Positions 1 to 45,529 of a stretch of 45,529 nt of DNA are shown here, piece by piece (positions within the stretch are counted from its first letter, which is position 1; each line of letters starts with the position of its first letter). This DNA comes from an uncultured Aureispira sp. (GTDB lineage: Bacteria > Bacteroidota > Bacteroidia > Chitinophagales > Saprospiraceae): positions 1 to 45,529 of the forward strand of contig CAJQQM010000210.1 of NCBI GenBank assembly GCA_905480485.1. The letters run 5' to 3'. Both the position numbers and the translations under genes were made by a program. A model generated the notes under the pieces. That model was given only the letters and a program-made list of their open reading frames with translations, was not told the origin of the DNA and did no database searches.

Positions 1-36
1 AGCATTACATTTAGGACATTTTTTTGAATTTTTCAT
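1..36 (-). CDS. N-terminus of a zinc-ribbon-like protein (partial, runs off left edge)
   Basis: Read on the minus strand, an ATG at position 36 opens a frame giving MKNSKKCPKCNA before the window ends. The CPKC knuckle a few residues after the start is typical of small zinc-ribbon proteins. The start lies 15 bases downstream of the stop of the TraB-like gene, on the same strand, so the two are probably co-transcribed. Only twelve codons are visible, so the family cannot be named and a chance frame is possible. Confidence 0.45.
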   Translation of the reverse strand, partial: MKNSKKCPKCNA

Positions 37-51
37 AGTATTCTATTTTAC

Positions 52-972
52 TTATTGAACCGCCACCACCTTATATCCTTCTTTTCGCAACAAACGGATA
101 ACACCATTCTGCCCCCCGAGATGACCTGCACCTACCGCATAAAAAACCGACATTTCTTTCGACATTTCAGCAATCTGTGGTATCCATTTTTTGTTGCGGT
201 TGTCCAGCATAGCATCCTGATTGCCCATTTCATCCAAATCGCCCTGCATCGCAACAAGCATTCCGTCTACATCCTGCTGCTTGTATTTTTCGACCATTTT
301 GGCAAATTCGTTAGCCCCTGATTCGCCTTTTTTGATATTCTGAATCATTTCTACCAAGGCCTTAGCTTGTTCTTTGTAGGGTATTGTATTAAAAATCGCC
401 ATTTGTTCGGCCACTGTTTCTAAGCCTCCAAAAGACATCTCTGCTTTTCTAGCCATTCCGGTCAATTCCATTTCATACATTTTGACCGGCCCCTCGATCA
501 TTTCTTTGTACAGTAGCGATTGCAACAACATAGGCTGCCAGTTTTGAGCCATTCCAAAAGTCATCTGCGCCTCTTGCGAGTTCATTTCTTCGGTAAAATA
601 CTTCTTCACCATTTCATAATCTTCTTCCGACAACAAATCGACCAGCGATTGGTCGCCTTGCATAGGCGCTAATTGCATCATCTGCACCGCCATCGCCATT
701 GTCTGACTCATGTCTATTTCCATGACTAATTTTTTAGACTTTTTGAAGGCCTTGGCCATGTTTTTGTCCCAAAAAAAATCGGAGGCAGCAATCATATGTA
801 TCGTTCCAAAAAGATAAGAAGGCTTGATACCATTACCGGTTACTTTCCAGAGTAATGATTTGTCGAGCGAATTATCGCCTTGTGCCCCTACTTCTTGAGC
901 TTGAATAATAGAGGTGGAAACGAAAAAGAAAGCGGAGGCAAAAAGAACCGATATTTTGTTTAAAATCGACAT
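52..972 (-). CDS. TraB/GumN family protein, secreted
   Basis: The 306-residue product has a cleavable signal peptide (about residues 1-26, ending IIQAQ). Next comes the hallmark N-terminal motif LLWKVTGNGIKPSYLFGTIHM, split here as LLWKVTGNGIK and PSYLFGTIHM, and the family's C-terminal VGAGHLGGQNGVIRLLRKEG signature. Members of TraB/GumN (Tiki-like fold) use conserved GTIH and GAGH histidines and glutamates; related proteins include Tiki metalloproteases. The exact activity of bacterial members is mostly unknown. Length is normal for the family. It is followed at once by a possible zinc-ribbon gene in the same direction. The family call is firm; a protease activity would be inference only. 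Confidence 0.9.
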   Translation of the reverse strand: MSILNKISVLFASAFFFVSTSIIQAQEVGAQGDNSLDKSLLWKVTGNGIKPSYLFGTIHMIAASDFFWDKNMAKAFKKSKKLVMEIDMSQTMAMAVQMMQLAPMQGDQSLVDLLSEEDYEMVKKYFTEEMNSQEAQMTFGMAQNWQPMLLQSLLYKEMIEGPVKMYEMELTGMARKAEMSFGGLETVAEQMAIFNTIPYKEQAKALVEMIQNIKKGESGANEFAKMVEKYKQQDVDGMLVAMQGDLDEMGNQDAMLDNRNKKWIPQIAEMSKEMSVFYAVGAGHLGGQNGVIRLLRKEGYKVVAVQ

Positions 973-1034
973 ATTGTATTTTTAATAGTGAAATTGAGTT
1001 ACCTTCTAACAATGTAAATTTGATTCAAATAGTT

Positions 1035-1042
1035 CAAAATTA
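1035..1042 (-). promoter_or_regulatory. Possible Bacteroidota -7 box for the TraB-like gene
   Basis: On the minus strand the octamer TAATTTTG matches the Bacteroidota consensus TAnnTTTG fully, about 60 bases before the start codon at 972. No good TTTG -33 box is seen at the expected distance, so this is weak. Confidence 0.2.
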
Positions 1043-1103
1043 TTGCCAAAGAAGATTAAACTGCCATTTTTGCAGACGCTTTGACTGCAAAATCTGTAAT
1101 ACA

Positions 1104-4100
1104 TTACTGTTTAATAAATTGCTTTGTTCTGATAAACGCCTCATTTTTGATACTTATCCAATACAAGCCTGCAGCTTGATTGCCAAAGTGTATGCTACGC
1201 TTGTAGCTTTGTACATCTTCTAATGCTTGCCAAAAAACTTGCTGCCCCAGGCTGTTGTGAATCACAACTTCTACCCGCTGCTGCAGCTGTTCAAAGCTTA
1301 AATTTAGTTCAAATTTATCCGAAACAGGATTAGGAATAATTTGGATAGAAGCCGCTTCCGCTATCCTTTCAATGTTTACATTATCAATTACATCAACTAG
1401 CAAAGTATCCGAGTCCGTACAATTTCCGTTGGTCACAGTAAGGATAATCATTTGCTGTCCTCCAGCAGTAAAAGTATAATTTGGATTATCTAAACTTGAA
1501 TTCGTGGCATCCGGGAAAGTCCAAACAATCGTCGAGGCAGCTATCGAATTGGTACTAAAAAGATTGATGATTCCTCCTTGATTAAGAAAAATGCTGCTAC
1601 TGTTGGCGGAAGCCACGGCAACAGGCTGATTGACTTGCGGGACCGTGACAGCCCTCGAAATTTGTTGCCCTAATCCATCTACTACAATTAGGGTATAATT
1701 TCCCCCTGCTACACTAAAATTGGGGCTTTGCTGAAAACTATTCCCATTATCAATACTGTACTGATATTGACCACCTCCCCCTATTGCTACTACCTCTATA
1801 TTTCCATCAGCATTGCCACAGTTAGCCGCAACTGTATTGAAAGAAGCGTCTAATAAAATGCTTTGGTTAACACAAAAGAAAGCACTGTCCACATTGGTGT
1901 AATTGTTTCCAAAAGCGAGGGTGTCTCCGTTCCCATCTCGCACCAAATAAAAGCCACCACCGTTTGCACAGCACAATCCGTTCGACCCAACATCTAACAT
2001 CTCTAACATTAAACATCCCGAATCGACACAAACTTTGTAACTAACCCGTTGACTGTCCAAATTGCTGTACGCAAAAATAGGACTATTTAACAAGGTCGCC
2101 CCGTCTTGGTCTTTTAAGTTCCAAAATACTTCTACGGCTGCATTATCTAATTGAATATCTAAATTTATTTCGTTGGGATTAAATTCGATTGCAACCGATT
2201 TGCTAATGGTATCGTAGCCGATTGGATTTTCAACAATTAAGGTAACCGAGTAAATACCGGAGGCAGGATATAGCACCTTGGGATTGCTTAGCGTAGAACT
2301 TGCCGGTGCCCCTCCTGGAAAATACCAAGTCCAGCCCGGTGCATTGTCCACCGAAACATCGTTGAATTGAATGGAATCTGAACTGCAGGCTTGGTTGCTA
2401 TCGTAGCTAAAATTAGCCGTTGGGACTGTTGTGATTGGTGGGCTTAAAGCACTTTCCCAAAGCCCACGACCATAGGTACCGGCTCTGATTTTACCTGCTG
2501 TATAGTTAATTTCTAAATCACGGACAATCACATTTGGCAAACCATTCATGTATTGCTGCCAGCCTGCTAGGATATTATTTTTGTAATAAACCCCCAAGTC
2601 GGTCCCCACATAAAAGCCGCCTCCGGTTTGATAGGCCAAACAATTGACAGGAATATTAGGTAAATTTGCCGATATATTCGACCATGAGTTGCCTCCATCG
2701 AAAGACTCAAATATTTTTTGACCGTCTTGAAAGCCCGAGAAAGTAACCCAAAGATGCATCGGGTCGGTCGGGTGGACAGTAATAGAACTAATCGCTGCTG
2801 AGGGCAAACCACTTTTGATATCTGTCCAGTTTTGCCCAGAATCATAGGTTGCGTAAATAGAATTGTAGGTAGCCGCATAAAAATGCGTATATCCTGCAGA
2901 AGGGGCGATTGCAACATGCCGCAACAAACCTGCGTTAAAGTTTGATATTTTGGTATCACTTAACCCCTTATCCAAAGAAAAATACAGCTCGCTGTATCCC
3001 ACTAACAACATGTCATTATCTTGGGGGTTTATGGCCAAAGGAGTAACCCATGCACCGTTGCCTCCTTCTGTGGGGAAAATACTCTGAAAATTGAAGCCTC
3101 CATCGTCGGACCTTCTGAAATTGCCATATTGAGAACTTGTGTACAGCACCAGAGAATCATTAGGGCTTATTATGCAGACCATACCATCCGCCCCTCGAAT
3201 ATGTGTTGCAGTTCCATTTTCCATAATGTTGGTTCCGTTGTCTTGGGTACCGCCTATTATTTTGTTCGGCACTTGTTCCGAACCACCAATACTATAAAAT
3301 TGAGTAATATTTAATCCACTAGACAAATCCGTAAAATTATTTCCCCCATTGGTCGAAACAAAAATACCTCCGTCGCTTCCACAATACAAGCGATTACCAA
3401 GGTATTCTAAAGTATGTATATCGGCATGTACATAAGCCACTGAAGGCGGATAAACCCAATGTGTCTTGATAGTAAAACTTAAGCCACCGTCGGTCGACTT
3501 CCAAACATTAATACCGCCTACATAAATTTCTTCGGCATTGAGCGGAGATACCGTTAAAGCCATGTCGTACCAACTTTGACCTGCATCTGTATCGGAACCT
3601 GTCATATCATAAGCAAAAATATTAGGACTATTGGCCTGAAGATTGAACGACTGACCACTATTATCAGAACGATACAAGCCAAAAAAACTAGCATTGGTAT
3701 TTTTGCCACATAAAAAATATACATAGTCCGGATTGGCAGGACTAACCGCAATTTCGGAACGATTGATACTAAAATAATTGGGAAGTCCTGTATTGACTAT
3801 ATTCCAAGAATTACCGCCGTCTGTTGTTTTATAAAAAGTAGTGTTCGAAAGATACATGGTGTTAGGGTCGCCAGGCTTGAGTTCCATATCTTTCCAAACC
3901 CCAGCCAATAATAGGGTCCAGGTAGCCCCACCGTCGGTACTTTTGTGACATCCATTAGAAGAGATAATAAATAAGGTATTGTTTTGACTTGGATGCATCA
4001 ATATTTTGTAGATAGTATTGCCAAATATAGAAGAGGACCCTGTTGTAACTTCTGTCCAGGTAGCCCCGGCATCGCTACTCTTAAACATACCGACGCTGTA

Positions 4101-4694
4101 GGTATCAGAACCATCGTCGTCGCCAGTGCCAATATAAACCGTATTGCTGTTAGAGGGGTCTATAGCAATTGCCGAAACGCCCAAAGATTGAAAATCATCG
4201 GTTAGTACTGTCCAGGTGGCTCCGGCATCGGCAGATTTCCAACAGCCTCCAGCAGGCGTTCCTACATACAAAACATTAGAATTATTGGGGTCTTCTGCCA
4301 CAACATTGACACGCCCAAGCCCGGGGTTGTAGGAATAGGTTGCCCAATTGTCAGGGCCTAATGAGGTCCAGTTAGCATTGCGACTGCTTGCATTATTGGT
4401 AGGGTAGTTACGCTTGAAGGCATTGTGTTCGTCCCAGACCATTTGCAAAGGAGGACGAAACCCGTGGGGAAAAACCCTAGGTTCCCAGAAATCTTGCCAG
4501 CGCTTAAACTGTTTCCATCCATAGCCTCTTTTGTAAGGCTGATTGCCCCAATATTGATCAAAGTCTTGAATGGTTTGATGTACATTTTCAGCACGGTCTT
4601 GCATTTTAGTTGCCCATTCTTGTGCTTGAAGCCCTGAATAGCACCACACAGCGGTGCCCAAAACCATGAAAATGGTTTTAAATGATTGTAGCAT
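1104..4694 (-). CDS. Secreted BNR/sortilin-type propeller protein with PKD domains and T9SS sorting tail
   Basis: The 1196-residue product starts with a signal peptide (residues 1-25, ending GLQAQ). Residues about 100-770 carry many BNR/Asp-box-like repeats of the type SxDxGxTW (SADAGATWTVL, STDGGATWTLL, SFDGGNSWSNI), expected to fold into one or two beta-propellers. A PKD domain follows (about 775-855, TWYFPGG). Then there is a Cys-rich beta domain with GSNGLCCANGGGFYLV, a SprB-like repeat (about 975-1035, NCGNADGNIEVVAIGGGGQYQYSIDNG in pieces) and a second PKD-like domain. The C-terminus is a type A T9SS sorting domain (IIPNPVSDKFEL ... GLYWISIKN ... KQFIKQ). It is therefore probably exported across the outer membrane and attached or released by T9SS. 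Substrate is unknown; adhesion or glycan binding are possible. Confidence 0.9.
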   Translation of the reverse strand: MLQSFKTIFMVLGTAVWCYSGLQAQEWATKMQDRAENVHQTIQDFDQYWGNQPYKRGYGWKQFKRWQDFWEPRVFPHGFRPPLQMVWDEHNAFKRNYPTNNASSRNANWTSLGPDNWATYSYNPGLGRVNVVAEDPNNSNVLYVGTPAGGCWKSADAGATWTVLTDDFQSLGVSAIAIDPSNSNTVYIGTGDDDGSDTYSVGMFKSSDAGATWTEVTTGSSSIFGNTIYKILMHPSQNNTLFIISSNGCHKSTDGGATWTLLLAGVWKDMELKPGDPNTMYLSNTTFYKTTDGGNSWNIVNTGLPNYFSINRSEIAVSPANPDYVYFLCGKNTNASFFGLYRSDNSGQSFNLQANSPNIFAYDMTGSDTDAGQSWYDMALTVSPLNAEEIYVGGINVWKSTDGGLSFTIKTHWVYPPSVAYVHADIHTLEYLGNRLYCGSDGGIFVSTNGGNNFTDLSSGLNITQFYSIGGSEQVPNKIIGGTQDNGTNIMENGTATHIRGADGMVCIISPNDSLVLYTSSQYGNFRRSDDGGFNFQSIFPTEGGNGAWVTPLAINPQDNDMLLVGYSELYFSLDKGLSDTKISNFNAGLLRHVAIAPSAGYTHFYAATYNSIYATYDSGQNWTDIKSGLPSAAISSITVHPTDPMHLWVTFSGFQDGQKIFESFDGGNSWSNISANLPNIPVNCLAYQTGGGFYVGTDLGVYYKNNILAGWQQYMNGLPNVIVRDLEINYTAGKIRAGTYGRGLWESALSPPITTVPTANFSYDSNQACSSDSIQFNDVSVDNAPGWTWYFPGGAPASSTLSNPKVLYPASGIYSVTLIVENPIGYDTISKSVAIEFNPNEINLDIQLDNAAVEVFWNLKDQDGATLLNSPIFAYSNLDSQRVSYKVCVDSGCLMLEMLDVGSNGLCCANGGGFYLVRDGNGDTLAFGNNYTNVDSAFFCVNQSILLDASFNTVAANCGNADGNIEVVAIGGGGQYQYSIDNGNSFQQSPNFSVAGGNYTLIVVDGLGQQISRAVTVPQVNQPVAVASANSSSIFLNQGGIINLFSTNSIAASTIVWTFPDATNSSLDNPNYTFTAGGQQMIILTVTNGNCTDSDTLLVDVIDNVNIERIAEAASIQIIPNPVSDKFELNLSFEQLQQRVEVVIHNSLGQQVFWQALEDVQSYKRSIHFGNQAAGLYWISIKNEAFIRTKQFIKQ

Positions 4695-4801
4695 ATTTTG
4701 CTTTTGTGACGTTAGAAATAGTGTGGAACATGCTCAAAATACTACTTTATCTGACTTTGTTTTAGCTTCCGTACCAAATTTTACTATAAAATGTCGATAA
4801 T

Positions 4802-6424
4802 TTACAGCGGAAGCCTAAGGGTATCTGACACAAGATGTACACTATCCTGCCCGTTTTGAGAAACTTGGCCCATACAATACAGGTAGCGGTTTCTAGAAGC
4901 TACATAAATTTTGTTGTTGTACACAAAAGGGGTTGATTCGCATCGAATATTTTGTTGGTCAATTAGTTGATAATTTGAGCTACTGTCCATCCCAAACAAA
5001 TAGGTGCCTGTGTAGCCTGCTGCTATTATTTTGTCTTCGACAAATAATGGGGTCGAAATAGCCGGTCCTGTCTCGTATTTAAATAAGAGGCGGGGTCGAG
5101 GAAGGCGTATTTCGGGGGTAAAAGTAGCAAAAGAATCAACCGAAACGGAATCGGTATGAATAACATAAAGGAATCCATCAATTGCCGTAAAACAAGCCAA
5201 ATTAAAGTGCTTATCGTCCGAGTATCGGCTGTTGTTTGTAGCCGACCCAATAATGCCTCCTTGCCAAGAAGCATAAAGCTTATTTTCTACCGGAAAATAC
5301 CATTCTGCTGCATGCTGTGGCGCTCGAGAGGGATTTAATTTCAAGACACCACCTTTCCCGTTTATGTATTGTTTTTCTACCGCGACTAACAAACAAGAAT
5401 CGTGGGTAACAGTTGGCGTTCCGTCTATATCCGATCCTATATAATAGGACCAGTCAATTTTTTTCTTGTGCAAATGATATCCCCAAATATGCCCCGAGCC
5501 GGAAGCTAAATAAACACGATTGCCCAAAAGCACCGGCGATGCTTCTGTGACCAAGTTGCCTCCGTGTTTTTTGATATCAGAAGGAAGATATAGGGTATCC
5601 GAATTTTTAATGATTTGGGGTTGATACATTCCGTCTAGCCATTGTGTATCTGCAGGATTGGGGTTGAAGATCGTAAAAATTCCATTTTCTAAACCGATAT
5701 AAGCCGTATCATTCAGCAAAAGACAAGACGCATCGACATCCCGACTGTAACTTCTAGTTTTAACACTGTTTAAGCGCCATCGTTCTTTGCCCGTAAAATA
5801 GGATATAGCTCGCAAACTAGGCACTGCATCAGAATACAACGATTTTCCGGCTCTACTTCCTTGAATGATCAAACAGAAATCTTCTAAGCTTGTTGCTTTG
5901 TGGTTAATCCACAAAGAACCTGTACCCTTGATAACATCGTCAAATTTGTATTGCCAAACAAGGGTTCCGTCCGATGCCCTAATTTTTTTTAGATGATGAT
6001 CATAAGCCCCTTGAATTAAATAAAGTTCTCCGTTTTCTTCTACGACAAGTGGTTGACCGGTCCAACCTGCACCTGCCCACTCAAAAACTTGTTTACCCAC
6101 TCGAGTTTCTCCAATACCCAAATCGTGTTGCCACAATATTGCTAGGGTATCGGGGGGATTACTCCCGTAATAATTCCGGCTATTATTGTGCAAAAAACTG
6201 GCATTGATTAGACTAATATTGGTTGTATTATTATTGCTATCTACAAAAATTCCTTGATGTGGATTCGGTGGCGTCAATAAGGTATCTATGCTTGGACTAT
6301 CTTGCCGAAGTGGCAACGACTCGGAAGATTGAAACAAAAACACGTAGAAAATTAATAGCCCGAAAAGGACAACAAGAACCGATACAACTAAACGAGATGT
6401 TTGGGATAGTGGCATAAAGAGCAA
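4802..6424 (-). CDS. PQQ-like beta-propeller repeat protein with N-terminal membrane anchor
   Basis: The 540-residue product has one N-terminal hydrophobic segment (about residues 10-31, RLVVSVLVVLFGLLIFYVFLF in part), probably an uncleaved anchor. The rest consists of repeats of the PQQ/YncE type, alternating short GxxYxxxxDxxLYxI strands such as GELYLIQGAYDHHLKKI, NRVYLASGSGHIWGYHL, GFLYVIHTDS and NKIYVASRNRYLYCMG. This predicts a periplasmic propeller. No catalytic residues of quinoprotein dehydrogenases are recognised, so it is more likely a binding or scaffold protein. It stands alone: the upstream neighbour is divergent and the downstream gene lies 107 bases away. Confidence 0.75.
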   Translation of the reverse strand: MLFMPLSQTSRLVVSVLVVLFGLLIFYVFLFQSSESLPLRQDSPSIDTLLTPPNPHQGIFVDSNNNTTNISLINASFLHNNSRNYYGSNPPDTLAILWQHDLGIGETRVGKQVFEWAGAGWTGQPLVVEENGELYLIQGAYDHHLKKIRASDGTLVWQYKFDDVIKGTGSLWINHKATSLEDFCLIIQGSRAGKSLYSDAVPSLRAISYFTGKERWRLNSVKTRSYSRDVDASCLLLNDTAYIGLENGIFTIFNPNPADTQWLDGMYQPQIIKNSDTLYLPSDIKKHGGNLVTEASPVLLGNRVYLASGSGHIWGYHLHKKKIDWSYYIGSDIDGTPTVTHDSCLLVAVEKQYINGKGGVLKLNPSRAPQHAAEWYFPVENKLYASWQGGIIGSATNNSRYSDDKHFNLACFTAIDGFLYVIHTDSVSVDSFATFTPEIRLPRPRLLFKYETGPAISTPLFVEDKIIAAGYTGTYLFGMDSSSNYQLIDQQNIRCESTPFVYNNKIYVASRNRYLYCMGQVSQNGQDSVHLVSDTLRLPL

Positions 6425-6612
6425 AATCGATTATAGAATTAATAGGGGGCTGATAGTTTGTCTAAGTTCTGAATTTTGATTGGCATTTATCAATTTATTG
6501 TATTAAAAATGAATAAAAAACTGGCGAAACTATCGTTTGGTAACATTTTTGTCTTAGAGGAAGCGAATACATGAATACCCAAATTCTTTAGTTATTAAAT
6601 CCTAAACCCTAC

Positions 6613-6993
6613 ATGAAGTATCTTTTATTGGTTTTTATAGGGATATTTTTGGCAAGCTGCCAACATGATGCTGTCCCGGAAATCACCTTAAATGCTCAAC
6701 AACACTTTGAAGTGAACAAACGCATTTTTCAAGAAAAAATCTTATTCGAAGCCCCCTTGATAAGCCAAGAGAAAGTGCAGGTCTATATTTATGCAGGTTC
6801 TGTACATTATATCAAACAAGACGGTATAGATCAGTCAGAAATACGTTTAGATAATGCTTTCAAAAAACCCTTTTTGTTTGAAGCGGACTCCAAACTACGC
6901 TCCAAAATAAGTCCAAATATGGATTTGATTGTTCGATATTACATCAAAAATGGTGCGCAGCATCTGGTCGAGGTACGCAAAAAGACCCTATAA
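6613..6993 (+). CDS. Small lipoprotein of unknown function
   Basis: The 126-residue product has a type II signal peptide with lipobox LASC (lipidated Cys16, MKYLLLVFIGIFLASC). The mature part is about 110 residues, hydrophilic, with no recognised domain; the end is rich in Lys/Arg. Its stop codon overlaps the end of the convergent tape-measure gene by six bases, with no terminator between them. Function is not known. Co-occurrence with the eCIS genes may be accidental. Confidence 0.75.
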   Translation: MKYLLLVFIGIFLASCQHDAVPEITLNAQQHFEVNKRIFQEKILFEAPLISQEKVQVYIYAGSVHYIKQDGIDQSEIRLDNAFKKPFLFEADSKLRSKISPNMDLIVRYYIKNGAQHLVEVRKKTL

Positions 6994-9900
6994 AAGTTTC
7001 CATTCTACCGATACAAATTTTTGTAACCAAGGTAAATTAATAAAGGTAAACCCCCAAGGAAGCGACTTTAGAAGTACATCAAAAGGTTTTTTAGTAACAT
7101 GAATTAACCATCGGTCTTCTGTTTCTTCGATGGTTCCTTCTCGTATCAAAAAAGACCCCCTAAAAGAATTGGGAGACATCGATTTCATCTTTGGCCAGTT
7201 TTTAATGGCCCCCATCAATAAACCTTCTGCCATTTTCAATTCACCGGGCAAAAACTCTACTCCAAAGGGGACCGGTTCGCTTATCGGAAATTTACAAAAT
7301 ACTTTATTAAGCAATAATTCGTTTTCAGGCGCCTGTGTTTTGCCTGTCGCCAAATATTGTAATAGATGTATTGCCTTGTATTGTGCTTCTATGCTCACAA
7401 ACTCTTTTTTATCTACATACTTTAAGGCTTTAAACAACCGAGACAAATAAGGCCACAACAGCACTAATCCTGCATTATATATAATTAAAGGCTCTTTAAC
7501 CTCTTGTGGGACCGGTGGCTTTTTTTTCCGCTTTGATTTTTTGACCACTGCTTCTTTGGGCTCCTCAAGGGCTTCTATTTTTTCTATTTCGTCTAAAATA
7601 AAGGCTTTTTCTTGTTCTTTTTCTTCTTTTTCCTGCTGTTTTTCTGCCTTAGTTTCGAGCAACTTAATACGGGTCTTGTTGTGTATTGAGTAGGCATAAC
7701 GTTTTCTTTCATTCTCTAAACCAACAAATGCTTGACGAATATTTTGCCGCATCTGCGTCAAATCTTTCTGAGCTGAATTATTACGTGCTTCTTTGAGCAA
7801 ATTATCTATCTCCCCCAATTGAAAGGCATTCAATCGATTGGTTCTCTGAGCAATTGATTCAAGGTCCTCGAGGGTCTTTGCCGAAGTTAATTCAGCCATT
7901 AATTGTTGTTGCCCCTCTGAAATAGTGCGCGCTAATGCCAAAATATTTTGTTGTTCAATACGCAACAGTTCATTGTAAATTTCTGTTTGCCCAAGTCGAA
8001 CATCTTCCGTTAGACCCTGTAGATTATTTTGATAATAAGCATCCAAGGCGTCCCATTGTTTCCAAAGTTGACTAGGAGAAGTTTGGCCAATTTGTTGAAG
8101 CAATTTTCGCTGACCTTCGTCTATCTTAGCATTTTTTAGTGCTACTTGAATGTCTTTTACATTTTTTAGATAAGGCTGTAGGACTTTTAGGGCCTTTGCT
8201 TGATAAGATGGGTCTTTACAGCCTAAAATAGCCGTTTCTAAGCCTTGCAAAAAGCGACTATTAGATTGTTCTTTATTGCTAAGCTGTTTCAATAAAGCGT
8301 CCATTTTACCAAAGGCAGAATCGGCCTCAGATGTTATGTAATCTAGCATTTCAAGCTGTTGTTCCTTGAGCGACAAAGGATTTTTTGGGGCTTCTTCTAG
8401 GGCTTCTTGTGCAACCTCCTGTTCCGTTGCGATTTGTTGATCTAAACGATCAATTGTTCTTTGCAAATTACTTAAATCCGTTTCTATTGCTCTAAGAAGG
8501 GGCGGGCGCTGTTGCTTAAGTAATTTTATCTGCACTTTTGCCAAGGCCAACTTTCTATTTTTTTCGATGGATTGCAAGGCATCCATTTTAACCGCTTTAA
8601 GTTGTTCCACTTGTTCTTCTAGCTTGGCAATTAATTGGTCTAAATCCGAAAGCTTGTACGCTTTGTCCGGAAGTCCATACGACTCTGCATTTTCTTCGGC
8701 TAATATGGCTGAATATGCTTTACTATAATCGGTATAGTCTTTGGCTAGACCCTCCATTTGTTGTTGCAAATTGCTATTTACTTGCTGATCTGTCGAATTT
8801 TTCTGTGTTTCCTTTAGCACTTGAATCTCTAACATCAACAGCGACAATAACCAACTCGATTTAGCCCCTCCTTTTTGTAAAATTTTTTGTTTCCACTCCA
8901 ATAATATCCCAATCGTTTTTCGGCCGCTATGCTGTTTTTGAAGCATCAAAAGGGCTTTTAGGAACTCCGAAATTTCGAAACTATTTTGTTGGTTTGTATT
9001 AAAAAATAAAAGTAAAGCATCTTTTTCGGCATAAAGGTTTGGGTCTTCATACATCCTTGCAAAATCCTTAAAGTAGCGCTGTGTCAAAAGATATGCCTTG
9101 GGTTTGATTAAATAAACAAGCTCCCAAAAAGCTGCAGGAGAAAGCTCTTTGACTAAAACAGTTCTTGCATTCGCCAAGCGCAAAAGCTTACTGATTGCGG
9201 TTTTGGTACTTTCTTTGTTTTTTTGAATTTGTTCAAAGAGTAACTTTTCAAATGCTGCCGCATTGTTGTATTGAAATTTTTTGGCTTTGTCATTAATGTA
9301 GCCGTTTGCCAAATACTCGGTTAATAGTGCTAGTTTTTGAGCATCCGTCAGTTCTAGCCCCATTTCTTTTTCTAATTGCTTCCTTTTTTGTACAATTAAT
9401 TCACGTTCTACGGCAGCAAGTTCTTTGTCTTTGGTCAGAAGACGGTTCCAGGCTTCAAAAGGCTGTAAATCTCCTTTCTTTTGTTTTATAATGTTGAAAC
9501 TATATTCGAGAAGTTGCCGAGGGGCTAATTGGTATAAGCGTGCCGTTTGTAAGCTAATATCACGGTATAAATTGGCCGCACTAAAGCTTTTTTTGTTACT
9601 CAATAAATATTCAAACAGCAATCCCCACTTAAATTTCTTTCGGTCGGTTCCTTTTAGCTGTTCAAAACCCTGGGAAAAATGTAATTTATCCAACAAATCG
9701 GCCATCGCAAAAACAACACTATTTTGCGTAGGATATAGGTTTTTGACAACCTGTCGAAATGACCCTTCAGAAAGCTGATTAATTACCCTTTCCCATACCA
9801 CAGGATATTTTCCAATTTGCTGAAAGGTACCCTTTAATTTGTCGGGGCTTTCTCTACTAAATTCTTCAAAAAGTTCGCTAATAGTTTGTCGCGGAAAATC

Positions 9901-12033
9901 TTTAGCCCACCAAGGAGTAGAACCATATTTGAGCATAAAAACCAAAGCATCTAATTTGGAAGTAGGGGTGGATTCAACCGATAGTTCGTCTTCATTGACA
10001 GCGTCTAGCGCAAATTGAATGGTATCCTTTAGGGCAGATTCTTGCAACCGAAGGGCTTCGATATTGTTATTCAGTAGCAGTAGTTCATCTTGCAGTGCTT
10101 TGCGCTGTTGACGCAATGCTGCTTTTTCGGCAGCAGTAATTGTGCCTCTAAGGGCTTTTTTAATATCTCCCAAAAAAGAAACTAAATCTTTTTGATGCAC
10201 CAAAAACTGTGCAATAACATTTTTGGCTGCGCGCTGATAGCGATACAATCGTTTGTTAACACGTTTTATTCTGTTCTCGGCAATCGTTCCTATTTTTTCC
10301 TTTAATTTTTCTTTATCGCGCAACAAATTATCGATTTCTTTCTGAAAAACTTGCTGCAACTCAGCCATCTCTTTGTTACTCGCATCTAATTTTTTTTGCA
10401 AGGCATCTTGTTGCTGATTATCTATGCTATTTAGTTGCAACTTTAAATCTTGTTGATGTTGTGCTAGCAACTCGATTTCAAGGGGCATATCGAGGTCTTC
10501 TAAGCCTTCGATTGTTTTGTCTAAGGTAGACCGTTCTCGTTCAAGTCGTCGCAGTTCGGCTAAATCTTCTTTGCTAAAACCTACTTTTTGCTTCTGTTCT
10601 AATTTACTTATTGACCTTTGTAGTTGTCGAAACTTATTTTTTGCCGATTTGAGTGCTTTTCTATCTTCCTTTAATTTGTCTTGCAAATTGGTATCAAGCG
10701 ATTTGAGGGTTGCAGCAATAGAAGAACTTTTTTTTCTACGATTGCTTTTGTAACTTTCTTTAAGCAAAACATCTACTTCAGTCCTGCTATGCGTTGCCAA
10801 AGATTTCAGCAGCTGCCGTATCAAGCTTTTTTTGACAAGATTTACCCTTCCTTGGCGAAAAAAGTAATCAAGTACAGATTCTAGTACAATTGCCCTAATG
10901 TTATTTTTGGTTAAATTTCGTTGGATATTAGTCCGTTCTTCACTCAAAAAAGAAAATCCTTTGATACAATCCTCTATAAAGGTGACATTGTCTGCGGTAA
11001 TTGGCTCTAAAAGCTGAAGAATAGATTTAGTAGAAAATTGATAAATAAGACGCTTGGTAAAATTTTTGTTGTCGATGCGTGCCTCGACCACAGATTGCAT
11101 TTGAATCAATTCATGGTCAAGAAGCGACTGAAATAAGCCCTGAAGTGATTGAGCATTTTCGACAGATGACCAAGCCGGTATCGCCCCGTATTGCAAAAAA
11201 TAATCGATTATTTGAAAATCTTTATACTGCCCCTCGTAGCCTGCCCTAATTTTAGTAGGGGTCAGTGCTTTTATTTTTCGTCCCTGAATTTCTTTGACCA
11301 CCTGCTGATTGAATTCTTTTTCTTTGAATTCAAATTGCTTTTTTTTGCCGAATGCCAATTGGATTGCTGCAGCAAAAATGGTTTTCTCTGCTTTTGAACC
11401 AAAGCGTTTTTTTATTAAGTCTATTTGCCGCTGTGCAATTGCTGTATTTTTGCCATAGTACAATTTAAAAAGCTGCTTTAATTGTTCTAATGAAAACTGA
11501 TGATACAATCGTTCTTTGACTTTATCGTTATTGGCTAAATGATACAATCGTTTAATAAAGTCATTCGGCCTATTTACCAATAGCTCATCAATTATCTCTT
11601 TAATTGTGCCATTTGTAGGGGAAGCCCAAGCGGGATAAAGGCCTGTCTTGAGAAATGTTTCTAAAATAAAGACCTTAGAGAACCGCTTTTTCTTTCCCTT
11701 GAAGCCTACTTTTTGTTTGATGACTGTATCAACCTTTTGACGAATGACCTTTTCTGCAACTGCTTTAAATTGTTCTACGATTTTTTTTTCTAGTTCTGCA
11801 GGGTCTTTAAAAGATAGGTCTTCAATATCTACCTCAACATCATCTAATTGAATTTCAACATCTTCTAACATCAACTTATTTAAAATCTTATCCAATTCTT
11901 CCCCGAGTCTATCTTTGATAAAATACACAATGTTTTGTTGAATTTCTTCTATTTCGTCGGGGTTATCTGTTCCTTCGATTTCTAAATTAACAATATGACG
12001 TTCAATGATATGTTCTTCCTCTTTTTTGGCCAA
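6988..12033 (-). CDS. Contractile injection system tape measure protein (CIS_TMP)
   Basis: The 1681-residue product matches the eCIS/Afp14-like tape-measure family at both ends. The N-terminal domain (1-100, HIIERHIVNLEIEG, then DVEIQLDDVEVDIEDLSF) is the usual acidic opening of this family. The last ~165 residues (from about 1517, YNAGLVLLWPYLSRLFKAL, HLLQYLATGK, NELLLNKVFC, LPWGFTFINLPWL) are the conserved C-terminal domain. Between them are three copies of a module with a G-x-x-P-x-W core (about 127-190, 277-345, 698-768) and long Lys/Glu/Gln-rich coiled coils (about 440-680 and much of 1100-1500). In known eCIS this protein sets sheath length and lies in the tube lumen. A Lys-rich linker (KKSKRKKKPP) precedes the C-terminal domain. 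No other structural CIS gene is adjacent. Confidence 0.88.
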   Translation of the reverse strand: MAKKEEEHIIERHIVNLEIEGTDNPDEIEEIQQNIVYFIKDRLGEELDKILNKLMLEDVEIQLDDVEVDIEDLSFKDPAELEKKIVEQFKAVAEKVIRQKVDTVIKQKVGFKGKKKRFSKVFILETFLKTGLYPAWASPTNGTIKEIIDELLVNRPNDFIKRLYHLANNDKVKERLYHQFSLEQLKQLFKLYYGKNTAIAQRQIDLIKKRFGSKAEKTIFAAAIQLAFGKKKQFEFKEKEFNQQVVKEIQGRKIKALTPTKIRAGYEGQYKDFQIIDYFLQYGAIPAWSSVENAQSLQGLFQSLLDHELIQMQSVVEARIDNKNFTKRLIYQFSTKSILQLLEPITADNVTFIEDCIKGFSFLSEERTNIQRNLTKNNIRAIVLESVLDYFFRQGRVNLVKKSLIRQLLKSLATHSRTEVDVLLKESYKSNRRKKSSSIAATLKSLDTNLQDKLKEDRKALKSAKNKFRQLQRSISKLEQKQKVGFSKEDLAELRRLERERSTLDKTIEGLEDLDMPLEIELLAQHQQDLKLQLNSIDNQQQDALQKKLDASNKEMAELQQVFQKEIDNLLRDKEKLKEKIGTIAENRIKRVNKRLYRYQRAAKNVIAQFLVHQKDLVSFLGDIKKALRGTITAAEKAALRQQRKALQDELLLLNNNIEALRLQESALKDTIQFALDAVNEDELSVESTPTSKLDALVFMLKYGSTPWWAKDFPRQTISELFEEFSRESPDKLKGTFQQIGKYPVVWERVINQLSEGSFRQVVKNLYPTQNSVVFAMADLLDKLHFSQGFEQLKGTDRKKFKWGLLFEYLLSNKKSFSAANLYRDISLQTARLYQLAPRQLLEYSFNIIKQKKGDLQPFEAWNRLLTKDKELAAVERELIVQKRKQLEKEMGLELTDAQKLALLTEYLANGYINDKAKKFQYNNAAAFEKLLFEQIQKNKESTKTAISKLLRLANARTVLVKELSPAAFWELVYLIKPKAYLLTQRYFKDFARMYEDPNLYAEKDALLLFFNTNQQNSFEISEFLKALLMLQKQHSGRKTIGILLEWKQKILQKGGAKSSWLLSLLMLEIQVLKETQKNSTDQQVNSNLQQQMEGLAKDYTDYSKAYSAILAEENAESYGLPDKAYKLSDLDQLIAKLEEQVEQLKAVKMDALQSIEKNRKLALAKVQIKLLKQQRPPLLRAIETDLSNLQRTIDRLDQQIATEQEVAQEALEEAPKNPLSLKEQQLEMLDYITSEADSAFGKMDALLKQLSNKEQSNSRFLQGLETAILGCKDPSYQAKALKVLQPYLKNVKDIQVALKNAKIDEGQRKLLQQIGQTSPSQLWKQWDALDAYYQNNLQGLTEDVRLGQTEIYNELLRIEQQNILALARTISEGQQQLMAELTSAKTLEDLESIAQRTNRLNAFQLGEIDNLLKEARNNSAQKDLTQMRQNIRQAFVGLENERKRYAYSIHNKTRIKLLETKAEKQQEKEEKEQEKAFILDEIEKIEALEEPKEAVVKKSKRKKKPPVPQEVKEPLIIYNAGLVLLWPYLSRLFKALKYVDKKEFVSIEAQYKAIHLLQYLATGKTQAPENELLLNKVFCKFPISEPVPFGVEFLPGELKMAEGLLMGAIKNWPKMKSMSPNSFRGSFLIREGTIEETEDRWLIHVTKKPFDVLLKSLPWGFTFINLPWLQKFVSVEWKLL

Positions 12034-12201
12034 TGTTGCGATCTTTTAAGCGGTTATAATAGGTTTATAAATATACAAAAGGTTTTTATTAATTAAGGTA
12101 CTTCTTGTTATTGATGAGCTCCTAAATGTTTGATATATTTATTTATACGTTGAAAACATGTACTAGACTAAGGTTAAGATTTTTCCATCTGTAAGATGAT
12201 C

Positions 12202-12230
12202 AAAAAAAAGGCCGCTAAAAATGTAGCGAC
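12202..12230 (-). terminator. Hairpin plus T-tract in the leader of the tape-measure gene (possible attenuator)
   Basis: Read on the minus strand, a 7-bp stem with one mismatch (GTCGCTA/TAGCGGC, positions 12211-12230) is followed by eight T residues (12202-12209). It looks like an intrinsic terminator, but no minus-strand gene lies upstream of it. It sits about 170 bases before the tape-measure start codon, so it may act as a leader attenuator, or be a relic. Confidence 0.4.
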
Positions 12231-12304
12231 TATATGCCCTTAAAGCCTCTTAAATATTAGGATTAAATTGTATATTGGGACAGCATTTAGAAACGAATAA
12301 TAGC

Positions 12305-12820
12305 ATGAAATATATTTTATTAAGTACAGTTCTTTGGTTTTGTCTGACAAAAAGTAGCAAGGCACAGTACTACGATCATGCCTTAGGGTTTAGGGCAGGC
12401 ACTGCTTTTGAAGCAAGTTATAAGCGTTTTATATTTTTTGAACCGAAGATCCAACAAGCATTTGAGGGCCTTGCAGGCTTTCAGATTGATGAGGGGATGA
12501 AGTTGTTTGCCTACGACGAACCTATCAATAATGCATTTGTTATCGAGGGCCTTTGGCTCGTTCACTTAGACCTTGGCTTTAATACAAACTTTTCTGGTTT
12601 TGCCGGTGGAGGTATTTATATGGGTTTGTATGTTCAAACTGGTGTAGATGTACCTTTTTTTGGAGGCGGGTTTACACCCTGTGTCGGAGTTGAGTATACC
12701 TTTACACATTTGCCAATGAGTGTATCGATCGACTGGAAACCCTTATTAGGCTATCCGCGTTTTACCCTCGCACGTGGAGCATTGACGATCCGCTACCTGA
12801 TTCCAACATCCTGGCATTAA
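12305..12820 (+). CDS. Small outer-membrane beta-barrel-like protein
   Basis: The start chosen is the ATG at 12305, which gives a clean signal peptide (MKYILLSTVLWFCLTKSSKA, cut before QYYDH). A TTG 30 bases earlier extends the frame but spoils it. The 171-residue product alternates hydrophobic and polar residues and is rich in Gly and aromatic residues (HALGFRAGTAFEASYKRF, GFAGGGIYMGLYV). It ends with WKPLLGYPRFTLARGALTIRY, the usual last strands of short Bacteroidota outer-membrane barrels. Function is unknown. It is divergent from the tape-measure gene and 36 bases upstream of the eCIS-type ATPase on the same strand, so it is probably co-transcribed with that gene. Confidence 0.7.
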   Translation: MKYILLSTVLWFCLTKSSKAQYYDHALGFRAGTAFEASYKRFIFFEPKIQQAFEGLAGFQIDEGMKLFAYDEPINNAFVIEGLWLVHLDLGFNTNFSGFAGGGIYMGLYVQTGVDVPFFGGGFTPCVGVEYTFTHLPMSVSIDWKPLLGYPRFTLARGALTIRYLIPTSWH

Positions 12821-12856
12821 CATAATTTATAAACCAGAAGGGCTTGCCCCCTTCCA

Positions 12857-14218
12857 ATGATTTACCATCCTATGAACATTTCACCACTTGAATTAAATGC
12901 CAAATCGCTAGAAGCTGAAATGAATTGGTTGCTTATGGTCATCAAAACTCGAATGGACCTACGTTTCAATCAAAACGGAAAGTACAACAATGTATACGAT
13001 GTTCCAATGCCTGTATTTGAAGAAGCTTCGTTTTACGCAAGAATTATAAAGCATTGTTCTTTGGGCTTTAGAGAAAGAATTATTCTTGCATTAAGCATCG
13101 CACCGCATGTCAAACCACAGGTTTTAGATCGGTTTTTTCTAAAAAACAAACTCTATGATCGTATTTACACCGAATTTGGAGGTCTCAAAGGACGTTATCA
13201 CAGTGGTTTTTTGCCCACGGGTGAAACGGCAGCTTTTTTAATCGCCGGGTCTGATATACAAGAACGCATTTCATTGGTAGATTTGTTCAAACCGGAACAC
13301 TTATTTTACCGCAATAACATTCTTAAACTTGATTTGAAACAAGGGAACGAACCGCTGTTTAGCAGCGGCCTTGAAATCAGTGAAGAATACCTCAGCTTCT
13401 TAACTTCTGGAGCAGCATACAAGCCTGATTTCAGTACAAGTTTCCCCGCCAAAAGGCTATCCACAAAACTCGACTGGACCGACTTGGTACTAGACCCTAA
13501 TGTGCTTGGTGAGGTTTCCGAAGTTTCGGCCTGGCTCGAACATCAAAGCACCATCATGGATACTTGGGGCCTTTCAAGACAACTAAAGAGGGGATACCGT
13601 TCTTTGTTTTATGGCCCTCCGGGCACGGGAAAAACATTAACAGCTTGTCTCTTGGGCAAGCAAATGGGCCTAGACGTGTATCGGGTAGATTTGTCACAGG
13701 TAGTTTCCAAATTTATAGGTGAAACCGAAAAAAACATGGCCAATATTTTTGATCAAGCGGAGAATAAAAACTGGATTTTATTTTTTGATGAAGCGGATGC
13801 CTTGTTTGGCAAAAGAACGGCTACATCTGATTCAAAAGACCGGCATGCCAATCAAGAGGTGGCCTATCTCTTGCAACGAGTTGAGGATTTTGCAGGTGTC
13901 GTAATTCTGGCTACCAATCTAAAAGCAAATATGGACATTGCCTTTACAAGAAGGTTTCAATCCATCATTTATTTTCCGGCCCCCAATGTAGAACAACGAT
14001 TTCAATTGTGGGAAAACAGCTTCCGAAATGTAAAAAAAGACAAAGATGTCGATTTCTCAATAGTAGCCAACGATCATAAAATTACCGGTGGTAGTATTAT
14101 CAATGTTTTGCGCTATTGTTCTCTGAACGCGCTGCGTAGAGGAAGCGATTCGGTCTGCATGGAAGACATCACCGACGGCATCAAAAAAGAATTGCGAAAA
14201 GAAGGTAAAACCATGTAA
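12857..14218 (+). CDS. AAA+ ATPase of the contractile injection system type (Afp15-like)
   Basis: The 453-residue product has a 200-residue N-terminal region (LELNAKSLEAEMNWLLMVI, then RERIILALSIAPHVKPQVLD) seen in ATPases encoded beside eCIS tape-measure genes, followed by a CDC48/FtsH-class AAA+ module. Walker A is GPPGTGKT (253-260), Walker B ILFFDEAD (307-314), the sensor-1 region ATNLKANMD (352-360) and arginine fingers lie at FTRRFQ (363-368). All catalytic elements are present. The family partner role is assembly or remodelling of the injection particle; the mechanism is not established. An ATG at 12872 (MNISPLELN) is an equally good or better start. The divergent tape-measure gene supports the assignment. 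Confidence 0.85.
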   Translation: MIYHPMNISPLELNAKSLEAEMNWLLMVIKTRMDLRFNQNGKYNNVYDVPMPVFEEASFYARIIKHCSLGFRERIILALSIAPHVKPQVLDRFFLKNKLYDRIYTEFGGLKGRYHSGFLPTGETAAFLIAGSDIQERISLVDLFKPEHLFYRNNILKLDLKQGNEPLFSSGLEISEEYLSFLTSGAAYKPDFSTSFPAKRLSTKLDWTDLVLDPNVLGEVSEVSAWLEHQSTIMDTWGLSRQLKRGYRSLFYGPPGTGKTLTACLLGKQMGLDVYRVDLSQVVSKFIGETEKNMANIFDQAENKNWILFFDEADALFGKRTATSDSKDRHANQEVAYLLQRVEDFAGVVILATNLKANMDIAFTRRFQSIIYFPAPNVEQRFQLWENSFRNVKKDKDVDFSIVANDHKITGGSIINVLRYCSLNALRRGSDSVCMEDITDGIKKELRKEGKTM

Positions 14219-14277
14219 ACGAAAGATTTTTGTCCCTATTTTGTTAAATGTATCTTAGGGTAATCAAAAGGATAGTT

Positions 14278-14361
14278 ATGTTGAAAAATATTGCTTACAT
14301 TTCGGTTTGTTTATGGCCTTCGTTTTCGTGTTTATTTATGCATAATAATATATATCCGTGA
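14278..14361 (+). CDS. Possible 27-residue hydrophobic leader ORF
   Basis: A short ATG frame (starts MLKNIAYISVCLWPSF) fills the gap before the VWA-like gene. Its TGA stop overlaps the GTG start of that gene by four bases (GTGA). This is the geometry of translational coupling and would explain a GTG start with no Shine-Dalgarno. It may still be chance; nothing like it is recognised. Confidence 0.2.
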   Translation: MLKNIAYISVCLWPSFSCLFMHNNIYP

Positions 14362-16463
14362 ATTTATTATACATCCTTTCTGATATTACATTTCAATACT
14401 CCAATTGGTTTATACTCTTGGCCGTTCTCCTAAGTGGCCTTTATGCCTTAGGAATGTATTATAAAGATAATAGCTTTGGTGAATTATCCGCTAAATTAAA
14501 TTATCGTTTGGGTTTCTTGCGATTTGTTGCTGTTCTGATTATTTGTTTGTTATTGCTATCCCCAGTTATCAGAAGTTCTATTACTCAATCCGAACAACCA
14601 ATTGTGGTGCTTGCCCAAGACAATTCCGAATCGATTGGAAGAAACATGTCGGAAGAACAATTGAAGGATTACAAAGAAAATTATAAAGCCTTAAAGGCAA
14701 CACTAGATCAAAAGTATACGCTTAAGGAATTTTCTTTTGGCGGCACAGTCAAAGAGGGTAATAACTTTGACTTGAGCGACAAAGCCACCAATATGTCTCA
14801 GTTTATGCAAGAGATGTATGATTTATTTAGCAATCAAAATATAGGTACTATTATTTGGGCCACGGATGGAATCTACAATCAGGGTTCGAATCCTCTTTAT
14901 TTAGGAAGCAAACTTAATACGCCTATCTTCAGCATCGCACTCGGAGATACCGTCCCTAAAAAAGACCTTATTATCAAAAAGATTTACAATAACCAAATTG
15001 CATATCTTGGCGATAAATTTAATGTCCAAATAGATTTGTCTGCGATCAATTGTGGCGCCGCGTCTACCAAACTAACGGTTTCGAGCAAAGGAAAAAAACT
15101 TATAGACCAACGAATCAATATTGAAAACAATGATTTTTTTACAACGCAAGAAGTAACGCTAGAAGCTCAAAAAAGTGGTGTGCAAAAATTTACAGTTTCG
15201 GTTAGTAACATTGAAGGGGAGTCTACAAAGGCCAATAACACAAAGAATTTTTATATTGATGTTTTGGATGCACGCCAAAAAATATTACTATTAGCCGAGT
15301 CTCCACATCCTGACATTGCAGCTTTTAGAAGAACAATCGACAATAATAAAAACTACCTGGTTGAGATACGATATGCCGATGATTTCGACGAAAATGTAGC
15401 AGATTACGATTTTGTGGTCCTTCATCAGTTGCCAAGCAAACGCAATGCTGTAGCTTCGGTACTCAACAATCTTCGCCTTCAAAAAACGCCTCATTTATTT
15501 GTTGTTGGCACCTTAAGCAACCTACTGAATCTCAATCAAAGCCAATCTATTGTGAGTATAGAGGCTAGAGGCAATCAACTAAACGACGCACAAGGGGTTT
15601 TTAACCCCTCCTTCAATATCTTTACACTCGATGCAGCTATTCAGGAAATGATTCCGCAATTACCTCCTATTAGCGTCCCTTTTGCTGAATTCAAAGCCAA
15701 AGCCGACGCACATGTATTTATGAATCAGCGTATCGGGTCAATTAATACAGATTATCCACTGTGGATTGCCGGCACCGAACAGGGTATTAAAAAAGGCGTA
15801 TTGACAGGAGAGGGTATTTGGAAGTGGCGTATTTTTGATTTTGTTCAACATCAGTCGCACGAAACATTTGATGCGATGTTGGGTAAATTTATTCAATACC
15901 TTTGCACCAAAGAAGATAAACGAAAGTTTAGGGCCTTTGTAGGAAGCACCCTCTACAACGAGAATGAATCAATTTTTATAGATGCAGAACTTTACAATAG
16001 TAATTACGAGCGCATAAATAACCCCGAGGCCCGTTTGACGATTACAAATGAAAAAGGCGAAGAATTCCCTTTTACCTTTAGCAAAACTGCTTCTTCATAT
16101 GTTTTAGATGCAGGTAGGCTGGCAGAAGGTTCTTACAAATTTGAAGCGAGTACTGTTTATAATGGCGAACTCTTAAAATCGGGTGGCGCATTTAGTGTCA
16201 AATCGGTTCAATTAGAAGTTTTTGAATCGACGGCTAATCATCAACTACTTTACTTAATCAGTGCAGCAAATGGCGGCCAAGTGGTCTACCCTGAAAACCT
16301 ATCTGAATTACCGAAATACATCGAAGAAAAAGGATTTGCAAAACCTATTTTGTATGAATCCATCAAAACGCGTTCACTCATACACCTCAAATGGATTTTC
16401 TTCTTAATTTTGGGTCTTCTTGGTTTTGAATGGTTCTTACGTCGTTTCTTTGGTTCTTATTAA
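14358..16463 (+). CDS. VWA-like membrane protein
   Basis: The 701-residue product begins at a GTG; an in-frame stop lies just upstream and no earlier start is possible. Two N-terminal membrane helices (about 13-33 and 51-71) precede a von Willebrand A-like domain with the metal-site motif DNSES (88-92) and a later WATDG. The large periplasmic part (about 75-670) includes Ig-like beta segments. A final helix (WIFFLILGLLGFEWFLRRF) anchors the C-terminus. Bacteroidota carry many such BatA/VWA-like proteins of unclear role in the envelope. It is convergent with frr and separated from it by a strong terminator. Confidence 0.75.
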   Translation: MNLLYILSDITFQYSNWFILLAVLLSGLYALGMYYKDNSFGELSAKLNYRLGFLRFVAVLIICLLLLSPVIRSSITQSEQPIVVLAQDNSESIGRNMSEEQLKDYKENYKALKATLDQKYTLKEFSFGGTVKEGNNFDLSDKATNMSQFMQEMYDLFSNQNIGTIIWATDGIYNQGSNPLYLGSKLNTPIFSIALGDTVPKKDLIIKKIYNNQIAYLGDKFNVQIDLSAINCGAASTKLTVSSKGKKLIDQRINIENNDFFTTQEVTLEAQKSGVQKFTVSVSNIEGESTKANNTKNFYIDVLDARQKILLLAESPHPDIAAFRRTIDNNKNYLVEIRYADDFDENVADYDFVVLHQLPSKRNAVASVLNNLRLQKTPHLFVVGTLSNLLNLNQSQSIVSIEARGNQLNDAQGVFNPSFNIFTLDAAIQEMIPQLPPISVPFAEFKAKADAHVFMNQRIGSINTDYPLWIAGTEQGIKKGVLTGEGIWKWRIFDFVQHQSHETFDAMLGKFIQYLCTKEDKRKFRAFVGSTLYNENESIFIDAELYNSNYERINNPEARLTITNEKGEEFPFTFSKTASSYVLDAGRLAEGSYKFEASTVYNGELLKSGGAFSVKSVQLEVFESTANHQLLYLISAANGGQVVYPENLSELPKYIEEKGFAKPILYESIKTRSLIHLKWIFFLILGLLGFEWFLRRFFGSY

Positions 16464-16484
16464 TTGAACTCCTTCAAAGACAAA

Positions 16485-16520
16485 AAAAAGCATCTCCAAA
16501 TCAGTTTGGAGATGCTTTTT
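16485..16520. terminator. Bidirectional intrinsic terminator between VWA-like gene and frr
   Basis: A perfect 16-bp stem (AAAAAGCATCTCCAAA and its complement) with the 4-base loop TCAG is flanked by A and T tracts. It can therefore end transcription from both convergent genes, whose stops are at 16463 and 16541. Confidence 0.92.
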
Positions 16521-16540
16521 TAACGCTGTAAAGCCTTTTC

Positions 16541-17104
16541 TTATATCTTCATTATATCTTGTTCTTTCAGTTTCATTAAGGCATCTATATCTGCACTGAA
16601 CTTATTCGTCATTGTTTGCACTTCAGCCTCTTTGTTTTTTCCCATATCTTCGGAATATCCATCTTTCACGGCTTGTTTAAGTTCGTTCATCACATCCCTC
16701 CGGGCGTTACGGATACTTACTTTGGCTTTTTCGACAAGAACTGAAACTTGTTTGATTAAATCTCTTCGTCTTTCTTCCGTCAGAATGGGTAATACTACAC
16801 GGATTATTTCACCGTCATTTTGAGGTGTCACCCCTAAGTTGGCTTGAAATATTGCCTGTTCTACAGGCGCTAACATCGTTTTTTCCCAAGGGGCAATAAT
16901 TAGTGTTCGGCCGTCTTGAGCCTTAATATTAGCAACTTGACTCAAGGGAGTCATCGAACCATAATAATCAACCTTGACACCACTAAACATATTAGGTGTT
17001 GCTTTACCGGAACGTATTCTTGAAGCTTCTTTTTTAAAGTGCTCCACAGAGTTTTGCATACTTTCTTCTGAGGCCTCTAAATACAAGGCAATTTCGTCAT
17101 CCAT
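16541..17104 (-). CDS. frr: Ribosome recycling factor
   Basis: The 187-residue product is full length for RRF, which with EF-G splits post-termination ribosomes. Family blocks are clear: HFKKEASRIRSGKATPNMF, VDYYGSMTPLSQVANI, RTLIIAPWEK, NDGEIIRVVLPILTEERR, VRNARRD-like (SIRNARRDVMNELK). It is the last gene of the minus-strand translation cluster, 109 bases after pyrH, and its end is closed by a terminator. Confidence 0.97.
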   Translation of the reverse strand: MDDEIALYLEASEESMQNSVEHFKKEASRIRSGKATPNMFSGVKVDYYGSMTPLSQVANIKAQDGRTLIIAPWEKTMLAPVEQAIFQANLGVTPQNDGEIIRVVLPILTEERRRDLIKQVSVLVEKAKVSIRNARRDVMNELKQAVKDGYSEDMGKNKEAEVQTMTNKFSADIDALMKLKEQDIMKI

Positions 17105-17213
17105 AATTCAAAATAATTTACGATCAAAGCTGTTTAATAACCTCAACAAGTTACAAACTATGTCGTTATTTTAAAAATTTACACTCTACAATTAATACAA
17201 ATTTTTTCTATGC

Positions 17214-17924
17214 TTATTTAACCAAAGTACCGATTGTTTCCCCTTGTACAATTTTTGATAAATTTTTAGGTTTTCCAATATCAAATACAATAATCGGCAT
17301 GTCATTTTCAGAACACATCGTAAAAGCGGTCATATCCATTATGTTGAGCTTAGATTTTATCACTTCCGCAAAGGAGACATTTTCGTATTTGGTCGCTAAA
17401 GGATCTTTTTCAGGGTCGGCTGTATAAATACCATCTACTCTAGTCCCTTTGAGAATTACATCTGCATTGATCTCACTCGCCCTTAGGGCTGCTGCCGAAT
17501 CGGTTGTAAAGTAAGGATTGCCTGTTCCTGCCGAGAAAATAACTACTCGTCCTTTGGTCAGGTGGGTGATTGCTCTCCTTCTGATATATGGTTCAGCAAT
17601 CTGATCCATTGCAATAGCTGTCATCAAACGCGTATAAACGCCTATTTTTTCGAGTGCACTTTGAAGTGCAAGCCCATTGATAACCGTTGCTAACATCCCC
17701 ATATAATCGCCTTGTACACGCTCAATATTTGACTCTGCTGCTTGAAGGCCTCTAAAAATATTACCTCCTCCTATTACAATAGCCAATTCCACGCCTTGTT
17801 CTACAATTGATTTTATCTCTTCTGCATAGTGATTTAGCATCTTCGGATTAATTCCATATTCATTGTCTCCCATTAGAGACTCACCACTCAATTTTAATAA
17901 TATTCTTTTGTAATGAATAGACAT
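17214..17924 (-). CDS. pyrH: UMP kinase
   Basis: The 236-residue product is a bacterial hexameric UMP kinase of the amino-acid-kinase fold, converting UMP to UDP in the cytoplasm. Signatures: [13 protein letters not shown] at the N-terminus, [26 protein letters not shown], and [18 protein letters not shown] for nucleotide binding. The pyrH-frr pairing is common in bacteria. An intrinsic terminator separates it from tsf upstream, so pyrH-frr is likely served by read-through or its own promoter. Confidence 0.97.
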
Positions 17925-17982
17925 AGTAGATTGTTATAGTTGTGATATGATGCGAAAAAGGTAGATATTTTTATTTAAAAAC

Positions 17983-18017
17983 AAAAAAAAAGCGTTCTAA
18001 AAAGAACGCTTTTTTTA
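17983..18017 (-). terminator. Intrinsic terminator between tsf and pyrH
   Basis: A perfect 8-bp stem AGCGTTCT/AGAACGCT with loop AAAA (17991-18010) is flanked by A and T runs on both sides, which lengthen the stem. On the minus strand it directly follows the tsf stop codon and ends in a T-tract. Confidence 0.9.
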
Positions 18018-18857
18018 TTATCCTAGAGTTACATGTTTGAATCCAGTAACCATCAATTCCTTATCAATTGAGCTAATGTACTGCTTAACAGATTCTTTCT
18101 TTTCTGCTTTTACATACTCTTGGTTCAATAGCGTTTTCTCTTTATAGAATTTGCCTAGTTTACCTTGAGCAATTTTCTCCAAAAGATTTTCAGGTTTTCC
18201 TTCCTGACGAGCTTGGTCCATTCCAATCTCAATCTCTTTTTGAATAACCGTAGCATCTACACCGTCTTTATCGACAGCAATCGGATGCATTGCCGCTACT
18301 TGCATCGCAATGTTTCTGCCTGCTTCCGCTAAATTGTCTGCTGTTTTGTTGAATCCAACAACAACACCGGCTTTATGCCCCATGTGAATGTAAGCTACTA
18401 CATGACCACTCTCTAATTTCTCAAATGAAGACAATTCAATTTTCTCTCCAATAACACCCGTTCTTTCAATTAATTTATCAGCAACTGTTTGTCCATTAAA
18501 GTCTAGCGCTAATAGTGCTTCTTTGTCTGCAGGAAATTCATTCAACGCTAATTGAGCGATCGACTCGGCAAATGCAACGAAATCAGCATTTTTAGCCACG
18601 AAATCTGTTTCACATCCAATACGAACTACAACACCTTTGCTATTGTCATTAGAAGTAATTGCAAAAACAAGGCCTTCTTTAGCATCACGGTCAGCTCTTT
18701 TTTCTGTCATTTTCTGACCTTTCTTTCTAAGGTACTCGATTGCTGCTTGCATATCGCCATTAGCTTCTACTAAAGCTTTTTTACAGTCCATCATTCCAGC
18801 ACCCGTCTGATCGCGTAATTTTTTTACGTCCTTTGCAGAAATTTTAATCGTATCCAT
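18018..18857 (-). CDS. tsf: Elongation factor Ts
   Basis: The 279-residue product is the nucleotide exchange factor of EF-Tu. The N-terminal UBA-like module (ISAKDVKKLRDQTGAGMMDC, KKALVEANGDMQAAIEYLRK) and the core motif VVRIGCETDFVAKN that contacts EF-Tu are intact. A second half with HMGHKAGVVVGF and AMQVAAMHP follows. It lies 67 bases after rpsB on the same strand, the classic rpsB-tsf pair. Confidence 0.98.
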   Translation of the reverse strand: MDTIKISAKDVKKLRDQTGAGMMDCKKALVEANGDMQAAIEYLRKKGQKMTEKRADRDAKEGLVFAITSNDNSKGVVVRIGCETDFVAKNADFVAFAESIAQLALNEFPADKEALLALDFNGQTVADKLIERTGVIGEKIELSSFEKLESGHVVAYIHMGHKAGVVVGFNKTADNLAEAGRNIAMQVAAMHPIAVDKDGVDATVIQKEIEIGMDQARQEGKPENLLEKIAQGKLGKFYKEKTLLNQEYVKAEKKESVKQYISSIDKELMVTGFKHVTLG

Positions 18858-18924
18858 TTTATATAAACTTTTGGCTGAGGGATTTTAGATTTAAACCCTA
18901 AGCTTCCTTTTAATTAATAAATTA

Positions 18925-19659
18925 CTAACCTTTGGCAGATTCTTCTACTTTACTTTTCTCCTCTTTGTTTTTGTTTCTTTCGTCCAATCCCTCTTTGATA
19001 GCAGCCGTCAAATATTCAACAATAATTTGAATAGACTTAGAAGCATCATCGTTAGCAGGGATAGCAAAATCAACTTTTGAAGGATCTGAGTTGGTATCTA
19101 CAATTCCGATGGTTTTGATCCCTAAGCGCGTCGCTTCAGCCACGGCAAGGTGTTCGTGATTAACATCCAATACCAACAAACAGTTAGGCAAGCGGTTAAG
19201 TTGAGACATACCACCAAAAACCCTGTTTAATTTGGAGTGTGTTCTAGACATAGTCAATCGTTCTTTTTTTGTAATATTGTCAAAAGAACCATCGTTAAGC
19301 ATAGTTTGAATTCTTTGCATTTTACGAATCGACTTGCGAATCGTTGGGAAGTTTGTCATCATCCCTCCTAACCAACGGTCAGTTACGAAAGGCATGCCCA
19401 AACTTTGTGCAGAAGATGACATAATGTCTCTTGCTTGTTTTTTAGTACCAACAAACATGATTTTTTTGCCAGACTTAGCCATTTGACGTAAAGCTCTTCC
19501 AGCTGTTTCAAGACCTTCGATTGTACGATTAAGGTCAATGACGTGAATTCCTTTGCGTTCCATGAAGATGTAAGGACTCATTTTAGGATTCCACTTTCTT
19601 TTCATGTGACCAAAATGACATCCTGCATCCAAAAGTTGTTTATGAGATGGAGTTTGCAT
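18925..19659 (-). CDS. rpsB: 30S ribosomal protein S2
   Basis: The 244-residue product has the S2 blocks LLDAGCHFGHMKRKWNPKM, YIFMERKGIHVIDLNRT, MFVGTKKQARDI, RWLGGMMTNFPTI and IPANDDASKSIQII. It belongs to the 30S head/body junction. The C-terminus is a short charged tail (NKNKEEKSKVEES), common in this phylum. It precedes tsf; a 117-base gap separates it from rpsI and contains a small GC hairpin without a T-tract. Confidence 0.98.
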   Translation of the reverse strand: MQTPSHKQLLDAGCHFGHMKRKWNPKMSPYIFMERKGIHVIDLNRTIEGLETAGRALRQMAKSGKKIMFVGTKKQARDIMSSSAQSLGMPFVTDRWLGGMMTNFPTIRKSIRKMQRIQTMLNDGSFDNITKKERLTMSRTHSKLNRVFGGMSQLNRLPNCLLVLDVNHEHLAVAEATRLGIKTIGIVDTNSDPSKVDFAIPANDDASKSIQIIVEYLTAAIKEGLDERNKNKEEKSKVEESAKG

Positions 19660-19776
19660 AATTTTATTATATTTTGACGGATTAACTGCTATGAAGCCAA
19701 AGCAAAATAATCCGAGATTAATGTTAAATGGTAGCCTTCCTTAGAAAGGCTATGATAAAATAATATTGAACAACGA

Positions 19777-20163
19777 TTAACGCTTGCTGAACTGAAAGCT
19801 CTTACGTGCTTTAGGTTTACCGTATTTTTTACGTTCTACAGAACGTGGGTCGCGCGACATTAACTTCGCAGCTTTAAGTGGCTCGCGGAATTCTTCGTTG
19901 ATTTTGCACAACGCTCTTGCGATTCCCAAACGAACAGCCTCAGCTTGTCCTTTTACACCTCCACCTTTAACATTTACCTTGATATCGTACAAGTTAAGTA
20001 CGTCAACGGTTGAAAGGGGTTCTATTACTTTACCTTGTATGTGTTGAACAGGGAAGTAATCTTTGTAATCTTTATTGTTAATAGAAATAGCACCTTTTCC
20101 CTGCTTTACATACACACGGGCAACAGATGTTTTTCTACGACCTAATCCATTTATGATTTCCAT
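19777..20163 (-). CDS. rpsI: 30S ribosomal protein S9
   Basis: The 128-residue product has the S9 start NGLGRRKTSVARVYVKQGKG, the VKGGGVKGQAEAVRLGIARAL block and the basic C-terminal tail ending KKYGKPKARKSFQFSKR that reaches the P-site tRNA. It lies 15 bases after rplM, the near-universal L13-S9 pair. Confidence 0.98.
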   Translation of the reverse strand: MEIINGLGRRKTSVARVYVKQGKGAISINNKDYKDYFPVQHIQGKVIEPLSTVDVLNLYDIKVNVKGGGVKGQAEAVRLGIARALCKINEEFREPLKAAKLMSRDPRSVERKKYGKPKARKSFQFSKR

Positions 20164-20178
20164 AATGCTAATTTACTT

Positions 20179-20625
20179 TTATTTAAACTCAAGTTTAGAA
20201 GGCTTCTGCGCTTGGTGATTGTGCTGATTTCCTTCGTAAACAAATAATTTTTTAAACATTGCTCTACCCAATTTATTTTTGGGCAACATTCCTTTAACAG
20301 CCATTTCAACAAGGCGGTTTGGAAATTTCGCCAAAATTTGAGCAGGCGTTCTTTGTTTTTGACCTCCAGGGTAACCTGAGTGCGTGTAATGTACTTTCTG
20401 AGTTAGTTTATTTCCTGTCAGTAATACTTTTTCTGCATTTAAAACAATTACAAAATCACCACAATCTACGTGCGGGGTGTAGGATGTTTTATGCTTGCCG
20501 CGCAAAACGGTGGCAATCTTAGAGGCTAGGCGGCCTAATGGCAAACCTTCAGCATCTATTACAAACCAGTCGTGACTTACTGTCTCTTTTCTGGCTGATT
20601 GAGTTTTATAGCTCAATGTATCCAC
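20179..20625 (-). CDS. rplM: 50S ribosomal protein L13
   Basis: The 148-residue product has the L13 blocks [76 protein letters not shown] and [14 protein letters not shown]. It is the first gene of the minus-strand translation cluster (L13-S9-S2-Ts). A consensus -7 box lies about 73 bases upstream of the ATG. Confidence 0.98.
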
Positions 20626-20697
20626 AATAATATATATTTATATGATAAAATAATTTCGATCTGCTTTAGCAAATGAGGTACACTCACAAAGCGAATG

Positions 20698-20705
20698 CAA
20701 AAGTA
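20698..20705 (-). promoter_or_regulatory. Bacteroidota -7 promoter box for the rplM cluster
   Basis: On the minus strand the octamer TACTTTTG matches TAnnTTTG exactly and lies about 73 bases before the rplM start. The -33 region about 20 bases upstream is T-rich rather than a perfect TTTG. It is the only full match seen in the 215-base gap. Confidence 0.45.
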
Positions 20706-20840
20706 CAACAGCATTTATTAAAAATAAAAGAAATTGCGTTTTATTTTTTAAATTAAAAACACAAACCCTTGATAAACAGTAAAATTTTCGCACGAAACTT
20801 TTAAAGAAGCAGTTCAATTCGATCAAATCGAGCAACAACA

Positions 20841-21761
20841 TTAGGGAGTAACGACTATTTTTTGCTGATTAAGTGACTGCCCTTGATTGTCTTCGATGAT
20901 TAATAAATAATGCCCTGCAGATAGATTATCAATCGGCAACTCTATTAATTGGTTAAAGGTATCGAAGCTAAAGGCTTGAACGAAGAGCAATTGGCCCATG
21001 ATACTATATAGTTTGATACTGCCCTGCAATTCGTCCTGTAGCCAGGCACGAACTTTTAGTGTATTCCCCACTTGAATAGGGTTGGGATAGATTGCAATGT
21101 GATTCCGTTTTGGCTTGCTTTGCGAAGGATGTAGATGGACAATGTTAGAAATCGTTGATTGTCCATCATAGTCCATTTGAACCGTTCGATAATATTGCTG
21201 ACGGTATTGCAAGGACCTATCCAAAAATTCATAAGAGATAGTGCCTTGATAATTACCAGCTCCATTGACCCACCCTATCGATTCCCAATGAACTGCATCA
21301 AAGCTTTTTTGAACCTCAAAGCCTTCGTTGTCGACTTCAGCATAAGTAGACCAATACAAAAGCCCTTCGTTATCTTCTATTTTGGCAAATAACGGAGAAG
21401 CTTCAATGGGTAGTGCTACAAAATAACAGCCCCCAAAATCATCTGAATAACTGCGGGCATCGTAAGCGCTTGCGCCGTTGACCGAGGCATAAAAAGCGGG
21501 GCAGGAAGCAGGGTTATCAAATTGATTGGCTGCTTGTGCCGACCCTGAGCTTCCCTTAAAGAAAATACAGTTTTGGCCTGAAGCATAACTCCCCGTTACG
21601 GCGCCCGATGCAACACTACCCCTAAACATTCCACAAAATATAGGTGGATTGAATGTCGCAGAAACAGCCGAAGAAGCCGATCCACTACCTCCTTGATAGG
21701 CCACTTGTGCCTTGACGACAACAATAGATAGGCAACAAGCAATAAGCTGTAAATAAAACAT
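20841..21761 (-). CDS. Secreted protein with T9SS C-terminal sorting domain
   Basis: The 306-residue product has a short signal peptide (MFYLQLIACCLSIVVVKAQ). A Gly/Ser/Ala-rich region (20-110, repeated AxxxFxxPxxCxxFxGS units with single Cys residues) follows, then a fibronectin-like segment (EGLLYWSTYAEVDNEGFEVQ, YYRTVQMDYDG). It ends in a type A T9SS sorting domain (IYPNPIQVGNTLKV ... LSAGHYLLIIED). The WSTxxExNNxGFxxQxS pattern is widespread in Bacteroidota surface proteins. It starts 17 bases after the SUMF1-fold gene, so both are probably one transcript. Function is unknown. Confidence 0.8.
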   Translation of the reverse strand: MFYLQLIACCLSIVVVKAQVAYQGGSGSASSAVSATFNPPIFCGMFRGSVASGAVTGSYASGQNCIFFKGSSGSAQAANQFDNPASCPAFYASVNGASAYDARSYSDDFGGCYFVALPIEASPLFAKIEDNEGLLYWSTYAEVDNEGFEVQKSFDAVHWESIGWVNGAGNYQGTISYEFLDRSLQYRQQYYRTVQMDYDGQSTISNIVHLHPSQSKPKRNHIAIYPNPIQVGNTLKVRAWLQDELQGSIKLYSIMGQLLFVQAFSFDTFNQLIELPIDNLSAGHYLLIIEDNQGQSLNQQKIVVTP

Positions 21762-21778
21762 ATTTTTGGGATATTTGA

Positions 21779-23212
21779 TTAACGAACACCTCGTCCACCG
21801 TATTCATTAAGACGCTGACCTGAATTTAAATTACATTGGCTTCTGTCAGAAACCCTTAAAAGATTAGATGGCTCGTTCCAAGAAGCACCACGTATTGATT
21901 TTCCTGGAGCCGATGTGACTGAAATCAACGAAGCTTGCGCATTAGGCCAAGATGCTTGGTCTGCATAACCAGCATTCGGGCTAACGGACACTTGACCGTC
22001 CCCAACATTGCCCACAAAACCTCTTCCTTGGTTGGTCCGAGTAGAAATAGTTGCCTCCCATAAGTTGCCACTCATTTCCATCGCTCCATAAAAGCCGGCT
22101 CCAGCCTCCTGTCTAGTGGTTGCTGTTTTGGCTGCAAATCCGCAACGTATAGGCCCCAAAATTACATTATTGTTATAATTAGCAATACCTCCCCCGGCAG
22201 CAATTGAATTGATAGCGGCTTCGTTGGCCGTTCCATTATCAACTAAGTTATTGGCATCCGTAATAACATTTGAACCCCATGCAAATTCTCCTGCTACAGC
22301 GGCAGCAGGCCCTCTGCATATTTTTTCATATTCTAATTCTGTCATTGGACGCATAGCCGACCAATCCAAATAGGCCAACAAATCAGCCCATGCCAAAAAA
22401 TTCATGGCCCGATGCGGAGTATTCGCCAATAAAATAGGCCAAGACCCTGTAATATTCAGCCTGAACGACGTGCCGGTTACTTGCCTATTGTTTGCTTGGT
22501 CAGACGTAAGTGTATTGACAAAATCGACATATTGCCCTTGTGAAATTTCGTGTTTCATGCAGTACATCTCATCAAAACCTTTGGGGTAGTTGGCCGAAAG
22601 CGACAGTGGCCTGTACGTCGAATTTGAAGTATAAAGGCTGGTTGCTGTGGTACTAACGTTGATATTGTTTTCGGAAGATACGATATAAGGGCTGTTCGAA
22701 TTACCGCGTCGGAATGAACCTGTAGAGGCATTGCCATCGCCTAGTTGATAACTACCTTGGGGAATTTGTACCATTTCGACACCAAACACCTTGAAATCAA
22801 ATTGTCCTACGGGTAAGGATTCCATACGTAAAGATACTGCAACATTCGTTATGGCTCCAAAACCATCACTGCCTCTTCGTATAAATAACCCTTTGGCGTT
22901 GGTACCTGCATCTTTGCCGTCGATAAATACCTCTAGTGGACTAGCCACAGCGTGGTCGATGGCTATTGGGCTCAAATCCACATGTGACCATTGCCCCGAA
23001 GCACAATCTTTTCGTTTGATAAAAACCCAAACTGCATCGTGATTGTTTGGAGCCGTACTAACTCTCCAGCTATTTTCCCAGCTTATATTAAAAGACAGGG
23101 TGGTGTCGTTGATAAGAGAAACCGTTGAAATTTGAAGATTGTTGGCTTGAACGCTATTAAGAAGCATACTAAAAAATAGTACTGCCAACAATTTACTGGT
23201 ATTAATAAACAT
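21779..23212 (-). CDS. SUMF1 / formylglycine-generating-enzyme-fold secreted protein
   Basis: I start at the ATG at 23212, which gives a proper signal peptide (MFINTSKLLAVLFFSMLLNSVQA); a start at 23290 would bury it. The 477-residue product has an N-terminal beta domain (about 24-145). A SUMF1-fold domain follows, with MVQIPQGSYQLGDGN, MYCMKHEISQGQYVDFVNTL, RPMTELEYEKICRGP, EFAWGSN, GAMEMSGNLWE and SIRGASWNEPSNLLRVSDR. The cysteine pair used by true formylglycine-generating enzymes in the RGGSWxxxxxxCR region is not seen, so it is more likely a binding or structural member. It is paired with the downstream T9SS protein. Confidence 0.82.
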   Translation of the reverse strand: MFINTSKLLAVLFFSMLLNSVQANNLQISTVSLINDTTLSFNISWENSWRVSTAPNNHDAVWVFIKRKDCASGQWSHVDLSPIAIDHAVASPLEVFIDGKDAGTNAKGLFIRRGSDGFGAITNVAVSLRMESLPVGQFDFKVFGVEMVQIPQGSYQLGDGNASTGSFRRGNSNSPYIVSSENNINVSTTATSLYTSNSTYRPLSLSANYPKGFDEMYCMKHEISQGQYVDFVNTLTSDQANNRQVTGTSFRLNITGSWPILLANTPHRAMNFLAWADLLAYLDWSAMRPMTELEYEKICRGPAAAVAGEFAWGSNVITDANNLVDNGTANEAAINSIAAGGGIANYNNNVILGPIRCGFAAKTATTRQEAGAGFYGAMEMSGNLWEATISTRTNQGRGFVGNVGDGQVSVSPNAGYADQASWPNAQASLISVTSAPGKSIRGASWNEPSNLLRVSDRSQCNLNSGQRLNEYGGRGVR

Positions 23213-23374
23213 AAAATTGAGGTTTAATTGAACTTTGATGATAAATTTCCTTTGCTGGGAATAAGGAAAAACATGGATAATCTTTAACAATAAAATATTT
23301 GAATAGCTTGGCCTAATTGTTGATTTTAATTATAACTATTAGGTGATTCGCGTTCATTTTTTATAGATTCACTG

Positions 23375-23382
23375 CAAATGTA
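23375..23382 (-). promoter_or_regulatory. Possible -7 box for the SUMF1-fold/T9SS gene pair
   Basis: TACATTTG on the minus strand fits TAnnTTTG fully. It lies about 160 bases before the start codon at 23212, in the divergent gap with the DUF4294 gene. The -33 region is only T-rich. Confidence 0.3.
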
Positions 23383-23468
23383 GTTAATATCTTTATTAAA
23401 ATATAAGCATTTTTATTCTAAACTAAAGATAATTAGTAATTTCTGTTAAAAATTTTACCTAAATCTAC

Positions 23469-24107
23469 ATGATAAAATCCAAATTGTTTTTCGGCTTTTT
23501 AGTTCTAAATTTACACTATGCTACTTTTTCTGTAGCGCAGTCTCCCAATAATTTATGGAAAGGCGAGTTCTACGGAACCACCACAATCGATGGACAAGAA
23601 GTAAAAATCTTAATCATAGATGGCGATACTTTGCCCGTCGTTGACTTAGAACGGATACAAGTAAGTCAGAAACGCAGTTTCAAAAATCGTGATGAACATA
23701 AACGCTACAGACAGTGGCGCAAATATGCTGCTAAAGTATATCCCTATGCTGCTGAAGCCATCCGACTCTTCCGACAATTGCAACAAGATACCAAAGGGAT
23801 GAAAAAATCCAAAAGAAGAAAGTATGGACGTAAAAAAGAAAAAGAACTGAAACCTCAATACGTTGACGAACTCAAAAAACTCACCAAATCTCAAGGTTTC
23901 ATTCTCATAAAAATGGTAGAAAGAGAATTAAAAAAACCATTTTTTGACGTTGTTATACAGTTAGAAGGCCGTTGGGCTGCCATGAAATGGCAAACCTTGG
24001 GCAAATGGTACGGCTACGACTTAAAAAGAGGCTACAATGCACAAAAAGACCCCCTTCTTGAGTCTATTTTGGATGATTTGAATATATCTTATGGACAAAA
24101 GGATTAA
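23469..24107 (+). CDS. DUF4294 family protein
   Basis: The 212-residue product has a signal peptide (about 1-23, ending FSVAQ). It then carries the conserved core of this Bacteroidota-specific family: IDGDTLPVVDLERIQV, RQWRKYAAKVYPYAAEAIRL, then GFILIKMVERELKKPFFDVV and GRWAAMKWQTLGKWYGYDLK. A very basic stretch (KKSKRRKYGRKKEKELK) lies in the middle. Function is unknown. It is followed 86 bases later by the subtilase gene on the same strand. Confidence 0.85.
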   Translation: MIKSKLFFGFLVLNLHYATFSVAQSPNNLWKGEFYGTTTIDGQEVKILIIDGDTLPVVDLERIQVSQKRSFKNRDEHKRYRQWRKYAAKVYPYAAEAIRLFRQLQQDTKGMKKSKRRKYGRKKEKELKPQYVDELKKLTKSQGFILIKMVERELKKPFFDVVIQLEGRWAAMKWQTLGKWYGYDLKRGYNAQKDPLLESILDDLNISYGQKD

Positions 24108-24193
24108 AAATCCCTCTACGCTCTAAATTAATGCATCACTCCGGTTAATTAACTTATATTTTGAAGAGATTTGACTAGACAAAACGATTACTA

Positions 24194-26848
24194 ATGCGGT
24201 GGAATATACTACTTGTTCTATTTATGGTTGCTTCAACGAAGCTAAGTTGTCAGTTGCCGGTGGCAAAGGCTAAAGAGTTTTTGGTGCAGCTTAAACCAAA
24301 GACTGATGCTAGTTTTTTACAGCACAAGCTGCGCAGCCTATCTCCCGATTTAATTTGGACGATAGATCGCCTAATTCCCAATATGGATCTATGGAAAATA
24401 GCATACAAAGGGACTTCAAACGATGCCATTTTATTAGAACAACTCAAAACAATAAGCTGCATTGAAATAGCACAATACAATCATAAAGTAACACTAAGGA
24501 CGCCACAAAGCACCCTGCCAAACGACCCCCTCTTTAGCAATCAATGGCAATACATCAATACAATTACAAATCCCGGAACAGCAGGTGTCGACCTTGATGC
24601 AGACCTAGCTTGGGATATTACCACCGGTGGATTGACCAGTCAAAACGATACGATTGTAATCGCCGTATTGGATAATGGTATAAGCTTGGTTCACGATGAT
24701 TTTGGTAATAATCTATGGAGAAACCATGCAGAGATACCCAATAACAACATCGATGATGACCAAAATGGCTATGTAGATGATTTTTTAGGCTGGAACTCCA
24801 CCACAGATAATGACTTGATTGCAGGTGGAGGACATGGCACGGCAGTTGCGGGTATAATTGGTGCTGAAGGCAACAACAATAACGGCTTAAGTGGCGTCAA
24901 TTGGACTGTTAAATTGATGATTATTCGAAACGACTTCAATGTAGATGAGGCAAAGGTACTCACGGCTTACGGATATGCCTTGACACAACGCAAGCTTTAT
25001 AATCAGACACAGGGCCAAAAAGGAGCCTTTGTAGTTGCTAGTAATGCTTCTTGGGGCCTTGATTACGGGCAAGCCGTCGACGCACCCTTGTGGTGTGCTT
25101 TCTACGATAGTCTTGGTGCTTACGGTATCTTAAACATTGCAGCTACTGCCAATGCCAACGTCGATGTCGATCTGTACGGTGATTTGCCAACCACCTGCCC
25201 AAGCGACTATATGGTTGCCGTAACCAACATCAATAATTTGGGCTATAAAGTGTCGAATGCTGCCTATGGCAACACACACATAGACTTGGGCGCCTTTGGA
25301 GACGGTGTTTATACGACGGCTTCTCCTACCGGCTACGGTACATTTGGTGGCACTTCTGGCGCAACACCTCATGTGACAGGAACTGTCGGATTACTATACG
25401 CCGCTGCTTGTTCCAATTTTATGAGTTATGCACGTATTTATCCAGATAGCGCCGCCTTAAAAATGAAATCCTATCTACTTAACGGCGTTGTGCCGAATGT
25501 AGACTTAATGGGCAACAGTGTTTCGGAAGGACGCCTAAATTGCTACAATAGTGTGTTACAGTGTTTCAACGAATGCCCGGGCAATTGCTATGGTCCTTAT
25601 CAAATTGCCTTAGGACATTTGATAGATACTTCAGCACAATTAACTTGGCAATTCACCCCTGGTGTACAACAACTAAAATACCGAATAAAGCCCCTTGGAG
25701 GAAACTGGAGCAACTTTAGTACACTAGCACTAAATCAAGATTCTCTGCAACTAACCAACTTAACGGCATGTCAGGAATACGCTATTGAATTCGTCCCGCT
25801 GTGTACAGCAGGTAGCGACACCGTTGGCTTTGACTTCAAAACAAAAGGTTGCTGTGAAGCTGTTAGTGGATTGAATGCATACGCGATTAGTGCTGACTCT
25901 ATTTGCTGCAGTTGGCAACCCTTGATAGCCGCCACTCAATACCTAATTTCCTACAAAAAACCCTTAGAAAGTAGCTGGCAAAGCCAAGCTGTAGTGGCTT
26001 CAAGTAGTGGCTGCTTATCTATGCTAGATAGTTGTCAAAGTTACCAAATAAGGCTTCTTGCTATTTGTGGGAATGGAGACACAACAAGCACAGACACCCT
26101 CATGGTTTCTACAATCGCTTGTAGTACCTGTAGTAGCATTAGTTACTGCCCTTCTAGTGGCAATAATAGCAATGATGATTGGATTGACAGCTTTTCGGTA
26201 GATAATGTGGTCTATGCATCGGGCAATAACGGGGGATATATCTTGTTCGATAGTGTAGCAATTTTGTTGGGCAAAGGCGACTATCACCAAGTTTCGATTA
26301 GTCAGGGACGGACCTATGTAGAGTTTGTTAAAATTTGGCTCGATCTTAATCAAGACGGCGATTTTGAAGACCCGGAAGAACAATTATTTTCAGAGATTTT
26401 GGCCACCACAGAAACGACCAAAAAAGGATCTTTTATTGTGCCCGTATCAGCGCTTCTAGGCGTGACAAGAATGCGCGTTTCGATGAAATACAACAGCGGA
26501 CCTGCACCCTGTGATAATTTCACCTATGGAGAAGTAGAAGACTATTGTGTACAAGTCATTGAAGGAAACGCCGTACAAGAACCTTCCTCTAATCTTGAAC
26601 TGGTAAAAGTATATCCTAATCCGTTTAAACATGCCTTTAATGTATCCGTCAACTTGATTAAAAACAGCCCGATTTCACTAAAGTTAATTGCTGTTAGCGG
26701 ACAAACAGTTTGGCAAAAGTCTTTCTCTGATCTTGGGCCGGGACAACACAAGATTGGCATCAATACCTCTCTCGCATCCGGCATTTATTTGCTCGAAGTT
26801 AAAGACAAAAGCAGCCTTCAGTATTTAAAAATTATACAAGGCCCCTAA
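24194..26848 (+). CDS. Secreted subtilisin-like S8 peptidase with GEVED domain and T9SS tail
   Basis: The 884-residue product has a signal peptide (about 1-19), then a fervidolysin-type prodomain (KEFLVQLKPKTDASFLQHKL). The peptidase domain has a full catalytic triad: Asp160 in VIAVLDNGI, His214 in GGGHGTAVAGIIG and Ser388 in GGTSGATPHVTG. After it come two fibronectin-III-like domains (about 465-650). A GEVED domain (about 700-790, IWLDLNQDGDFEDPEEQLF and GEVEDYCVQV) and a type A T9SS sorting tail (VYPNPFKHAFNVSV ... GIYLLEVKD) close the protein. An extracellular protease is the natural reading. Its end is only two bases from the end of convergent dinB. Confidence 0.92.
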   Translation: MRWNILLVLFMVASTKLSCQLPVAKAKEFLVQLKPKTDASFLQHKLRSLSPDLIWTIDRLIPNMDLWKIAYKGTSNDAILLEQLKTISCIEIAQYNHKVTLRTPQSTLPNDPLFSNQWQYINTITNPGTAGVDLDADLAWDITTGGLTSQNDTIVIAVLDNGISLVHDDFGNNLWRNHAEIPNNNIDDDQNGYVDDFLGWNSTTDNDLIAGGGHGTAVAGIIGAEGNNNNGLSGVNWTVKLMIIRNDFNVDEAKVLTAYGYALTQRKLYNQTQGQKGAFVVASNASWGLDYGQAVDAPLWCAFYDSLGAYGILNIAATANANVDVDLYGDLPTTCPSDYMVAVTNINNLGYKVSNAAYGNTHIDLGAFGDGVYTTASPTGYGTFGGTSGATPHVTGTVGLLYAAACSNFMSYARIYPDSAALKMKSYLLNGVVPNVDLMGNSVSEGRLNCYNSVLQCFNECPGNCYGPYQIALGHLIDTSAQLTWQFTPGVQQLKYRIKPLGGNWSNFSTLALNQDSLQLTNLTACQEYAIEFVPLCTAGSDTVGFDFKTKGCCEAVSGLNAYAISADSICCSWQPLIAATQYLISYKKPLESSWQSQAVVASSSGCLSMLDSCQSYQIRLLAICGNGDTTSTDTLMVSTIACSTCSSISYCPSSGNNSNDDWIDSFSVDNVVYASGNNGGYILFDSVAILLGKGDYHQVSISQGRTYVEFVKIWLDLNQDGDFEDPEEQLFSEILATTETTKKGSFIVPVSALLGVTRMRVSMKYNSGPAPCDNFTYGEVEDYCVQVIEGNAVQEPSSNLELVKVYPNPFKHAFNVSVNLIKNSPISLKLIAVSGQTVWQKSFSDLGPGQHKIGINTSLASGIYLLEVKDKSSLQYLKIIQGP

Positions 26849-26850
26849 TA

Positions 26851-27966
26851 CTATTCCGCTTCATTATTTCCACGGTAATCAAAATCGATTTTAAGTTGCA
26901 CTCCAATACCTTTTCCTGAATCTTGCTTTTCTAAGTTAGATGCCGTCAAACCAATCAACCTTATTTTTTCAAATTCTTCAATATTTTCCTGTAATAAATC
27001 GTGCGCAAGTTTACGTATCTCTTCTTTGTCTTTTATGAAATAATTTTTTGATAAGGAACGACTGATAATCTGAAAATCATCGGTTTTGAGTTTTAGGGTT
27101 AGGGTTCTCCCAAAATTATTGACCTTGCAAAGGCGCTCATAAAATTTGTCTACAATGGGTTCTAAGACCTTTATAATATCCTCAAAACTCGACAAATCCT
27201 GTTCGAAGGTGCGTTCAATGGCAAGTGACTTTCGCACCCTTGAAGTTCGGACCGGGCGATTGTCAACGCCTCTGACAATATCATAATAAAATTGCCCCGT
27301 CTTACCGAATAGCTTAGCCAATTCAAATTTGCTGTATTTTTTGAGATCGGCACCCGTTGTAATCCCGAGGGTATTCATTTTATTTGCGGTAACTTTTCCT
27401 ACGCCAAAAAATTTTTTGACCGGTAGTCGCTCTAAAAACGGAAGGGCTTGATGTGGCCTGACGACGGTTAGTCCGTTTGGTTTTTTGTAATCAGACGCAA
27501 TCTTTGCCAAAAACTTGCAGTATGATACTCCTGCCGAACATGTCAGCTGTGTTTTGTCTGCAATCGCTTGCATAATTTGTTGTGCCACCTCCATTGCATA
27601 AGGTATTTGATGTTTATTGTTGGTTACATCCAAATAGGCTTCGTCTAAAGACAAGGGCTCAACTATATCCGTAAACTCATAAAACACCTCCCGAATTTGT
27701 TGCGATACTTCTTTGTAGACATCAAAGCGCGCAGCCACAAAAATAATATGTGGACACAATTTTTGAGCTTGAAAACCCGACATTGCTGAATGCACACCAT
27801 ATTTACGGGCTTCGTAACTAGCGGTAGCCACCACCCCTCTCGACCCCCCGCCGCCAACAGCAATTGCTTTGCCTTTTAGTTCGGGAAAATCACGTTGTTC
27901 GATAGAGGCGTAATAGGCATCCATATCGATGTGTACTATTTTTCTTGTAAAATCCGGTTCTTTCAA
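26851..27966 (-). CDS. dinB: DNA polymerase IV (Y-family)
   Basis: The 371-residue product is a complete translesion polymerase. Metal ligands are Asp14 (HIDMDAYYASIE) and Asp108-Glu109 (SLDEAYLDVT). The steric-gate position holds Tyr19. YEARKYGVHSAM, CSAGVSYCKFLAKIASDYKKPNG and KKFFGVGKVTANKM mark the fingers, palm and thumb. The little-finger domain follows, and the tail has QLKIDF, which fits the beta-clamp binding motif. It is a single gene, divergent from the oxygenase gene. No LexA-like operator was recognised. Confidence 0.96.
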   Translation of the reverse strand: MKEPDFTRKIVHIDMDAYYASIEQRDFPELKGKAIAVGGGGSRGVVATASYEARKYGVHSAMSGFQAQKLCPHIIFVAARFDVYKEVSQQIREVFYEFTDIVEPLSLDEAYLDVTNNKHQIPYAMEVAQQIMQAIADKTQLTCSAGVSYCKFLAKIASDYKKPNGLTVVRPHQALPFLERLPVKKFFGVGKVTANKMNTLGITTGADLKKYSKFELAKLFGKTGQFYYDIVRGVDNRPVRTSRVRKSLAIERTFEQDLSSFEDIIKVLEPIVDKFYERLCKVNNFGRTLTLKLKTDDFQIISRSLSKNYFIKDKEEIRKLAHDLLQENIEEFEKIRLIGLTASNLEKQDSGKGIGVQLKIDFDYRGNNEAE

Positions 27967-28093
27967 GAAATTGGATAGTTTAAATTGATAATAATCTATT
28001 AAAATTACTAAAAATAACAGCGCCTACCAACCTCCGTCCTAGAAGCCTAAGCTAAAGTGTTTTATTTTGACAAAATTTAGTTGTTCATCATTT

Positions 28094-28101
28094 TAAATTT
28101 G
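28094..28101 (+). promoter_or_regulatory. Possible -7 box for the oxygenase operon
   Basis: TAAATTTG matches TAnnTTTG fully, 112 bases before the ATG at 28213. A TTTG lies upstream but the spacing is about 24, longer than usual. It would serve the run of plus-strand genes from 28213. Confidence 0.3.
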
Positions 28102-28212
28102 TAAATAATGCACGGTGAATTTTAAAAATCAATTATTTCTTTTTAGCAAAATCGTTGAATGTCGTATATTGATGAATCAATTATTCAAAACTAAGTTCAA
28201 ACCGTTCCAACT

Positions 28213-29178
28213 ATGGCTTTAAAGACTGTTCCAACCGTTGATTATCATGACTTTATATCAAGGGACCCCCATAAAAGAACTCAATTTATTCAAGATCTCG
28301 GAGATGCATTTTCTCAAATTGGCTTTGTAATTGTTAAAAACCACGGCGTTTCGGAAGCGCTGCGCCAAGAACTTTTTGATATTTCTAGAGAAATATTTGA
28401 ACAACCGGTAGCGATCAAGCAGCAATACGAAGACATGCAAAATGGCGGTCAGAGAGGCTACATCTCAAAAGGTAGAGAGACTGCCAAAGGAGAGAAAGTA
28501 CCTGATTTAAAAGAGTTTTGGCATATTGGCCAAGAAGTAGTGAACGAACCTGCACTACAGGAAGCCTATCCTGACAACATTTGGATGAATGAAGTACCGC
28601 AACTTCAGACAGTAGGGATGAAAGTATATCGCACGTTTGAAGACACCGGGCGCAACCTACTTAAAGCTATTGCACTATACTTGGATTTAGCCGAAGATTA
28701 TTTTGATGCCAAAATACACAACGGAAATTCGGTTTTACGTTTATTGCACTATTTTCCCGTTACCAACATGGAGCAAATTGAAGAAGGTGCTGTCAGGGCT
28801 GCTGCCCACGGCGACATCAACCTTATTACCTTGCTGATGGGCGGGTCGGCCAAAGGCCTACAAGCCAAAAACTCAGATGGTGCATGGGTGGATATATCTC
28901 CAAATGAAAATGAAATCGTTATTAATATTGGTGATATGCTACACCGTCATACCAACGGCCGTTTAAAATCGACGATTCACCGTGTTATAAATCTAGACAA
29001 AGAATCAATGCTACATCCAAGGTATTCGGCTCCATTTTTCTTACACCCAAGAGGCGATATGGATTTATCCTGTTTAGATAATTGTGTTAGCGAAAATCAG
29101 CCAAAAGGCTATGAAGATATTAATGCAGGAGATTTCTTAAGAGAACGCATCCAACAATTGGGGCTACTCAAAAAATAA
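28213..29178 (+). CDS. Isopenicillin N synthase-like 2-oxoglutarate/Fe(II) oxygenase
   Basis: The 321-residue product has the DIOX_N domain (VPTVDYHDFISRD, GFVIVKNHGVSEALRQELFD) and the catalytic double-stranded beta-helix. The iron triad is His199-Asp201 (AAHGDINLITLL) and His256 (STIHRVIN). Arg270-x-Ser272 (PRYSAPFF) is the 2-oxoglutarate carboxylate clamp, so the cosubstrate is probably 2-oxoglutarate. Length is typical. The substrate cannot be read from the sequence and no biosynthetic cluster surrounds it, so an antibiotic role is not implied. It lies 29 bases before the methylase gene. Confidence 0.88.
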   Translation: MALKTVPTVDYHDFISRDPHKRTQFIQDLGDAFSQIGFVIVKNHGVSEALRQELFDISREIFEQPVAIKQQYEDMQNGGQRGYISKGRETAKGEKVPDLKEFWHIGQEVVNEPALQEAYPDNIWMNEVPQLQTVGMKVYRTFEDTGRNLLKAIALYLDLAEDYFDAKIHNGNSVLRLLHYFPVTNMEQIEEGAVRAAAHGDINLITLLMGGSAKGLQAKNSDGAWVDISPNENEIVINIGDMLHRHTNGRLKSTIHRVINLDKESMLHPRYSAPFFLHPRGDMDLSCLDNCVSENQPKGYEDINAGDFLRERIQQLGLLKK

Positions 29179-29207
29179 CACAAACGCCAAGCGTTGTAAC
29201 GAATAAT

Positions 29208-29918
29208 ATGCCAGGAAAATTATATTTAATCCCCACCCCGCTAGGGATAAATGGACAATATGCTTTGCCCGACTATATGCTCGAAATAGTTAGGGGCTTA
29301 GACGTTTTTATCACCGAACGAGGCAAAACTGCTCGTCAATTCCTAAAATCAATTGGACTGCACAAACCTTTGCAGTCTATGACTTTTTTTGAATTGAATA
29401 AACGAACGTCGCCCGATGATTTAAGTAGCTTTATTAAACCGGCTATCGAAGACAACAAAGATATTGGACTGATGTCTGAAGCAGGTTGTCCAGGCGTAGC
29501 TGACCCTGGCGCTGTCATCGTAAGCCTAGCCCACGATGCAGGTATTCAGGTAGTTCCTTTGGTAGGCCCATCCTCTATTTTATTAGCCCTGATGGCTTCT
29601 GGTATGAATGGACAAAGTTTTGCTTTTCATGGCTACTTACCACAAAAGCCCAATGAACGTAAAAAAGCCCTAAAAGAGAAAGAGAAACACGCTTCTAAGT
29701 GGAAACAAACACAACTATTTATCGAAACACCCTATCGAAACAATGCATTTGTTGAAGATGCCCTTCAGACACTTCGCGACGAAACTTATTTTGGAATCGC
29801 AACTGATATTACCTTAGCTTCGGAATACATTTGTAGTCATACTATTAGACGCTGGAAAAAGACAAAAATACCTAACTTGCACAAACGTCCTACTATTTTT
29901 ATGCTATTAGCTCGTTGA
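29208..29918 (+). CDS. RsmI-like SAM-dependent (tetrapyrrole methylase fold) methyltransferase
   Basis: The 236-residue product begins GKLYLIPTPLG, like the GTLYLVxTPIGN start of RsmI, and has SEAGCPGVADPGAVIV in place of the RsmI DAGxPGISDPG motif. VPLVGPSSILLALMASGM and GYLPQKPNERKK follow. RsmI 2'-O-methylates C1402 of 16S rRNA, but this protein lacks its C-terminal extension and is shorter. It fits the shorter Bacteroidota paralog group whose target is uncertain. It lies between the oxygenase and peptidase genes with short gaps. Confidence 0.85.
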   Translation: MPGKLYLIPTPLGINGQYALPDYMLEIVRGLDVFITERGKTARQFLKSIGLHKPLQSMTFFELNKRTSPDDLSSFIKPAIEDNKDIGLMSEAGCPGVADPGAVIVSLAHDAGIQVVPLVGPSSILLALMASGMNGQSFAFHGYLPQKPNERKKALKEKEKHASKWKQTQLFIETPYRNNAFVEDALQTLRDETYFGIATDITLASEYICSHTIRRWKKTKIPNLHKRPTIFMLLAR

Positions 29919-29964
29919 GCAAATGGACTGAATGAATATTCATCAAAATATCAAAATAATTACC

Positions 29965-31359
29965 ATGAAAATCAATTGGATTTTAATTAGCGTACTTTTT
30001 CTAAGTGCTACCCTAATGCAGGCACAGACACTCAATGAAGATGAAGAAATCAGGTACCTTAAAAAATTGTATACGAATATATTAACCCAAAGCCCTGCGC
30101 ATGATTGGCTGCATTACCTATGTAAAAATGCAGGTGGTCGCCTTGGCGGATCGCCTGAGTACGCTGCAGCCGTTGCCTATACAAGTCATATGCTCGATAC
30201 GATAGGAGCCGACAAAGTGTGGACACAAGCGGTTGAAGTTCCGTATTGGAGAAGAGGCCCTGTAGAAAAAGCAAGGATTATTAATTCTAAACATTTGGGT
30301 GCAGTTGACCTTTCGGTTGTAGCGCTTGGTTTTTCGGAAGGGACCGATGCCTTAGGGATGAGTGCACAAGTTGTCGAGGTCAAGAACTTTGAAGAATTAG
30401 AAGAATTAGGGTCTAAAGTAAAAGGAAAGATTGTTTTTTACAATCGCCCGATGGAAGTAGAACGTCTTAATACGTTTCATGCTTACGGCGCAGCAGTCAA
30501 TCAACGGACAGCAGGTCCGCGCCGTGCCTCTGAATTAGGGGCAGTAGGTGCTATTGTTCGTTCAATGACGGTCAAATACGATAATGTTCCGCACTCGGGG
30601 GTGACTGTTTTTAAGGATCAAAAACCTATTCCTGCAGTTGGTATAGGCCTAAAAGATGCCGATTTGCTTAGTAGTCTGCTAAAAAAAGAACCGCAACTTC
30701 GTGTTAATATTCAATTGAGTTGCCGACATATGGGTAAACGCACTGCGCATACTGTAATTGGTGAAATTAAAGGTAGCGAAAAACCAGACGAAATTATTTT
30801 GGTTGGCGGACATTTAGATTCTTGGGATATAGGCGAAGGGGCACACGATGATGGGGCAGGTGTAGTACAGTCGATGGAAGTGCTTCATTTGTTTAAAAGA
30901 ATGGGTATACGCCCCAAAAGAACGATTCGTTGTGTATTGTTTGCCAATGAAGAAAACGGTATGTATGGTGCAACTGAATATGCTAAACTAGCCAAGAAAA
31001 AAGGAGAAAATCACATCGCTGCTATCGAATCAGATGCAGGGGGTCATACACCGGTAGGCTTTAGAATGGATGCAGAAGCTTCTATTGCCAAAGAAAGCTA
31101 TGCACGCGTCCAAAAATGGCGCTCTATTTTCTCCTCCCTTGGAGTGTGGGATATTCAACCTGGTGGTTCGGCAGCTGATATATCAAGGTTAAAAGATCAA
31201 AAAACGGTCTTGTTTGGATACCGCCCCGACAGTCAACGTTATTTCGATTATCATCATTCCGAAAGAGATGTATTTGAAAATGTACATCGTAGGGAATTGC
31301 TATTAGGCGGTGGTGCAATGGCCGCATTAGTTTACTTGATTGACAAGTACGGCATTTGA
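29965..31359 (+). CDS. M28 family zinc peptidase (carboxypeptidase Q-like), secreted
   Basis: The start at 29965 gives a good signal peptide (MKINWILISVLFLSATLMQAQ in pieces); a start at 29932 adds a non-signal extension. The 464-residue product has a PA-like insert domain and an M28 catalytic domain. Metal ligands are seen in GGHLDSWDIGEGAHDDGAG, FANEENGMYGA, ESDAGGHTP and YHHSERD. The order H-D-E-D-H is complete, so it should be an active two-zinc aminopeptidase or dipeptidase in the periplasm. Its stop overlaps the TTG start of the next gene by three bases. Confidence 0.9.
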   Translation: MKINWILISVLFLSATLMQAQTLNEDEEIRYLKKLYTNILTQSPAHDWLHYLCKNAGGRLGGSPEYAAAVAYTSHMLDTIGADKVWTQAVEVPYWRRGPVEKARIINSKHLGAVDLSVVALGFSEGTDALGMSAQVVEVKNFEELEELGSKVKGKIVFYNRPMEVERLNTFHAYGAAVNQRTAGPRRASELGAVGAIVRSMTVKYDNVPHSGVTVFKDQKPIPAVGIGLKDADLLSSLLKKEPQLRVNIQLSCRHMGKRTAHTVIGEIKGSEKPDEIILVGGHLDSWDIGEGAHDDGAGVVQSMEVLHLFKRMGIRPKRTIRCVLFANEENGMYGATEYAKLAKKKGENHIAAIESDAGGHTPVGFRMDAEASIAKESYARVQKWRSIFSSLGVWDIQPGGSAADISRLKDQKTVLFGYRPDSQRYFDYHHSERDVFENVHRRELLLGGGAMAALVYLIDKYGI

Positions 31360-32327
31360 TTTTACGGCCACTACATATTAGTCTATTGGTATCCTTTCTT
31401 TGTTTTTTGTGGACATCCTGCCAAAAAGACAAACGGGACTATAATGTACAGCTACATCAATTACCCACCGAATTAGCACTAACTGATGTTTATTTTATCA
31501 GCGCCGATACGGGCTTTGTTACTGCAGGTAATTTGTTCAGTGCAGGCTTGGTTTACGGGACAACCGATGCTGGACTTCATTGGGATACGCTTCTGCAAAC
31601 AGGCCAAGGTTGCAATAGTATCTCCTATCATAAAAATCAACTTTGCATTAGCGAATGTGGCAATAAGTTTCACTTCACAGACGATTTCGTCAATTGGTCG
31701 TATTACAGCAGTAGTGGTTGGTGGCGTTGGCATCAACACACTTGGTTGCCTGATGACCAGCTGATTTTGGTGGGAGGAGGAAATTTTGGAGATGGTCATA
31801 TTCATCAGAAAGAACCTGGAAATAATAAGCTTGTACGCAGTGATTCCATACAATTTGAATTGATGGACATAAGCTATTGCTCAAACGGCAAATTAATCAC
31901 CGTTGGTTATGGGCTTATCATGACATCGGTAGATGCAGGTCTTAGTTGGCAAATTAGCCCCATAGAAGGAGATTTTTTTAGAGGGGTTGATTTTCCAACT
32001 AACCAAACAGGGTATGTAGTTGGTGAGTATGGTTCTGTTTATAAAACAACAAATAACGGACAAGATTGGCAAAAGATACGCGCGGCTAATTCTATATTCT
32101 CTAATCAAAGCACCCTTTTGCGTGACATTGCTTTTGTAAACGAACAAACGGGCCTGATTGTTGGTAGAAATAATACCGTACTTCGTACAGACAATGGCGG
32201 AAAAAGCTGGCAAAAGGTTGAAAACCTAACAGACCCTGTTGATATTAATAAAATTACAATTGCCTACAACAAAGCTTATCTTGCAGGAGATTATGGAAAA
32301 TTGCTAATTCTTAATTTAGATAATTAA
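31356..32327 (+). CDS. Lipoprotein with YCF48/BNR-like propeller repeats
   Basis: The start appears to be a TTG at 31356 that overlaps the TGA of the peptidase gene (TTGA), a coupling geometry; no ATG precedes the signal peptide. The lipobox is LWTSC, with lipidated Cys22. The mature part has repeats of the YCF48/HCF136 type: GLVYGTTDAGLHWDTLL, TSVDAGLSWQISP, YKTTNNGQDWQKI, LRTDNGGKSWQKV. A six- or seven-bladed propeller of about 300 residues is expected. YCF48 proteins help photosystem II assembly in phototrophs, but in Bacteroidota the role is not known. Confidence 0.82.
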   Translation: MILRPLHISLLVSFLCFLWTSCQKDKRDYNVQLHQLPTELALTDVYFISADTGFVTAGNLFSAGLVYGTTDAGLHWDTLLQTGQGCNSISYHKNQLCISECGNKFHFTDDFVNWSYYSSSGWWRWHQHTWLPDDQLILVGGGNFGDGHIHQKEPGNNKLVRSDSIQFELMDISYCSNGKLITVGYGLIMTSVDAGLSWQISPIEGDFFRGVDFPTNQTGYVVGEYGSVYKTTNNGQDWQKIRAANSIFSNQSTLLRDIAFVNEQTGLIVGRNNTVLRTDNGGKSWQKVENLTDPVDINKITIAYNKAYLAGDYGKLLILNLDN

Positions 32328-32353
32328 CGCTTTAATAACTAGTAAATAGCATT

Positions 32354-33931
32354 ATGAGCTTTACACCTTGGATAAAAATAGGATTATTATTATGCCTTCT
32401 TTGGGGCAACAAGCAAGCAAAAGCGCAGCTTTTATCGCTCGAAGATTTAGCTAAAGAAAAAATCTACTACTCGATTGACCAAGCGGTCAGAGACGCCGAC
32501 CAAGCCAAACGATTACGGGTATTCAGACGTGCCTATTCTTTCCCTACTGCTGTTCCTCGTATGCTGCAGCTTCAGTGGCTTACCATGAATCACACACTGA
32601 TTGAGTCAGTCCCTGAATCCATAAAAAACATGCAAAATTTGCAAGTTCTAGAGCTAAGAGGCAACAAACTCAAGCGTTTGCCTGAGGCGATTTGTGCTTT
32701 GTCTAATTTAAAACAACTCGACCTTTCCAAAAACCATCTAACAGGCCTTCCCCAAAACTTTTCGGAGCTAAAGCAGCTTCAGTCCCTAAATATTGGCCAA
32801 AACAAAAAAATAACAGCCCTTCCTAATCAAATATTTGAACAGACTTCTTTGAAAAGCCTTGTCATCAGACAAATTAAACTCGAACAGTTACCCCCTGCTA
32901 TCGGACAACTCAAGCACTTAGAGGTTTTGGACTTATACGGTAATAAACTTTCCAAAATTCCTGCTGAAATAGGCTTACTTGTACAGCTCAAGCAGCTTAA
33001 TGTTGGGATGAATGAAATTAAAAATGGCCAAAACATTTTTGATTGGTTGAGTCAATTAAACGCGCTAGAGTTTTTGAATATTGACGCGCTAGGCCTCAAA
33101 AATCTAGGACCAAACATCGCGCAGTTTAAACGTTTAAAATACTTAAGTGCGCAGCTTAATAATATCAAGTATTTGCCTGCTGAACTTTATACCATGCAGC
33201 AACTAAAGGTATTGGATGTCTCTTCTAACCTATTAGATACGCTTGACCAAGCAATTGCGAACTTAGTTAATCTAGAAACGTTAAATCTAGAACGCAACGA
33301 GTTTGACCAATTACCGGACGCATTTGGAGCACTCAAAAAACTCAAAAAACTCAAATTAGGCGTCAACCGTTTACGTTCAATCCCACAAAGTATTACCGAA
33401 TTAGAGGCTTTGGAATCACTTGATATCGCGAATACCGGGCTAAGAGATTTGCCCAAGGGCTTTGGACAACTCAAGAATCTTAGTTTTCTTAATTTAGCCT
33501 TTAACAAATACCTCAACCCTAGTCGGGCTGCCAAAGAACTAATTCGCTTGCCTTTATTAAAAACACTAGAAATGAGTCAAAATGGACATACGAATTTTTC
33601 AGACAGCTGGACTCAGTTAAAAGCTATAGAAGATTGGGATTTGCGCGATAATAACTTTAAAAACTTACCGGATTCTATAGGTAGACTTCAGACACTTAAA
33701 AAACTCGACTTGCGTTACAATCAGCTCAAGGAGGTCCCTGAATCGATTGGACAATTACTAAATTTAGAAAAATTAGACTTAGGATATAACGCCCTACGTC
33801 GATTACCTGAATCTATCAAGCAGCTCAAAAATCTTAAATTATTAAAGCTCGAACGCAATAAAATATCAGCAGAAGAACGTTTAAAAATTAAAAATTGGTT
33901 GCCTAATACCAAAATTTTATTCGAACACTAA
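32354..33931 (+). CDS. Secreted leucine-rich repeat protein
   Basis: The 525-residue product has a signal peptide (about 1-25, ending KQAKAQ). It then has about 17 repeats of 23 residues following LxxLPxxIxxLxxLxxLxLxxNxL, for example LPEAICALSNLKQLDLSKNH and LPESIKQLKNLKLLKLERNK. This is the bacterial/plant-like LRR class and forms a solenoid for protein binding. There is no T9SS tail or membrane anchor, so it is probably periplasmic. It lies 26 bases after the propeller lipoprotein. The gene is followed by the trp promoter region with no terminator seen. Confidence 0.85.
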   Translation: MSFTPWIKIGLLLCLLWGNKQAKAQLLSLEDLAKEKIYYSIDQAVRDADQAKRLRVFRRAYSFPTAVPRMLQLQWLTMNHTLIESVPESIKNMQNLQVLELRGNKLKRLPEAICALSNLKQLDLSKNHLTGLPQNFSELKQLQSLNIGQNKKITALPNQIFEQTSLKSLVIRQIKLEQLPPAIGQLKHLEVLDLYGNKLSKIPAEIGLLVQLKQLNVGMNEIKNGQNIFDWLSQLNALEFLNIDALGLKNLGPNIAQFKRLKYLSAQLNNIKYLPAELYTMQQLKVLDVSSNLLDTLDQAIANLVNLETLNLERNEFDQLPDAFGALKKLKKLKLGVNRLRSIPQSITELEALESLDIANTGLRDLPKGFGQLKNLSFLNLAFNKYLNPSRAAKELIRLPLLKTLEMSQNGHTNFSDSWTQLKAIEDWDLRDNNFKNLPDSIGRLQTLKKLDLRYNQLKEVPESIGQLLNLEKLDLGYNALRRLPESIKQLKNLKLLKLERNKISAEERLKIKNWLPNTKILFEH

Positions 33932-34006
33932 GTATTGTTTTACAGCACTTTAAATACAAATAAGCTCTATTGATCTTTAAATATTACAAAAAAAACAAAC
34001 TAAAAA

Positions 34007-34038
34007 CTTGTAAGTTTAGCCAAAACAACCAATATTTG
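34007..34038 (+). promoter_or_regulatory. Candidate promoter of the trp operon
   Basis: CTTG (34007-34010) and AATATTTG (34031-34038) fit the TTTG / TAnnTTTG consensus with one mismatch each and a 20-base spacer. Transcription would then start almost at the leader ATG (34044). An alternative -7 box, TAAGTTTA at 34011-34018, would leave about 20 bases of leader. Confidence 0.3.
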
Positions 34039-34043
34039 TATCA

Positions 34044-34133
34044 ATGAAAAATAACTACATACATATCAATACTAACAAAAATAACAGCACCAATCTTTGG
34101 TGGTGGACTACTTCCCTCCGATGGCGACAGTAG
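34044..34133 (+). CDS. trpL: trp operon leader peptide
   Basis: A 29-codon ATG frame carries three consecutive Trp codons (34098-34106, in NLWWWTTSLRWRQ) and a fourth Trp codon at 34122-34124, then TAG. Trp is a rare residue, so four in 29 codons upstream of a trp operon points to a sensor of charged tRNA-Trp. The Trp run forms part of a small hairpin (CACCAA/TTGGTG, 34088-34102). An intrinsic terminator begins 39 bases after the stop codon. Translation should decide whether RNA polymerase reads into trpE. This role is inferred from the layout, which matches the enterobacterial trpL scheme. Confidence 0.85.
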   Translation: MKNNYIHINTNKNNSTNLWWWTTSLRWRQ

Positions 34134-34171
34134 CATAATTTTGTTGTATTAATCCTCTTACATAGGTTTTA

Positions 34172-34212
34172 CAAAACTTGCAAATCGCCCCGCGATTTGC
34201 AAGTTTTTTTTT
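34172..34212 (+). terminator. Intrinsic terminator of the trp attenuator
   Basis: A perfect stem of up to 16 bp (AAAACTTGCAAATCGC paired with its complement, 34173-34207, loop CCC) is followed by nine T residues (34204-34212), ending 25 bases before the trpE start. A competing structure is possible: GGCGA (34123-34127), GCA (34133-34135) and TTTTGT (34139-34144) can pair in register with TCGCC (34185-34189), TGC (34179-34181) and ACAAAA (34171-34176). This would open the terminator when the ribosome stalls at the Trp run. Confidence 0.88.
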
Positions 34213-34237
34213 GTCCATATCTAGCCAATTCTTTATC

Positions 34238-35638
34238 ATGAATACCATTAAATTACATACCGTCTGTCGTCGATTTTTATCCGATATGCATACCCCCGTG
34301 CGGCTTTACTTACAGTTACGCGACCACATTCCGCACTGCTTATTGCTTGAAAGTTCCGATTATCAATCCAAGGAAAATAGTTTTTCTTTTATTTGTGCTA
34401 AACCAATTGCAGAAATTAGTATAAAAGATCATCTGATACAATACCAAACGCCTAAAGGCCGCAGGTCTGAAGCTATCCCACCCCGTACAAATGTATCGAG
34501 CTTATTAAAAAAATTTTGCGATCAATTTGAGTTTAGCGGGGCGGACGAATTTCAACAATTTAACGGCTTGTTCGGACATACTAATTTTGATGCGGTACAA
34601 TATTTTGAGCAAATAGCTATAGACCACAACAAAAAACAACACGATACCCCCGACCTTCGCTATGCCTTATATCAATATCTCATTGTTATCAATCACTATA
34701 ATAATGAACTGTTCCTGCTCGAAAATATAGCGGAGGGCGCGCCTTGCACCTTGGATAAATTAGAAGGGTATTTTAAAAAAGGAGCCATCACAACTTATTC
34801 TTTTCAAACCGAGGGTTCTCAAACGAGCAATATCAATGATCAAGCTTTTAAAGATCTTGTCCGTGCAGGAAAAAAACATTGTGCTTTAGGAGATGTTTTT
34901 CAAGTCGTTTTTTCTAGACAATTTCAACAAAAATACAAAGGTGACGACTTTAATGTATACAGAAGCCTTCGGTCTGTCAATCCATCACCCTACCTCTACT
35001 ATTTTGATTATGGTAGCTATAAAATTTTTGGTTCCTCTCCTGAAGCGCAACTCATGATAAAAGACAATAAAGCTTCGTTGATGCCTATTGCCGGCACGTA
35101 CAAACGAAGTGGCAATGCTTCAATTGATAAACAGAGGGCGCAACAATTGCTAGAAGACCCTAAGGAAAATGCCGAACATGTCATGCTAGTTGACTTGGCA
35201 CGCAACGATTTGAACCGACACACAAGCAACGTTGCTGTTGCGGCCTACAAAGAAGTACACTATTACAGTCATGTGATGCACTTAGTATCTAAAGTAGAGG
35301 GAGATATTCAAGACGACTGCTCAATTTTCCAGGTTTTTGGCGACACCTTCCCGGCCGGTACACTTTCGGGGGCTCCAAAATTTAGAGCTTTAGAACTGAT
35401 TCAGCGCTATGAGAATCAAAACCGTGGATTTTATGGTGGCTCAATTGGTTTTTTTAACCCGAAAGGGCAGCTCAATCAAGCCATAATTATCCGTTCTTTT
35501 ATGAGCATAAATCAGTGTCTTTATTTTCAGGCAGGCGCCGGTATTGTAATAGATTCGGATGAAGAAAAAGAACTTAAAGAGGTTAATAACAAATTAGCGG
35601 CCTTACAGAAGGCACTCGAAATAGCTACAAAACTATAA
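34238..35638 (+). CDS. trpE: Anthranilate synthase component I
   Basis: The ATG at 34238 is chosen because an upstream in-frame TTG lies within the attenuator hairpin. The 466-residue product makes anthranilate from chorismate with TrpG. The N-terminal LLESSDY is the Trp feedback-binding motif, so end-product inhibition is expected. The chorismate-utilising domain has MPIAGTYKRSGN, DLARNDLNRH, VMHLVSKVEG, DTFPAGTLSGAPKFRALELI, GGSIGFF and QAGAGIVIDSDEEKELKEV. It is the first structural gene of trpEGDCFBA, 17 bases from trpG. Confidence 0.97.
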   Translation: MNTIKLHTVCRRFLSDMHTPVRLYLQLRDHIPHCLLLESSDYQSKENSFSFICAKPIAEISIKDHLIQYQTPKGRRSEAIPPRTNVSSLLKKFCDQFEFSGADEFQQFNGLFGHTNFDAVQYFEQIAIDHNKKQHDTPDLRYALYQYLIVINHYNNELFLLENIAEGAPCTLDKLEGYFKKGAITTYSFQTEGSQTSNINDQAFKDLVRAGKKHCALGDVFQVVFSRQFQQKYKGDDFNVYRSLRSVNPSPYLYYFDYGSYKIFGSSPEAQLMIKDNKASLMPIAGTYKRSGNASIDKQRAQQLLEDPKENAEHVMLVDLARNDLNRHTSNVAVAAYKEVHYYSHVMHLVSKVEGDIQDDCSIFQVFGDTFPAGTLSGAPKFRALELIQRYENQNRGFYGGSIGFFNPKGQLNQAIIIRSFMSINQCLYFQAGAGIVIDSDEEKELKEVNNKLAALQKALEIATKL

Positions 35639-35655
35639 ATTAAAAAATACAGCTA

Positions 35656-36246
35656 ATGAAAATACTAGTGATCGATAATTATGATTCTTTTACCTACAAC
35701 CTGGTGCAACAACTCAAGGAATTAAACCTTGGTACGATCGATATATATCGAAATGACGCGATTGAACTTGATGCAGTAGCCAATTATGATCTAATTATTT
35801 TGTCCCCAGGGCCAGGACTGCCCAAGGATGCAGGAATATTGCTTGAGCTAATTCAAAAATACGGTAACAAAATCCCCATGTTGGGCATTTGTCTCGGACA
35901 CCAGGCTATTGCCCAGGTATACGGAGCTTCTTTAAGTAATTTAAAACAGGTATACCATGGTTTGGCAACAGCCATTCGTGTTTTGAGACCGGAGGGAGTG
36001 TTTAAAGGACAAGACGAACGGATGACAGTAGGTCGTTACCATTCTTGGGTAGTTGATAAACAAGGATTTCCGGATTGTCTGACAATAACTGCCGTTGACG
36101 AACAAGGTTACATTATGGCCCTTCGGCACAAAGAATTTCCTGTCTTCGGGATGCAATTTCACCCAGAATCAATTTTAACCCCTCAAGGATTAGAACTATT
36201 AAAAAACTTTGTAACAACAGCCTGCAGCAAGGTAGCACTTGTTTAA
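35656..36246 (+). CDS. trpG: Anthranilate synthase component II (glutamine amidotransferase)
   Basis: The 196-residue product is a class I glutamine amidotransferase supplying ammonia to TrpE. It begins ILVIDNYDSFTYNLVQQL. The nucleophile Cys is in MLGICLGHQAIAQVYGA and the His-Glu pair in MQFHPESIL. LSPGPGLPKDAG forms the oxyanion region. It could also serve p-aminobenzoate synthesis, as in other bacteria with one such subunit. trpD starts 9 bases later. Confidence 0.96.
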   Translation: MKILVIDNYDSFTYNLVQQLKELNLGTIDIYRNDAIELDAVANYDLIILSPGPGLPKDAGILLELIQKYGNKIPMLGICLGHQAIAQVYGASLSNLKQVYHGLATAIRVLRPEGVFKGQDERMTVGRYHSWVVDKQGFPDCLTITAVDEQGYIMALRHKEFPVFGMQFHPESILTPQGLELLKNFVTTACSKVALV

Positions 36247-36255
36247 ATATAGCCT

Positions 36256-37247
36256 ATGAAAGCATTACTTCAAAAATTATTTCAACAACATTACTTAAGC
36301 TATGAAGAAGCTAAAAGTAGTTTGATGATGATAACAACACAACAGGTAAACATCGCTCAATTAGCTTCGTTTCTGACCGTCTTTAGGATGCGTCCAATTG
36401 CCCGACAAGAATTAGAAGGATTTAGAGATGCTTTGTTAGAATTGTGCAGGCCTATATCATTAGATCAGCATGACTGTGTCGATATGTGCGGCACGGGTGG
36501 CGACGGCAAAGATACCTTTAATATATCTACCTTGGCAGCTGTAGTAGTGGCAGGGGCAGGCTACAAGGTAGCAAAACATGGCAATTATGGTGTATCATCT
36601 GTTTGCGGTTCTTCGAATGTTTTAGAGAAAACCGGCTACACCTTTAGCAATCAAAATTCGGTTTTGGAAAAGCAACTAGACAAGCACCATTTGTGTTTTT
36701 TGCATGCCCCTTTATTTCATCCTGTCATGAAAGCAGTCGGACCGGTTCGTAATCAGTTAGGTTTGCGCACTTTTTTCAATCTTTTAGGACCAATGGTAAA
36801 TCCGGCAAACCCCAAAAGCAAGTCGTTGGAGTTGCCGATTTACACATACTTAGATTGTACCAATATGTTTTGCAACAAACCAATCGCAACTACGCAATTG
36901 TGCACAGTCTTGATGGCTACGATGAAGTTTCCTTGACCGGCGAATTTAAACTCGTGACGCCACAACGCGAGCAAGTTTTGAGCCCACAGCAACTGGGTAA
37001 AAATGTAAACAAGTCAATAGACCTACATGGAGGAAGTAGCATCAAAGAATCAGCAGCAATTTTTATGCACATTTTGAGTGCCAAGGGCAACAAAGCCCAA
37101 AACGACGTTGTTTGCAGCAATGCAGGGATAGCGATTCAACGTTTTAGGCCGACCCGAAGTTTAGAGGACTGTATAGACGAAGCCGAAACCGCGCTATTAA
37201 GCAAAAAAGCCTATAAAAATTATATATCACTAGTAGAAACTATTTAA
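36256..37247 (+). pseudogene. trpD: Anthranilate phosphoribosyltransferase, frameshifted in this sequence
   Basis: Two overlapping frames together give a full-length TrpD of about 330 residues, which transfers phosphoribosyl to anthranilate. The first frame has DMCGTGGDGKDTFNISTLAA, KHGNYGVSSVCGSSNVLEK and RNQLGLRTFFNLLGPMVNPA. After PANPKS (36817-36819) the family sequence QVVGVADLHILRLYQYVLQQ continues only in the -1 frame from 36819. One base, most simply a C in AGCCAA, is missing. No standard slippery heptamer is present at the site. Both halves are well conserved, so a sequencing error or a very recent mutation is likelier than old decay. Confidence 0.92.
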
Positions 37248-37248
37248 A

Positions 37249-38067
37249 ATGAACAATTTTCTTGAAAAAATAATCGCATATAAATACCAGGAAGTAGAAA
37301 AAAACAAAAATTTTTATCCCACAAAACTATTGGAGCAAAGTATCTATTTTGAAACAGCAGCCGTATCTATGAAAGGTTTTTTATTGCGCAAAAATGCCTC
37401 GGGTATCATTGCCGAATTCAAACGAGCATCTCCCTCTAAAGGAACTATTAATAAACACGCAGCGGTTGAAACGGTTTCGATAGGCTATATGCAAGCAGGG
37501 GCATCGGCTTTATCGGTCCTTACCGATGCTCATTTTTTTGACGGTAGTAACCAAGACTTGACAGAAGCTAGAAAGTTTAATTATGCTCCAATTTTGTATA
37601 AGAATTTTATTGTAGACGAATACCAGCTAATTGAAGCAAAGGCCGCAGGGGCGGATGTAATTTTGTTGATTGCAGAATGTCTTACAAAAACACAATTAAA
37701 AAATCTAGCTACCACAGCCAAAAGCCTGGGCCTTGAAGTTTTAATGGAATTGCACGATGCCCTTCAGCTTGAAAAATTATGCGAGCAGGTAGATATTGTG
37801 GGGGTAAATAATCGCGATTTAAAAAGTTTTGAAGTGTCGATTAAAAGGTCTATTGAAATTGGTGCCTTGATTCCCGAATCCTTTCTAAAGATTTCTGAAT
37901 CGGGAATTCGACATCCTGAAACGGTTCTAAGTTTACGACAACACGGATTTAAAGGTTTTTTGATGGGGGAACACTTTATGCGGCATGCCCGACCTCAAGA
38001 CGCTTGTTCAAAATTTATCAAATCCATCAAACAACAACAAAAACCTTTGTATGCCTATGAAAATTAA
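37249..38067 (+). CDS. trpC: Indole-3-glycerol phosphate synthase
   Basis: The 272-residue product is a TIM barrel that closes the indole ring of CdRP. Conserved blocks: GIIAEFKRASPSKGTIN (catalytic Glu and Lys), GASALSVLTDAHFFDGS, PILYKNFIVDEYQL, AGADVILLIAECL, VGVNNRDLKSFEV and ISESGI. It begins one base after the end of trpD and overlaps trpF by 11 bases, so translation is probably coupled. Confidence 0.96.
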   Translation: MNNFLEKIIAYKYQEVEKNKNFYPTKLLEQSIYFETAAVSMKGFLLRKNASGIIAEFKRASPSKGTINKHAAVETVSIGYMQAGASALSVLTDAHFFDGSNQDLTEARKFNYAPILYKNFIVDEYQLIEAKAAGADVILLIAECLTKTQLKNLATTAKSLGLEVLMELHDALQLEKLCEQVDIVGVNNRDLKSFEVSIKRSIEIGALIPESFLKISESGIRHPETVLSLRQHGFKGFLMGEHFMRHARPQDACSKFIKSIKQQQKPLYAYEN

Positions 38068-38680
38068 AGTCTGTGGTATGCGGGACCCTAGCAATATAAA
38101 ATCGATCGATGCACTAGGAATCGACTTTATGGGGTTTATATTTTACAATAAATCCCCGCGCTTCACCAACTACTCAAGTGATCATAAAAGCCCAATTAAG
38201 GCTCAAAAAATCGGTGTTTTTGTCAATAGTTCTCAAGAAGAAATATTGACAAAAGTAGTCGAACATCAATTGCGATATGTGCAGCTTCACGGAAGTGAAT
38301 CGTCAGAATTTTGTGCACAACTAAGCCAAAAAGGGGTTGCGATTGTTAAAGCTTTTCAGGTCGATAATTTTTTTGACTTTGAATTGATCAAGGCTTATGA
38401 ATCGGTGTGCAGCTATTTTCTTTTTGATGCCAAAGGCAAGCACTATGGTGGCAACGGTATACAGTTTAATTGGCAAATCTTAAAAAACTACCGGTTAGAT
38501 ACACCCTATTTTTTGAGTGGGGGTATCGATTTAGAAAGTATAGAGAAACTCAAAAACATGCACTTACCGGGATTATATGCTATCGATATTAACAGCAAGT
38601 TTGAAATTGATCCTGGCATGAAAAACATTGAGCTTGTTAAGCTCCTAACCCAAAAATTATCCACCTTAAAGTACCATTAG
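38057..38680 (+). CDS. trpF: Phosphoribosylanthranilate isomerase
   Basis: The start at 38057 gives [13 protein letters not shown], the usual opening with the catalytic Cys; upstream in-frame codons lie within trpC. The 207-residue TIM barrel has [37 protein letters not shown] (catalytic Asp) and FLSGGID. Normal length. It overlaps trpC by 11 bases, and trpB follows after two bases. Confidence 0.96.
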
Positions 38681-38682
38681 CG

Positions 38683-39900
38683 ATGCAACAATATCAAATA
38701 AATGAAGACGGTTTTTATGGCAATTTTGGCGGTGCATATATCCCCGAAATGCTTTATCCCAATATAGAAGAATTAAAAAATAAGTATACTGATATAATAA
38801 AGTCCGAGCAATTCCAACAATCATTTCGCCTACTTCTCAAAGATTATGTAGGACGGCCAAGCCCACTTTATTTTGCCAAGCGTTTAAGTCAGCAATATAA
38901 GGCACAAATCTACCTTAAAAGAGAAGACCTTTGCCATACAGGAGCGCATAAAATAAACAATACCATCGGACAAATACTTTTAGCTAAGTCGCTCAAAAAA
39001 AGTAGAATTATTGCCGAAACAGGAGCCGGACAACATGGTGTTGCTACCGCGACCGTTTGTGCCTTAATGGGTATGGAGTGCATTGTTTATATGGGGGCAC
39101 ATGATATTCAACGACAAGCTCCAAATGTTGGGCGCATGAAAATGCTAGGGGCTAAAGTAATCGCCGTGCACAGTGGTAGTAAGACCTTGAAAGATGCCAC
39201 AAATGAAGCCATTAGAGATTGGATTAGCCATCCAACCAATACACACTATATAATAGGGTCTGTTGTAGGACCACATCCTTACCCCGATATGGTGGCTCGT
39301 TTCCAATCGGTAATTAGCGAGGAAATACAGCTGCAACTAATGGAGCAGACGGGTCGAGATTATCCAGACAAAATAATAGCCTGTGTCGGAGGAGGCTCGA
39401 ATGCAGCAGGAGCATTTTACCACTATATAGACCAAACGAAGGTGGACCTAATTGCCGTCGAAGCAGCAGGGGCCGGCCTGTACTCCGGCAAATCTGCTGC
39501 TACTAGTGTTTTGGGGACCGAGGGAATTATCCATGCAAGCAAAACTTTATTGATGCAAACGGCTGACGGACAAATAGTTGAGCCTCATTCTATTTCTGCA
39601 GGCCTTGATTATCCTGGTATAGGCCCTATGCACGCGCACCTTTTGACAACTAAAAGAGCGAAGGCTATAGCAATTACCGACCAAGAAGCCCTACAGGCTG
39701 CCTATCACCTGAGTCAAGTAGAAGGTATCATCCCTGCGCTTGAAACAGCGCATGCATTTGCAGCCCTTGAAAAAATCAGATTCCATAAAAATGAAGTGGT
39801 CGTCGTTAATTTATCGGGAAGAGGCGACAAAGACTTACAGACCTATCTTAAATACGCCGATCAATTTATCAATCAAAAACACAAAAGCGATGCAAAATAG
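38683..39900 (+). CDS. trpB: Tryptophan synthase beta subunit
   Basis: The 405-residue product is a PLP enzyme joining indole and serine. The PLP lysine lies in [15 protein letters not shown]; the phosphate loop is [57 protein letters not shown] and [11 protein letters not shown] are the other family blocks. It is the longer TrpB1 type that pairs with TrpA. It overlaps trpA by 11 bases. Confidence 0.97.
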
Positions 39901-40681
39901 ATTCCAACATTTATTTGATAAGAAGTCAGAGAACATCTTAAATGTATACTTTACTGCAGGATATCCAAATTTGGATTCAACCAAAGAACTCTTGCACAAC
40001 TTAGAAGTAGCCGGGGCAGATATAGTAGAAATTGGAATGCCTTATTCCGATCCTTTAGCCGACGGACCAACCTTGCAGAAAAGTAGTGCTGTAGCACTAG
40101 AAAATGGGATGTCTATCACTGTATTGTTTGAACAGCTCCAAGATATTCGTTCAGAAACACAGCTCCCGATTGTTCTGATGGGCTACTTAAATCCTGTGTT
40201 ACAATATGGCCTGGAAGCATTTTTGAAGCACTGTGCAAACCTTCAAATTGATGGTTTAATTTTGCCCGATATGCCCTTGAGTATTTATCAAAGCGACTAC
40301 GCGGTTTTATTTAACAAATATCAAATCAAACCAATTTTTTTGATTACTCCTTCTACCTCTGAAGCTCGTATTAGGGCTATTGATACGCTTAGTGAAGCAT
40401 TTATTTATGTAGTTTCTACGGCTAATACCACCGGAAGTGATCAATTATTTACCGATGCTACCATTCAATATTTCAAAAGAATTAAAAACATGCAGCTTCA
40501 AACGCCCTGTTTGATTGGTTTTGGAGTATCTCGACATGATCATTTTAAAGAAACTTGTAAATATGCTTCAGGGGCTATTATCGGAAGTGCTTTTATTCGA
40601 CATGTTCAATCAAAAGGTATTAGTTCATCCTCTATTCAATCATTTATAGGATCTATAAAAGGGTCTTACGTACTACAATAA
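39890..40681 (+). CDS. trpA: Tryptophan synthase alpha subunit
   Basis: The start at 39890 gives [12 protein letters not shown]; longer in-frame versions lie within trpB. The 263-residue TIM barrel cleaves indole-glycerol phosphate. Catalytic Glu and Asp lie in [18 protein letters not shown] and the Asp of [20 protein letters not shown] and IGFGVSRHD complete the phosphate site. The 11-base overlap with trpB matches that of trpC and trpF. Confidence 0.96.
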
Positions 40682-40693
40682 TATTAATAAGCT

Positions 40694-41710
40694 ATGATTA
40701 TTCAATTAGAAAAAAATATTCGAACCGATCATTACCAAGCACTTATACAACAGTTGGAAAAAATTGGTTATCAATACACAGCCGTTCAAACTCAGGTTCA
40801 AAACTATTTAGTTGCCATTGGTAATGCGTCTTTTGACATTAGAAGTATTGGTTCTTTGCAAGGCGTCAAAGATTTGCATCGAGTAAGCGACGATTATAAA
40901 TTAGTCTCTTCTAAATGGAAAGTTCAAGCTAGTCAAATAGATTTGGGCGAAGGCATTAAAATTGGTCGTGGTCAATTTCAAATTATGGCTGGCCCTTGTT
41001 CTATTGAGGGAGAAAAACAAATTTTTGAAACGGTTCAACATTTAGTCAAAAATAATGTTAAGGTTATGAGAGGAGGTGTATACAAGCCTAGAAGCTCTCC
41101 ATATTCGTTCAGAGGTTTGGGTATTGACGGGCTTAAATCTTTTTATAAAGCTTGTAAAAGCGAAGGGATCAAAATCATCACTGAAGTGATGCAGATGGAC
41201 CAAATTGAGCCGATGTATGAGTATGTTGATATCTTTCAGGTAGGCGCTAGGAATGCACAAAATTTCAATTTATTGGATGCCCTTGGAGCGGTAGACAAAC
41301 CGGTAATGCTTAAAAGAGGCATTTCGGGCACTATTAATGAATTACTGCAAGCTGCTGAGTATGTATTCTCGAGTGGAAATGAAAAGATTTTGCTTTGTGA
41401 ACGGGGTATTCGTTCTTTTGAAGGTAGCTACCGTAACACCCTTGACTTGAACGCGGTGCCTATACTCAAAGACAAATCACATTTGCCCGTTATAGTTGAC
41501 CCTTCACATGGTATCGGTATTCGAAAACATGTTGAACGTATGGCCTTAGCTGCAGTATTGGCAGGTGCGGATGGGTTGATTGTAGAAGTGCATCAAGAAC
41601 CTGAAAAGGCTTTTTCTGATGGCCAACAAACCTTGTCGTTTCAAGAGGCCAACGAATTGTATTCCCATATTAATCAAACGGTAGCGTTTAGAGATAAATT
41701 ATATTCATAA
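40694..41710 (+). CDS. aroF: 3-deoxy-7-phosphoheptulonate (DAHP) synthase, type I-beta with regulatory domain
   Basis: The 338-residue product makes the first compound of the shikimate pathway from PEP and erythrose 4-phosphate. Residues 1-72 form a ferredoxin-like domain, as in the Thermotoga enzyme, where it mediates aromatic amino acid feedback. The catalytic barrel has QIMAGPCSIEGEKQIF, GGVYKPRSSPYSFRGLG, KRGISGTINELLQAAEYV, LCERGIRSFEG, DPSHGIGIRKHV and GLIVEVHQEPEKAFSDG. It follows trpA by 12 bases, so the entry step of the pathway shares the trp transcript. The symbol aroF is used in the broad AroF-family sense. Confidence 0.95.
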   Translation: MIIQLEKNIRTDHYQALIQQLEKIGYQYTAVQTQVQNYLVAIGNASFDIRSIGSLQGVKDLHRVSDDYKLVSSKWKVQASQIDLGEGIKIGRGQFQIMAGPCSIEGEKQIFETVQHLVKNNVKVMRGGVYKPRSSPYSFRGLGIDGLKSFYKACKSEGIKIITEVMQMDQIEPMYEYVDIFQVGARNAQNFNLLDALGAVDKPVMLKRGISGTINELLQAAEYVFSSGNEKILLCERGIRSFEGSYRNTLDLNAVPILKDKSHLPVIVDPSHGIGIRKHVERMALAAVLAGADGLIVEVHQEPEKAFSDGQQTLSFQEANELYSHINQTVAFRDKLYS

Positions 41711-41740
41711 TATCGGCTTTTTAGTCACAACAGCACCCAA

Positions 41741-42979
41741 ATGTCATCAATCAGTTTGCAAGCACCAAACCACCAAAGCCCTATGCACCTGCAAGGTTCA
41801 ATTACACTAAATGGTTCCAAAAGTATTAGTAACCGCCTTTTAATCATTCAGTCTCTTTGTGAACAATCTTTCCAGATTAAGGATTTGTCCAATGCAAAAG
41901 ATACGGTTATACTTCAAACTTTACTAACCAAAATTGAAGACCCTCTATTGGATGCAGGCGATGCGGGAACGAGTTACCGTTTTTTGACAGCTATGCTCGC
42001 GCTAAGAGGCAAGAATCAGTTTTTGATTGGGAGTAAACGCATGTGTGAACGCCCTATCGGTGTCTTGGTCGATGCACTAAATGAATTAGGGGCCAATGTA
42101 GTTTATGCAGGGAGTGCCGGATTCCCCCCGCTCAACCTCAAGGAACACGATGCAGCCTCATGGGGCTGCCGCGTACACATAGGGGCACATGTAAGTAGTC
42201 AGTTCATTTCTGCATTGTTATTAATAGGCCCTTTGATGCCTAATGGTATAGAACTAATTTTAGAGGGTAAAATAATTTCGAGGCCCTACATACAAATGAC
42301 CCTTAATTTGATGGACCGTTTTGGTATTTTGTCTGTTTGGAACAAAAATATGATAAAAGTACCGCCTCAAAACTACACCGCTATTGATTGTAAAGTAGAA
42401 GCCGATTGGTCGGCAGCCTCCTACTTTTACAGCTTTGCCGCTTTATCGCAAGAATCCGGTTTACAGCTGAACGGTTTGTACCGAGATTCTGTACAAGGTG
42501 ATGCAGTTGTTGCTGAACTCATGACAAAATTTGGTATTGAAACGACTTACAACGAGCAAGGGATTTTCATCGAAAAGAAGGGTTCGGTTGTTGATAAGTT
42601 TTATCACGACTTTAGCGATTGTCCAGATTTGGCTCAAACATTTGCTGTATTGTGTGCAGCGATGAATATAGAGGCAGAATTGACGGGTTTAGATACTCTA
42701 AGTATCAAAGAAACAGACAGAATTGCTGCTTTGTACACTGAATTAACCAAACTAGGATGTCATGTTGTTATTAGTTCTAACAGCCTGATAATTACCAAAG
42801 GGATAGATAATAGATGCCAAAAAGTACAAATAGACACCTATAACGACCACCGAATGGCGATGTCTTTCGCTCCATTGTGCCTAATTCTGGAAGAATTGGT
42901 GTTTGACGACAAACAAGTAGTTAGCAAATCTTATCCAGACTTTTGGAATGATTTGGCGGCTATAGGTATTGTCCACTAA
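41741..42979 (+). CDS. aroA: 3-phosphoshikimate 1-carboxyvinyltransferase (EPSP synthase)
   Basis: The 412-residue product adds enolpyruvyl to shikimate 3-phosphate, the step before chorismate synthase. Blocks: LNGSKSISNRLLIIQSL (phosphate binding), LDAGDAGTSYRFLTAML, RPIGVLVDALNELGA, VSSQFISALLLIGPL, DWSAASYFYSFAAL and KETDRIAAL, with DTYNDHRMAMSFAPL near the end. It starts 30 bases after the DAHP synthase gene and closes the operon. Its end overlaps the convergent phosphoesterase gene by four bases with no terminator visible. Confidence 0.95.
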   Translation: MSSISLQAPNHQSPMHLQGSITLNGSKSISNRLLIIQSLCEQSFQIKDLSNAKDTVILQTLLTKIEDPLLDAGDAGTSYRFLTAMLALRGKNQFLIGSKRMCERPIGVLVDALNELGANVVYAGSAGFPPLNLKEHDAASWGCRVHIGAHVSSQFISALLLIGPLMPNGIELILEGKIISRPYIQMTLNLMDRFGILSVWNKNMIKVPPQNYTAIDCKVEADWSAASYFYSFAALSQESGLQLNGLYRDSVQGDAVVAELMTKFGIETTYNEQGIFIEKKGSVVDKFYHDFSDCPDLAQTFAVLCAAMNIEAELTGLDTLSIKETDRIAALYTELTKLGCHVVISSNSLIITKGIDNRCQKVQIDTYNDHRMAMSFAPLCLILEELVFDDKQVVSKSYPDFWNDLAAIGIVH

Positions 42980-43785
42980 TTTTTTTCAGGTCTATTTTGT
43001 GGCCATTGAGGGATATCCTTGTGTACACTCCCTGCTTCAAAAATACAGATTAAGCGTTTACGGCAGATGTGCTTTTCTTTTGGATAGCCATATGCATTGT
43101 TAAGGAAACAAATCCCTTCCTTTTGGAAAGATCGATTCAGATGACTATGCCCATATATATGTATATCGGGTTTAATCTCTTTGATTTGTTGCCACAGTGA
43201 TTTGCTGCCAAAAACAGGAAACAAAGCCCTCACAAAATCGGGTATATCTGACGGAAACATAGATGTGAAGGGTAAAAAGTGCGAAAAACTGATGGTTGGC
43301 ACCTTAGAGGCTGGCAACAAAGGTTGATTATACTGATGAAAAAATGTAGTGACGGCCTCTAACCCCCAACTACCCCAATCACATTTCCTAAAATCTTTCC
43401 AAGCCCTTGCTATCAGTTTGCTAGGATGACCAAAAGAAAAATCGTACCAACTATATAATGGAATTATACGTACTTCAGGGTTGTCGAAGACCTCCGTTTC
43501 AATCCCACACTTGCTGGCCAAATCAAGCACCTTTCTAAATTTTTCAAAAGAATCCAACGCATCCGATTGGTGTATCCAAAGGTCGTGGTTGCCTGGCAGA
43601 AAAAATACCTTTTTGAATTTTGTACTTAATTGTTGGAATAAGGATTCAGTTTCGAGCAAATCATCGCTTATATCTCCTGCTATAATTAAAAAATCATCTA
43701 GATACTGAATCGGCGAAAGTTGGTAAAACCATTTTTTGTTTTCGTCATAATCGATGTGCAAATCAGAAGTAGCCCAAACTTTCAT
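42976..43785 (-). CDS. Metallophosphoesterase (calcineurin-like)
   Basis: The 269-residue product has all five metallophosphoesterase blocks: SDLHIDY, AGDISDD, GNHDLW, FSHFLP and YGHSHLN. It is therefore probably an active two-metal hydrolase in the cytoplasm; no signal peptide is present. The substrate cannot be told from the sequence. It is convergent with aroA and shares the four last bases with it. A 304-base gap upstream separates it from the fasciclin gene. Confidence 0.88.
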   Translation of the reverse strand: MKVWATSDLHIDYDENKKWFYQLSPIQYLDDFLIIAGDISDDLLETESLFQQLSTKFKKVFFLPGNHDLWIHQSDALDSFEKFRKVLDLASKCGIETEVFDNPEVRIIPLYSWYDFSFGHPSKLIARAWKDFRKCDWGSWGLEAVTTFFHQYNQPLLPASKVPTISFSHFLPFTSMFPSDIPDFVRALFPVFGSKSLWQQIKEIKPDIHIYGHSHLNRSFQKEGICFLNNAYGYPKEKHICRKRLICIFEAGSVHKDIPQWPQNRPEKN

Positions 43786-44089
43786 GTATTTATTATTTAA
43801 TTAGATAAAAAATATTTATGGTATTATTTTATAAAAAAAAAGAAACTAAAAAACCTCTTTATAACGCCTACAGGCCAAATAACCATCAAAATTAGACCAT
43901 AATAAGAGTAACGAATAACAGCTTAAGTTACGCTAAAATTTAGATTATGTTTAATAAACTTAACAAAAGATTAAACAAAACTTCGGTGTATTTGTTAGAG
44001 ACTTGTGAATTAATTCGGAGAAGTCTAAATATGCTGAAACAAGACTATAACTAAAAGTAAGCTTCTAAATTTATACAAACTATTATATT
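43786..44089. other. Gene-poor divergent intergenic region
   Basis: This AT-rich 304-base stretch holds the promoters for the phosphoesterase (minus) and the fasciclin lipoprotein (plus). No full TAnnTTTG box at a convincing spacing was found. A 35-codon plus-strand frame (43947-44054, starts MFNKLNKRLNKTSVYLLE) is present, of doubtful reality. No hairpin terminator or tRNA was seen. Confidence 0.6.
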
Positions 44090-45058
44090 ATGTTATCCAC
44101 TAATTTTAAATTTTTTGCCCTATTGCTAAGTTTTTCAGCGTTGTTTTTTACTTCATGTGACGAAACTGAAACTCCTGTTACCGAAGATCCTAAAAACATA
44201 GTTGAATTAGCTCAGGAAACAAGTGACTTAAGTAGTTTAGTTGCTGCCTTAACCGATAGCAGACACACAACAGATTTTGTTGCCTTGTTGTCAGGTACAA
44301 CTGACTATACTGTTTTTGCTCCAACGAATACTGCTTTCCAAGCACTTTTAGATTCTGATGCATCTTGGAATTCAATTGCTGATATTCCAATCGCTACGCT
44401 TGATGCTGTTTTGAAGCATCATGTAATTGCAGGTTCTGTTTTATCTACTGATTTGACAGCTTCTTATGTCAATACCCTCAGCATGGGAGCAAATAGTGAG
44501 GCGATGTCTTTGCAAATCGATGTTGATCCTGCAGTTCGTTTTAACGGTTCTGCATCTCCTGTAACGGTTGACATTGATGCCTCTAACGGTACTATTCATA
44601 CTATTGATGCTGTTATGTTGCCTGCAAATGTTGTTACGCACGCTACAAACGGTGCTAGCTTTACGACTTTAGTGGCTGCCTTAACTGATTCTAGACATAC
44701 TACTGACTTTGTTGCTGTATTATCCGGAACGGGTCCTTTTACTGTTTTTGCTCCGACAAATGATGCTTTTCAAGCATTGTTAGATTCTGATTCTACTTGG
44801 AATGGATTAGCTGATATTCCAATCGCTACGCTTGACGCAGTACTTTCTTACCATGTTGTAAACGGTGCTAACGTTCAGTCTGATGAGTTGACTGATGGTC
44901 AATCAGTAACTATGTTGAGCAACGGAACAACTACTGTTGATCTTTCGATGGGTGCTAAATTAACTACATCTAGTGGACAATCTATCAATATTACAGCTAC
45001 CGATGTTCAAGGAACAAATGGTGTTGTACATGTAATTGATGCAGTAATGCTGCCCTAA
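44090..45058 (+). CDS. Lipoprotein with two fasciclin (FAS1) domains
   Basis: The 322-residue product has a lipobox FTSC (lipidated Cys23), a short Glu/Thr/Pro linker, and two FAS1 domains (about 35-178 and 183-322). Each has the FAS1 H1 box (DYTVFAPTNTAFQALL / PFTVFAPTNDAFQALL) and the H2 box (GTIHTIDAVMLP / GVVHVIDAVMLP). The domains are very similar, so they come from an internal duplication. FAS1 domains act in cell-surface adhesion or matrix binding. The gene is monocistronic and ended by a strong terminator. Confidence 0.94.
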   Translation: MLSTNFKFFALLLSFSALFFTSCDETETPVTEDPKNIVELAQETSDLSSLVAALTDSRHTTDFVALLSGTTDYTVFAPTNTAFQALLDSDASWNSIADIPIATLDAVLKHHVIAGSVLSTDLTASYVNTLSMGANSEAMSLQIDVDPAVRFNGSASPVTVDIDASNGTIHTIDAVMLPANVVTHATNGASFTTLVAALTDSRHTTDFVAVLSGTGPFTVFAPTNDAFQALLDSDSTWNGLADIPIATLDAVLSYHVVNGANVQSDELTDGQSVTMLSNGTTTVDLSMGAKLTTSSGQSINITATDVQGTNGVVHVIDAVMLP

Positions 45059-45080
45059 CTACATAGCATAAATTACTGTA

Positions 45081-45117
45081 AGAGGCTGCCTGATTAAATC
45101 AGGCAGCCTCTTTTTTG
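45081..45117 (+). terminator. Intrinsic terminator after the fasciclin gene
   Basis: A perfect stem AGAGGCTGCCTGAT / ATCAGGCAGCCTCT (45081-45111) with a 3-base loop is followed by a T-run, 22 bases after the fasciclin stop codon. Confidence 0.95.
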
Positions 45118-45209
45118 TATAGTTACACCAACGACTTTGGCATTTGTTTTGAAGCTTAAACCTTGTCCAGGCTCCACTAATTTAATGATCCCAATCAAAA
45201 CCATCATGT

Positions 45210-45529
45210 ATGCATTCCAAAATCCTAAATAGAATATGTTATGGTAAAAATGATAGGATGCTGCATCAAATTCAAAAACTGGGTTTTGAAGCGTTTGTTC
45301 ATGCACAGCTTCATCCAAACAAACAAGATAATCCTCAACTTGAAGCTATTCGTAATCAGTTTGTACTAGGAGGCGATGACCCGATGCAAAAAAAGCATGT
45401 TTTTCAATATATTAATGCTGAGTTGGAAACATTATGGTCTATTCATTTAAATGACAAAAAACAAGAAAGACGAGCGATGTTGCCAGCATTGGAACTTATT
45501 GCTGACACCTGTATGCGTGCCCTATACAG
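45210..45529 (+). CDS. DUF1800 family protein, N-terminal part (runs off right edge)
   Basis: An open frame from the ATG at 45210 continues to the window end (about 106 codons). It begins MHSKILNRICYGKNDRMLHQ and continues IQKLGFEAFVHAQLHPNK, which fits the start of DUF1800 proteins (HLLNRxxFGPxxxExxxxxxxGxxxxxxxQL). No signal peptide is visible. DUF1800 genes are often paired with a DUF1501 gene, which would lie beyond the edge. Function is unknown. Confidence 0.7.
   Translation, partial: MHSKILNRICYGKNDRMLHQIQKLGFEAFVHAQLHPNKQDNPQLEAIRNQFVLGGDDPMQKKHVFQYINAELETLWSIHLNDKKQERRAMLPALELIADTCMRALY

Follow-up and report, generated by a model that had tools for sequence, protein, structure and literature searches.

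A very probable ribosome-mediated attenuator of the trp genes in an uncultured Aureispira sp., divergent from the known Bacteroidota trp leader

The trp genes in the stretch of DNA analysed here (the window: 45,529 nt, contig CAJQQM010000210.1 of assembly GCA_905480485.1, from an uncultured Aureispira sp. in the Saprospiraceae, Bacteroidota) are, judging from sequence, very probably controlled by a ribosome-mediated transcription attenuator, which would be a divergent member of the trp leader kind already known in this phylum. The observations behind this reading are the anatomy of the locus, its conservation, the covariation of both competing helices in relatives, and a native pairing preference across loci; the promoter, the stalling of the ribosome, a kinetic switch, and the response to Trp are what we infer. 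The sequence features of a trp attenuator are present: a short ORF carrying several consecutive Trp codons lies ahead of the trp operon; an intrinsic terminator sits between this ORF and trpE; and an antiterminator exclusive with the terminator can be formed by leader sequence 3′ of the Trp codons, both in the window fold and in 62 relatives. The features are listed below, with positions in the window.

34008-34038, plus strand: putative sigma-A promoter, with TTG at 34008-34010 and a -7 box, AATATTTG, at 34031-34038 (from sequence)
34043, plus strand: predicted transcription start, 1 nt 5′ of the leader ATG (end of the -7 box, 34038, set at -5 as in F. psychrophilum)
34044-34133, plus strand: leader peptide ORF, MKNNYIHINTNKNNSTNLWWWTTSLRWRQ, 29 codons, stop TAG at 34131-34133 (read from sequence)
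34098-34106, plus strand: Trp-Trp-Trp sensor codons, TGG TGG TGG (invariant in six of six genus loci)
34108-34133, plus strand: 1:2 hairpin, 34108-34116 paired within 34123-34133 (fold, -7.8 kcal/mol)
34123-34144, plus strand: region 2, the 5′ strand of the antiterminator, which shares bases with the fourth Trp codon and with the stop codon of the leader (folding, genus alignment)
34171-34189, plus strand: region 3, the 3′ strand of the antiterminator, which shares bases with the terminator (5′ arm and first base of the loop; folding)
34173-34212, plus strand: intrinsic terminator, with the 3:4 hairpin at 34173-34207 and a T run at 34204-34212 (fold and terminator scan)
34238-35638, plus strand: trpE, at the head of the operon (TIGR00564 trpE is the best NCBIfam match, at 408 bits, below the curated cut-off of 518)
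35656-42979, plus strand: trpG, trpD (in two frames), trpC, trpF, trpB, trpA, DAHP synthase, and aroA (NCBIfam)

The leader frame reads ATG AAA AAT ... CTT TGG TGG TGG ACT ACT TCC CTC CGA TGG CGA CAG TAG, with the fourth Trp codon at 34122-34124; the 29-codon leader with a Trp-Trp-Trp run and one further Trp, as proposed in an earlier sequence-only reading, is correct at the level of single bases (34044-34133). The terminator hairpin, AAAACTTGCAAATCGC-CCC-GCGATTTGCAAGTTTT (34173-34207, 16 bp, -20.7 kcal/mol), had been described there as a perfect 16-bp hairpin followed by nine T. The hairpin stands, but the count does not: four of the 16 pairs take up the first four of the nine T, so that these were entered twice, and the element has either 12 bp and nine T or 16 bp and five T. 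The gap of 25 nt between the end of the T run (34212) and the trpE ATG (34238) had been given correctly.

Such an arrangement is rare by chance. The fold of 34044-34215, a check proposed in the same reading, has z = -5.0, with none of 200 shuffles as good. Among 3000 shuffles of the window's own 450-nt trpE upstream region, a run of Trp codons (W-run) occurred alone in 8 and together with a terminator in none; for the 36 other ATG-started ORFs of at least 100 codons in the window, the corresponding numbers were 2 and 0. A terminator scan of 33900-34300 found two sites, the leader terminator and a weaker one on the opposite strand (shuffle mean 0.1).

Judged by their spacing, the genes from trpE onward would be co-transcribed. 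DAHP synthase and aroA (40694-42979) are close behind trpA on the same strand, and the attenuator may therefore also control chorismate supply. The trpD gene (36256-37247) is split, TIGR01245 positions 1-186 matching in 36256-36936 and positions 202-327 in 36855-37247, in overlapping frames; the frameshift means that the gene is broken or else that the assembly is in error here. A search for the trp repressor TrpR (PF01371) had no match in this genome, while the same search does match in E. coli. About 200-400 nt upstream of the hisG match of the same genome (G000:C16, L161) there is a leader-like ORF (MLFTPTHFTHHHHHCMPHTSGS...) followed by a hairpin and T run (GGCTTATCACAACAGTGATAAGCC-TTTTTTT), by its sequence a probable his attenuator; no clear leader was found at the ilvB locus of the same genome.

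In the window fold, the competing pairing of 34123-34144 with 34171-34189 lies where the sequence-only reading had placed it. With a ribosome stalled at WWW and transcription at the terminator loop (34191), it is the minimum-energy fold, made up of three segments (34123-34127 with 34185-34189; 34133-34135 with 34179-34181; 34139-34144 with 34171-34176); in the full-length RNA, the terminator forms in its place. If the ribosome is assumed to extend 12 nt beyond the first base of the A-site codon, the mean probability that the terminator 5′ arm is sequestered by upstream sequence, in RNA reaching out to the loop, is 0.65 with the ribosome at W1-W3, compared with 0.20 at the stop codon, 0.27 at the fourth Trp, and 0.34 without a ribosome. 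Counting against the pairing, equilibrium folding once the 3′ arm is transcribed has the terminator prevail in all ribosome states, so that switching would have to be kinetic. The fourth Trp codon does overlap the antiterminator strand, as had been noted, but a ribosome stalled there would cover that strand and favour termination, and in this model the codon is therefore probably not a Trp sensor but a part of the pairing strand.

The attenuator would then work as follows. Transcription would begin roughly 1 nt 5′ of the leader ATG. If Trp-tRNA is plentiful, the ribosome would pass WWW to the stop codon and cover region 2; the terminator would form, and most transcripts would stop before trpE. 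With scarce Trp-tRNA, the ribosome would halt at WWW, covering region 1, leaving region 2 free to pair with region 3 as it emerges, and holding back the terminator until the polymerase is past.

From the window's sequence alone the case for the antiterminator is modest, and it rests on relatives. Two results count against it: five of 100 shuffles of the window spacer sequester the terminator arm equally well, and in the swap test the window comes out on the unfavourable side (z +0.5); in the five other genus loci, 0 to 2 of 100 spacer shuffles do as well. Most other family loci are no better than their shuffles in this test, which cut the terminator at the loop and so is blind to loop-contacting antiterminators outside the genus.

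The genus sample comprised nine genomes (the window's and eight others), six of them with a trpE match at E 1e-60. The sequence-only reading had staked its case on conservation of the Trp run and hairpin in relatives: all six of these loci have both, as do most family loci and most of the phylum sample. In the genus alignment the blocks TTGGTGGTGGACTACTTCCCT and ATGGCGA.AGTAGCA (the dot being variable) are invariant while the peptide N-terminus varies, which points to a constraint on the RNA.

The wider set consists of 160 regions upstream of trpE, sampled at every level from genus through family, order, and class to phylum (Bacteroidota), and assembled from a first search (60 genomes, 30 loci), a family search (118 of 150 genomes with a trpE match; 23 new loci obtained directly and 40 fetched by place), and a phylum search (331 of 395 genomes matched; 27 new loci directly and 40 fetched). 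A short ORF with WW or W.W is found in 146 of the 160, part of which may be spurious automatic hits (L156 looks weak); by chance, a W-run ORF appears in 148 of 3200 shuffles and, in a second run, in 256 of 4800. Within the family, 84 of 90 loci have a W-run leader, with WWW in 68, and in the family f24 all 23 loci have a WWW leader. An intrinsic terminator lies 3′ of the W-run leader in 140 of the 146 loci by each of two rules (by the first rule, the other six lack one); leader and terminator together are thus found in 140 of 160 Bacteroidota loci, against 2 of 4800 shuffles.

Seven of the 14 loci missed by the ORF scan do have a Trp run before a terminator on inspection (L036, L041, L063, L079, L099, L124, and L153); a model of the family leaders (R1, below) pointed to these. 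In L079 the fetched stretch holds just the end of the leader. In L036 and L099 the leader is about 0.5 and 1.3 kb upstream of trpE, and L083 has an RF01692 match further upstream (G175:C168:136944-137072); with leader or RF01692 match about 0.5 to 1.3 kb away, another gene may come first in the operon in all three. The leader was not found in L019 (where the contig is cut), L083, L138-L140, L147, or L155. Three of these, L138-L140, make up the family f30, in which the 450 nt before trpE contain no Trp-run leader at any of the three loci; control in this family may be of another sort or act from further upstream. Among named genomes (the best 80 of 573 relatives, a set that for this reason leans to close TrpE), 73 have a W-run ORF, 61 of them with WWW. 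Carriers include Tenacibaculum, Aquimarina, Kordia, Chitinophaga, Pontibacter, and Neolewinella (WW in N. aquimaris); three hits, those of Bacteroides fragilis (L237), Parabacteroides (L248), and L199, seem to be spurious. No W-run ORF was found among these best 80 of 573 in L207, L209, L219, L221, L222, L232, and L251, the sequence being incomplete for L222 and L232.

Covariation was scored in an alignment (A2) of 62 of the 72 non-genus family leaders with a terminator by the first rule, the ten longer than 125 nt being left out. In the terminator stem, 94.1% of cells retain the pairing, changes on both sides are seen in 12 of 13 pairs, and none of 500 shuffles reaches the covariation score. 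The competing helix in A2 pairs the end of the leader ORF with the terminator loop and the inner 3′ arm. It is paired in 78.9% of cells (shuffles, 73.5%), and eight of its nine pairs are changed on both sides, a count that 22 of 500 shuffles reach; its covariation score of 0.231, which none of 500 shuffles reaches, falls to 0.119 or less when the partner is slid by 1 to 3 columns, these values being favoured by the choice of antiterminator columns from the same alignment on which they are scored. The two helices share columns 139-142 and are therefore mutually exclusive. The longest antiterminator helix includes at least three terminator-loop bases in 65 of 78 family loci.

Swap tests across loci agree: on average, a leader pairs better with the terminator of its own locus than with those of others. 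For the 2:3 pairing, the mean native residual is -4.87 kcal/mol in 140 loci, and none of 2000 permutations is as good, either over all loci or within the family (78 loci) or f24 (23 loci), with the proviso, for these and the shuffles above, that permutations and shuffles ignore the relatedness of loci. In the small families the result is weak or suggestive (f20, 118; f23, 103; f22, 188; and f27, 83 of 2000). The 1:2 pairing likewise is matched by 0 of 2000 permutations in all 140 loci, in the family, and in f24. Complementarity in f24 is kept in the variants CGTCGTGA/TCACGACA, TTCGTGAA/TTCACGA, GTGAG/CTCAC, and GATTCAG/CTGAATC. Within the genus, pairing is kept through a change of register (GGCGA with UCGCC in the window, GCGAGAG with CUCUCG(U/C) in relatives); in the terminator, a G-C pair of the window is replaced by U-A in relatives. 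The switching logic put forward in the sequence-only reading, whereby a stall at the Trp run would free the antiterminator, is thus supported by the covariation of two exclusive helices and by the swap tests.

Leaders of this kind have been recognized in the phylum before: the Rfam family RF01692, Bacteroid-trp, is the “Bacteroidete tryptophan peptide leader RNA.” Some Bacteroidetes attenuators were reportedly also listed by Vitreschak et al. in 2004. Bacteroid-trp is tabulated as a cis-regulatory RNA of Bacteroidetes in a 2010 paper (Weinberg et al., PMC2864571), and a 2019 paper likens the structure of Bacteroid-Trp RNA to that of the E. coli trp leader and gives it as conserved ahead of the trp operon in F. 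psychrophilum (PMC6414381); for the same species, strong clues are reported for leader-peptide attenuation ahead of amino-acid operons (PMC9723704). Another text from 2010 describes its own Firmicutes case as the first to be demonstrated beyond the Proteobacteria and Actinobacteria (PMC2965389). The earlier suggestion of enterobacterial logic in a distant phylum is supported as to the logic, but the logic is not new to the phylum, RF01692 and PMC6414381 having preceded it.

By the RF01692 model (cut-off 49 bits), the window leader is not a member: no hit was obtained at the window locus even at E 10. At E 1 there was likewise no match in L031, L109, and four other loci of the genus, or in a set of 20 loci from other families, four of which (all f20) had sub-threshold matches to RF00513; an Rfam search at cut-off returned nothing for eight named loci. 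The model does hit both f24 leaders tested (L113 and L120) at 66 bits, in L113 from 5′ of the Trp run to the terminator 5′ arm. In the window's family it has sub-threshold matches (33.8-46.4 bits) in 9 of 20 leaders, and a search of 150 family genomes under stricter filters put two over the cut-off and 17 at E 0.01. The window leader would work like Bacteroid-trp, with which it shares phylum and operon, and leaders of relatives connect the two; terminator and region 2 of the genus differ from Bacteroid-trp in sequence and in pairing register.

The enterobacterial model RF00513 (Trp_leader) matches 34095-34212 over its full length at 21.7 bits and E 0.027, short of membership at its cut-off of 41; five other Rfam families match at the same permissive level, in a chance-like manner (E 0.25 to 9.5). 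The Trp-run leader and the 1:2, 2:3, and 3:4 layout are common to the window and the enterobacterial attenuator. The E. coli trp leader has a Shine-Dalgarno 5′UTR, whereas the window leader RNA is predicted to start about 1 nt before the ATG, without one. The use of terminator-loop bases by the longest antiterminator helix, in most loci of the window's family, is a further difference from the enterobacterial attenuator. The leader-peptide candidates of F. psychrophilum also belong to amino-acid operons of a Bacteroidota species, and in the two papers concerned are named from the transcriptome or from a known RNA motif (PMC9723704; PMC6414381).

Two other matches may be recorded here. Model R1, built from the 62 non-genus family leaders, scores the window leader at 38.9 bits, but gives 39.4 to a terminator of ordinary appearance at 45007-45118 and up to 44.4 elsewhere in the genome; it is dominated by the terminator, and so was not used as evidence of membership. 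At an f22 locus (L128, 353-448, plus strand, opposite trpE), about 340-430 nt upstream of trpE, there is a sub-threshold match to Flavo-1 RNA (RF01705; 38.4 bits against a cut-off of 42, E 2e-05).

The putative -7 box, AATATTTG, has five of the six fixed bases of TAnnTTTG, the one mismatch counting against it; the TTG at 34008-34010 we take to be the -33 element. The TTG, the box, and the distance from box to ATG are identical in all six genus loci, in each of which the one-mismatch box predicts a 1-nt 5′UTR. In F. psychrophilum, the -7 box TAnnTTTG is reported to occupy positions -12 to -5, and 5.5% of mRNAs to be leaderless (PMC9723704). Over the wider set, 89 of 146 loci have a perfect -7 box ahead of the leader start (371 of 2920 shuffles), and the predicted 5′UTRs fall mostly into two groups, one of 7 nt or less (44 of 146 loci; 120 of 2920 shuffles) and one of 12-23 nt (40 of 146; 74 of 2920). 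From its predicted start, the window leader mRNA is probably near-leaderless.

Could the terminator simply end transcription from upstream, with trpE having its own promoter and the W-run ORF being incidental? This is hardly credible. The gene on the upstream side ends at 33931, some 240 nt short of the hairpin; the combination of leader and terminator recurs in 140 of 160 loci; and a usual promoter would hardly fit into the 25 nt between T run and trpE. A weak sigma-70-like match can be found at 34211-34239, but shuffles contain 2.3 such matches on average, more than the one seen here, and the promoter consensus described for Bacteroidota differs from a sigma-70-like one (PMC9723704). It is also highly unlikely that genuine attenuation is exerted here through a terminator under some other control, such as an RNA-binding protein, a T-box, or a sensor of small molecules. 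The Trp-specific context could also suit such other Trp sensors; against them, no T-box or riboswitch match was found at the Rfam cut-off in the window, so that the leader is not classed as a T-box, the Trp codons are conserved while the start of the peptide varies, and 1:2 and 2:3 complementarity is the layout of a ribosome switch.

An explanation of another sort, which would add to attenuation, is an additional role in trans for the leader peptide or for the short RNA left by termination, by analogy with peTrpL and rnTrpL of Sinorhizobium meliloti. In that species, of a different phylum, the trpL RNA starts at its own ATG, and the trp operon is described as being under no transcriptional repression (PMC7298713); the start predicted 1 nt before the window leader ATG resembles this. 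However, what is nearly invariant in the genus is the part that pairs as RNA, the peptide N-terminus being poorly conserved, and a function in trans seems unlikely here.

A ribosome-mediated attenuator of the trp genes is in itself expected at this locus, since Rfam already covers the class. In this family many leaders escape the Rfam model, which exceeds its cut-off in 2 of 150 genomes as against 84 of 90 loci with a W-run leader in the direct scan (in a draw of equal size, 118 genomes had a trpE match). On a broader scale, Trp attenuation by a stalled ribosome may be ancestral in Bacteroidota, working without Shine-Dalgarno sequences in many lineages through mRNAs that start at or near the ATG, and with an antiterminator that mostly attacks the terminator loop; this is put forward tentatively, as a possibility that is still somewhat doubtful. 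A start at or near the ATG would let the first ribosome load at the 5′ end of the RNA as it emerges. If this is true, such leaders would provide a native assay of transcription-translation coupling across the phylum. A widespread switch read by the ribosome would also imply that ribosomes are near RNA polymerase in these Shine-Dalgarno-poor bacteria.
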